Both the position numbers and the translations under genes were made by a program. Shown in pieces: positions 1 through 39,339 of a stretch of 39,339 nt of DNA (within the stretch, counting starts at the first letter, position 1; the number at the start of each line of letters is the position of its first letter). This DNA is from a virus. The notes under the pieces are model-generated. The model was given only the letters and a program-made list of their open reading frames with translations. It ran no database searches and was not told where the DNA came from. Location of the stretch: IMG/VR virus record IMGVR_UViG_3300043429_000489, positions 1 through 39,339 of that record, one strand, 5' to 3'.

Positions 1-127
1 GCCAGCATGAAGTGGATCACCAGGCACGCATGGATGTGATCGGCAACCACTTCAAGAACCCGGCCAACCTCCAGGAGTTTGTCGCCAAGTTCGAGCCGCA
101 CCAATGGCCCACCGCAATCAAGATGAT
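1..127. repeat. Left copy of the 127-bp exact terminal direct repeat
   Basis: These bases are identical to the last 127 bases of the window (39213-39339). The repeat lies inside a coding sequence and keeps its frame across the junction. The simplest reading is a circular assembly graph, or a circularly permuted genome, written out with a k-mer overlap. It is probably not a real terminal repeat. The unit genome is then 39,212 bp. Confidence 0.95.
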
Positions 128-275
128 GTACGACGGCATCGTAGTGCCCAAAGCTCCGGCGCAGCATAGCCCGCAGCCTTTGCGCTCACGCCCTGCCAAT
201 TTGGGCGCTCCGTCCGCAGCCGGCGCAACGCCGCTTGATCGCGTGGCGTCGCACATGGATAAGCTCGGCCTATAA
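1..275 (+). CDS. Scaffold-like capsid assembly protein, C-terminal part (continues from the right edge)
   Basis: This is the 3' end of the gene that begins at 38393. The frame at position 3 continues the frame of that gene when the 127-bp overlap is collapsed, giving a protein of 364 residues that ends at the TAA at 273-275. This part holds the helical stretch around NHFKNPANLQEFVAKFEPHQ, a Pro/Ala-rich linker, and the C-terminus DRVASHMDKLGL, which resembles the small helical coat-binding tails of scaffold proteins. An internal ATG at 12 is not a start, because the frame is open upstream. The position between portal and capsid genes supports a scaffold role; no catalytic motif is visible. 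Confidence 0.8.
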   Translation, partial: QHEVDHQARMDVIGNHFKNPANLQEFVAKFEPHQWPTAIKMMYDGIVVPKAPAQHSPQPLRSRPANLGAPSAAGATPLDRVASHMDKLGL

Positions 276-294
276 AAACATAACGGAGAAGAGC

Positions 295-606
295 ATGGCA
301 CAAAACCATACCGAAGTAGAGCAGATGATGAAAGACCAAGGATGTAATGGGGATCGGATCACCAGTGAATTGATCCAGTCTCGCATTGCTGAAGTCGATT
401 ATCAGACGATCGTGATCGCAGGGCAGAAGCTCATGTTCTGCGGAATCAAGATGGACAATGGGTTTGTCGTAGTGGGCAAGCCCGCTACGTGCATTGACCC
501 TGCAAACTGGCGCGATGAGATAGGCCAGAAGATTAGTTATGACAACACTTTTAGCGAGATCTGGCGGCTCGAAGCCTATCGCAAACTTTCGGGAGAGAAA
601 AAATGA
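295..606 (+). CDS. Gp49-like (N4 gp49 / Sf6 gene 66 family) phage protein
   Basis: The protein has 103 residues. The ATG at 295 follows the purine-rich GGAGAAG at 284-290 and is preferred to the upstream in-frame ATG at 235, which overlaps the scaffold gene. The sequence has the features I associate with the Phage_gp49_66 family: an N-terminal helix, then QTIVIAGQKLMFCGIKMDNG with a following GF.VVG segment, CIDPANWRDEIGQKISYDN, and a C-terminal IWRLEAYRKL helix. The biochemical function of the family is unknown to me. The gene sits in the capsid cluster, and its stop codon overlaps the start of the next gene (ATGATG at 603), which suggests translational coupling. Confidence 0.7.
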   Translation: MAQNHTEVEQMMKDQGCNGDRITSELIQSRIAEVDYQTIVIAGQKLMFCGIKMDNGFVVVGKPATCIDPANWRDEIGQKISYDNTFSEIWRLEAYRKLSGEKK

Positions 607-962
607 TGAAGAGCCTCAAGATCAGCGCCAAGAAGGCAAAAGAGATGAATTCACCGACGCTCGTAGGAAGCGAAGAAGATCGCTATCCCTACGGCACGCG
701 CATCGATCTGGACAAGGATGCGCTGGAGAAGCTCGGCATCAAGAATCTGCCGGCCGTCGGTACGGAGATGATGATCGAGTGCAAGGTAACTGTGATCGGT
801 GTGCGGGAGTCCGCATCACGCGAGAACACGAGCCGCTCGATGGAGTTGCAGATCACGGCCATGGACATCGAAGCCGACGAGGACGAAGTGCCGGAGGGTG
901 AATTGACCCGCGGTGAGTCCAAGGCAATCGGAGCCGTGGCAAAAAAGATGCAGGACATGTAG
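603..962 (+). CDS. Capsid staple / decoration-type protein
   Basis: The protein has 119 residues. It starts at the first of two ATGs in ATGATG; the second, at 606, is equally possible. The pattern is that of small podovirus capsid staple (cement) proteins: a basic N-terminus MKSLKISAKKAKEM, then RYPYGTRIDLDKDALEKLGI, then LPAVGTEMMIECKVTVIGV and a second strand ending in SMELQITAMDIE. The last 25 residues are acidic and then helical. Proteins of this kind coat or clamp the shell made by the major capsid protein, which is encoded just downstream. It overlaps the previous gene by 4 bp and is followed by a long structured gap. Confidence 0.65.
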   Translation: MMKSLKISAKKAKEMNSPTLVGSEEDRYPYGTRIDLDKDALEKLGIKNLPAVGTEMMIECKVTVIGVRESASRENTSRSMELQITAMDIEADEDEVPEGELTRGESKAIGAVAKKMQDM

Positions 963-1281
963 TACAAATATTCTCAGAGGGCTTGACGCTCTCTGATAAT
1001 TGTTATGCCAGTTCCGCACTGGCACGTGAAGTGAGATGGAAAGTGCGTAAGCGGGGATCGCCTCCCGTACCGGATCACTAAGCAGCGAGTGCGGTACACA
1101 TCGAATTTGTCGCAGCTATCGCCGGGGTCGCGTCCGGTAGCGCAGTTGGGTCTAGGCAGCAAGTCGCAAGTAAGCCGAGTGTCGCGCACGGCAAGCCAGG
1201 ATCTAAGAACCTGACGGGTTTGCGTGCCGTCGCGGTGTGGAAGGAGCTTTAACTTAACCCTTTCATTTCGGAGCAGCGACT
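963..1281 (+). other. 319-bp non-coding gap with dense RNA structure before the capsid gene
   Basis: This is the only long gap within the late operon. No open frame here looks like a protein. The stretch holds at least five helices readable by eye. 974-982/988-996 has a 5-nt loop. 1006-1012/1018-1024 is a perfect 7-bp stem with a 5-nt loop. 1054-1057/1063-1066 is a short hairpin. 1067-1072/1092-1097 is a perfect 6-bp stem enclosing 1076-1079/1088-1091. 1115-1118 plus 1122-1125 pair with 1134-1141. A long hairpin spans 1183-1234. The capsid ribosome binding site CGGAG (1269-1273) lies downstream of all of them. A weak promoter-like pair, TTCTCA (971-976) and GATAAT (995-1000), is present but overlaps the first hairpin. 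Confidence 0.75.
974..1234 (+). ncRNA. Candidate structured RNA / capsid mRNA leader
   Basis: This marks the outer limits of the helices described for the gap at 963-1281. The 3' hairpin pairs CGCG at 1183-1186 with 1231-1234, skips one bulged C, then pairs ACGGCA at 1188-1193 with TGCCGT at 1225-1230. An inner CAGG/CCTG stem lies at 1197-1200/1210-1213. I do not recognise a known ribozyme, riboswitch or intron core. It could be a stable leader protecting the capsid mRNA, an RNase processing site or a packaged RNA. Pairing is seen by eye; function is inferred. Confidence 0.4.
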
Positions 1282-2328
1282 ATGCCTATTTCAAACGCAG
1301 ACTTGCAAGAATTGGCCAAGGTTTCCTTGGACGAGTACTTGCGCAACATGCCAGTGGATCAAATTGCCACTGAGCGTCCTTTACTCAAAAAGCTCATGGA
1401 AGGTCGCAAGACATTCTTGGGCGCAAAACAGAACGTCGTAGAAAACGTCCGTAAGACCTATGGCAGCAATTTTGCCTGGGCATACGGCGAAGATGCCGTT
1501 CAATTCAACAAGCGCAACACAACTGAGCAAGCCGCCTTCCCATGGCGTCGTGCCGTTGATGGCCTGTACCTCGACTATGACCGCCTCTTTGGCGCTGGTA
1601 TCAAGGTACGCGAAGGCGATCGTGGCGCATACAAGCTAGAGCAGAACGAGAAAGTTCAGCTCTTGAACCTCTTGGATGAGCAAATGGAGTCCTTGAAAGA
1701 AGGCTTCATGCAAAAGCTCGACCTTGAGCTGCACCGCGACGGCACACAAGACACCGACGCAATCGCAGGCCTTGACGTACTGATCTCCACTGCACCGACT
1801 ACTGGTGTTGTTGGCGGCTTGGATCGTGCAACGGCTACCTACTGGCGCAACTACGCCGAGACTGGCATCAGCACTGCCACTGTCGGTACTTTGGCCCAGA
1901 AGATGGAAGCTGCATGGCGCAAGTGCATCAAGAACGGCGGCTCGCCAAACTTCATTTTGGCCGGCGGCAAGTTCATCGATGCGTACCGCAATGAGATCAC
2001 TGTTACGAACAACGCAAACGCTGGATCTGCAAAGACTCTGGACGCAGGCGTTGGTACTGGCGTCAACACTGGCCTGTACTTCAAGGGCGTAGAGATCATC
2101 TGGGATCCTCAGTTCGAGGAATTGGATGCCCTCACGACTCCTACTGTCCAGTGGGAAAAGCGCTGCTACTTCATTAACACCAAGTTCTTGAAGATGCGCG
2201 ATGACGACATGGACATCGTGACTCCGATCCGTCCGCATGACGTATTGGCGATGTACGCGATGGTCAACCTACGTTGCGCTCTCTCTTTGAGCCGCAGCAA
2301 CGCCCAGGCTGTCCTCGCAATCGCCTAA
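1282..2328 (+). CDS. Major capsid protein
   Basis: The protein has 348 residues. The ATG follows CGGAG with 8 bases between them. The chain has the length and pattern of HK97-fold major capsid proteins of small podoviruses: an N-terminal helix (ISNADLQELAKVSLDEYL), an early basic stretch with GAKQNVVENVRKTYGSNF (E-loop region), a central domain with YWRNYAETGI and FILAGGKFIDAYR, and a C-terminal strand YFINTKFLKMRDDDMDIV followed by PHDVLAMYAMVNLRCALSL. It follows scaffold and staple genes, as expected. Leucine TTG codons are more frequent than in neighbouring genes such as the portal. A strong terminator directly follows, so this gene can be transcribed as its own high-level unit. Confidence 0.88.
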   Translation: MPISNADLQELAKVSLDEYLRNMPVDQIATERPLLKKLMEGRKTFLGAKQNVVENVRKTYGSNFAWAYGEDAVQFNKRNTTEQAAFPWRRAVDGLYLDYDRLFGAGIKVREGDRGAYKLEQNEKVQLLNLLDEQMESLKEGFMQKLDLELHRDGTQDTDAIAGLDVLISTAPTTGVVGGLDRATATYWRNYAETGISTATVGTLAQKMEAAWRKCIKNGGSPNFILAGGKFIDAYRNEITVTNNANAGSAKTLDAGVGTGVNTGLYFKGVEIIWDPQFEELDALTTPTVQWEKRCYFINTKFLKMRDDDMDIVTPIRPHDVLAMYAMVNLRCALSLSRSNAQAVLAIA

Positions 2329-2343
2329 GAAGCGATTGTTTTA

Positions 2344-2375
2344 CCCCGGCCAGTGATCCTGGCTGGGGCTTTTTA
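2344..2375 (+). terminator. Rho-independent terminator after the capsid gene
   Basis: A 10-bp stem (2344-2353 with 2359-2368, one G-T pair) closes a 5-base loop TGATC and is followed by CTTTTT. It lies 16 bp after the capsid stop codon and would separate capsid transcripts from the tail genes. Confidence 0.92.
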
Positions 2376-2402
2376 AATCATAAAAAACTGCGAGGAACGC
2401 AA

Positions 2403-2741
2403 ATGAGCCAAGTAAATGTACCCCTGATTCAAGTAACGATTCGCCGTGACGCGAACACGATCACTCCCGTGACTGTGCCGCCTTACGAGATGACCATTCT
2501 GCGCAACATGTTCGGCAAAGAGAACGTGACCGAAGGCGAAGTAGTGGGCGAGATCGAAGTTAACCCTGCCGGGGAACACGAGCGCCTCTCTGCCAAGTAT
2601 GGCTTCGAGAAGGTGGCCAAGGTTTACGGCGACGACGACGGCGAGCGCTTGACTGAGCTAGTCGAGAAAGCAGTCGGCGCGAAAGCGAAGCCTGCGACGA
2701 AGAAAGCAGCAGCAAAAGACGCAGAAGATCAGACCGCTTAA
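2403..2741 (+). CDS. Conserved-looking small virion protein, function unknown
   Basis: The protein has 112 residues. The ATG at 2403 follows GCGAGGAACGCAA, a good ribosome site. The frame is open further upstream but crosses the terminator, so that extension is unlikely. The N-terminal half reads as beta strands (VPLIQVTIRRDANTITPVTV) followed by PPYEMTILRNMFGKENV. The C-terminus is a Lys/Ala-rich tail with KPATKKAAAK, typical of a flexible basic extension. I recall similar short proteins next to capsid genes in podoviruses but cannot assign a job. A head-completion or tail-attachment role would fit its place between the capsid and fibre genes. Confidence 0.6.
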   Translation: MSQVNVPLIQVTIRRDANTITPVTVPPYEMTILRNMFGKENVTEGEVVGEIEVNPAGEHERLSAKYGFEKVAKVYGDDDGERLTELVEKAVGAKAKPATKKAAAKDAEDQTA

Positions 2742-2766
2742 GTAGTACCCGCACGAAGGAGCACAC

Positions 2767-4812
2767 ATGCAGCCGCAAAAGTACGAACGCATTACCGACT
2801 TTACCGAGCGCGAGGGCGATGATACCGACCACTCCGCTCTGAATGACGAGTTCGACGCGGCTGCGCTCACCACTGACCAGATCCGTGCGAATCTGGCACT
2901 CATTCAACGTGACGATGGCGCACTCAAGAACGGCATCGTTACCGCAGACGCCCTGGATGATTCGGCTTTCGATGCCGTCCAGGCCAGCGTCAACGAAGCA
3001 ACCATTGAAGCTCAGGAAGCCGCTACAAGCGCACTGACATCGGCCACGACGGCCAATGCCGCCAAGGATGCCGCCGTAGTCGCTAAGACTCAAGCCGAGA
3101 CCGCTCGCGATTCCTCGAACCTAAACGCAGCAAACGCCTCAGCCAGCGCCACAAGCGCCCTGGCCAGCAAGAACGCAGCCGCAGCGAGTGAAGCAGCAGC
3201 CCTTGCCAGCAAAAACGCCGCAGCCGCCAGCGAAACGGCAGCCGCAGGAAGCGCCGCAAGCGCGTCCGGATCTGCCGCAACGAGCACGGCTCAGGCCGGT
3301 ATTGCCACGACTAAAGCAGGCGAAGCGGCCGCTAGTCAAGCAGCCGCCGCAGCATCATCCGGCACGGCCACTACAAAGGCCGCAGAAGCGTCCGCAAGTG
3401 AAGCAGCGGCCTTAGCGTCCAAGAACGCAGCGCAAGCGAGCCAGACGGCCGCAGCAGCCTCCGCAGCAACATCGACAACCAAGGCAGGGGAGGCAAGCGC
3501 CTCCGCAGCCGCAGCGCTCGCCTCAGAAGTGGCAGCCGACGCAAGCGAAGCCGGGGCATTGGCCTCGAAAAACGCAGCCGCGACGAGCGAAACGAACGCA
3601 TTAGCATCAAAAAACGCCGCGGCAACCAGTGAAGCCAATGCGCTCACGTACAAGAACCAGGCGCAAGCCAGCCAAACCGCAGCCGCAGCCAGTGAAACGG
3701 GCGCGGCAGGATCCGCATCGTCGGCCGCAGCTAGTGCAGCGGCAGCAGCCGCATCACTCGATAACTTCGATGACCGCTATCTCGGGCCAAAGGCAAGCGC
3801 TCCGACACTGGACAACGACGGCAATGCGCTGATCGTCGGCGCTCTGTACTACAACGACGGCACGATCGTCTCTGACAACAAGGGTATGTGGATCTATGAC
3901 GGGGCAACCTGGATCAAAGCGTCCTCCGCCTCGCAAGCCATCCTCACGACTTACAAATTCATTGCCACTGCCGGCCAGACCACTTTCTCAGGTGTGGATT
4001 CCCAAGGATTGACGCTCGGTTATCAGCCTGGATCCGTGCTTATCACGATGAACGGCCCAGTAATCACGATTGGCCTGGATGTCACTGCGACTTCGGGCAA
4101 TTCCGTCGTCCTTGCTTCGGGAGCCGCAGCAGGCGACGAGATCAATATCTATGCCTTCGCCACGTTCAACATTGCCAACACCTACACCCAGGCGCAGGCC
4201 GATGCGCTGCTTGCCGGCAAGGTAAGCAAGGCAGGCGATACGATCACGCAGACAAGCGTATCTGGCCGCGGCCTTTCCGTTGAGAAGCCTACGGGATCGG
4301 CTAATACCGCTTCAACGATTCGCGCGATTGGCCATTCCCCATCTATCGAGCTTCTGAATCGAGACTTCACTCAGAACTGGTACATCGGGATTAACGATAA
4401 CAGTGCCAAGGAATTACAGATTGGGCGCGGTTATGGCGTCAATCAGGGCATACCTGGAGCGCTTGTGATCGATACGAGCGACAACCTTCGCTTTAATTCT
4501 GGCTTTGGTTCTGCGGGCGTTGCGTATGCATGCCGTTCATGGATCCAATTCAATGGAATTACCAACCTGGTTCGTGGCGCAGCAAATGTTTCGAGCTTGA
4601 CCGATCAAGGAGTAGGACTGTTTAGAGTGAATTTCTCTAATGCGATGCCCGATGTCGGTTTTTCTACCCAGATTTGCTCCAGCGCAGCCGTAACTAACCA
4701 AGGTGGATTTAACCGAGTTCAGAATTGGGGAACCGGTTTTGTTGACATTGGACACTGGGAGAATAACGCGCTAGTGGATACGGATCTTATGGCTGTGGCG
4801 GTATTCCGCTAA
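2767..4812 (+). CDS. Long tail fibre with Ala-rich repeat shaft
   Basis: The protein has 681 residues; the ATG is preceded by AAGGAG. Residues 1-60 form an anchor domain (YERITDFTE..DDTDHSALNDEFD..DDGALKN) shared with the collagen-like protein at 6511. Residues about 85-330 are dominated by repeats of the SKNAAAASEAAAL type, as in long-fibre shafts with trimeric helical repeats. From residue 331 (LDNFDDRYLGPKAS) come beta modules, including ATAGQTTFSGVDSQG and SVVLASGAAAGDEINIYAF, the latter a common shaft module of T7-like fibres. The last 150 residues are unrecognised and probably form the receptor-binding tip. No chaperone peptidase domain is seen at the C-terminus; the small downstream genes may serve as chaperones. 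Confidence 0.88.
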   Translation: MQPQKYERITDFTEREGDDTDHSALNDEFDAAALTTDQIRANLALIQRDDGALKNGIVTADALDDSAFDAVQASVNEATIEAQEAATSALTSATTANAAKDAAVVAKTQAETARDSSNLNAANASASATSALASKNAAAASEAAALASKNAAAASETAAAGSAASASGSAATSTAQAGIATTKAGEAAASQAAAAASSGTATTKAAEASASEAAALASKNAAQASQTAAAASAATSTTKAGEASASAAAALASEVAADASEAGALASKNAAATSETNALASKNAAATSEANALTYKNQAQASQTAAAASETGAAGSASSAAASAAAAAASLDNFDDRYLGPKASAPTLDNDGNALIVGALYYNDGTIVSDNKGMWIYDGATWIKASSASQAILTTYKFIATAGQTTFSGVDSQGLTLGYQPGSVLITMNGPVITIGLDVTATSGNSVVLASGAAAGDEINIYAFATFNIANTYTQAQADALLAGKVSKAGDTITQTSVSGRGLSVEKPTGSANTASTIRAIGHSPSIELLNRDFTQNWYIGINDNSAKELQIGRGYGVNQGIPGALVIDTSDNLRFNSGFGSAGVAYACRSWIQFNGITNLVRGAANVSSLTDQGVGLFRVNFSNAMPDVGFSTQICSSAAVTNQGGFNRVQNWGTGFVDIGHWENNALVDTDLMAVAVFR

Positions 4813-4824
4813 TCAGGAGAAATA

Positions 4825-5136
4825 ATGAATAAAAGAATCATTTACCCAACTGATGACGGCGGAGTAGCCGTCATCGTGCCGGCTCCTAATGCCCGCCGCC
4901 AAGTACTCGTGACTGAAGCCGTCTATGAAGCCGTGATTGTGCCGGCGACTGAAGAGACGCCTGAGCATGAAGCGCAGCAGCTCGTGGCTCCGGCCGTGTA
5001 CCGCGACGAGACCGATGAAGAATTCATCGCCTGGATTGCAGCTAAGGACGTGCCAGAAGGCAAGCCCTTCGAGATCGTAGATGCCGCGGACATCCCGGCA
5101 GACAGAACATTTAGAAACGCCTGGGAGTTTGCATGA
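4825..5136 (+). CDS. Small protein of tail-fibre chaperone type (first of a coupled pair)
   Basis: The protein has 103 residues, with AGGAG 7 bases before the ATG. It opens with a short hydrophobic strand (RIIYPTDDGGVAVIVPAP) and ends with DIPADRTFRNAWEFA. That C-terminal signature is one I have seen in small proteins that travel with phage tail-fibre genes. The last codons overlap the next start in ATGA (5133), so the two proteins are probably made in equal amounts. The position directly after the fibre and the pairing suggest a fibre assembly or cap role. No enzyme motif is visible. Confidence 0.55.
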   Translation: MNKRIIYPTDDGGVAVIVPAPNARRQVLVTEAVYEAVIVPATEETPEHEAQQLVAPAVYRDETDEEFIAWIAAKDVPEGKPFEIVDAADIPADRTFRNAWEFA

Positions 5137-5384
5137 TTCAGATCAACATCAACAAAGCCAAGACGATCGCGCACGACATGCGCCGAGACGCTCGCGCAAA
5201 AGAGTTTGCGCCTCTTGATGAGCAGATCATGAAGCAGATCCCCGGCACTGACGCGCAAACCATTGAAGCCGATCGCCAGGCGATCCGTGACAAGTACGCA
5301 GCCATTCAAGACAACATCAACGCAGCGAGCACAGTGGATGAGATCAAGTCCGCTCTGGCCGCAGCCGAGCAGCAGGGAGCTTAA
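5133..5384 (+). CDS. Small helical partner of the fibre-associated pair
   Basis: The protein has 83 residues, starts inside the stop codon of the previous gene and is almost wholly helical. It reads IQININKAKTIAHDMRRDAR, then EFAPLDEQIMKQIPGTDAQ, and ends in a helix of Ala and Glu. This pattern accompanies the preceding family in many tailed phages. I infer a chaperone or fibre-assembly partner; direct evidence is only the operon position and the strict coupling. Confidence 0.55.
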   Translation: MIQININKAKTIAHDMRRDARAKEFAPLDEQIMKQIPGTDAQTIEADRQAIRDKYAAIQDNINAASTVDEIKSALAAAEQQGA

Positions 5385-5386
5385 TT

Positions 5387-5833
5387 ATGGGACGCGCACG
5401 CGATCTAGCGAGACTTCTGCCAAACAGTAGCGGGCAACTTCCTACGGCAAACATCCAGGATGATGCAATCAATGCCGCAAAGATTGCTGCCAATGCAGTC
5501 AGTAGTAGTGAAATTGCTAGCGCATCTGTTACTCCGGATAAAACTACAACTCAAGTGTTTGCTGTTAGAGGTGACTGTCCATCGGGAAATAACGAAAACC
5601 TAAATAACTACATGACTGCCGGTGTTTACAACTATGTTATGGGGAGTTATTCGGGAACCACAAATATTCCGCCGAGCGGCGCTTATGGAACTATGGTTGT
5701 TTTTAACTCTGGCTCTTTTACTACTCAGATGGTTTTCATGCATGCAGGTGGCGTCGGCGCTTTTGGTTATTACAGAACGAAGTACAACGCCGGGACTAAT
5801 AACGATTACTGGATGTCATGGAGCGCGTTCTAA
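5387..5833 (+). CDS. Tail-tip protein with pyocin-knob-like domain
   Basis: The protein has 148 residues; GGGAG precedes the ATG. Residues 15-50 (TANIQDDAINAAKIAANAVS..EIASASVTPDK) are the short threonine/alanine ladder common at the base of phage tail spikes. Residues about 65-148 (LNNYMTAGVYNY, PPSGAYGTMVVFNSG, YYRTKYNAGTNNDYWMSWS) match the pattern of pyocin-knob carbohydrate-binding domains. This gives a compact fibre or tip that could bind surface glycans. The stop codon overlaps the next start (TAATG). It has no copy of the anchor domain found in the two other fibre proteins, so it may attach to one of them. Confidence 0.7.
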   Translation: MGRARDLARLLPNSSGQLPTANIQDDAINAAKIAANAVSSSEIASASVTPDKTTTQVFAVRGDCPSGNNENLNNYMTAGVYNYVMGSYSGTTNIPPSGAYGTMVVFNSGSFTTQMVFMHAGGVGAFGYYRTKYNAGTNNDYWMSWSAF

Positions 5834-6162
5834 TGAAAATATTTATCAAAGATAACAAGATTGTGTGGTCTCTCCCTGATAGTCATGCAGAGGACAATCA
5901 AGAAAATTTCGAGATTGTCAAAGTACCGGACTCAACTCCATTGGCGAGATTAAACGACGATGGAATACCAATCCCACTGAGCGCAAGCGAAGTGCTAGCT
6001 TCTCTTTCAAGTCTTTCTTATGCGGACAAGCGCGTAGCCGAATACCCTCCCGCATCCGACTACCTCGATGCCGTAGTGAAGGGCGACCAGGCGCAAATGC
6101 AGGCCTACATCGACGCATGCCTGGCAGTGAAAGCGAAGTACCCGAAGCCGTCCGACCAATAA
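5833..6162 (+). CDS. Tail assembly protein with XkdW-like C-terminus
   Basis: The protein has 109 residues. The ATG at 5833 overlaps the upstream TAA and is preferred to the in-frame ATG at 5818, which lies inside the previous gene. The N-terminal part (MKIFIKDNKIVWSLPDSHAE) is a beta strand followed by an acidic linker. The C-terminal 45 residues (ADKRVAEYPPASDYLDAVVKGD, then AYIDACLAVKAKYPKP) carry the K-R-x-x-E-Y-P and V-K-x-x-Y-P-K-P signature seen in many tail-fibre assembly and XkdW-type phage proteins. It probably helps fold or attach the fibre tip encoded just upstream. Confidence 0.6.
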   Translation: MKIFIKDNKIVWSLPDSHAEDNQENFEIVKVPDSTPLARLNDDGIPIPLSASEVLASLSSLSYADKRVAEYPPASDYLDAVVKGDQAQMQAYIDACLAVKAKYPKPSDQ

Positions 6163-6190
6163 CAACAAGCGAATAGAAAGCGCCTGCTAG

Positions 6191-6499
6191 ATGATTGAAA
6201 AAGATCCTACCTCGTACTCACTCATTACCTACGCGTGGGTATTTCTTCTGGCCATCCTGGGAGGCGTTGTGAACTTTGTCCGCAAACTTCAGCAAGGCCA
6301 CGTTCGCGCCTTCAATTTCGTGGAATTCATTGGAGAGATCGTCACGTCCGCTTTTGCAGGTGTGATTACGTTCTGGCTCTGCGAAAACGCCAACATGTCG
6401 CCCCTTCTCACTGCCGCGTTTGTTGGCGTATCGGGCCACATGGGCAGCCGCGCAATCTTCATGGCCGAGAACTGGCTCAAGACTAAATTCCCTGCCTAA
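6191..6499 (+). CDS. LydA-type holin (holin superfamily III)
   Basis: The protein has 102 residues. It fits the LydA-like holin pattern: a first membrane segment (YAWVFLLAILGGVVNFV, residues 14-30), a polar link FNFVEFIGEIV, a second segment (TSAFAGVITFWLCENANM) and a third weakly hydrophobic segment around LLTAAFVGVSGHMGSRAIF. The GVSGHMGSRA stretch is characteristic. Holins form the membrane lesions that time lysis. It is unusual that this holin sits inside the fibre module, 16 kb from the lysozyme, while a different holin precedes the lysozyme. The ribosome site is weak. Confidence 0.8.
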   Translation: MIEKDPTSYSLITYAWVFLLAILGGVVNFVRKLQQGHVRAFNFVEFIGEIVTSAFAGVITFWLCENANMSPLLTAAFVGVSGHMGSRAIFMAENWLKTKFPA

Positions 6500-6510
6500 T
6501 CGGAGACGCC

Positions 6511-7203
6511 ATGCAAGCACCGGCCTACAACAGAACTAAAAACTTCCTCGAAAACAATCCGGATCGCACCGATCACGGCGCACTGAACGCCGAGCTGGAC
6601 AAGGTAGCGCTCTCGATCGATGGCCTACGCGAGAACGCTGCGCTACTCCAGAAGGACGATGGCTCCCTCCAGAATTCCGTAGTCGCGCTCGTGAACCTCA
6701 CGCCTGCCGCGATTGCTGCGCTTCAAGTGCCTGGCCCCGTCGGCCCACAAGGCGCAGTCGGCCCCGTCGGCCCGCAGGGCATCCAGGGCGTGAAAGGCGA
6801 TGTCGGCTCCTCGTTCGATGCCGATGCCAAGGATGTCTTTGCCAATCGTTCGCTCTACAACCTCCAGCCCAAGGGCTTCTCGTTCTTGGCGATCGATACC
6901 GGCAATCTTTATTTCAAGCTCTCAGCGACAAGCGCTGATTGGTCGCCTGGCTTCGTGTACGGGCGCGGCGAGACCGGCGCAACCGGCGCGACTGGCGCGA
7001 CTGGCCCGCAAGGCCCGCAAGGCTTGCAGGGCATCCCTGGCGCAGTTGGCCCCGTCGGCGCTCCCGGCCTTGATGGCCTGCCTGGCCTCGTGACCTCACT
7101 CGACACAAGCACCAAGACTGCCTCTCTCGTAGGCCGTAGCAGCATTAGCGCACGCCTCGTAGTAAGCGCGGGCGAGCTAACCATCGTATTGACCACGGCT
7201 TAA
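6511..7203 (+). CDS. Collagen-like tail fibre sharing the anchor domain of the long fibre
   Basis: The protein has 230 residues, with GGAG 7 bases before the ATG. Residues 1-60 (YNRTKNFLENN..RTDHGALNAELD..KDDGSLQN) are clearly related to the N-terminus of the protein at 2767. Two blocks of Gly-X-Y repeats follow, at residues about 75-99 and 153-192, rich in GPQ and GATGAT units. They are separated by a globular insert that includes GFSFLAIDTGNLYFK. The C-terminal 35 residues look like beta strands. Such proteins form thin collagen triple helices. I infer a second fibre or tail-shaft needle that docks on the same virion site as the long fibre. Confidence 0.8.
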   Translation: MQAPAYNRTKNFLENNPDRTDHGALNAELDKVALSIDGLRENAALLQKDDGSLQNSVVALVNLTPAAIAALQVPGPVGPQGAVGPVGPQGIQGVKGDVGSSFDADAKDVFANRSLYNLQPKGFSFLAIDTGNLYFKLSATSADWSPGFVYGRGETGATGATGATGPQGPQGLQGIPGAVGPVGAPGLDGLPGLVTSLDTSTKTASLVGRSSISARLVVSAGELTIVLTTA

Positions 7204-7212
7204 GGAGGCGGG

Positions 7213-7920
7213 ATGAACGGACTTTCCAGCAGATACCGCACCCTTGGCGAGCTAATGACCGAGCTGCGCACCCGTCTCGGGTTCGTGACCCAGGGATCCG
7301 CAGCCAAGAGCAACGACGCCGTAATCAAGAGCTTCTTACAAGAGGCGCATGAGTACGTCTTTGGCGAGCTAGAGCCGCCTTCGATGCGCAAGAAAACGAC
7401 GATCAAGCTCCGCGCTGGATCGATCCTGTACGACTGGCACAACGACCAAGAGGACGAAGTAATCGATCCTGGCCGCGTCATGTCCGTATGGCTCATCGAG
7501 TCCACAACCATTCGCACGCCACTGGCGCAAGGCATCACTGAGTACGATCGCAGCTTTGATTCGCTCCGCGAGCAGCCGCAGAAGTACGACAACCTGAACG
7601 GGCAAATGGAGATCTGGCCAACGCCGGATCAGCAGTACGACCTACTCATCGAGTACACCGCCGACCGCAACCGCTTCGACCGCGCAAGCGATCGTCCGAG
7701 CGCTCCGGATCGCCTGGTATTCCTGTACGCACTGGCCACGGCCAAGGCGCACTACCGCCATTCCGATGCACAAGCCTCCGCACAGACATTCCAGAACATG
7801 CTGAACAAGGAGAAGAATCGCCAGAAGGAAAACAAGCGCTTCTTCTACGAAGGCCCGAACGCCTCAACCCGTGACCAACAAGTAGTCAAGTCGGCTACTG
7901 GCTATACGCTCAGGAGCTAA
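7213..7920 (+). CDS. Head-to-tail adaptor protein
   Basis: The protein has 235 residues; AAGGAGG precedes the ATG. The all-helical N-terminus (LGELMTELRTRLGFV..DAVIKSFLQEAHEYVFGEL), a short beta region (KTTIKLRAGSILYDW) and a return to helices (LVFLYALATAKAHYRHSDAQ) match the adaptor proteins placed between portal and tail nozzle in P22- and BPP-1-like phages. The extended C-terminus, ending QQVVKSATGYTLRS, would insert into the portal or nozzle in such complexes. The next gene encodes a nozzle-like protein, which supports the call. Assignment is by pattern, not by a motif with catalytic residues. Confidence 0.65.
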   Translation: MNGLSSRYRTLGELMTELRTRLGFVTQGSAAKSNDAVIKSFLQEAHEYVFGELEPPSMRKKTTIKLRAGSILYDWHNDQEDEVIDPGRVMSVWLIESTTIRTPLAQGITEYDRSFDSLREQPQKYDNLNGQMEIWPTPDQQYDLLIEYTADRNRFDRASDRPSAPDRLVFLYALATAKAHYRHSDAQASAQTFQNMLNKEKNRQKENKRFFYEGPNASTRDQQVVKSATGYTLRS

Positions 7921-7923
7921 TAC

Positions 7924-9312
7924 TTGGCCTCGATTACCTTCGACCGCTTCGATCTCGGTATTGACCTTCGCAAAGGGGCTTCGGTCTCCGATGCGAACCG
8001 CCTCCGGGAGATGAAGAACGCCTACGTTACGACCGGCTTGGCTACGCAAAAACGCCCAGGCCTCGTGAAAGTGGCGGATCTCGAAACCGGAACGAAGGGA
8101 CTCTTCGCGGCTTTCGGCAAGCTCCATACCTTCTACGGCTCCGGCACGATCACGCACGCCAACCCGCTCTTCCAGGCGAACAAGGTGCAAAACTCGGCCG
8201 GCGCTCGTCCAGTAGCGGACGTGCCCTATGCCGACGTGTTTAATGCCTTCATCTACGCAGCCGTCCAATACGACAATGGCGTAGTCGAGCATCACTACCT
8301 GGATGGCGCAGCGACGACCCATATTGCCGATGCCAACTGCCCAGATACGAAGGGCGTCGTCAAGCTCGCCTCGAAGCTCTTTGCGATCAATGGCGATACT
8401 GTCCGCTTCTGTAAGACGGGCAACCCCCGCGACTGGAGCGCAGTTAATGATGCCGGATTCCTGCCTACTGGCCTCAATTCCCGTGGCGATCGCTCAGCCA
8501 ACGCGCTCGGGATCTATCAGAACAAGCTCGTAGTACTGACCCGTGACGGCGCACAAGTGTGGATCGTGGATCCGGATCCTACCGCCATGAAGCTCGATAC
8601 GATCGTGGAGAACGTCGGCACGAGCTTTCCTCGCTCCGTGGCCAACGTGGCCGGAGATCTGTACTTCCTTTCGGACTATGGATTTCGCTCGATCACGACA
8701 TTGCAGCTCACGAACAACCTGGCCGACGTGGACGTGGGTTCACCCATTGACTCCCTCGTGCGTCCAGAGACGAAGGTGGCGGGCGTTTTCCCGCGTGCCT
8801 TCTATTTCTACGGGACAGGGCAGTACATTTGCGCGATCGGCAATCAGCTCTTCGTGTACTCGATCTCGCGTACCGCCAAGATCGCAGCCTGGAGCCGTTA
8901 CTTCCTGCCCAATGCCGTCGATGCTTTTGCCGAGCTAGGCCAAGAGCTATACATCCGCTCAGGCGACTCCGTTTACAAGCTCGACCCTGCCGTGAGCACC
9001 GATGACGGCTTGCAATTTGAAGTCTTGCTGGATCTGCCTTACATGGATCTCAAGACCCCCGGCCAGCTCAAGCGCATCTATGGCGCGGATCTCGTGGTGG
9101 ATGGACGCTGCGAGTTCTCGATCGGCTATGACGTGCGCAACCCGGACGCCTATACCGCGCCCGTGCGCGTGAAGGGCAATACCCGCCCTGGAGGCGTGAT
9201 TCCCGTCGAGTGTTGTGGCACTGAGTTCAGTCTCCGATTCCGCAACTACGACAACAAGCCATTCCGTCTCGATTCAGTCACGCTCTACTACGAGGTTCTC
9301 GGATCCGTATGA
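7924..9312 (+). CDS. Tail nozzle / packaged-DNA stabilisation-like protein
   Basis: The protein has 462 residues and appears to start at a TTG (7924) preceded by CAGGAG; no ATG nearby gives the family's N-terminus. It opens with DRFDLGIDLRKGASVSDANR and MKNAYVTTGLATQKRPG, the usual opening of podovirus nozzle proteins. It continues as beta-propeller-like repeats (KLFAINGDTVRF, NKLVVLTRDGAQVWIVD, GDLYFLSDYGFRSITT, QELYIRSGDSVYKLD). It would extend the adaptor into the tail tube and plug packaged DNA. Its last bases overlap the next start (ATGA at 9309). Confidence 0.7.
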   Translation: MASITFDRFDLGIDLRKGASVSDANRLREMKNAYVTTGLATQKRPGLVKVADLETGTKGLFAAFGKLHTFYGSGTITHANPLFQANKVQNSAGARPVADVPYADVFNAFIYAAVQYDNGVVEHHYLDGAATTHIADANCPDTKGVVKLASKLFAINGDTVRFCKTGNPRDWSAVNDAGFLPTGLNSRGDRSANALGIYQNKLVVLTRDGAQVWIVDPDPTAMKLDTIVENVGTSFPRSVANVAGDLYFLSDYGFRSITTLQLTNNLADVDVGSPIDSLVRPETKVAGVFPRAFYFYGTGQYICAIGNQLFVYSISRTAKIAAWSRYFLPNAVDAFAELGQELYIRSGDSVYKLDPAVSTDDGLQFEVLLDLPYMDLKTPGQLKRIYGADLVVDGRCEFSIGYDVRNPDAYTAPVRVKGNTRPGGVIPVECCGTEFSLRFRNYDNKPFRLDSVTLYYEVLGSV

Positions 9313-9734
9313 GCAAGCTGAACGTGACATTTCTTACCAGCACTGAGCAAGTCGAAGGACAATTCGATTATGCAGTGCCGTTTCTTGAACCCGTCATTGA
9401 AGAAGCCGCCCGCGGAGAGTTTTCCGTGGAGGATCTAAGGCGCATGAATCTGGATGGCCGCGCGATTACTGCGCTGATCCGTCAAGGCGATACGCCCGTC
9501 ATGGCGATGGTGTTCGAGTTCGTTCACTACCCGCAAACCCTGGCCGTCAACATCATGGCGCTAGGCGGACGCGAGCTGAATGAGATCGTTCACGAGTTCT
9601 GGGAGACGTTCAAGGCGTGGTGCAAAGAAGCAGGCGCAACGACCATTGAAGCAGCATGCAGCCCGGCCATGGCGAGAATCCTGGCTCGATACCAATTTAA
9701 GACAACGTACCAAGTGGTACGTGTAGCACTGTAA
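9309..9734 (+). CDS. GNAT-like small virion-associated protein
   Basis: The protein has 141 residues, with its start inside the upstream stop. The arrangement of strands and helices (MVFEFVHYPQTLAVNIMALGG, then IVHEFWETFKAWCKEAGATT, then IEAACSPAMARILARYQFK) resembles the N-acetyltransferase fold. It resembles the short GNAT-like proteins encoded before internal virion proteins in podoviruses. The canonical acetyl-CoA loop (Q/R-x-x-G-x-G/A) is not evident, so activity is doubtful. Its place between nozzle and ejection proteins suggests a virion assembly or maturation role. Confidence 0.5.
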   Translation: MSKLNVTFLTSTEQVEGQFDYAVPFLEPVIEEAARGEFSVEDLRRMNLDGRAITALIRQGDTPVMAMVFEFVHYPQTLAVNIMALGGRELNEIVHEFWETFKAWCKEAGATTIEAACSPAMARILARYQFKTTYQVVRVAL

Positions 9735-9751
9735 AAAAGCGGGAGCGAAAA

Positions 9752-10576
9752 ATGAGAATGACCCACGAACAACTAGAAGCCTACGCAAATGCCGAATTCG
9801 GCGGCCCAGCGATCGGTGCATGGCCACGCAACAAGGGCGAGAAACTGCGCCCGCATAAAGGGGGCGGCGGCGGTGGCGATGGTGGCGCAGGCGCACGAGA
9901 AGCTGAGCGCCAGCAGCGCATTAGAGCCGCGACGGACGAAATCAATCGGATCTTTAACAACAAGGTCAAGCAAACAAGAATGGAAAGAGTCCGTTTGCCA
10001 TTCGGCGGATCTTTTGAAGTGCCTGTCGAAGAATTGGTCGATGGCGATCCAGCCAATAGCCGCGAAAATATGTACGCAGAGCAAAAAGCCGCCGTGTATG
10101 ACCTAAACAAGATGGAAGTGGATCGCCAGGCAAAGGAAGCCGAGCGCACTAATCGCTTCGGCCTTGCCCGTACCGGCCTTCTGGGCGGATCTGCCGACGT
10201 AGAAGCGGCGGCCGAGCTGAACCGACGCACCAACGAAGGCCTCTTGCGTGCAGGCGGCATTGCCGACCAGTCCGCAGCCGACCTGAAAGTACAAGACGAG
10301 CGCACCCGCTCTAACCTGATCTCCATGGCGCAATCCGGAATCGACACCGGAACCGCGGCAACCATGGCGCTCGAAGGCCTGAAAGGCAACTCCGCACAAG
10401 CAGCAGCAGCTCGCTCAGGCGCGACAGTGGGTGGACTCTTTAACGATCTAAGCCAAGCCTACCTGATCAATCAGCAGCTCAGCGGCCGTAACGCTGCCAA
10501 CGCAGCGATGGCAGGCCAGCAGTGGTACGGCGTCTCGTCTCCTCAGACAACGTACTCCGGCAAGACAACCAACTAA
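9752..10576 (+). CDS. Internal virion (ejection) protein 1
   Basis: The protein has 274 residues. An N-terminal segment of about 30 residues is followed by a Lys/Gly-rich run (residues 36-48, seven Gly in a row from 37), then long amphipathic helices (EAERQQRIRAATDEINRIFN; AEQKAAVYDLNKMEVDRQAK; GGSADVEAAAELNRRTNEGL). The C-terminus is Ala/Gly/Asn-rich, with GRNAANAAMAGQQWYGVSS. This composition and the position, first of four genes ending in a giant internal protein, match podovirus core or ejection proteins. No enzyme motif is visible. Confidence 0.6.
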   Translation: MRMTHEQLEAYANAEFGGPAIGAWPRNKGEKLRPHKGGGGGGDGGAGAREAERQQRIRAATDEINRIFNNKVKQTRMERVRLPFGGSFEVPVEELVDGDPANSRENMYAEQKAAVYDLNKMEVDRQAKEAERTNRFGLARTGLLGGSADVEAAAELNRRTNEGLLRAGGIADQSAADLKVQDERTRSNLISMAQSGIDTGTAATMALEGLKGNSAQAAAARSGATVGGLFNDLSQAYLINQQLSGRNAANAAMAGQQWYGVSSPQTTYSGKTTN

Positions 10577-10585
10577 GGGGCGACC

Positions 10586-11335
10586 ATGACCGGTTTAGAG
10601 ATAGCCGCCCTTGTTGCACTGATTGCCAGCGCAGGGGTTCAGTACAAAGCATCGACGGATGCACAAGAGCGCCAGCAGCAGGAAATCCAGCGCTCGCTTG
10701 CAGCGCAAGAGGCGCTCCAAAAAGAAGCCGAAGCGAAAGCGCTTTCAACAGCCAAGACCTTCGATCCGAAAGACCGGATTGAGGAGCAGGCCGCTATCGA
10801 AAACGCCATTTCAACCGAGCTACTCGCACCCGTGAGCGAATCGCAGCAGATCCGTGCTCAGCAGCAGACCACGCAGGGCAATGTCTCGGACGACTACACA
10901 ACCGCTAAGGCAAAGTCCGACGTGACTGCGCTCAAATCCGCGGAGCAGTTGGCTCGATTGCTAGGCAAAACCACTTCCTCGAATCGTCTCCGCATGAACG
11001 AGGGGATCCGACTCATGGACACCGGCCAGGACATCGATCAGCTCAATAGCTTCTCTCGTGGCCAACAGGGAGCAGATCGTATTGCGATTCAGCAAGCCGG
11101 CAACATTGATCCGGGGATGGTATTCGCCGGTCAACTCCTGGGCGCAGCCGGAAGCGCAGGCTTGGCTTACGGCGGCAAGGCGGGATCCGTGACCGCAGCC
11201 GATACCGCAGCAGCCAATGCCAGCGCCGACCCGATCGCCACACTGAACGCGGCCAAGGGATGGACAGGCGCAGGAGCAGGAGCGGGCGGATCGATGGCAT
11301 GGCTCAATGCGTTTAGACAGATGGGAACGAAATAA
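10586..11335 (+). CDS. Internal virion (ejection) protein 2
   Basis: The protein has 249 residues; GGGGCGACC precedes the ATG. It begins with a hydrophobic helix (LEIAALVALIASAGVQY, residues 3-19) and continues as a long Gln/Glu/Ala coiled region (KASTDAQERQQQEIQRSLAA). The C-terminus is Gly/Ala-rich and mildly hydrophobic (FAGQLLGAAGSAGLAYGG). The N-terminal helix could be a membrane-inserting segment used when the protein leaves the capsid. The last base of its stop codon is the A of the next ATG (11335). Confidence 0.55.
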   Translation: MTGLEIAALVALIASAGVQYKASTDAQERQQQEIQRSLAAQEALQKEAEAKALSTAKTFDPKDRIEEQAAIENAISTELLAPVSESQQIRAQQQTTQGNVSDDYTTAKAKSDVTALKSAEQLARLLGKTTSSNRLRMNEGIRLMDTGQDIDQLNSFSRGQQGADRIAIQQAGNIDPGMVFAGQLLGAAGSAGLAYGGKAGSVTAADTAAANASADPIATLNAAKGWTGAGAGAGGSMAWLNAFRQMGTK

Positions 11336-12819
11336 TGAACTTCACACTAGACGGAGGCGCACAAGGCGCTCAAGCCGCAGGCGCAGGCGTAGGCAACGCG
11401 ATCAAGGCATTTGCTGCCGCTCCGATTGCACGCCAGACGGCCGAGCAAGACACGGCGCTCAAACTCGCGCGTATATACAACGCCAACATGACCGGCAACA
11501 AAGCAGGCGCAGAAGCCCGCGGCATCGGCATGACCAACGATTTCCGCTCAGGCATTGATGCCGAGATCGAAGCCAATCCCGACATGACGCCCTACGAGAA
11601 GGCCGTCCGCGTGGCTTTCAAATATGCAGGCCCGCAGTACATGCAGAACTGGACGAAATCAGCCCAGGGCGAGAAAGAGATCGCAGACATTAGCGCGATC
11701 CAGGCCGACCCGACTAAAGCACTCCCGACATCACAGGCCTACTTTGCCGTGAGCGGTAAAGCGCCATTCGATAACGTGGCCAACACTGGCCGCAGCCTGA
11801 ACCAAGTCACCGGCGAGCAAGTGGACGCCAATGCCGTGATGGCCAAGCTCTTTAACAACGTGCAGACCTCCGTTGCGAACGAGAACAATCAACAGGGCAG
11901 GGCAGCCGGCGCACTAGCCGATACCCGCGTATTTGAGCTGAACGCAGCTAAGGCACAAGGTGGCGATGGCGCAGCCTCCAACGGCAAGCCATTGACCAAT
12001 GCGCAGCTCCGCGTCAATCAAGACGTGGATGCAGCTCGCAACTACGTGAAAGATCTTCCGCGCGAGACAGTCGCGGCCGTGATGCGCAAGAACGCCTTAG
12101 AGCTATCCGAAGGCGAGAAAGACATCCTGGCTCGCATCAAGAAGGCACGCACTGCCAAGTACGGCGAGAGCAACGTGCCGAGCGAATACAACGACGCGCT
12201 AGGCCTGGATAAAGCCATCGTGGAGCGAATCATCGGCGCACTGAACAACCCAGCCGAGAAGCGCAATTTCTTCACTCCGAATCGTCCGATGACCGAAGAG
12301 GAAATCCTGGCCGCTCAGAAATCTTCACTGCCTGCCAGTGAAGCGCCGAACTTCGCCCAGTACGTGGCCGCAGCCAAGCAACGCCGAGCAGGCGGAGCCG
12401 GCAATACGCAGCTCACACATGACGGCCTACCCGCACGCCAGAACGCGGACGGCAGCGTATCGACTGAGATCAGCATCACTGTCACCGATCCGCGTCTCAA
12501 CGGCGGCAAGCCCACGAACATTCCTTCCCTCTGGGGCGGCCAAGTAGTCGATCAAGAGACCGCAGTAGCGAACGCACTGGCAACCGGCAAGCCGTATCAA
12601 TCCTTCGGGACAATCGATCAGGCCGTGGCCGCGGCTAAGACTCGCTCGAACGCAGGCGGCGCAGGCGCGAACAAAAATTCTCCAGCGCCAGCAAGCTCTT
12701 CGACAATGGAATTTAAGCCGACGCCTGACATGCTCAAAGTGCAGGCGGATTTCAAAGCAGGGAAACTTTCCCGCGATGAAGCGAAGAAAAAACTTAAAGC
12801 ATTAGGGATGCCTGACTAA
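11335..12819 (+). CDS. Internal virion protein 3
   Basis: The protein has 494 residues; its ATG shares a base with the upstream TAA. The N-terminus is Gly/Ala-rich (GGAQGAQAAGAGVGNAIKAF), followed by helical stretches. Residues about 363-435 contain a recognisable module (NADGSVSTEISITVTDPRLN, then GGKPTNIPSLWGGQVVDQE, ending in a YQSFGTIDQAVAAAKTRS segment) that recurs in phage internal proteins and transglycosylase-associated proteins. Its function is unknown to me. It is tightly linked to the giant gene, which starts at the base after its stop codon, so the two are likely co-translated and co-packaged. Confidence 0.6.
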   Translation: MNFTLDGGAQGAQAAGAGVGNAIKAFAAAPIARQTAEQDTALKLARIYNANMTGNKAGAEARGIGMTNDFRSGIDAEIEANPDMTPYEKAVRVAFKYAGPQYMQNWTKSAQGEKEIADISAIQADPTKALPTSQAYFAVSGKAPFDNVANTGRSLNQVTGEQVDANAVMAKLFNNVQTSVANENNQQGRAAGALADTRVFELNAAKAQGGDGAASNGKPLTNAQLRVNQDVDAARNYVKDLPRETVAAVMRKNALELSEGEKDILARIKKARTAKYGESNVPSEYNDALGLDKAIVERIIGALNNPAEKRNFFTPNRPMTEEEILAAQKSSLPASEAPNFAQYVAAAKQRRAGGAGNTQLTHDGLPARQNADGSVSTEISITVTDPRLNGGKPTNIPSLWGGQVVDQETAVANALATGKPYQSFGTIDQAVAAAKTRSNAGGAGANKNSPAPASSSTMEFKPTPDMLKVQADFKAGKLSRDEAKKKLKALGMPD

Positions 12820-15800
12820 ATGAAAATCGACGACTTCCTCGACTCGCAAGAACCTAATAAAGACCAGAAGCGAGCCGGGGCGGTTCGTGTTGACGATTTT
12901 CTGGGAGCGGATCCCGCTCCTCGTAGCAAGCTCCTAGACGCCATTACGAGCCTACTGCCGATGCAGCCTGGCTCCGTGCTCTCAGGCACGACAATGACGC
13001 CCGAGCAGTTGGCCGCGATTCCCGTAGATCCGACCCGCTCAATCCCTCAAGCCTCCATCACACAACCTCCCCAGCAGGAGATGCGTGCATGGACACCGCC
13101 TGAGCCGCGTGGCCCATTGCGTGCGATTGCCGATGCAGCCCTGGGCGTGTACCAGGGTGGCGCGGGTATGGTGAAAGGCGTGGCGGATAACGTCAACGCC
13201 GGCGACAACCCCGTAAGCAAGTTCTTCGGCAAGGCCATCGAAGGCGCGGACAAGCTCAAGTCGGACGATCTGCGCAATCAGCAGGCGTACCGCAATATGA
13301 TGATCTACGCCGCTCGCAAGAACCAGGGCGAGACGGGCGCAGCGCGTGCAGCCTTCAATACCCTCTTCGATCAGCCGGCCGCCGGTATCGATGTCGTAGC
13401 GCGTGGCGCGGGATCTCTGGCTCCGACCATTGGCTTAGGCGTCCTGGGCGCGGGTACAAGAACACTGGGCGCAGTCAATGCGCTCTCCAACGCAGGCGAC
13501 GCCGCAAGCCAGACGGCAGACACCTTGCGTGCACTCCCGCCTGAGATCTGGGCAAAGGACGCAAAGTACCAACAACTCATTGGCGACGGCATGACGCATG
13601 CCCAAGCCGTACAGATTCTTGCGCCACTCCTGGCCGTACCCGCTCAAGGCGTAGGCGCAGTCACCGGCGCAATCTCAGGCGTAACCGGCCTTGAGAAGAT
13701 GATTGCCGGTAAAGCCGTAGGCAACACAGTGCGCAACCGCGCAGGCCGCGTAGGCACTGAGCTATTGACCGAACAAGGCGAGACGATCGCCCCAATGGTG
13801 GCAGGCAACGCCACAGTAGGCAGCATCGACGGCACAACCCCGCTCATGGCAGGCGCAGGCCAAGCTGCCGTGGACACCCTGGCCGGCACAGTACCCGGCG
13901 CAGCGCTTGCCGCGCGTCGTGTACCGAATCAGCCCGCAGCTCCAGCGCCAGGCGCAGCCCCATTCACCCGCGAAGATCCGCAGCCGCTCGACCCGATCGA
14001 TCCAACGGCAGCCCCGCCCGTAGCGCCGCCAGCGCCGATGGCTCCCTTCGCAGCTCAAGATGAAGCGCCAGCCAGTGGCATCGCTGCCCTTGCTGAGCTG
14101 ATTGCCGATACCGCAATCCCGGATAGCCGCCTGGAAACCCAGCCGGAAGCAGCCGCGCCTACCATCGATTCATTCCTGGATGGCGAGACAGTTACCCCGA
14201 TTCCTGCAACGGAACCCGCTCAAAGCGTGGCAGAACCCGCTCAAAGCGAGACACTTGCAGCGGATTCCGTAACGCCTGCCGCAGATCCCGTCGTGGATCC
14301 TGCCGCCGCAGAAGCGGCCGTAATGAACGCCGAGGACGATCGTGCCGCTCAGGCCGCTCAGATCGACCCACAAGCAACGATTACCCCAATCCCTGAGCCA
14401 ACGCTCGCACCAGTCGCAGAAAGCGCTCCAGCGCCCGCTATTGAGCCGACAACCGCACAGAAGGCCGACGCAACGATCCCGAACCAGATCAATGCACCGG
14501 CCAAGATCGACCTGGCCAAGACCAAGCAGATCACCGAAGCGCAGCCCGGTATGCGTCCTGGCGATCTCGTGAGCATCAAGGGCACGCCATTCACCAACAA
14601 GAGCCGAGCGCAAGCCGTGGTCAAGGAGGCAGGCCCAGGATGGCGCGTGGCTCGATCCAATGGCGGATTCGTCGGACGCTATCAGCCTGCAAGCGAAGCG
14701 CAGATCCAGAACGCCCGCCGGCAAGCAGCCAAGCAGCGCACGATCGACACCGAGCGCGATTCCATGTTCGCAGCCATTGCCAAGATGGGCGGCATTAGCC
14801 GTCAACAGGCAATCAGCGAGTGGGGTATGGATCCCAAGTCATTCAAGAATTTGACCGGCGCGGGCATCATGCGCGTGGTTACGACGAAAGGCCGTGGCCT
14901 GGACGCCATGGCGGAGCTACTGGCCGAAGCCGGTTATCTCTCCTACGATGAAAACGGCAAGCATGACGTGGCCGAGTTCGAGGATCTATTCTTCAACGAA
15001 TTGGCAGGATCCCCGCACTACACACCAGAGGGCTTTGCCCGCGAAGCGCAAGCCGAAGAGGCGCAGCGCTACGAGGATTATCTGAGCGAGAAAGAGGCAG
15101 CCGCCTCCGGACTCAACGATCTGAACGAGCAAGACCAAGAGGCCGTAAGCGAGTTCATCGATACTTACCAAGATCTAACCGAGGATGACTATGCAAAACT
15201 TGAACAAGAAGCCATCGAGTGGGAACGCGCCGCAGAAGGCGCAGACTCCGGCATCGAAACCGACGACACCGGCGGCCGACTGGCGCAAGACGATGGATCA
15301 ATCGAAGCGGACGCCCGCGGAGAAGGCGAAGGCAACGCGGACGCTGATCAAACTGGCCAAGCTCCGGGACAAGAACAAGCAGGAGTTCGAGAAGAAGGGG
15401 CTGGAGAGCAACGGGCAGAAGAAGCCCAAGACTTCACCCTAGAAGGCGAGACCGAGCGCGAGACCCGCGAACGGGAAGAACGCGACGCCGCACGCCGCAA
15501 GGCCGACGAACAGAAGCAGCAAGAAGCCGAGAACAAGGCGAAAGCCGATGCCGAAGTCGATACCTTCGCATTGACTGGCAGTGACCGCGCAGCCGACACG
15601 ATGGCCGCACAAGGCCAGACAGGCCTATTCGATCAAGCCAATCAGGTAGAGGACACCGCAGCAGAAGAGCCAGCGCAAGCAGCAGCCCCCGCACGCCCGA
15701 CCGCCAGCAAGTCATCGGGCAAGAAACTCGAAGATGCCGGCGAAGAGCTGCAATTTAACAAGCGCAACCGCATGGGCAACGGCGTGAAGTGGGCCGACGT

Positions 15801-18800
15801 GCAGGATCTAAACGACGCGCTCAAGTCCGCAGAAGTGGTGAAGAGCAAGGTATGGCCGAAGCCCGACTACGAGAAGATGGTAGCCGACGGCCAGCAGCCG
15901 CTCATTGCCCATATCTACAAGCAAGTCTATGACTCGATTGCGGCCAAGCCCGCAACGCGCAACAACCCGACTGACGCAGAATTCCAGCTCTACATCGATG
16001 CCGTTCAGCGCGTGCGCGAAGGCCTCGATACCTGGGTGAACAATAGCGCCTCGATCGTGAAGTTTGTCGGACAACTGGGGGCGCGTGCCGCCGCCATGTC
16101 GGGCAAGAAGTTTGAAGTGGATCAGATCGATGCCAAGTCTCTCTATGACATCGTGTACCCCGATGGATGGAAGCCAGTAAAGGCCGAGATCCAGATCGCA
16201 GGCGGCAACAAGCTCCTGGGCGCATTGCAGCCTGGCTACACCGAAGCTCGCCGCGCGATGAAGCAGATCGATGCCGGATGGCCTGGCAAGCGTGAAGCCT
16301 GGCAGATGCGCGGCTTTAAAGTCATCGAGAACGAAGGCAAGTGGATCTACGCCAACAAGTACGGCCGCAAGATCAGCGAGCACGATACCCAAGCAGAGGC
16401 GATTGCAGCCGCTCGCGAAGCAACCAAGCGCGAAGCCAAAGAGGGGATCGATGAGACCCGCTCAAGCGTTAACGCCTTCGAGCGTATCGGCCCGGATCGT
16501 CGCATGCCAGGGGAGAACATTAGCCCCGAGAAGCTCATGCAAGACTTCGGATTCCGTGGCGTCAACTTCGGCAACTATGTCAAGAACGCCGACCGCCAGG
16601 CGCATGTCAATGCTGCCTTCGACGCCTTCCATGACCTGGCCGAATTGCTGAACGTACCGGCCAAGGCGCTCTCACTGAATGGCATGCTCGGGATTGCCTT
16701 CGGCGCACAGGGTAGCGGGCGAGCAGCCGCTCACTTTGTACCCGGCCTGAACGAGATCAACCTCACCCGTGACTCAGGCGCAGGCGCACTTGCCCACGAA
16801 TGGGGACATGCGCTCGATCATTATTTTGCAACCCAGGCAGGCCTGGCAACCGCAGAAGAAAAATTCCTCACCGCTCACGCAACGATGCCCGACACCCGCA
16901 TGGTCAACTCCGGCGGAATGTTTGTCGAGCAGCCGCGCTTTGGCACGAAGATCCGCCCCGAAGTCGTGGCCGCTTTTCGCACAGTCGTCAAGACAATGCA
17001 GAAGCGCAAGCAAACACCGGCCGAGATGCAAGCCTCGATCGATGCAAGCGTGGCACGTGCCGATAAAAACGTGGACATCCTTCTGGAGCGATTCCGCCGC
17101 GAGTTCAAGGACAAGGTAGAAGCCTTCGAGCCACTGGCCAAGCGCATCAAAGAGGGCGACATGGGCGAGGGCTACGTCTCTATCGGCCGCACCCGCGTCC
17201 CTGAGATCGTGAGCCAAGTACGTGACACCTATAAGAAAGAGTTTGGCCGCGTGCCGAACATCGAAGATCTCAAGGGCTTAGGCCTGGCGATCGAACACAA
17301 AGACTTTGCTGCTAAGCGAGCAGGCTCCGACGAGGCGCATATCCCGCAGGAAGTCTCGACCGACTACATGAAGCGCTCGAACGCCCAGGACGGCCAGAAG
17401 GGCGGCAAGCGCTACTGGAGCACCGAATGGGAAATGTTCGCGCGTGCCTTCGAGACCTACGTAGAGGACAAGCTGATTGAGCAGGATCGCCGTAGCGGCT
17501 ATCTCTCAACCCCGCTCGCTGCCATCGTGAACCCGCAGGAGCTTGAGAAAGCACAGATCAACAACGCCATTCAAGGCCTGATCGATACCCTGCAAGTGGA
17601 AGAGAAGGGCGATAACGCCGTGCTCTTCGACATCCGCGGCTTGACTGGCGACAGTATGTTTAACCGCGCACCGGAGACAGTCCGCGTCAACGCCCTGGCC
17701 CGATTGAAGCGCCTGGAAACGCAGCTCGAAGCCGGCAAGATTACCGAAGAGATTTACCGCTCAGGCGTCCAGGAGCTAATCGAGCAGCTCAAGACCCGCA
17801 ACCAATCTCAAGCCGTTAAGTCCGCAGTCAAAGGCCGCGAGCGTGGCTACGAGTGGATGCAAGAGCGCCTGATTCGCGCCAAGCGCAAGGGCGAGCTGGA
17901 CGTGTACCCCGTTGACTTTGCCTTGTGGGCACTCAAGAAGAACCCGAACCTGGCCAACGATCTCGGCATTAGCGTGCGTGAGAGCGAGGGCGAGGCGTCC
18001 GGTACGTACAACCCGGCAAGCCGCGTGATCAGCCTCTTCAAAGGCAGCGCAAGCGATACGACAGTGGTGCACGAGATCCTCCACCACACCGAGCGCATGA
18101 TGCCGGCGGAGATCCAGAACGGGATCATTACCGAATGGCAGAACGCCTGGGATAAAGCCTGGGCGATGGGTAACGGCAAGATCCGCCTTGCCTTGCAGGA
18201 CATGCACTCCGCCAACATGGGCGACAAGCTCGCGCATGATCGCGTCCGCCGCGCTTTTGCCGATGGCACGCTCGACTACGACGCGCATTATCAGCTCTTC
18301 AATGCGTCCGAGTACTGGGCCGTCAACGCCACCGAGATCATGAGCCGTCGCTATGACGCAACCTCATGGATCGCCAAGGCCAAGCGCTGGATCTCGGAGA
18401 TGATCGAGTACCTGAAGGGCGCGCTCAATCTGCCGTCCGACGCGCCGATTCTCCGCGCCTTGCGCGAAGTAATGGCCTCCACCGGCGAGCGTCAATCGTC
18501 GGACATGATCAAAGAAAACAACTTCGGCGCAGAGGACATCAAGAAGAAGCCGACCGCTGAGAACCCTGATCGTGACGAAACCTCCGACCTGGAGATCGAA
18601 GCGCCTGGCTACAAGTTTGAGCCAATCAGCGCAGCCGACTTCGTTGCGCTAGAGAAAGGCCCCGACGGCCGCCGCCAGTACGTGGCCGGCCGCAAGCTCT
18701 TCGATCGCATGGCGATTGCCGCCCGTGATTACCTGGGCGCGATCAAGATGGCCGACAACAAGCCCGAAGCCTTCAAGCAGATGATGCGTCAATTCCGCGT

Positions 18801-20979
18801 CGATCAATTCAAGGCCAAGGAAAACGCGAAGCGCATTGCTGAGACCGGAAAGGATCTGACGCCTGAGCAGCGTGCGATGGTATCGGATCTGATCGAGAAG
18901 GACTCCAAAGTAGGGGACGTGCCGCCGCAGGAGATCGTGGATCTCGTGGCCAACATGACGACCGCACTCGAATCGCAAGCTCGCGCCCTCGTAGAGATGG
19001 GCATGCTGTCCGAGAATCGTCTCGTGAAGAACTACCTCCCGCGTCTCTACAAGCATCACCTGGCCGCCAAGCTCACCAACCCGCAGATGATGCAGGCCTG
19101 GCTTACTAAGGCCCGCATGAAGATCCGTGGCGATCGCCTCAAGTCCCGCGGCATGTTCGTGGAGATGAAGGCCGAGAGCGTGGCACAAGCCAAGAAGCTC
19201 GGATGGAAAGTATCGAGCTTGACCGACGGCAACCCGATCCAGGGCGAGCTGCTCGAAGCCTTCGACAAGTCTCAGCCGATCCCGCCAAATTATCAGGGTA
19301 CGAAAGTGCTCATGTGGCGCGACTACACCGAAGCAGAACGCGCCGAGATGGGCGAGATCCGCGATGGCGTCCTGCGCTATGCCATGGGCTACGTGGAAAC
19401 CCAGAAGGATATGGCCACAGGCCGACTCTTCAAGGCGATCGCAAGCAATCCGGATCTGGCCAAGGCCTTCAATCCGGGCGGCTGGGTACTGATCCCCAAG
19501 ACCGAAGTGGCTGGAACTGACGGCCTTATGGCCTACGGCGCACTGGCCGGCATGTACGTCTCGCCGCAAGTAGCCGACTCACTCAAGCGCAATACGCAAC
19601 CCAAGGGCGTGCTCATGGCCGCCTACGACAAGGGCTTGAGCTGGTTCAAGGAAGGCAAGACAGTCTGGAATCCCGTCTCGCACGGCAATAACGTCGTCTC
19701 TAACCTCTTCGTGGCGTACTTCGCAGGCGTCAATCCTGCAAGCCCTGCCCGCTGGAAAGAGACGCTGAGCGAATTCCGCACCCGCGGCAAGTACTGGAAT
19801 GAGGCGCTGGACAATGGCCTCTTCGGTAACGAGATCGCGAACGCCGAGATCCAGAATCTTTTGATGCCCGACTTTGCCGACATGGCCGACATCGAGAGCG
19901 TGGCCGCGTCTCGCATGGCCAAAGTCATCGAGTTTTCCAAGAAGTACCCAGGCCGTCCGATCTCCTGGTATCGCGAGAACATGCAGAAGGCCTACGAGTT
20001 TGAGGATCAATTCTTTAAGCTCATGCTCTACATCGATCGTCGCAAGGCCGGCATGGATCCGCAGGCCGCGATTACCGACACTGAGCGCTACGTGTTCAAC
20101 TATTCGGACATGCCCGAAGGCGTGGAGCTGATCAAGCGCACCTATGCGCCGTTCTTCTCCTACACCTACCGCGCCGTCCCGATGATGTTGCACACTGCGA
20201 TGACCCGTCCAGATCGCCTGCTCGTGCCGATTACCCTCCTGGCTGGCGCTAACTGGCTCGCTTACGCGATCCTGGGCGCAGAGGAAGAGAAAGAGCGCAA
20301 GGCGTTGCCGGATTACCTGCAAGGCCGTACCGCCATCGGTACTCAGAAGGCCATCCGCATGCCGTTCAACTTGGACGACAAGCCGGCCTTCCTCGATATG
20401 AGCCGACGCGTACCGCTCGGTGACATGTTCGACGTGACCAACCAGGCGGGCGGCTTGCCCGTCCCTGCACCGATGATGCCGTCACATCCCGTCCTTTCCT
20501 TGATGGGTGCAATGGCCTTCAACGTGGACGGCTTTACCGGCAAAGAGATCGTCAAGAAGTCGGACGACGCCTGGGAAGCGGCCAGTGCTCGCTCGGGTTA
20601 CGTGTACCGCCAACTCGCACCGAACGCGCCTTTTGTGCCTGGCAGCTACAACTTCAACAAGATCATGGACGCATCGGCCAACGTATTCGGTACTGAGATG
20701 GGGCCGTACACCGGACTCACTCGCTCAGGCGATCCCGTCAATCCGATTGCGACCGCGCTGGACGTGACTGGCATCGGCAAGATCCGCACCTTCGATCCTG
20801 AGAAATCGCTCGACTACAAGCGGGCGGCCATTGGACGGGAAGAGAAAGAGATCCGCGCCAATATTCGCTCGGCTGGGCGTAACCGCTCAATGACCGAAGA
20901 TACGCGGACGGATTTCCTGGAGCGGCAGCAAGACAAGCTCGACGCCCTCAAGAAGAAGAAGGAAGAGCTGCGGGAGTGA
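12820..20979 (+). CDS. Giant polyvalent internal virion protein with two zinc-peptidase motifs
   Basis: The protein has 2,719 residues. The N-terminus carries a DDFL motif at residues 4-7 and again at 25-28; a third related copy, DSFL, lies at 450-453. Residues about 95-360 are Gly/Ala-rich and partly hydrophobic; about 365-560 are Pro/Ala/Glu linker; about 830-960 are highly charged. Residues about 1088-1160 resemble an LPD5-type region. Residues 1245-1332 (FRGVNFGNYV to HEWGHAL at 1326-1332), with EMFARAFE at 1538-1545, form an LPD1-like metallopeptidase. A second HExxH (HEILHH, 1751-1756) follows. The C-terminus includes a membrane-like segment at 2468-2487 and an LPD38-like region, ending in a Lys/Glu coiled coil. 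By analogy with T7 gp16-type proteins it is probably ejected with the DNA. Domain names are by recall. Confidence 0.8.
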   Translation: MKIDDFLDSQEPNKDQKRAGAVRVDDFLGADPAPRSKLLDAITSLLPMQPGSVLSGTTMTPEQLAAIPVDPTRSIPQASITQPPQQEMRAWTPPEPRGPLRAIADAALGVYQGGAGMVKGVADNVNAGDNPVSKFFGKAIEGADKLKSDDLRNQQAYRNMMIYAARKNQGETGAARAAFNTLFDQPAAGIDVVARGAGSLAPTIGLGVLGAGTRTLGAVNALSNAGDAASQTADTLRALPPEIWAKDAKYQQLIGDGMTHAQAVQILAPLLAVPAQGVGAVTGAISGVTGLEKMIAGKAVGNTVRNRAGRVGTELLTEQGETIAPMVAGNATVGSIDGTTPLMAGAGQAAVDTLAGTVPGAALAARRVPNQPAAPAPGAAPFTREDPQPLDPIDPTAAPPVAPPAPMAPFAAQDEAPASGIAALAELIADTAIPDSRLETQPEAAAPTIDSFLDGETVTPIPATEPAQSVAEPAQSETLAADSVTPAADPVVDPAAAEAAVMNAEDDRAAQAAQIDPQATITPIPEPTLAPVAESAPAPAIEPTTAQKADATIPNQINAPAKIDLAKTKQITEAQPGMRPGDLVSIKGTPFTNKSRAQAVVKEAGPGWRVARSNGGFVGRYQPASEAQIQNARRQAAKQRTIDTERDSMFAAIAKMGGISRQQAISEWGMDPKSFKNLTGAGIMRVVTTKGRGLDAMAELLAEAGYLSYDENGKHDVAEFEDLFFNELAGSPHYTPEGFAREAQAEEAQRYEDYLSEKEAAASGLNDLNEQDQEAVSEFIDTYQDLTEDDYAKLEQEAIEWERAAEGADSGIETDDTGGRLAQDDGSIEADARGEGEGNADADQTGQAPGQEQAGVREEGAGEQRAEEAQDFTLEGETERETREREERDAARRKADEQKQQEAENKAKADAEVDTFALTGSDRAADTMAAQGQTGLFDQANQVEDTAAEEPAQAAAPARPTASKSSGKKLEDAGEELQFNKRNRMGNGVKWADVQDLNDALKSAEVVKSKVWPKPDYEKMVADGQQPLIAHIYKQVYDSIAAKPATRNNPTDAEFQLYIDAVQRVREGLDTWVNNSASIVKFVGQLGARAAAMSGKKFEVDQIDAKSLYDIVYPDGWKPVKAEIQIAGGNKLLGALQPGYTEARRAMKQIDAGWPGKREAWQMRGFKVIENEGKWIYANKYGRKISEHDTQAEAIAAAREATKREAKEGIDETRSSVNAFERIGPDRRMPGENISPEKLMQDFGFRGVNFGNYVKNADRQAHVNAAFDAFHDLAELLNVPAKALSLNGMLGIAFGAQGSGRAAAHFVPGLNEINLTRDSGAGALAHEWGHALDHYFATQAGLATAEEKFLTAHATMPDTRMVNSGGMFVEQPRFGTKIRPEVVAAFRTVVKTMQKRKQTPAEMQASIDASVARADKNVDILLERFRREFKDKVEAFEPLAKRIKEGDMGEGYVSIGRTRVPEIVSQVRDTYKKEFGRVPNIEDLKGLGLAIEHKDFAAKRAGSDEAHIPQEVSTDYMKRSNAQDGQKGGKRYWSTEWEMFARAFETYVEDKLIEQDRRSGYLSTPLAAIVNPQELEKAQINNAIQGLIDTLQVEEKGDNAVLFDIRGLTGDSMFNRAPETVRVNALARLKRLETQLEAGKITEEIYRSGVQELIEQLKTRNQSQAVKSAVKGRERGYEWMQERLIRAKRKGELDVYPVDFALWALKKNPNLANDLGISVRESEGEASGTYNPASRVISLFKGSASDTTVVHEILHHTERMMPAEIQNGIITEWQNAWDKAWAMGNGKIRLALQDMHSANMGDKLAHDRVRRAFADGTLDYDAHYQLFNASEYWAVNATEIMSRRYDATSWIAKAKRWISEMIEYLKGALNLPSDAPILRALREVMASTGERQSSDMIKENNFGAEDIKKKPTAENPDRDETSDLEIEAPGYKFEPISAADFVALEKGPDGRRQYVAGRKLFDRMAIAARDYLGAIKMADNKPEAFKQMMRQFRVDQFKAKENAKRIAETGKDLTPEQRAMVSDLIEKDSKVGDVPPQEIVDLVANMTTALESQARALVEMGMLSENRLVKNYLPRLYKHHLAAKLTNPQMMQAWLTKARMKIRGDRLKSRGMFVEMKAESVAQAKKLGWKVSSLTDGNPIQGELLEAFDKSQPIPPNYQGTKVLMWRDYTEAERAEMGEIRDGVLRYAMGYVETQKDMATGRLFKAIASNPDLAKAFNPGGWVLIPKTEVAGTDGLMAYGALAGMYVSPQVADSLKRNTQPKGVLMAAYDKGLSWFKEGKTVWNPVSHGNNVVSNLFVAYFAGVNPASPARWKETLSEFRTRGKYWNEALDNGLFGNEIANAEIQNLLMPDFADMADIESVAASRMAKVIEFSKKYPGRPISWYRENMQKAYEFEDQFFKLMLYIDRRKAGMDPQAAITDTERYVFNYSDMPEGVELIKRTYAPFFSYTYRAVPMMLHTAMTRPDRLLVPITLLAGANWLAYAILGAEEEKERKALPDYLQGRTAIGTQKAIRMPFNLDDKPAFLDMSRRVPLGDMFDVTNQAGGLPVPAPMMPSHPVLSLMGAMAFNVDGFTGKEIVKKSDDAWEAASARSGYVYRQLAPNAPFVPGSYNFNKIMDASANVFGTEMGPYTGLTRSGDPVNPIATALDVTGIGKIRTFDPEKSLDYKRAAIGREEKEIRANIRSAGRNRSMTEDTRTDFLERQQDKLDALKKKKEELRE

Positions 20980-20987
20980 TCCTCCCG
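20971..20987 (+). terminator. Hairpin spanning the stop codon of the giant gene
   Basis: CGGGAG (20971-20976) pairs with CTCCCG (20982-20987) around the loop TGATC, which contains the stop codon. There is no T-run, so it is at best a weak or Rho-assisted terminator. It lies directly before the tandem repeats. Confidence 0.5.
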
Positions 20988-20988
20988 T

Positions 20989-21028
20989 AGCGCTTAGAAG
21001 CGCTTAGAAGCGCTTAGTAGCGCTTACT
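20989..21028. repeat. Four tandem 10-bp repeats, consensus AGCGCTTAGA
   Basis: The units are at 20989-20998, 20999-21008, 21009-21018 and 21019-21028. The first two are identical; the others differ in the last bases only. Each has the palindrome AGCGCT. The period is about one helical turn. Adjacent units can fold as AGCGCT-TAGA-AGCGCT. Because 10 is not a multiple of 3, the TAG on the plus strand and the TAA on the minus strand fall in all three frames. The block lies between two converging genes and overlaps the minus-strand stop codon at 21024-21026. Confidence 0.95.
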
Positions 21029-21620
21029 GGCAATAGGACGTGCCGCCGTAGTAGGTGCAGATCTGCGGCGTCGGCAGGATCGATTGTCCCCAGGACGTAG
21101 AGAACGCGCGTCCCACACCATTCAAGAACATGGCCGTAGCGATCGTTGAGCGGGCGTCTTGCGCCTGTTCAGCGCGTGCTTGCGCGATCTGCTGCGACGA
21201 GATGGCCGCTTGTTGCTGGCTTTGCGAGATCTCGGCCATCGCATCGAAGAGGGCGAAGCGCTCAGCCAAAGCGCGAGTGAACGTCTTGGCCGCGGCATCC
21301 TCGATGGTTTTTTGCTGCTGCGCCGTCAACTTCGAGCCAGAGAGGATCTCGGCCATTGCTTGCTGCTGAGCGGCAATCGAGAGGAGCAGGGGATCATTCG
21401 GGTACATCGACTGGGCAAGCTGGCCAACTTTGCGGCCGGCTTCCGCCGTCGTGATTTTCTTATCCACTACCGATTGCGTGATGGCCGTTGTGGCGTCGTT
21501 GTAGCGCTTAAATTTTTCTTTGCAGGCCGGCACGTAGTAATCGCAGACGGAATCTGAGGCATACGCACTTGCGCCCAAGAGCGTGAGTAGGGTGAGGAGA
21601 AGCAGACGAATCGTTTTCAT
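21024..21620 (-). CDS. Secreted protein of unknown function, lysogenic-conversion candidate
   Basis: The protein has 198 residues. The ATG at 21620 follows AAAAGG; an in-frame ATG at 21635 lacks a ribosome site. Residues 1-21 are a clear signal peptide with an AYA cleavage site. The mature protein has Cys26 and Cys33 near the start and Cys188 and Cys197 in the tail CTYYGGTSYC, so two disulfides are possible in the periplasm. The middle is helical and Gln/Ala-rich (QSQQQAAISSQQIAQARAEQ). It is the only minus-strand gene between late gene blocks. It has its own regulatory region and is closed by the tandem repeats, as expected of a moron expressed from the prophage. Its function is unknown; superinfection exclusion or envelope modification are guesses. 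Confidence 0.75.
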   Translation of the reverse strand: MKTIRLLLLTLLTLLGASAYASDSVCDYYVPACKEKFKRYNDATTAITQSVVDKKITTAEAGRKVGQLAQSMYPNDPLLLSIAAQQQAMAEILSGSKLTAQQQKTIEDAAAKTFTRALAERFALFDAMAEISQSQQQAAISSQQIAQARAEQAQDARSTIATAMFLNGVGRAFSTSWGQSILPTPQICTYYGGTSYCQ

Positions 21621-21642
21621 TCTGGACCTTTTCATATTTGTC

Positions 21643-21695
21643 AGTAGGCATTTGCCTATTTCACATTTTGCTAGTAGGCAAACGCCTATTTCACA
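21643..21695. promoter_or_regulatory. Two 23-bp direct repeats with operator-like dyads
   Basis: Copies at 21643-21665 and 21673-21695 differ in only three bases (TTT versus AAC at the centre) and lie exactly 30 bp apart. Each holds the dyad TAGGC-N4-GCCTA (21645-21658 and 21675-21688), and each ends in TTTCACA. They sit between the divergent secreted-protein and holin genes. Three helical turns of spacing would place two bound dimers on one face of the DNA. The binding protein is not known. Confidence 0.7.
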
Positions 21696-21719
21696 ATATG
21701 TTAATACAGATGATACAAA
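21690..21719 (+). promoter_or_regulatory. Candidate lysis promoter overlapped by a repressor-type site
   Basis: TTCACA (21690-21695) and TACAAA (21714-21719) are 18 bp apart, and TG at 21711-21712 makes an extended -10. The -35 is also the left half of a 15-bp dyad TTCACA-ATA-TGTTAA (21690-21704) that matches the sites in the immunity region. This suggests that CI shuts off holin and lysozyme transcription in the lysogen. It is read by eye; no start site has been measured. Confidence 0.45.
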
Positions 21720-21786
21720 TATTCTAAAAGAACACAATCCGCCCACAAAATCGTTGCATAGATCAGACGCAACGAAAGGAAAAATC

Positions 21787-22293
21787 ATGGGCGAGATTGC
21801 AGGCCTACTAGGCGGCGGAATCTTCGGGAGCGTACTAGGCGGCGTGTTTCGTCTTGTGCCCGAAGTGTTTAAATTTTTCGATCGCATCGATGAGCGTAAG
21901 CACGAGCTGGCGATGTTTGACCGGCAATGCGATCTGGAGAAAGTGCGCGGCGAGATCAAGCTGCAAGAGATCGGCGCAGCGCGTGATGCGGCCGTTGATG
22001 TCGGCGTGATGGACGCCTTCAAGCTCGCGATCGAGCAACAGACAGAGATGGCCAAGGCCGCAGGCGGCAAAGTGGCCGCGCTCTCTGCGTCCGTTCGACC
22101 CGTGATGACCTACTACATCCTCGCGCTCTACGGCATCGTCAAGACAGCCTCGATGCTGCTTGCCGTATTCAGTGGCGTGCCGATCCTCGAAGTCCTAGCC
22201 AAGTGCTGGACGCCCGATGACATGGCGCTACTTTGCGGCGTCGTGAACTACTGGATCCTGGATCGCACGCTCATGAAGCGGGGGCTGGCGTGA
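21787..22293 (+). CDS. Holin of the 3TM (GTA-holin-like) family
   Basis: The protein has 168 residues. The ATG at 21787 follows AAAGGA; the frame is open further upstream but would cross the promoter. Residues 1-25 are Gly-rich and amphipathic (GLLGGGIFGSVLGGVFRLVP). A charged helical stretch follows. The C-terminal half has the family signature: RPVMTYYILALYGIVKTASM, a second hydrophobic segment LAVFSGVPILEVLA, and the motif CGVVNYWILDRTL. The family is linked to phage and gene-transfer-agent lysis. It overlaps the lysozyme gene by 4 bp (GTGA), so the two form a lysis cassette. Confidence 0.75.
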   Translation: MGEIAGLLGGGIFGSVLGGVFRLVPEVFKFFDRIDERKHELAMFDRQCDLEKVRGEIKLQEIGAARDAAVDVGVMDAFKLAIEQQTEMAKAAGGKVAALSASVRPVMTYYILALYGIVKTASMLLAVFSGVPILEVLAKCWTPDDMALLCGVVNYWILDRTLMKRGLA

Positions 22294-22748
22294 ACTTGAC
22301 CCTGGCCGAAGCGCTTTGCCGTCGGTTCGAGGGTTTTCGCTCGCGTCCCTACATTTGTCCGGCCGGCGTGCCGACGATTGGCTACGGCTCGACCTACTAC
22401 CCAGATGGGCGGCGCGTGACGATGCTCGATGCCCATATCACCGAGCCAGAAGCGCGGGCGCTGCTCATGCGCGAACTCTTCGAGACGTATGCACCAGGCG
22501 TGCTCAGGCAATGTCCTGGCCTCTTGCCCGTGGCGCTCATGAGCAACGACTGGCGAGCGCTCAATGCGATCGTGGATTTTGCCTACAACCTGGGCGTGGG
22601 CCGCCTGCAAACCTCGACGCTACGCAAGCGGATCAACGCGGGCGATTGGGAAGGCGCGAAAGCGCAGCTCATGCTTTGGGTACGGGGCGGCGGGCGTGTC
22701 CTACCAGGACTAGTGGCCCGGCGCAAGGCCGAAGCCGAACTTCTTTGA
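22290..22748 (+). CDS. Phage lysozyme (GH24 endolysin)
   Basis: The protein has 152 residues and starts at GTG 22290, overlapping the holin stop. It hydrolyses the glycan strands of peptidoglycan. The catalytic pattern is Glu14 (RRFEGFR), Cys23 and Thr29 (CPAGVPTIGYGS), the E-8-C-5-T spacing of P22-like lysozymes; here Cys replaces the Asp of T4 lysozyme. NDWRALNAIVDFAYNLGVG and the C-terminal WVRGGGRVLPGLVARRKAE complete the fold. There is no signal or anchor segment, so it needs a pore-forming holin to reach the wall. Bases 22394-22419 recur exactly in a small early gene. Confidence 0.92.
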   Translation: MNLTLAEALCRRFEGFRSRPYICPAGVPTIGYGSTYYPDGRRVTMLDAHITEPEARALLMRELFETYAPGVLRQCPGLLPVALMSNDWRALNAIVDFAYNLGVGRLQTSTLRKRINAGDWEGAKAQLMLWVRGGGRVLPGLVARRKAEAELL

Positions 22749-22935
22749 CAGCACCGCCATTTCATCCGCGAGGGTCAAGCGGTCTCTGGGGCGGAAATAC
22801 CGGAGAGAAACCTCCCTTCACGGCGCGGGGGATGACCTAGCCGATAGCGCAGTCGCCCAGCCCGCAAGGGTAGCCGCATGGGAGGCAACCCCGCTTTTAT
22901 TCACCAAATGGTTAATATTTTGGTTAATAAAAGAA

Positions 22936-22969
22936 CAAGGGGCTGCTGGAAACTACCAGCAACCCCTTG
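22936..22969. terminator. Bidirectional terminator between lysozyme and integrase
   Basis: A 14-bp stem with one mismatch (22936-22949 with 22956-22969) closes a 6-base loop. On the minus strand it is followed by a T-rich run (TTCTTTTATT); on the plus strand by ATTTGTTT. It would stop both the lysis and the integrase transcripts. Confidence 0.8.
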
Positions 22970-22976
22970 ATTTGTT

Positions 22977-23026
22977 TGGCTCCCCGACCTGGGCTCGAAC
23001 CAGGGACCTACGGATTAACAGTCCGC
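22977..23026 (-). other. attP core: 3' half of tRNA-Asn(GUU)
   Basis: Read on the minus strand, this is the anticodon arm with anticodon GTT, the variable loop, a perfect T arm (CCTGG-TTCGAGC-CCAGG), the 3' acceptor strand TCGGGGA, the G discriminator and CCA. The D arm and 5' acceptor strand are absent, so it is not a working tRNA gene. Phage integration at this core would rebuild the 3' end of the host tRNA-Asn. The exact crossover point cannot be seen. Confidence 0.88.
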
Positions 23027-23121
23027 ATAGGGAAACGCACTTAAGTACATGATTTAGCTAAACAAAACGGCTTGCGATTGGTGAATAAAAGCCACTTGTT
23101 CAGCCTATATATATCAAAGAC

Positions 23122-24171
23122 TTATCCGCCAGTAGCCGAGATTTTTTCACCATGATCTTCCGGCTTTCTCATCTCCACTTTGTTCGACTCCACGAGATCC
23201 GGGAGACGCGCTTTGATGTAGCGCTCCGTTGTCGTGATGCTTGTATGACCTAGCAAGTGCTGGATACGCTCAAGCGGTACGCCCGACCGATACATGTCCG
23301 TGGCAGCCTTGCCCTTGAGATCGTACATGCCGAAGTCCACAATCTCTGCGGCGGCCACGTAACGCCGAAACATGGAGGCGATTCCGTCATAGGTGTAGCG
23401 CTTGCCTTGCCGCGTGTGAACGAAGTAGGGGCGCACAACTTTCTCAGCTAAACACTCGTCCACAATGCGCTCAAGATCGCCTTCAATCCGCACGTCAACT
23501 GATGCGCCTGTTTTGCCTTGCGTGAAGCGAAGCACGCGCAGATCTTCATTGCCATGACGGATTCGTTTAATGTTTGCATGGCCGCACTTGAGCAGATCTT
23601 CTGGGCGCTGCGCCGTGCGGTAGATCAGCGTCATCATGCGCTGCACTGATTTTTCTGCAAGCTCAAATACTTTCCAGAATTCTTCGTCCTCAATGTAACG
23701 CTCGCGCTTGCGCTCCGTGTTGCGCTTCACTCCCGCGCACGGGTTCACGTCCACCCATCCACGCTCGATTGCCTTGGTGTAGATATGCGATAGCAAAGCC
23801 TTCTCGCGATTGGCACGCACTGGCGCGTCTTTAGCTCGCTCGTCTCGGTAAGTGGCCACGTGATGCGGGCGAAGCTCACGAAACGGAATATGTCCGATAC
23901 CTTTTTTCAGGTACTCGGCTTCCTTCTTGTTGTCGGCAAAAGTCCTGGGCGCTTTTGTAGGTGCAATCTCAGCCAAGTACCACTCGATCAATGCCTCAAG
24001 GCTGCCTTTCTCGCAGGCAGGATCTTCAAGCTCGGCCCACTTGCGCTTCGCCGTGGCAAGATCTTTGCCGAGATTGATCGGCTTGCCGTAGCGCGGGCGA
24101 TACCAGTACGAACCATGATGCTCGTACAAGCGAGGCGGTAAATCAAAGCGAGATTGTCTGCGTCGTCCCAT
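23122..24171 (-). CDS. int: Tyrosine-family site-specific integrase
   Basis: The protein has 349 residues. An N-terminal arm-binding region (residues 1-50, with YEHHGSYWYRPRYGKPINLG) is followed by a core-binding helical domain (about 55-150) and the catalytic domain. Arg189 (TAQRPEDLL), Lys220 (TQGKTG), His309 (LLGHTS) and the nucleophile Tyr318 (TTTERYIK) are in place. Box II reads YDLKGKAATD (residues 283-292) instead of the usual H-x-x-R, so Tyr283 and Lys286 replace His and Arg. I recall a subgroup of betaproteobacterial phage integrases with DLKGK here. The gene lies next to its attachment core. It would insert the phage at tRNA-Asn. Confidence 0.92.
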   Translation of the reverse strand: MGRRRQSRFDLPPRLYEHHGSYWYRPRYGKPINLGKDLATAKRKWAELEDPACEKGSLEALIEWYLAEIAPTKAPRTFADNKKEAEYLKKGIGHIPFRELRPHHVATYRDERAKDAPVRANREKALLSHIYTKAIERGWVDVNPCAGVKRNTERKRERYIEDEEFWKVFELAEKSVQRMMTLIYRTAQRPEDLLKCGHANIKRIRHGNEDLRVLRFTQGKTGASVDVRIEGDLERIVDECLAEKVVRPYFVHTRQGKRYTYDGIASMFRRYVAAAEIVDFGMYDLKGKAATDMYRSGVPLERIQHLLGHTSITTTERYIKARLPDLVESNKVEMRKPEDHGEKISATGG

Positions 24172-24176
24172 AACTC

Positions 24177-24404
24177 TTAAGCGCGTAGCGCCTTAACATT
24201 GACATTCCATTGCGATTGCGGCTGCGTCTCTACCGCAATAGATTCTGTCATCTTACGCTCAAAAAAAGAGCGAGCAACTTTTGGCCTGCCTTGCGAATCA
24301 ATTTGATAGAGCCATTCGTTTGCATCGAGCCATCGTCTCTGAGCTGCGCACTGGCGTAGCCCAGTTAGCTCTACGACATCCGCCGGCGAGAGAAAGAGAC
24401 TCAT
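24177..24404 (-). CDS. DUF4224-type small protein, excisionase candidate
   Basis: The protein has 75 residues. The ATG at 24404 overlaps the upstream stop in ATGA, and GGAAGTAGG lies before it; the longer open frame is not needed. The N-terminal LFLSPADVVELTGLRQCAAQ, followed by RRWLDANEWLY..SQGRPKVARS, is the DUF4224 pattern: a winged-helix-like DNA-binding unit found beside phage integrases. Its position directly before int, in the same operon, suggests an excisionase or integration-directionality factor. An imperfect inverted repeat (24177-24196) lies at its 3' end, next to the integrase start. Confidence 0.7.
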   Translation of the reverse strand: MSLFLSPADVVELTGLRQCAAQRRWLDANEWLYQIDSQGRPKVARSFFERKMTESIAVETQPQSQWNVNVKALRA

Positions 24405-24619
24405 GCCGTACCTACTTCCATGCCGCCACGCTTCCACAGTGTGTCCGCGTTGCCGACGATCTTGGCGTAGGCCATCGTGATCGGCGCATCGCAGCGCTTG
24501 CACGTGAAGTAGTACGTGATGCGATCGAAATCCGGATTGATCGGCTCGACTGTTTGATCTCGCTGAACGACAAGATCATTGATCGAGTGCTCGCACTTCT
24601 GCCTGAACAACCCGATCAT
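24401..24619 (-). CDS. Small CxxC protein, function unknown
   Basis: The protein has 72 residues and is joined to both neighbours by ATGA overlaps (24616 and 24401). Cysteines occur at CEH near residue 9 and in YYFTCKRCDAPI in the middle. One CxxC pair is clear; a complete four-ligand zinc site is not. The C-terminus (AYAKIVGNADTLWKRGG) is helical. The strict overlaps show it is translated within the early left operon. No function can be assigned. Confidence 0.6.
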   Translation of the reverse strand: MIGLFRQKCEHSINDLVVQRDQTVEPINPDFDRITYYFTCKRCDAPITMAYAKIVGNADTLWKRGGMEVGTA

Positions 24620-24801
24620 TCAATTTCTCCGATCACGCCCAGTCGTTGCTTCTCGATCTCGCGATCCGGCCACTCCCGCGGCTCATCGATAGAGACTTGC
24701 CATCGATGAATACTCGGGTTATGCCCTTTCCAGCGCCATCGCCAGGCAACAGTCTCGCCTTCTTGCGCTTGCTCGCGATCCTCCGTTGTGAATGTAGTCA
24801 T
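24616..24801 (-). CDS. Small Trp-rich early protein, function unknown
   Basis: The protein has 61 residues. The ATG at 24801 is preceded by AAGGAGGAGG, the strongest ribosome site in this part of the operon, and overlaps the stop of the 56-residue gene upstream. The sequence holds GETVAWRWRWKGHNPSIHRW, followed by a charged C-terminus with many Glu and Arg. The alternation of Trp and charged residues suggests a small beta domain. Homology is not recognised. Confidence 0.55.
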   Translation of the reverse strand: MTTFTTEDREQAQEGETVAWRWRWKGHNPSIHRWQVSIDEPREWPDREIEKQRLGVIGEIE

Positions 24802-24968
24802 TCCTCCTCCTTCGGCTCAGGGCACTTCGCGTGCAGGGCATCGAAGGCTCGCAGATCCTTAACGACATCCATCATCGGGGCCGGCACTTCGAGGAGCTTG
24901 CGCTCCCCGCAGCCCTTGCATCGCATCTCGCCCGTATGGGCGTCAAGATATACCTTTGGAGTGTTCAT
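24798..24968 (-). CDS. 56-residue CxxC protein, function unknown
   Basis: This is a short gene with a start and stop that fit the operon exactly. Its ATG (24966-24968) overlaps the MazG stop, and its TGA (24798-24800) overlaps the next start. The protein begins MNTPKVYLDAHTGEMRCKGC and continues GERKLLEVPAP. It then has a helix (DVVKDLRAFDALHAKC) and an acidic end. CKGC plus His46 and Cys49 could bind one zinc ion. The chain of overlaps is the main evidence that it is real. Confidence 0.65.
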   Translation of the reverse strand: MNTPKVYLDAHTGEMRCKGCGERKLLEVPAPMMDVVKDLRAFDALHAKCPEPKEEE

Positions 24969-25270
24969 GCCGGGAGATCTCCTTCCTTGATGAATACGCC
25001 ATTAACCATCCGCCCCTTGCGATCCTTGATCTCATCGTAGGCAGCCGTTACGCAGCCCTCAAAGCTGAGATTGAGCTGGGCAGCGATGATTACGAGCGTG
25101 ACCACGACATCGCCAATACCATCGATGATCTCGGCCTGCCGGCCCTTGTTGATCCCGTCGGCAAGCTCGCCTAGCTCCGACATCGTTTTGAGAAGCTGGC
25201 TCTTCGGATCGGATCCTTCGATCAGATTGCGATCGGCCGCCCACTGGCGGATAAGCTGGATCTCACGCAT
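24965..25270 (-). CDS. MazG-like nucleotide pyrophosphohydrolase
   Basis: The protein has 101 residues. The ATG at 25270 follows GGAGG; upstream in-frame ATGs lie inside the preceding gene. The MazG metal site is visible as E32-x-x-E35 (SELGELADG), then E47-x-x-D50 and D54 (EIIDGIGDVVVTL). This is the helical all-alpha NTP-PPase fold, single-domain as in phages. It would hydrolyse nucleoside triphosphates, possibly (d)NTPs or alarmone-related nucleotides; the substrate is unknown here. In the early operon it may reset the nucleotide pool of the host. It is coupled to the next gene by an ATGA overlap. Confidence 0.85.
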   Translation of the reverse strand: MREIQLIRQWAADRNLIEGSDPKSQLLKTMSELGELADGINKGRQAEIIDGIGDVVVTLVIIAAQLNLSFEGCVTAAYDEIKDRKGRMVNGVFIKEGDLPA

Positions 25271-25514
25271 GGATTCCTCCCGTCTTGAAAGCGGCAGCTC
25301 GTTCCCTAGAAATCCAGTGGCCGTCATCATTGATGCTGTCGCTCGTCGCAGAAATAAAGGATGCGCGAGAGCAATTAAAAATCTTATCGGCCCCGACCGA
25401 GTAGAACACCCTGTCATTGACGATGCCTACTACTCGCCTGAACGAGTACCGGCTGCCGACGCTATTCTTTGGGTAGAAAACCTGGCCGACCTCTATTTTT
25501 CTTTTTGCGCTCAT
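25263..25514 (-). CDS. Hypothetical early protein with SH3-like strand pattern
   Basis: The protein has 83 residues. The ATG at 25514 is preceded by GGAGG and overlaps the stop of the upstream gene. The sequence KIEVGQVFYPKNSVGSRYSF, then RRVVGIVNDRVFYSV, suggests a small beta barrel. The C-terminus (HWISRERAAAFKTGG) resembles the end of many small phage proteins. It overlaps the MazG start by 8 bp. I cannot name a family. Confidence 0.55.
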   Translation of the reverse strand: MSAKRKIEVGQVFYPKNSVGSRYSFRRVVGIVNDRVFYSVGADKIFNCSRASFISATSDSINDDGHWISRERAAAFKTGGIHA

Positions 25515-25690
25515 GAGCGGTCCTCCACTTTCACGCGCCGCCCATCTGGGTAGTAGAGCGTGTCGCAATAGAGACTAGGCGCGTTGGCGAGGAGATCGCT
25601 CCCCTCACGCACGGGGCGCTTCGGTTCCCCCTTGTATTCACCCTTGTAGTGATAACGCGGGACGACAATCATTTTCTGTTTTGTGCTCAT
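25511..25690 (-). CDS. 59-residue hypothetical early protein
   Basis: The gene fits exactly between its neighbours: ATG at 25688-25690 overlaps the upstream TGA, and its own TGA overlaps the next ATG. The N-terminus is basic (KQKMIVVPRYHYKGEYKGEP). The C-terminal part has DTLYYPDGRRVKVEDRS, in which the nucleotides for YYPDGRRV (25531-25556) are identical over 26 bp to part of the lysozyme gene. Function is unknown. Confidence 0.65.
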   Translation of the reverse strand: MSTKQKMIVVPRYHYKGEYKGEPKRPVREGSDLLANAPSLYCDTLYYPDGRRVKVEDRS

Positions 25691-26007
25691 TCAAATACCT
25701 CTGCGCTCTTGATCTTTCCCGTCTCTCCGTCCCTGATAATGTTGATTACTTCCATCACGTTTCCGTCATCTATGAACTGGGTAAACTCGATCCATCCATC
25801 TCTACGACGAAAAACTAAATAGCTTTCAACATCAGGTTTTGGCTCAGGTTTGATGCGGTATTCGTTTGTTTCGCTCCAGCTTGGCGCACAATCACTCTGG
25901 AATGTCCACCACTTGTAATCAGTAGATTCATTTTTTACTTCAATAACAGCGCCATCAGCCCATGCTTTGATTACTTCTGCGTGTTTATGTGGTTTCCTGT
26001 TCATCAT
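25687..26007 (-). CDS. Conserved phage protein of unknown function
   Basis: The protein has 106 residues. The start ATGATG is preceded by AGGAGG. The N-terminal motif (KPHKHAEVIKAWADGAVIEV, then a W-W pair and EYRIKPEPKPD) is one I have seen often in small early phage proteins; it resembles a compact beta domain that ends in a Pro-rich linker. The C-terminal half (YLVFRRRDGWIEFTQF) looks like more strands. No enzyme residues are evident. Its stop overlaps the start of the next gene. Confidence 0.6.
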   Translation of the reverse strand: MMNRKPHKHAEVIKAWADGAVIEVKNESTDYKWWTFQSDCAPSWSETNEYRIKPEPKPDVESYLVFRRRDGWIEFTQFIDDGNVMEVINIIRDGETGKIKSAEVFE

Positions 26008-26012
26008 TCCTC

Positions 26013-26444
26013 CTAAAAAGGAATGTCGTCATCCATCGCGGCAATGCCAGATGGTGCGGGTTGATCGGCAGGCTTCGTGCGGCTATAACTCTCGCCGTCC
26101 TCAGCGCCCGCGGGCTTGCCGCCTAGCATTTGCAAAGTGTCGGCTTTGATCTCAGTCGAGTACTTCTCAACGCCTGATTGATCCGTCCATTTGCGAGTGA
26201 CGATCTTGCCGCTTACATAGACTTGCGTGCCCTTGCGGACGTGCTTATCAATGATCTCAGCGAGTTTTCCGAAGGCCGTCACGCGATGCCATTCGGTAGC
26301 TTCGCGCTGCTCGTTCGTTGTCTTGTCGCGCCACTTATCCGTGGTGGCCACGGAAAAATTCACGACTGCATCGCCGCTCGGTAGGTAGCGAGTTTCAGGA
26401 TCTCGGCCGACGTGGCCGATGAGTTTGGCTTCGTTAAGTGACAT
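26013..26444 (-). CDS. ssb: Single-stranded DNA-binding protein
   Basis: The protein has 143 residues. The OB-fold sequence is typical: NEAKLIGHVGRDPETRYLPS, VVNFSVATTDKW, EWHRVTAFGKLAEI, KGTQVYVSGKIVTRKW, with a linker rich in Pro and Ser and the acidic tip MDDDIPF. The tip is the conserved peptide that docks replication and repair partners. It coats single-stranded DNA during phage replication and works with the Bet annealase encoded in the same operon. Confidence 0.95.
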   Translation of the reverse strand: MSLNEAKLIGHVGRDPETRYLPSGDAVVNFSVATTDKWRDKTTNEQREATEWHRVTAFGKLAEIIDKHVRKGTQVYVSGKIVTRKWTDQSGVEKYSTEIKADTLQMLGGKPAGAEDGESYSRTKPADQPAPSGIAAMDDDIPF

Positions 26445-26464
26445 GTCTTGCTACTTTCTTATTT

Positions 26465-26680
26465 TTAGGTGTAGCGCAGGGGATCTGCGCCTGGTTCATC
26501 GATTGCACCGAGATACCCCTCGGCATGTTGGGGGCAGGAATAGACGCCCGCTACGTACTGGCTATGTTTCTCTGCATCAAAGTTCAGGCATAGCGCGACT
26601 GTGACGCCGCCTTCGGTAACGGCTGCGACTTGATCGCTCCAGTAGCGGCAGTTGTCGCATGCGCGTGGGCGTACATTCAT
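26465..26680 (-). CDS. Small Cys-rich protein, zinc-ribbon candidate
   Basis: The protein has 71 residues. The ATG at 26680 overlaps the stop of the upstream gene in ATGA, so the longer frame starting at 26704 is not used. Four cysteines are suitably placed: CDNC in ACDNCRYW, then LCLNFD and YSCPQHAEG, as in small treble-clef or ribbon proteins. Such proteins often bind nucleic acid or a protein partner. The place beside SSB is suggestive only. Confidence 0.6.
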   Translation of the reverse strand: MNVRPRACDNCRYWSDQVAAVTEGGVTVALCLNFDAEKHSQYVAGVYSCPQHAEGYLGAIDEPGADPLRYT

Positions 26681-27021
26681 GCAAATAGCCCTCGCGTTGG
26701 ACAATCACGACCCTGATTGCAGTTGTCATTGCAAGGCGGGCAGGGCGGCTTGATGCCATTCGATTTAAATACCGGATGGATCCGCTTGTGCGTCACGCTG
26801 CAACGGCGGGCTTCACCTTCTACGAGCAGGCCGACTTGCAATAGCTCGTTGACGCGCCCGCATACCGATGAAAGCTCCAGGCCCATTGCGCGAGCAAGCT
26901 CACGCCGGGAGTACCCGACACCTTCAATCATCGACGTAAGAATTCGCTGCGCTTGCTGCCCGACTTTTCCAGTCTCGCGATGCTCTTTGTATGCCTCTCT
27001 TGATGTAGTAGATGCGCTCAT
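26677..27021 (-). CDS. Winged-helix DNA-binding protein with Cys-rich tail
   Basis: The protein has 114 residues. The centre (QRILTSMIEGVGYSRRELAR, then AMGLELSSVCGRVNELLQVG, then LLVEGEARR) is a MarR-like winged helix: helix, turn-helix, and a wing that ends in RIHPV. The last 25 residues have five cysteines (CPPCNDNC, then CNQGRDCP counted once overlapping), which could hold a zinc ion. Similar proteins occur in early phage operons; the target is unknown. It may regulate the left operon or act in recombination together with its neighbours. Confidence 0.6.
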   Translation of the reverse strand: MSASTTSREAYKEHRETGKVGQQAQRILTSMIEGVGYSRRELARAMGLELSSVCGRVNELLQVGLLVEGEARRCSVTHKRIHPVFKSNGIKPPCPPCNDNCNQGRDCPTRGLFA

Positions 27022-27030
27022 GTTTTCTCC

Positions 27031-28572
27031 TTAGATTCGTTCGGCCAAGTCCATGTTGCAAAGACGATCGACTACCTCTGCTTGATCGACGCCGTAGTGC
27101 AACGCCAGGTGCACGATGATTTCTTCATCGCTGGGCAATCCGCACTTCTCGCGCGGAGTTTGTGGCACGCATATCTCTGGCTTGCCGAAACTGGCCACGC
27201 TGCTTAGCGGAGAAGCAATGACACTCACGGCTTGGAGCTTGCGCTCTTCTTCGATGCGGATCCGCTCGCGCTCAGCTTCGATGCGCTTGGCTTCGGATTG
27301 CTTGTGCTCGTTGACACGTGATGCCACTAGCAAATTGAAGTCGTCCAGGGGCCTGGAAACAATCGACTGAAGATCGCTAAACAAAAAGCCGTAGTCTTTG
27401 CGGATCTCGGATGACGCATTGAGATTGCCGCGGATCTGAGCGGCGATACGAAACGCCTCCATCTCGGCCGCTGCGGTCTCGGTATCGATCGCATCGTGCA
27501 GACTGGCAAGCGTGCGCTTGTTCTTGGCAGCTTCGGCAAACTTTGGCGCGGGCACGTTCAAGCGGATCGGTGCGATTTCTTTCTCAAGGCTGCTCACATG
27601 ATCGTCGAACTGGGCGCGTGCCTTGGCGATGATCTCGGCCTTGATCGCTTCCTTGCGCTCCTTCACGAGCTTGTCCAGCTCCAGGCGTTTGGCGCGGAAG
27701 TTGTCCTTGATGTAGTCGATTGTTTTCATCAGCTCATCGATGCTCGCCGTTTGCGCAAGGGCGCTCTCACGGGCGGCTTCGAGCTTGTCCTCGCACTCTT
27801 TGCAGAACTTGACGGCCTGCTCAGCGTTAGCGAAGTCTTGATCGTTCTTGAGATCGGTGCTGATCGAGCGGATGTAATCGACGGCCACGAGCTTGTACTC
27901 GTTCATGTTGCTGGCCATCACTTCGCCCTTGATCTGCACGTGAATGGCCGGCAGCGCCTCGATGACTTCGGCTTTCGGGGCTTCCTTGAGTGCCTTTGGC
28001 TTGTGAGCTGCGAGATCCTTGGCGAACTGCTCCCATCCCAGAATGATCTTTTGGCGTAGGGCAGGATCGGACTCGTACCAGAACTCGCGCTTCTCCACGA
28101 GCTGCTCGCCGGCCCACTTGCTGGCCATGAAGAGCGTCTTGATGGATCCGGCAATCATCATCTGCTGCTCCATCTGGACGCGATACATTTCGTCCAGATC
28201 GTCGGCGGTCTTGCATGCGCGGATCTCGTCGTTCAGAGACTTGTGCTCGAAGTTGATCGACTCATCCATGGTCAAGCCATCGAACGAGGCAGAGTACTTG
28301 CCCTCCACGCCAGTCACGGGGTAAAGCTCCTGGCCAATGATCTCTTCGGCCAGGGGACGGGCGAGCGCCTCGAAGGCGTGGCCATCGTTGAATCGGCGTT
28401 GCGTAGCCGCATCCACGTCTTTGACGATCCCGGACTTCATCTCGTCAAGGAGCTGGGTACGGGTTTTGTACTTCGATACGCCGAGCATGGCGGGCGCATC
28501 GCTGGCGTTGAAGTGTTGGGCGCGATGGGCATGCCACTCTGGCGTGCCTTGAATGAGGTTAATTATTTGCAT
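27031..28572 (-). CDS. YqaJ-type exonuclease fused to a DUF1351-like region
   Basis: The protein has 513 residues. Residues 1-200 form a PD-(D/E)XK nuclease of the YqaJ/lambda-exonuclease type: GTPEWHAHRAQHFNASDAPA near the start, E68 in NDGHAFEAL, D98 in SFDGL and E109-x-K111 in FEHKSL. It would resect double-stranded DNA ends to leave 3' strands for the Bet protein. Residues about 215-430 form a helical coiled region (NEYKLVAVDYIRSIS; KDNFRAKRLELDKLVKERKE) like DUF1351 proteins, which are often separate. The C-terminal 35 residues (SDEEIIVHLALHYGVDQAE) form a small extra domain. The start overlaps the bet stop by 14 bp. Confidence 0.85.
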   Translation of the reverse strand: MQIINLIQGTPEWHAHRAQHFNASDAPAMLGVSKYKTRTQLLDEMKSGIVKDVDAATQRRFNDGHAFEALARPLAEEIIGQELYPVTGVEGKYSASFDGLTMDESINFEHKSLNDEIRACKTADDLDEMYRVQMEQQMMIAGSIKTLFMASKWAGEQLVEKREFWYESDPALRQKIILGWEQFAKDLAAHKPKALKEAPKAEVIEALPAIHVQIKGEVMASNMNEYKLVAVDYIRSISTDLKNDQDFANAEQAVKFCKECEDKLEAARESALAQTASIDELMKTIDYIKDNFRAKRLELDKLVKERKEAIKAEIIAKARAQFDDHVSSLEKEIAPIRLNVPAPKFAEAAKNKRTLASLHDAIDTETAAAEMEAFRIAAQIRGNLNASSEIRKDYGFLFSDLQSIVSRPLDDFNLLVASRVNEHKQSEAKRIEAERERIRIEEERKLQAVSVIASPLSSVASFGKPEICVPQTPREKCGLPSDEEIIVHLALHYGVDQAEVVDRLCNMDLAERI

Positions 28573-29401
28573 GTTCTTCTTCCTGTTCTGGTGTCGTGGT
28601 GAGTGAGCGGATCTCCTTCTTCTGCTCTTCGGTGAGGGTGGCCTTCGTCTCGATCATGGCGATGATGTCGTTAGCGGACTTCTTGCCGCCTTCGATGGCT
28701 GCCTGCCAGGCGCTCTTATTCTTGTCGAGTGAGGCCTTGGTGTAGGCCGGCTTCTCTGGCAGCGCAGGCTTGATCTCGCCCGTCTCGTTGTCGATGAATT
28801 CGGGCGTGAAGCTCTTGCCTTCCATCTCGTCGGCCGTCGGTTGTGCGCCGATCTCCGGGAAAGCCATCCGCAGCGCTTGCGCCTGGGCGCACTTGGCGAT
28901 CTGCGCATACGGGCGCTTGGCCCACATGGCATTGGGCGCAATGCTCTTTTCTTTGCCGCCCTTGACCGCGTAGTTTTCTTTCCAGCGCTCAATCGCCGTA
29001 AAGTCGGCTACGGATCCGTCGGCCATCTTGCGTTTGACAGTGACGCGACACCATTGCGGGTACGTCGTATCAACGCCGCCGAGCTTCTCGGTGACATCGG
29101 GGCCGTACTCTGGCTCCGTGATGCCGGCATAGACGCCTGAGCGGGCAGCTTGCGTGCGGTACATGCCGATACCAGGCATAACGACATCGCGCATAGATCC
29201 GGCCTTGCTATCCCACATCGGGACGATATGGACGGGCTTTTGCATCGGATCGAGACCACTGGCGCGGCAGTAGCCGAGCACCATCTTGATCGATTCGACC
29301 GCGGCTCCGGGGTAGAGACTGGACTGAAGGACAGTGAGCAGCTCAGATTCGTTCATTTGTAGGGCGGGCAGACCGACCTCCTGTTTGGTAATTGCGTTCA
29401 T
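28559..29401 (-). CDS. bet: Bet/RecT-family single-strand annealing protein
   Basis: The protein has 280 residues. The central block (MVLGYCRASGLDPMQKPVHI, VMPGIGMYRTQAARSGVYAG, WCRVTVKRKMADGSVADFTA, MWAKRPYAQIAKCAQAQALR) is the lambda Bet signature. The C-terminal third is a Lys/Glu-rich tail, about 85 residues, which usually contacts SSB. The protein anneals complementary single strands in phage recombination and works with the exonuclease and SSB in the same operon. It starts after AAGGAAAACCC. Confidence 0.93.
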   Translation of the reverse strand: MNAITKQEVGLPALQMNESELLTVLQSSLYPGAAVESIKMVLGYCRASGLDPMQKPVHIVPMWDSKAGSMRDVVMPGIGMYRTQAARSGVYAGITEPEYGPDVTEKLGGVDTTYPQWCRVTVKRKMADGSVADFTAIERWKENYAVKGGKEKSIAPNAMWAKRPYAQIAKCAQAQALRMAFPEIGAQPTADEMEGKSFTPEFIDNETGEIKPALPEKPAYTKASLDKNKSAWQAAIEGGKKSANDIIAMIETKATLTEEQKKEIRSLTTTPEQEEEHANN

Positions 29402-29416
29402 GGGTTTTCCTTGTGG

Positions 29417-29524
29417 TTAGAGGGTGCGTTTTGCTTGATTCCAGCTCGTTTTCCAGCCGTAGCCCAAAGAGCGCCAATAGCGGAAATTGCGGACAAAGCG
29501 GATCGCGTTAGATGCGCATTGCAT
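29417..29524 (-). CDS. 35-residue Arg/Trp-rich phage micropeptide
   Basis: The ATG (29522-29524) follows GGAG with 6 bases between them, and the gene overlaps the upstream one by 17 bp. The peptide contains AIRFVRNFRYWRSLGYGWKT, then SWNQAKRTL. The spacing of Arg, Tyr, Leu-Gly and Ala-x-R-T-L is one I have seen in very short phage proteins that precede recombination genes. The function of the family is unknown. It fills the gap before bet. Confidence 0.55.
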   Translation of the reverse strand: MQCASNAIRFVRNFRYWRSLGYGWKTSWNQAKRTL

Positions 29525-29735
29525 GGCGTGCTCCGCATTGATTGGTGGCTTCAAGAAGCTGGTTGACCTTGCGCTCTAAGGCCTTTTGACGGGACTCGAC
29601 GCGATCAAGCTCATTCAGCGCTTCGATGCGCTCGTCGTCAGACAGAGCGAAGCCGCAGAGAAAAGCCAGGGGGATGAGAGAGAGAATTACCCAGCGCTGG
29701 ACGCCTTTGGGTGTTGGGTTTGCTGTCGTTTTCAT
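29508..29735 (-). CDS. Small single-pass membrane protein, first gene of the left operon
   Basis: The protein has 75 residues; AAAGGTGATCC precedes the ATG. A basic N-terminus is followed by one membrane segment (VILSLIPLAFLCGFALS, residues 16-32) and a coiled cytoplasmic or periplasmic tail (DDERIEALNELDRVESRQKA). It occupies the position directly behind the left operators, where lambdoid phages carry kil, cIII or anti-host genes. It may act on the host envelope or on lysogeny, but no homology is recognised. Confidence 0.65.
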   Translation of the reverse strand: MKTTANPTPKGVQRWVILSLIPLAFLCGFALSDDERIEALNELDRVESRQKALERKVNQLLEATNQCGARHAMRI

Positions 29736-29754
29736 GGATCACCTTTGGTAGAGT

Positions 29755-29826
29755 TGCACAAATTGTTATATCGCAGAATACACAGTTTGTGTAACACGTG
29801 CAATAGGTTTATCCACAAAATGCAAA
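29755..29826. promoter_or_regulatory. Left operator cluster (OL) and left promoter
   Basis: Three 15-bp sites fit the dyad xxCACA-N3-TGxxAx: TGCACA-AAT-TGTTAT at 29755-29769, the perfect TACACA-GTT-TGTGTA at 29779-29793, and TCCACA-AAA-TGCAAA at 29812-29826. Possible minus-strand promoters are TTGCAC (29798-29803) with TATTCT (29775-29780, 17-bp spacer), or TTACAC (29789-29794) with TATAAC (29765-29770, 18-bp spacer). The middle operator covers both. This would let CI and Cro shut the whole left operon. Confidence 0.7.
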
Positions 29827-29856
29827 ATTATTTTGCTAGGTGTTTACCCGTAGGCG

Positions 29857-29880
29857 AAAAAAAACCCGCCGAAGCGGGTT
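29857..29880 (-). terminator. Terminator of the repressor gene
   Basis: AACCCGC (29863-29869) pairs with GCGGGTT (29874-29880) around CGAA. On the minus strand the stem is followed by a run of eight T. It lies 20 bp beyond the cI stop and separates cI from the left operators. Confidence 0.93.
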
Positions 29881-29900
29881 CTTGTGCAGAAGGTCGGAAT

Positions 29901-30527
29901 TTACAAGAAGGAGATCCGGTGGATCATTTCGACCACGACGCCAAGGATCTGAGAGCCTTCTGCCGGGATGAACGGAATCATCGGGTAAAGCGGATTGACG
30001 GGCTTTAAATAGCTCGCGCTGCCGTCTTTGACGTATTGCTTGAACGTGGCTTCTTCCCTCTGGCCCAGGCGAGCAATGACGTAGGAGCCGTGTACTGCCG
30101 GCTTGACAGGATCCGCAATGACGACGCACCCGTCGGGGAAGGTCGGGGCCATTGAATCGCCCACGACGCGCAGGGCAAAGCCACTCTTAGGGACTTGCAA
30201 ATCAGTCTCAACCCACTCTTGCGAATGGCTATCGTTTTCGGGATCGTCAATGTACTGAGTAATTTCGTCCCAGGCCAGAAGTCGTACCCGATTTCGTAAA
30301 GGCCGCGTGACACTTTCGACGTTGCTCTTTTCGTCGTTGATCAACTCGGCCACTGTGCAGCCAAGTGCCTTAGACAACTCATCAAGCTGCCGGATCTTGG
30401 GCGTGCGCTCGTCGCGCTCATACATGGACAAGCGGGTGTTTCCCCAGGCCAAGCGGTCTCCTAGCTCTCTTTGCGAGATGCCTTGTGCCTTCCGCAACCG
30501 GCGGATTCGTTGGCCTATTGTCTCCAT
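29901..30527 (-). CDS. cI: CI-type repressor (HTH plus S24 peptidase fold)
   Basis: The protein has 208 residues. Residues 4-62 form an HTH_3 domain (RIRRLRKAQGISQRELGDRL; SMYERDERTPKIRQLDELSK). Residues 85-205 form the LexA/CI peptidase domain with Ser125 (VVGDSMAPTFPDG) and Lys163 (EEATFKQYV). The hinge, where lambdoid repressors have Ala-Gly as the scissile bond, reads LLAWDEITQYIDD and shows no Ala-Gly. SOS-induced self-cleavage may therefore be altered. It would hold the lysogenic state by binding the dyads on both sides of its gene. It is transcribed from a promoter that contains one of these dyads. Confidence 0.92.
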   Translation of the reverse strand: METIGQRIRRLRKAQGISQRELGDRLAWGNTRLSMYERDERTPKIRQLDELSKALGCTVAELINDEKSNVESVTRPLRNRVRLLAWDEITQYIDDPENDSHSQEWVETDLQVPKSGFALRVVGDSMAPTFPDGCVVIADPVKPAVHGSYVIARLGQREEATFKQYVKDGSASYLKPVNPLYPMIPFIPAEGSQILGVVVEMIHRISFL

Positions 30528-30533
30528 ACCTCT

Positions 30534-30643
30534 AGTATAGGTTCACATGGTGTGAAATTCAAGTGCCGTCCTAGACAGGACAAGGCCTCGTCAAATGTTT
30601 TGCAGTTTGTGGATTCTTAGGTTATGATTTCACAAATCAACAA
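30534..30643. promoter_or_regulatory. Right operator region: cI promoter, cro promoter and operators
   Basis: The cI promoter on the minus strand is TTGAAT (30557-30562), a 17-bp spacer and TATACT (30534-30539). The perfect dyad TTCACA-TGG-TGTGAA (30542-30556) fills its spacer, which predicts autorepression or Cro control. The cro promoter on the plus strand is TTGCAG (30600-30605), a 17-bp spacer and TATGAT (30623-30628). A second dyad (30599-30613; minus strand TCCACA-AAC-TGCAAA) covers its -35. A half-site TTCACA follows the -10 (30629-30634). Confidence 0.72.
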
Positions 30644-30657
30644 CAAACGAGGACTTC

Positions 30658-30855
30658 ATGGACGCATTAGAAAAGGCCTGCAAGGCCGTAGGTAACAAGA
30701 AAAAGATGGCCGAGATCTTAGGTGTCGGCAATACCGCCATCTCAGCCTGGCTCAGTCGTGGCCGGATCCCTGCGGGCTACATCCTGAAGATTGAAAAAGC
30801 CTCTGGCGTTTCCCGCCACGAGCTGCGTCCGGATCTCTACCCCGTCGAAGGTTAG
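30658..30855 (+). CDS. Cro-type repressor (YdaS-like HTH)
   Basis: The protein has 65 residues, with ACGAGGAC before the ATG. It is almost entirely one HTH domain: MDALEKACKAVGNKKKMAEI, then LGVGNTAISAWLSRGRIPAG and YILKIEKASGVSRHEL. This is the pattern of YdaS/Cro proteins. It is divergent from cI and the first gene of the right operon, the classical cro position. It probably competes with CI for the same dyads and turns down early transcription. Some YdaS relatives are called antitoxins, but no toxin partner is adjacent. Confidence 0.85.
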   Translation: MDALEKACKAVGNKKKMAEILGVGNTAISAWLSRGRIPAGYILKIEKASGVSRHELRPDLYPVEG

Positions 30856-30859
30856 GCGG

Positions 30860-31627
30860 ATGAATTTCTATTCATTCCACATTGGCGACTACGCGGCGCA
30901 CACCCGCCGCTTATCGCTTACGGAGGATCTTGCGTATCGCCGGATGATTGACGAGTACTACCTCCAGGAAGGCCCATTGGATCTTGTTCCTGCGGCGATC
31001 GCCAGGCGTATTGGCATGCGCGAACACGTGGCCGATGTTGAGTACGTGCTCAGCCAGTTTTTTGAGCAGCAGGAGGACGGCTGGCATAGCACTCGATGCG
31101 ATAAAGAGATCGCGATCTACCACGCCAAGCTCGAACAGGCGTCCCGCGCCGGTCGTGCGTCCGCTGAGTCTCGGAAGCGCACCAGTGCAGCGCAAGATCA
31201 ACGAACGTCGAACACTCGTTCTACGGATGTTCAACCAACCAATAACCAAGAACCAATAACCAATAACCAAGAACCAGTAAAGACAAAGAAGGCTGCGCCT
31301 TCTTCTGAGTTTTCCCTTCCCGAATGGATTCCTAACGATTCGTTCGAGGCCTTCATCGAGCACCGCAAGAAGCTCAAGGCTCCGATGACGCACCTGGCGC
31401 AGACCAGACTCGTCGCGGAGCTTTCCCGATTGCGTGAGGACGGCAACGAGCCGCATGCAGTGCTTGATCAGTCGATCCTAAACGGATGGAAGGGCGTTTT
31501 TCCACTGAAGCAGCAGGCCGGAGCACCCGTAGGAAGCAAGGCCGCCCGACAACAACAAGACAAGGAGTGGCTTGATGAGCTTACCGGCAGAACAAAGCAC
31601 GCCATCATCGACATCACGCCTACCTGA
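30860..31627 (+). CDS. Replication protein with DUF1376 N-terminus (lambda O position)
   Basis: The protein has 255 residues. The ATG at 30860 is chosen because MNFYSFHIGDYAAHTRRLSL is the DUF1376 opening; upstream ATGs are in cro. The DUF1376 part (LAYRRMIDEYYLQEGPLDL) runs to about residue 100. A low-complexity linker encodes two copies of NNQEPIT/V near residues 127-141. The C-terminal part (WIPNDSFEAFIEHRKKLKAP; ILNGWKGVFP) is a helical domain common at the end of phage replication initiators. It probably binds the origin. It overlaps the helicase-loader-like gene by 53 bp. Confidence 0.78.
   Translation: MNFYSFHIGDYAAHTRRLSLTEDLAYRRMIDEYYLQEGPLDLVPAAIARRIGMREHVADVEYVLSQFFEQQEDGWHSTRCDKEIAIYHAKLEQASRAGRASAESRKRTSAAQDQRTSNTRSTDVQPTNNQEPITNNQEPVKTKKAAPSSEFSLPEWIPNDSFEAFIEHRKKLKAPMTHLAQTRLVAELSRLREDGNEPHAVLDQSILNGWKGVFPLKQQAGAPVGSKAARQQQDKEWLDELTGRTKHAIIDITPT
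31239..31280. repeat. Six tandem heptamers, candidate origin iterons
   Basis: Two 21-bp copies (31239-31259 and 31260-31280, one mismatch) are each built from three 7-bp units: CCAATAA, CCAAGAA, CCAATAA, CCAATAA, CCAAGAA, CCAGTAA. The block is A-rich against a GC-rich background and lies inside the replication gene, as lambda's origin does. It also encodes an Asn/Gln linker, so a purely protein-level explanation is possible. Confidence 0.6.
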
Positions 31628-32168
31628 GAGCTGGACTGAGCGCCTGCTTGACCGCCTGGCGGCCATGTATGGGCAAAAGTTCACCGATCAGTGGCGCGGG
31701 GTAGATCCGACCTACCTCAAGAGCGTATGGAGCGAGGAGCTTGCGAGCTTCTCCGTGGATGAGATCAAGCGTGGCTTAGCGGCTTGCCGTACTCGCCCCT
31801 GGCCGCCGACCTTGCCGGAGTTTCTATCCCTTTGCCGCCCGCCGATTGACCCAGAGACCGCCTTTTACGAGGCCGTCCGTGAGCTGCGTAAGCGCGAATC
31901 GAACGAGGACACCTGGAGCCATCCGGCCATCTTCTGGGCAACGCGCCTCTTTGCTACCCAGGACTTGATGGGCGCGGCCTACGCAACGATCAAGAATCGC
32001 TGGGCCAAGGCACTCAATGAGCAACTGGAGCTGGGCACGTGGCCTGAGATCCCGCAGCGCTTGATCGAGCTGCCCGCCCCTGGCCAGACTTCGGTAGATC
32101 CGGAGAAGGTCAAGCAATACCTGGCCGAGCTGCGTGAGCGCATGAGCCGACCCGTAGGGCAGAGATGA
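31575..32168 (+). CDS. Replication protein P-like helicase loader
   Basis: The protein has 197 residues. The ATG at 31575 has AAGGAG at the right spacing; a TTG one codon upstream is too close to it. The pattern WTERLLDRLAAMYGQKFTDQ, W.EELASFSVDEIKRGLAAC and RTRPWPPTLPEFLSLCRPP is that of lambda P-family proteins. These bring the host replicative helicase to the phage origin. The Pro-Trp-Pro-Pro segment and RLFATQDLMGAAYATIKNRW support this. The gene lies directly behind the O-like gene, as in lambdoid phages. Confidence 0.78.
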   Translation: MSLPAEQSTPSSTSRLPESWTERLLDRLAAMYGQKFTDQWRGVDPTYLKSVWSEELASFSVDEIKRGLAACRTRPWPPTLPEFLSLCRPPIDPETAFYEAVRELRKRESNEDTWSHPAIFWATRLFATQDLMGAAYATIKNRWAKALNEQLELGTWPEIPQRLIELPAPGQTSVDPEKVKQYLAELRERMSRPVGQR

Positions 32169-32383
32169 CATGCGAGCACTGTCAATCCTTCGCACAACAG
32201 CCGTTTCATGGGGGTTACTCCTTCCGATGCGTGAATTGCTGCGCTCGGCTCGTGTATTCGGCTTATCCGCATCGTGGCCAAGCGAGCGTGATGTTAGCTG
32301 CCATCTCCAGATTCAGAGACGCGCCACCGCGGGACGAGATCCTGGCCGGTGTGGCTGCGCTAGTGAAGGCAAGCCATGAGTAA
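32165..32383 (+). CDS. Small zinc-finger-like protein
   Basis: The protein has 72 residues, starting inside the upstream stop (ATGA). It carries CEHC (residues 3-6) and, after HGGYSFRCVNC, a second pair at residues 22-26, giving a four-cysteine ribbon. A basic helix (QASVMLAAISRFRDAPPRDE) follows. It overlaps ninB by 8 bp. In the nin-like region such proteins often handle nucleic acids, but no specific role can be given. Confidence 0.6.
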   Translation: MTCEHCQSFAQQPFHGGYSFRCVNCCARLVYSAYPHRGQASVMLAAISRFRDAPPRDEILAGVAALVKASHE

Positions 32384-32768
32384 GCGCGTGTTTTTTCTCG
32401 TGCATGACGTGGCTCGTCGCAATGCGTATCAGGCCGTCCAGGATGCGCCCGAAGGTTACTGCGTCGAAGTGAAGGAGCGAACCCGCACGCTAGAGCAGAA
32501 CGCCAAGCTCTGGGCCATGTTGGGTGACGTGGCCCGCCAAATCGAATGGCATGGCCAAAAGCTCACCGCGGAAAACTGGAAGGACATGTTCAGCGCTTCG
32601 CTCAAACGCCAGGCTGCCGTTCCTGGGATCGATGGCGGCTTCGTTGTATTGGGCACGCGCACTAGCCGCATGACCAAGAGCGAGATGGCCGAGCTGATCG
32701 AGCTGATGTACGCCTTCGGAGCCGAGCGTGGCGTCCAGTGGAGCGATCCCGTGGAGTACACGCAATGA
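32376..32768 (+). CDS. ninB: NinB family recombination protein
   Basis: The protein has 130 residues. The family pattern is clear: an N-terminal strand FFLVHDVARRNAYQAV, then VEVKERTRTLEQNAKLWAML, GQKLTAENWKDMFSASL, and the C-terminal TSRMTKSEMAELIELMYAFG. NinB (Orf of lambda) is a recombination mediator that binds single-stranded DNA and helps load annealing proteins. It fits with the Bet/exonuclease set encoded on the other strand. Confidence 0.9.
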   Translation: MSKRVFFLVHDVARRNAYQAVQDAPEGYCVEVKERTRTLEQNAKLWAMLGDVARQIEWHGQKLTAENWKDMFSASLKRQAAVPGIDGGFVVLGTRTSRMTKSEMAELIELMYAFGAERGVQWSDPVEYTQ

Positions 32769-33034
32769 GAACCAAGAACGCCAAGGCGATTACGAAAGCC
32801 GAGAGCGCGTATCTCGGATGGGTCAAAAGCCAACCCTGCGGCGTATGCGGCCAGGCCGGCCCCAGTGACGCCCACCACATTGAGCAGGGAAAGCATTTTC
32901 TGTGCATACCACTGTGCAAGGACTGCCACCAAGGCAGCTTTAACGGCCTACATGGCCAAGCGCGGATCTGGAGCGTGCTCAAGAAAACCGAGCTAAGCGT
33001 ACTGAACGACACCATAGGAGCCTACTCACGATGA
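32765..33034 (+). CDS. HNH-type small nuclease (Ref/DUF968-like)
   Basis: The protein has 89 residues, with its start overlapping the ninB stop. CGVCGQAGPSDAHHIEQGKH, followed by LCIPLCKDCHQGSFNGLHGQ, is an HNH-like zinc site: CxxC, DAHH, and CxxCH. The arrangement resembles the Ref or DUF968 recombination nucleases. It probably cuts DNA during phage recombination or replaces NinG. The C-terminal helix (WSVLKKTELSVLNDTIGAYS) completes the fold. Identity to any named protein is not claimed. Confidence 0.7.
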   Translation: MRTKNAKAITKAESAYLGWVKSQPCGVCGQAGPSDAHHIEQGKHFLCIPLCKDCHQGSFNGLHGQARIWSVLKKTELSVLNDTIGAYSR

Positions 33035-33294
33035 AGCGGATGCTTGACTTAGAAGATTTCCCGATTGGATCGCGCGTCATGACCCCTTCGGGACGCATCG
33101 GAATCGTCGTCAAGCACCACGCCACCAGCAAGATCGATCTCTTTCAGCGGATCTCCGTTCAATTTGGGAAGAACCCACGCGATGGCGTCGTACTCCAGCC
33201 GCAATTCCTTGTGATGCTGCAAGAAAGCGCAATCAAAAATCCAGAAACCCCCCTAACCCACACGAAAATGAACCAAGGAGAACCAAAAGAATGA
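33031..33294 (+). CDS. Small beta-barrel protein of unknown function
   Basis: The protein has 87 residues, coupled to its neighbours by ATGA overlaps at both ends. The core (FPIGSRVMTPSGRIGIVVKH, then ISVQFGKNPRDGVVLQPQFL) looks like an SH3-like barrel of the sort that binds nucleic acids or tails of other proteins. The C-terminus is a polar linker. It belongs to the nin-like block. No family name can be given. Confidence 0.55.
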   Translation: MKRMLDLEDFPIGSRVMTPSGRIGIVVKHHATSKIDLFQRISVQFGKNPRDGVVLQPQFLVMLQESAIKNPETPLTHTKMNQGEPKE

Positions 33295-33677
33295 GCGGAC
33301 AGACTCAACCGATTAGCAAGACCAAGAGCGGGATGGATCCCGAGTACTTGAAGAGCATTGCGGAGTTTGCGCACGAGATCAATCGCGCCTACTGCGAGGC
33401 GATCGGAGACCACACTCAGCCCAAGTGGGCGGATCTGCCTGCGCACCTACAAGCCGGGATCATGATGGGCGTGGAGGCAAACATGGATTCGATCATGTCG
33501 CCCGAGCAGAGCCATTCGGTATGGATGGAAGAGAAGCGCCGCACTGGATGGAAATACGCCCCGGTCAAGAACGTCGAGGCGAGGGAGCACCCTTGCATGG
33601 TCCCCTGGGATCTCCTGCCACAAGATCAGCGCGTAAAGGATTACCTTTTTGTCGCCGTGATGAGGCTCTTTACTTGA
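33291..33677 (+). CDS. RyR-domain protein
   Basis: The protein has 128 residues, starting inside the upstream stop. The motif chain WADLPAHLQAGIMMGVEAN, HSVWMEEKRRTGWKYAPVKN, HPCMVPWDLLPQDQRVKDYL is the phage version of the RyR domain. It carries the H-x-x-W, G-W-x-Y and H-P-x-x-x-x-x-x-L-P-x-x-x-x-x-K-D landmarks. In animal channels RyR repeats act as protein modules and may bind nucleotides; the phage role is unknown. The stop overlaps the rusA start (TTGA). Confidence 0.8.
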   Translation: MSGQTQPISKTKSGMDPEYLKSIAEFAHEINRAYCEAIGDHTQPKWADLPAHLQAGIMMGVEANMDSIMSPEQSHSVWMEEKRRTGWKYAPVKNVEAREHPCMVPWDLLPQDQRVKDYLFVAVMRLFT

Positions 33678-34012
33678 ACGAAGTCACGCTGCCCTGGCCG
33701 ATGAAGGAGCTGAGTCCGAACGCTAGAGTCCATTGGGCGCGATTGGCCAAGGCCAAGAAAAGCTACCGCTCTGCCTGCTTTTGGCTCGCGAAGGAGGCCA
33801 AGCTCCAGGCTCCAGGAGAGGGCGTGATCCGTATCGAGATGGCTTTCTACCCACCTTGCCGACGCACGAGAGACGAGGACAACCTCCTAGCCTCCATGAA
33901 GTCGGGGCTTGACGGGTTAGCGGACGCTCTCCAGGTAAACGATAGCCGCTTTAAGGTGGAGTGGACGATCGAGGAGAAGCTCGGCGGCATGGTGAAGGTG
34001 AGGATCACGTGA
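33674..34012 (+). CDS. rusA: RusA-type Holliday junction resolvase
   Basis: The protein has 112 residues and is read from a TTG at 33674, which overlaps the upstream stop. That start gives the RusA opening NEVTLPWPMKELSPNARVHW; an ATG at 33701 would remove it. The active site is seen in RRTRDEDNLLASMKSGLDGL and ADALQVNDSRFK: three Asp residues in the usual RusA places and a conserved Lys. It resolves branched DNA before packaging. The frame is open far upstream but that part overlaps the RyR gene and is not a protein. Confidence 0.87.
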   Translation: MNEVTLPWPMKELSPNARVHWARLAKAKKSYRSACFWLAKEAKLQAPGEGVIRIEMAFYPPCRRTRDEDNLLASMKSGLDGLADALQVNDSRFKVEWTIEEKLGGMVKVRIT

Positions 34013-34197
34013 AGGAAAAGGGCAAGAGGGATCAAGGCTATGACAGCTACTTGATGACGCAGACCGAAGTAGGCCAAGAGCTGGGCGTGAGCCGTGAAGC
34101 CGTAAGCCAGATCGAGAAGCGGGCATTTGCCAAAATCCGACGGATTCTCAAGAAAAGAGCAGGGCGCGGAGATCCCCGCGACATCCTGCCAGACTGA
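34009..34197 (+). CDS. Sigma-70 region 4-like HTH protein, late regulator candidate
   Basis: The protein has 62 residues from a GTG at 34009, which overlaps the rusA stop. TQTEVGQELGVSREAVSQIE, then KRAFAKIRRILKKR, is the helix-turn-helix of sigma factor region 4, which binds -35 elements, without the other sigma regions. It is the last gene before the terminase genes, where lambdoid phages carry their late activator or antiterminator. I infer a role in late transcription. A purely structural or DNA-packaging role cannot be excluded. Confidence 0.65.
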   Translation: MKEKGKRDQGYDSYLMTQTEVGQELGVSREAVSQIEKRAFAKIRRILKKRAGRGDPRDILPD

Positions 34198-34208
34198 AAG
34201 GACGAACC

Positions 34209-34745
34209 ATGAGCAAGACGACCAAGAAGAAGGAGCTAACCCCGAAGCAGAAGCGCTTTGTGGAGGAGTACCTCGTTGATCTGAACGCGACTCAGGCCGC
34301 AATCAGGGCCGGCTACTCAGCCAAGACCGCCTATGCCATTGGCGAAGAAAACTTGAGGAAACCTGAGATCAAGGCGGCAGTAGATGAAGCGATGGCCAAG
34401 AGGGCCGAGAGAACCGAGATTGACCAGGACTACGTGATCAACGTGATCCGCAACACGATCGAGCGCTGCGCTCAAGCTCAGCCGGTACTGGATGCCTTCG
34501 GCAACCCACTCAAGATCGAGACGCCTACCGGAGACCTGGCCGCGGCTTTCCGATTTAAGGAGATGGCCGTACTTAAGGGTGCGGAGCTGCTCGGCAAACA
34601 CCTGGGCATGTTCATCGACAAGCACGAATTGACCGGCAAGAACGGCCAACCGCTCGGCCAGACATCGGGCGTCCTGCTCGTGCCTGGCACGCTGAACAAA
34701 TCGGAGTGGGAGAAGGCAGCCAAGGCCGCGGGGGCGAAGGAATGA
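34209..34745 (+). CDS. terS: Terminase small subunit
   Basis: The protein has 178 residues. The N-terminal helix-turn-helix (TPKQKRFVEEYLVDLNATQA, then AIRAGYSAKTAYAIGEENLR, then KPEIKAAVDEAM) is the Terminase_2 pattern that recognises the packaging site. The C-terminal half (FRFKEMAVLKGAELLGKHLG) is the oligomerisation region. It starts after AAAGGACGAACC and feeds DNA to the large subunit encoded two genes on. The packaging site itself is not identified. Confidence 0.9.
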   Translation: MSKTTKKKELTPKQKRFVEEYLVDLNATQAAIRAGYSAKTAYAIGEENLRKPEIKAAVDEAMAKRAERTEIDQDYVINVIRNTIERCAQAQPVLDAFGNPLKIETPTGDLAAAFRFKEMAVLKGAELLGKHLGMFIDKHELTGKNGQPLGQTSGVLLVPGTLNKSEWEKAAKAAGAKE

Positions 34746-35017
34746 ACGCGCTAGAACTAGCAAACGCCCTGGTAAATACCGATTACACGCCACTGAAAGC
34801 TGAAGCCGCCGCAATGCTACGCCGGCTGCAAGACAAGCTCGACATTGAGACAGCCTACAACGCAATTCACATTGAGCGGATCCAGGCGCTTAGATCCGCA
34901 CTGACCGAGATCCTAGAGAACGATGGCTCCCGGAGGATCTACTCAGCCGGCGGACTGTATGACGCAAGACAGAAGGCCGAAGCATTGCTTCGTGAGGCGG
35001 GCATACAGGACGCATGA
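34742..35017 (+). CDS. Small helical protein between the terminase genes
   Basis: The protein has 91 residues. The ATG at 34742 overlaps the terS stop, and its own stop overlaps the terL start. It is entirely helical (LELANALVNTDYTPLKAEAA; AAMLRRLQDKLDIETAYNAI) and ends in YDARQKAEALLREAG. Small helical proteins like this are frequent beside terminases; a role as packaging accessory is likely but unproven. Confidence 0.55.
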   Translation: MNALELANALVNTDYTPLKAEAAAMLRRLQDKLDIETAYNAIHIERIQALRSALTEILENDGSRRIYSAGGLYDARQKAEALLREAGIQDA

Positions 35018-36399
35018 AGCCGATATGGACGCCACTAGCGGGTAGCCAAACCCTATTTCTCCAGTGCCCGATCTACGAGGCATTGCTGGAGGGTACGCGG
35101 GGAGGCGGCAAAACCGACACCCTGCTCATGAGTTTTGCCCAGAACGTGGGGCGCGGCTTCGGGCAGCATTGGCGTGGCGTGCTCTTCCGTCTTACCTATC
35201 CGCAACTGGCGGACGTGGTAGCCAAGAGCAAGCGATGGTTTTATCAGATCTTCCCAGAAGCGAAGTTCAACGAGTCGGACTACTCCTGGAAGTGGCCGAC
35301 GGGCGAGATGCTTTTCTTTCGCTATGGCGATAAAGAGGACGACTACTGGAATTACCACGGCCATGAGTACCCCTGGTTAGGATTCGAGGAGCTGACTAAC
35401 TGGCGCAGCTTGAGCTTTTACGAAGCGATGCAATCCACCTGCCGCAGCTCCTATCCAGGCATGCCCAGGATGGTGCGAGCTACGTGTAACCCTTTTGGGC
35501 GGGGACACGGCCCAGTCAAGGAGCGTTTCAAATTAGGGCAAGGCGGCGTGCCATCGGGTCAAGTGATTACCGATGAGGGCGGCAAAGAGCGCGTGCGGAT
35601 TCATTCGAGCATTTACGAGAACACGATCCTGCTCGAAGCCGATCCGGAGTACCTCAAGACTCTCGAAGCATTGAAGGATCCGAACCGCCGGCGAGCATGG
35701 CTCGAAGGCGACTGGGACATCCACGTTGGATCCTTCCTGGAGATGGTATGGAATCCGTCGAAGGCGATCGTGACGCCCTTCACGATCCCGTCAACCTGGA
35801 AAGTATGGAAGTCGATGGACTGGGGCTATGCCGCCCCGTATGCCGTCTATTGGTTCGCCCTGGATCCGGATGGCGTCTATTACATTTGGCGCGAGCTATA
35901 CGGCGCAGGCGAGAAGGCCGGCACGGGTACGCGTGAGAACGCTGCCGACGTGGCCAAGAAGATCCGCCGCATTGAAGAGCACGATGAGCGCCTGGGCTAC
36001 GAGTACCGCATGAACCTGGCGGATCCGGCCATCATGAGCAAGATCGGCGCAGATCGCTCCATCGGCCAGATCTTCCGAGAGAACGGCGTCAAATGGCAGG
36101 AAGCCTGGAACGCTAAGGGATCTCGCGTCAATGGCGCTCAGGAGATCATCCGGCTACTCGCTGAGGACAAACTCAAGGTGTTCAGCACATGCAAACACTG
36201 GCTAAGAACAGTGCCGAGCCTGCCGCCCGATGATGACAATCCCGAGGACGTGGACACCGATGCAGAAGATCACGCATGGGATGCCACGCGCTACGGAATC
36301 ATGCGTCGTCGTCGCTCGCCAGATGAAGTACAAAAATCCTCTGACCCCGAAGAATCGACTTATAAAGAGGACGACGGAACATACAGAATAAAAGTTTAG
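35014..36399 (+). CDS. terL: Terminase large subunit
   Basis: The protein has 461 residues. The ATPase has a Walker A GTRGGGKT at residues 27-34, a Walker B with the acidic pair in WLGFEEL (Glu125-Glu126) and a coupling motif ATCNP (156-160). The nuclease half has Asp269 (SMDWGYAAPYAVYW), Asp337 (LADPAIM) and DHAWDATRYG (419-427). It pumps DNA through the portal and cuts it at the end of packaging. The length is typical. The start overlaps the previous stop (ATGA). Confidence 0.95.
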   Translation: MKPIWTPLAGSQTLFLQCPIYEALLEGTRGGGKTDTLLMSFAQNVGRGFGQHWRGVLFRLTYPQLADVVAKSKRWFYQIFPEAKFNESDYSWKWPTGEMLFFRYGDKEDDYWNYHGHEYPWLGFEELTNWRSLSFYEAMQSTCRSSYPGMPRMVRATCNPFGRGHGPVKERFKLGQGGVPSGQVITDEGGKERVRIHSSIYENTILLEADPEYLKTLEALKDPNRRRAWLEGDWDIHVGSFLEMVWNPSKAIVTPFTIPSTWKVWKSMDWGYAAPYAVYWFALDPDGVYYIWRELYGAGEKAGTGTRENAADVAKKIRRIEEHDERLGYEYRMNLADPAIMSKIGADRSIGQIFRENGVKWQEAWNAKGSRVNGAQEIIRLLAEDKLKVFSTCKHWLRTVPSLPPDDDNPEDVDTDAEDHAWDATRYGIMRRRRSPDEVQKSSDPEESTYKEDDGTYRIKV

Positions 36400-36409
36400 C
36401 GGAGAGCGC

Positions 36410-38374
36410 ATGGATCAGAACCAACCGAAGCAAACGGGAGCGGAGTCACAAGACCCGCAGTACAGAGAAGAACCCAAGGCCGACGAGCTGGCGAAGAAAT
36501 GGAATAAGCGCATTAGCGCAGCTCGCAAGCACTGGGAGGCCTTCCACCAGCGCGTGCGCCACAACCGCAACACTGTGGCCGGCTTCAACTGGACGAAGGA
36601 TCCGAAGTCAAAAGACTTCTACCAGCACCGCGCCAACCTGATTCACGGCACGATCACGGCCATTTTGCCGAGCGTGTACGCCCGCAATCCCGAGATCTCG
36701 ACTGTCCCGACCTACAACGGCGAGCAGCTCAAGCTCTTTTGCAAGACAATCGAGACAGTCACGAACCGATGCCTGGAGCAAGCGGATCTGAAGAACCGCG
36801 CCAAGGCAAGCGTGCGCTCAGCGCTCACGTCCAGTTTCGGCGTGGTCAAGGTCATGTACCAACGGGACATCCAGCAAGATCCGATCATACTGAGCCGCAT
36901 CAATGACACCCAGGACAACATCCTGGAGATCGAGCGCCTGATTGCAGACATCGAAGATCCGGATCAACGCGGCGAGCTAGAAGCCAAGCAGGAAGAATTG
37001 AAGCAGCTCATGGGTTCGCTCAATGAACAAGTCGAGATCGTGGCCGCCGAAGGCCTCGTGATCGACCGGATCCTCACGGATAACCTTCTGATTGATCCAT
37101 CCGTATGCGAGTTCTGGGACTACGCAGACTCCGACTGGATCTGCCAGATCATTCCCATGAAGAAGTCAACGGCCGAAGCCACGTACAAGCTCAAGCTCGA
37201 CAAGGCCAAGTCTTACGAAGCGAGCACGGATCAGCAGGCGATGGGCAAGAAGGACGGCCGCATCGCAACGGGCGCAACAAACCTCGATGAAGATAAGCAG
37301 ATCGCGATTCTGGAGATCTGGGACAAGAATACGCAGCGCGTCTATACGATGGCCGAAGGGTGCGATTACTGGCTCCGCGAGCCGTACTCCCCCAAGAAAG
37401 TCGGCGCACGATGGTTTCCGTACTTCCTCCTGCCCTTCCAGGTAGTCGATGGCCAGTTCGTGGGGCCGAGCCTCGTGGATCTGACTGAGCGCCTCCAGGA
37501 AGAGCACAACAACGCCCGCGATCGCTACAACGAGCACCGCGATCTCTGCCTGCCTGGCTGGGTCGCATCGGGCGAAGTGAACGAGAAGAGCATCAAGCGC
37601 TATACCGACTCCAAGCTAGGCGAGATTACGATTGTCGATACCGATGGCCGTCCTCTCAATCAGTTTATCCAAGAGCGCAACCATCCGAAGATTGACCCGC
37701 TCGTGTACGACACGAGTGCCGTCCGCTACGACTGGGAGCAAGTGACCGGCCTGCAAGATGCCGCCCGCTCCACTGTCGTCAAGCCCAAGACCGCTACTGA
37801 GGCGTCGATCCTCCAGCAAAGTCTCTCTGGCCGCGTCTCTGAGTTCAGGGATCAGGTAGAGGACTGGCTCCAGCTCATTGCGCAGTACTCAGCGCAGATC
37901 CTCTTGCAAGAGATGACTAAGGCGCAAGTCGAGCGAATCATGGGGCCGGGCGAGCCGACCATGATCGAGCAAGGCGGGATCCAGGTAGAAGCCACGATTC
38001 CGTCATACGACTGGCCTGAGCTGAGCCGCGATGACGTATTCGAGATGGTCGAGATGAAGATCCGCGCCGGCACGACGGGCGCACCGGACAAGATGGAGCA
38101 GCAAGAAGCCTGGGGCAAGGTACTGCCCATCATTCAAGGCCTGATTACGCAAGTGATCCAACTCCGCGCCCAGGGCATCGACACGGAGCCGCTTGTGAAC
38201 CTCATGCGCGAGACAGTGAAGCGCTTTGATGAGCGCCTCGATGTGGAGCAATTCATTCCCGCAGCACCCGCAACGCCGCCCGGCATGCCTGGCGCAGCAC
38301 CCGATATGGCCGGCATTGCTGCCATGTTGGGTGGAGGCGCACCGCCCCAAGATCCAGCCGTACCCCTTCAATAA
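36410..38374 (+). CDS. Portal protein
   Basis: The protein has 654 residues; GGAGAG precedes the ATG. The N-terminal part (KKWNKRISAARKHWEAFHQR; FYQHRANLIHGTITAILPSV) and YARNPEISTVP are typical of podovirus portals. The central part holds an acidic coiled segment (DNILEIERLIADIEDPDQRG). QFVGPSLVDLTERLQEEHNN and VTGLQDAARSTVVKPKTATE form the stem and clip. The C-terminus is a Pro/Gly/Ala-rich tail after an all-helical segment. It forms the ring through which DNA passes, and lies directly after terL. Confidence 0.9.
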   Translation: MDQNQPKQTGAESQDPQYREEPKADELAKKWNKRISAARKHWEAFHQRVRHNRNTVAGFNWTKDPKSKDFYQHRANLIHGTITAILPSVYARNPEISTVPTYNGEQLKLFCKTIETVTNRCLEQADLKNRAKASVRSALTSSFGVVKVMYQRDIQQDPIILSRINDTQDNILEIERLIADIEDPDQRGELEAKQEELKQLMGSLNEQVEIVAAEGLVIDRILTDNLLIDPSVCEFWDYADSDWICQIIPMKKSTAEATYKLKLDKAKSYEASTDQQAMGKKDGRIATGATNLDEDKQIAILEIWDKNTQRVYTMAEGCDYWLREPYSPKKVGARWFPYFLLPFQVVDGQFVGPSLVDLTERLQEEHNNARDRYNEHRDLCLPGWVASGEVNEKSIKRYTDSKLGEITIVDTDGRPLNQFIQERNHPKIDPLVYDTSAVRYDWEQVTGLQDAARSTVVKPKTATEASILQQSLSGRVSEFRDQVEDWLQLIAQYSAQILLQEMTKAQVERIMGPGEPTMIEQGGIQVEATIPSYDWPELSRDDVFEMVEMKIRAGTTGAPDKMEQQEAWGKVLPIIQGLITQVIQLRAQGIDTEPLVNLMRETVKRFDERLDVEQFIPAAPATPPGMPGAAPDMAGIAAMLGGGAPPQDPAVPLQ

Positions 38375-38392
38375 CGAAAAATAGGAGCTTAA

Positions 38393-39339
38393 ATGCCACC
38401 AGTAAACGAGGACATCATCGATAACGCCGCAGAGAGCACCGACAACGGAGCCGCGGCAGAGAACAATGCACCAGAAGGCGATGGCCTGCCCGAAGCGACC
38501 GGCGGAGAGCAGACAAGCCAGGCAATCGACGCGCTAGGCGAGGGTGACGAGGAGACCGGCAACGACGATCTCCCGACTGACAAGCCTGCATCGGACAAGA
38601 TGAAGGCCTTGCTGGATGAGCTTTCAGGCGATGAGCCAAAGCCCGCAGCCAAAGCCGAAGAGAAGCCCGAAGGCGAGAAGCCCGCGGATCCTCCGGCAGC
38701 CGCCGCACCCAAGACACCCGAGCAGGAAGAGGCCGAGCTACTGGAGGGCGTCAAGTCCGATCGTGGCCGTGAGCGGATCCGCCAAGTGTTTGCCGAGCGC
38801 AAGCAGCTTGAGCAAGACATTAACGAAGTCCGCGAGCTGATTTCGTCCACCAAGATGAGTCCGGATGAGTTTGCTCAGACCCTCGAATACGGCCGCCTCA
38901 TTAACACAGGCGACGAGAAGGATCTTCGCGTAGCCCTGGAGATCATTGAGTCTCAGCGCTCCGCACTCTACCAACGCCTGGGCGTCGAAGCGCCTGGCGT
39001 CGATCTACTGGCCGGCCATGAGGATCTCAAGAACGCCGTCGAGAACCTGGAGATTACGAAGGAGCGAGCGCTAGAGCTTGCCAAGTACCGCAAGGCCGAC
39101 CAAGAAAAGCAGCAGCAAGTGCAAGCGCAGCAGCAAACCGCGCAGCAGCAAGCCCAGTATCAAAAGACAGTGCAGGACGCAGCGGGCGCAATGGAGTCGT
39201 ATCTCACGACGCGCCAGCATGAAGTGGATCACCAGGCACGCATGGATGTGATCGGCAACCACTTCAAGAACCCGGCCAACCTCCAGGAGTTTGTCGCCAA
39301 GTTCGAGCCGCACCAATGGCCCACCGCAATCAAGATGAT
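38393..39339 (+). CDS. Scaffold-like capsid assembly protein, N-terminal part (runs off the right edge)
   Basis: The gene begins at the ATG after AGGAGCTTAA and is cut by the window end; it continues at position 1 of the left edge and ends at 275 (364 residues in total). Residues 1-70 are strongly acidic and disordered. Residues 75-115 are Lys/Pro/Ala-rich. Residues about 118-275 are a continuous helical, Gln-rich coiled stretch (ERIRQVFAERKQLEQDINEV; QTAQQQAQYQKTVQDAAGAM). Such composition, and the place between portal and capsid genes, fits an internal scaffold protein that is removed as the head matures. Confidence 0.75.
   Translation, partial: MPPVNEDIIDNAAESTDNGAAAENNAPEGDGLPEATGGEQTSQAIDALGEGDEETGNDDLPTDKPASDKMKALLDELSGDEPKPAAKAEEKPEGEKPADPPAAAAPKTPEQEEAELLEGVKSDRGRERIRQVFAERKQLEQDINEVRELISSTKMSPDEFAQTLEYGRLINTGDEKDLRVALEIIESQRSALYQRLGVEAPGVDLLAGHEDLKNAVENLEITKERALELAKYRKADQEKQQQVQAQQQTAQQQAQYQKTVQDAAGAMESYLTTRQHEVDHQARMDVIGNHFKNPANLQEFVAKFEPHQWPTAIKM
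39213..39339. repeat. Right copy of the 127-bp exact terminal direct repeat
   Basis: Identical to 1-127 without mismatch. It lies inside the scaffold-like gene. See the left copy for the interpretation as a circular overlap. Confidence 0.95.

Follow-up and report, generated by a model that had tools for sequence, protein, structure and literature searches.

The stretch analysed here, hereafter the window, is a linear virus record of IMG/VR (39,339 bp) and comes from a temperate phage that carries an integrase, excisionase, repressor, RecE/RecT, terminase, portal and major head protein. Between the stop codon of ORF 603-962, which is Gp10-like by Pfam, and the ATG of the major capsid protein (MCP) gene at 1282 lies an intergenic gap of 319 bp (963-1281). 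The MCP has no recognisable RNA-binding domain (no Pfam match), and its AlphaFold model, with a mean pLDDT of 43, is too poor for fold comparison. Elsewhere in the window, an ORF of 2,719 aa (12820-20979) dwarfs all its neighbours and is poorly conserved, at 29-34% identity in the relatives' matches seen.

The initial annotation described the gap as 319 bp without protein, and this is borne out. No convincing gene was found in the window sequence of 963-1281, and no coding frame is conserved among 72 relatives, any frame on either strand being open over the last 275 nt in at most 13 of the 72; a protein-coding gene in the gap, which that annotation had named as a refuting finding, was rejected because no frame is kept open across these relatives. 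ARAGORN identified no tRNA or tmRNA in the gap. A search against Rfam 15 gave no match in the window at the gathering threshold and none at E<=5 for 900-1330, while in six relatives it gave three sub-threshold matches, zero of them within the leader. The features discussed below are collected in Table 1.

Table 1. Features of the capsid leader and its surroundings, in window positions unless a locus is named.
Feature	Position	Strand	Basis or remark
Late-type phage promoter: box CAAATATTC 965-973, spacer 974-994 (21 nt), -10 GATAAT 995-1000	964-1000	+	
P0, long 5' arm, apical hairpin around GGGGATCGCCTCCCG	1011-1097	+	93.2% of cells paired, 22/28 pairs double-changed
Core domain, closed by P1 (1098-1103/1233-1238)	1098-1238	+	covariation, covariance model
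J1/2, candidate anti-Shine-Dalgarno, complementary to 1268-1281	1108-1121	+	duplex energies, partner swaps
P2 hairpin, loop GUCGCG	1121-1138	+	pairs 1122-1137 and 1123-1136 among best-covarying of 14,095
Pseudoknot, 5' strand	1140-1144	+	98.2% of cells paired; three pairs with double changes
P3 arm, hairpin 1174-1177/1189-1192	1146-1206	+	covariation
P4 hairpin (1213-1217/1227-1231), loop = pseudoknot 3' strand 1221-1225	1213-1231	+	covariation, ~73% group
P6 hairpin (1239-1244/1259-1264), just before Shine-Dalgarno	1239-1264	+	GC to UA at 1244-1259, 14 sequences
Shine-Dalgarno GGAG (1270-1273) and linker to start codon	1268-1281	+	sequence; GGAGC conserved in relatives
MCP gene, 348 aa	1282-2328	+	phrog_9953 major head protein, E 4e-39
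Strong intrinsic terminator, right after MCP gene	2344-2368	+	comparable one in 35/55 relatives
Hairpin-rich gaps, BUCT555, Mx8 and Mx9	L273 1280-1435; L271 1320-1500; L272 1270-1435		

Covariation and the conserved fold

Compensatory base changes in homologous phages, set beforehand as the test of the proposed RNA, were found in the leader and go beyond a phylogenetic null. Across 45 sequences the fold keeps 91.8% of cells paired, against 79.7% with partners shuffled and 40-44% with partners slid, and contains 176 double-changed cells, against 63 and 17-66 in the shuffled and slid controls, respectively. For P0, the corresponding figures for paired cells are 93.2%, 80% and 29-46%. The null was written for this analysis in the manner of R-scape, using a tree, parsimony and the redistribution of substitutions over columns. 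The top six of 14,095 column pairs all fall in P2, the pseudoknot and P3, with four of them beyond every null and the fifth at an E of 0.05; none in P1, P4 or P6 is individually significant in this null, and the outer part of P3 (around 1146-1157/1194-1206) is suggested only by the covariation ranking. P0, P1, P2, P3, P6 and the pseudoknot retain 93-98% of their pairs in relatives.

The strongest single argument for the fold is the pseudoknot (1140-1144/1221-1225), which joins the 3' flank of P2 to the P4 loop and was absent from the structure used for building the covariance model. Its exchanges run CG/GC, GC/AU and AU/CG, its pairs 1144-1221 and 1141-1224 exceed all nulls, and double changes occur at all five P4 pairs despite varying loop length. 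Among the pairs, G-U outnumber A-C by 214 to 22, which identifies the RNA as that of the + strand. The motif RUCGC appears 4.0 times per leader, against 1.1 in shuffles, and recurs in J1/2 as well as in the apical loops of P0, P2 and P3.

The helices first proposed for this gap are largely different ones. The stems named at 1006-1024, 1067-1097 and 1183-1234 do exist in the window sequence but are not conserved, as relatives keep only 51%, 55% and 46% of their pairs and form them in full in 1 of 25, 0 of 25 and 0 of 44 cases, respectively. The folding energy, another of the tests set beforehand, went against the element, being no better than that of shuffled sequence (MFE -114.6, shuffled mean -111.1, z -0.60 and 25 of 100 shuffles doing as well; z -0.53 on the - strand). 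A nested single-sequence fold with the core enforced reaches -90.3 against a free MFE of -102.7, 12 kcal/mol worse, a difference of little weight as the pseudoknot is not scorable in that calculation. The lack of an energy advantage over shuffles is the one point in favour of a chance structure, or of a DNA-level element with no role as RNA, a reading that the compensatory changes beyond the phylogenetic null and the 214 to 22 excess of G-U over A-C render scarcely credible. It is thus covariation, not energy, that marks the structure as more than chance, and single-sequence folding would have missed the element. Since these changes are found where there is neither an Rfam match nor a conserved ORF, the interpretation of 963-1281 as a real, conserved, non-coding structured RNA is strongly supported. 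The idea of an undescribed structured leader before the capsid gene in the initial annotation therefore survives, on covariation and the lack of an Rfam match, while most of its proposed helices do not.

Transcription unit and linkage to the capsid gene

The promoter upstream of the fold follows the pattern CAAAAATSC-N21-TATAAT-like, which is present in 64 of 72 distinct leaders with a spacing of exactly 21 nt, other spacings being rare. Within the window the motif occurs at 965-1000, 36331-36366, about 33234-33269 and 12672-12707, where it precedes the MCP and portal genes and other late genes, namely ORF 33291 and the giant ORF, and it also lies before the portal in two relatives. A -35 hexamer is lacking at the expected distance, which suggests that the late promoter depends on some kind of activator. 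Transcription appears to start at about 1007, immediately before P0, or close to P1 in minimal forms of the element. The hairpin at 974-996, originally taken as the first RNA helix, was accordingly rejected as part of the leader RNA, being the promoter spacer and 5' of the predicted start. In one clade this 21-nt spacer (window 974-996) forms an inverted repeat around a central TTGAC, with arms that vary between phages yet stay complementary (GGCAGTGTATTGACACTGCC in L029); it may serve as an operator, or as an RNA hairpin in read-through transcripts. With a promoter upstream of the fold and a terminator after the MCP gene, the leader appears to be the 5' part of a stand-alone capsid mRNA.

Loci were collected by MCP search (62 viral and 10 bacterial), and an alignment search added a group at approximately 73% identity. 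Nearly all loci of the first MCP-search set contain a gap of about 300 nt with blastn similarity to 960-1281, and the element adjoins the 5' end of the same MCP family in more than 60 relatives from IMG/VR and betaproteobacterial prophages, down to 42% MCP identity. A pattern search independent of the MCP, followed by nhmmer, located the element nowhere but immediately 5' of MCP genes, and the 27 stretches returned by a stricter pattern were all loci already known from the MCP-linked set. In each of 20 genomes the covariance model detected exactly one copy, and on about 800 proteobacterial genomes its true matches, including L279 (MCP 46% identity), were MCP-linked only, each directly before the MCP start and on the same strand. 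Weak model matches in other bacterial genomes (L280-L287) were dismissed as chance, as they represent unrelated, mostly protein-coding sequence without an MCP. In L055, about 120 nt of extra sequence (2878-3000) separates the RNA element from the MCP start.

This distribution bears on the possibility that a trans-acting or structural RNA is cut from the capsid transcript for assembly or packaging, with its CGCG-containing loops able to multimerise. Such a role would suit the elaborate fold with its repeated RUCGC loops, and phages do have large ornate RNAs of unknown role (PMC12286853). However, the element is always single copy, directly before the MCP start and on the same strand, no free-standing copy was found by pattern searches or by the covariance model on about 800 proteobacterial genomes, and nothing matched GOLLD, ROOL or others in Rfam, so that we consider this role quite improbable.

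The element varies considerably in size and sequence. Minimal versions of about 120 nt, in which P0 is shorter or missing, are found in L152 (MCP 42% identity) and L035/L037. The group at about 73% MCP identity scores weakly with the covariance model (E 2e-4 to 0.5), but 27-29 of its 29 distinct sequences have P2, the pseudoknot and P4, built from markedly divergent sequence and with a G-C/A-U exchange in P4; P1, misregistered in the alignment, was judged by eye only. Named strains bearing the prophage belong to Achromobacter, Quisquiliibacterium (among them Q. transsilvanicum DSM 29781), Oxalobacter and Pusillimonas, and the hosts of the virus family are soil and water bacteria. More distant MCP relatives, at about 29% identity or less (Mae-Yong1326-1, RHph_N65, Mx8, Mx9, BUCT555, ppBjS10J-1 and ctMlz233), were unmatched by the model, and the gaps before their MCP genes are short in some and hold different leaders in others. 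Among these, the Myxococcus phages Mx8 and Mx9 and the Stenotrophomonas phage BUCT555 have hairpin-rich gaps of approximately 140-165 nt ahead of the distantly related MCPs, the gap in BUCT555 beginning with TTGACA-N17(palindrome)-TAGAAT.

Complementarity to the Shine-Dalgarno region and proposed control

J1/2 links P1 to P2 and is a highly conserved strand, reading UUUGUCGCUG in most relatives; it complements the Shine-Dalgarno linker, GGAGCAGYGAC or GGAGCGACAA. The pairing of each J1/2 with its own linker beats that with swapped partners (0 of 10,000 permutations, a figure without correction for relatedness). In L279 both sides have changed and still match, CAGUCACC/GGUGACUG, with -16.5 for its own duplex and -5.9 to -10.3 with the partners of others, so that swaps between relatives destroy the match; in L152, both sides have likewise changed to CGCU-GUACC/GGUAC-AC-AGCG, with -16.9 against -10.2 to -14.4 with the J strands of others. 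The pairing is strong in the main clades and re-created with different sequence in these two loci, the most distant members, yet it is not universal, since the L035 and L230 groups show it weakly or not at all; the window's own duplex is moderate (-13.6). We regard pairing of J1/2 with the Shine-Dalgarno region as probable. P1 encloses J1/2 but not the Shine-Dalgarno, so that such pairing with P1 intact would form a second pseudoknot.

Building on the computed fold, its strand, the MCP link, the promoter motif and this complementarity, we infer that translation is regulated by a two-state switch and propose what its factor might be. The late-type promoter would start the capsid mRNA near 1007, and the leader would fold into P0, then the pseudoknotted core P1-P4, then P6 with the Shine-Dalgarno. 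In the closed state, J1/2 would lie on the Shine-Dalgarno and start region, creating the second, larger pseudoknot and blocking ribosome entry, while in the open state J1/2 would be kept in the core and the ribosome could bind. Which state wins would be decided by a factor that recognises the conserved core and the repeated RUCGC loops, most likely a phage protein; since the element and the MCP gene are inseparable, the capsid protein itself is a plausible candidate. As a whole, this pseudoknotted cis-acting leader, gating capsid translation through two states set by a factor, is an account to which we give slightly better than even credence. It is favoured over the roles in mRNA stability, processing or packaging raised in the initial annotation on the grounds of a conserved strand able to pair with the Shine-Dalgarno region. 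Autogenous control by the MCP is possibly at work and attractive given the strict cis link, and recurrent RUCGC loops would suit a multimeric protein. The more specific proposal that the MCP or a capsomer binds the RUCGC-looped leader of its own mRNA and locks the Shine-Dalgarno in the second pseudoknot, coupling synthesis to assembly, is tentative and, at this level of detail, somewhat unlikely.

The same features can be read in other ways. If the 5' fold instead shielded the capsid mRNA from decay, or were cut by a host RNase, for a high late capsid yield, the Shine-Dalgarno pairing would be incidental; the dedicated promoter, the long stem of P0 where the 5' end is predicted and the stand-alone mRNA with its terminator all fit such a stability or processing leader, for which the T7 gene 10 leader is a precedent. 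A hairpin that merely stabilises could do without the conserved pseudoknot, the near-invariance of J1/2 and the loops and the re-created Shine-Dalgarno complementarity, and minimal relatives have a shortened P0 or none, which makes this role an unlikely explanation. A metabolite-sensing riboswitch controlling capsid translation would account for the compact pseudoknotted core, the near-invariant loops and the adjoining strand able to occlude the Shine-Dalgarno. The element, however, precedes a single gene family only, where riboswitch classes usually precede several metabolic genes, and there is no obvious reason for tying a capsid gene to a metabolite; we find this reading very improbable.

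Relation to known phage and bacterial leaders

Control of the late structural genes of tailed phages is usually ascribed to transcription and to ribosome-binding-site strength. In this lineage, an intricate and deeply conserved RNA that accompanies a single capsid gene suggests control at the level of capsid translation itself. In position, the closest comparison is the T7 gene 10 leader, a small 5' hairpin behind the phi10 promoter of the phage RNA polymerase. Both have a dedicated late promoter and a structured 5' end just before a capsid gene, but the fold described here is large, covarying and pseudoknotted. In the ribosomal-protein leaders of S15/rpsO and the S4 alpha operon, pseudoknots involve the ribosome-binding site and the operon's own product is the repressor. 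The present leader would share a pseudoknotted structure involving the ribosome-binding site, should J1/2 pair as predicted, and, as proposed, repression by its own gene product, and it differs in serving a phage capsid gene and in that binding by the MCP is here a proposal.

Among phage leaders, that of gene 32 in T4, T2 and RB69 likewise places a pseudoknot upstream of the start codon, where it controls translation of the gene that it precedes, a control that is inferred in our case (PMC3014915, PMC535899). The gene 32 product is an ssDNA-binding protein, and the small pseudoknot nucleates its cooperative binding over an unstructured site; a 2010 review considered this possibly the sole viral pseudoknot in translational autoregulation (PMC3014915, PMC535899). 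In contrast, the element here precedes a capsid gene, has a fold of approximately 110-270 nt and presents one strand complementary to the Shine-Dalgarno. The logic we propose would be closest to T4 gene 32 autoregulation and the ribosomal-protein leaders.

Comparative genomics surveys have produced structured RNA candidates of a similar kind, some of them in phages, with a capsid gene unmentioned in the main text of either (PMC2864571; PMC8040213), and our literature searches found no description of such a capsid-leader element. Phages and prophages also encode GOLLD and ROOL, likewise large and elaborate pseudoknotted RNAs, whose role is unknown and which are often separate RNAs near tRNA islands (PMC12286853), whereas the present element is joined to a single capsid gene and is not recognised by their models. 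The element is directly testable with the covariance model, the minimal versions of about 120 nt and the named prophage-bearing bacteria. We rate it as a new family of putatively cis-regulatory phage leader of an already known general kind. Should the capsid protein be its ligand, the leader would represent the dsDNA-phage equivalent of regulation by the MS2 coat protein or of gene 32.
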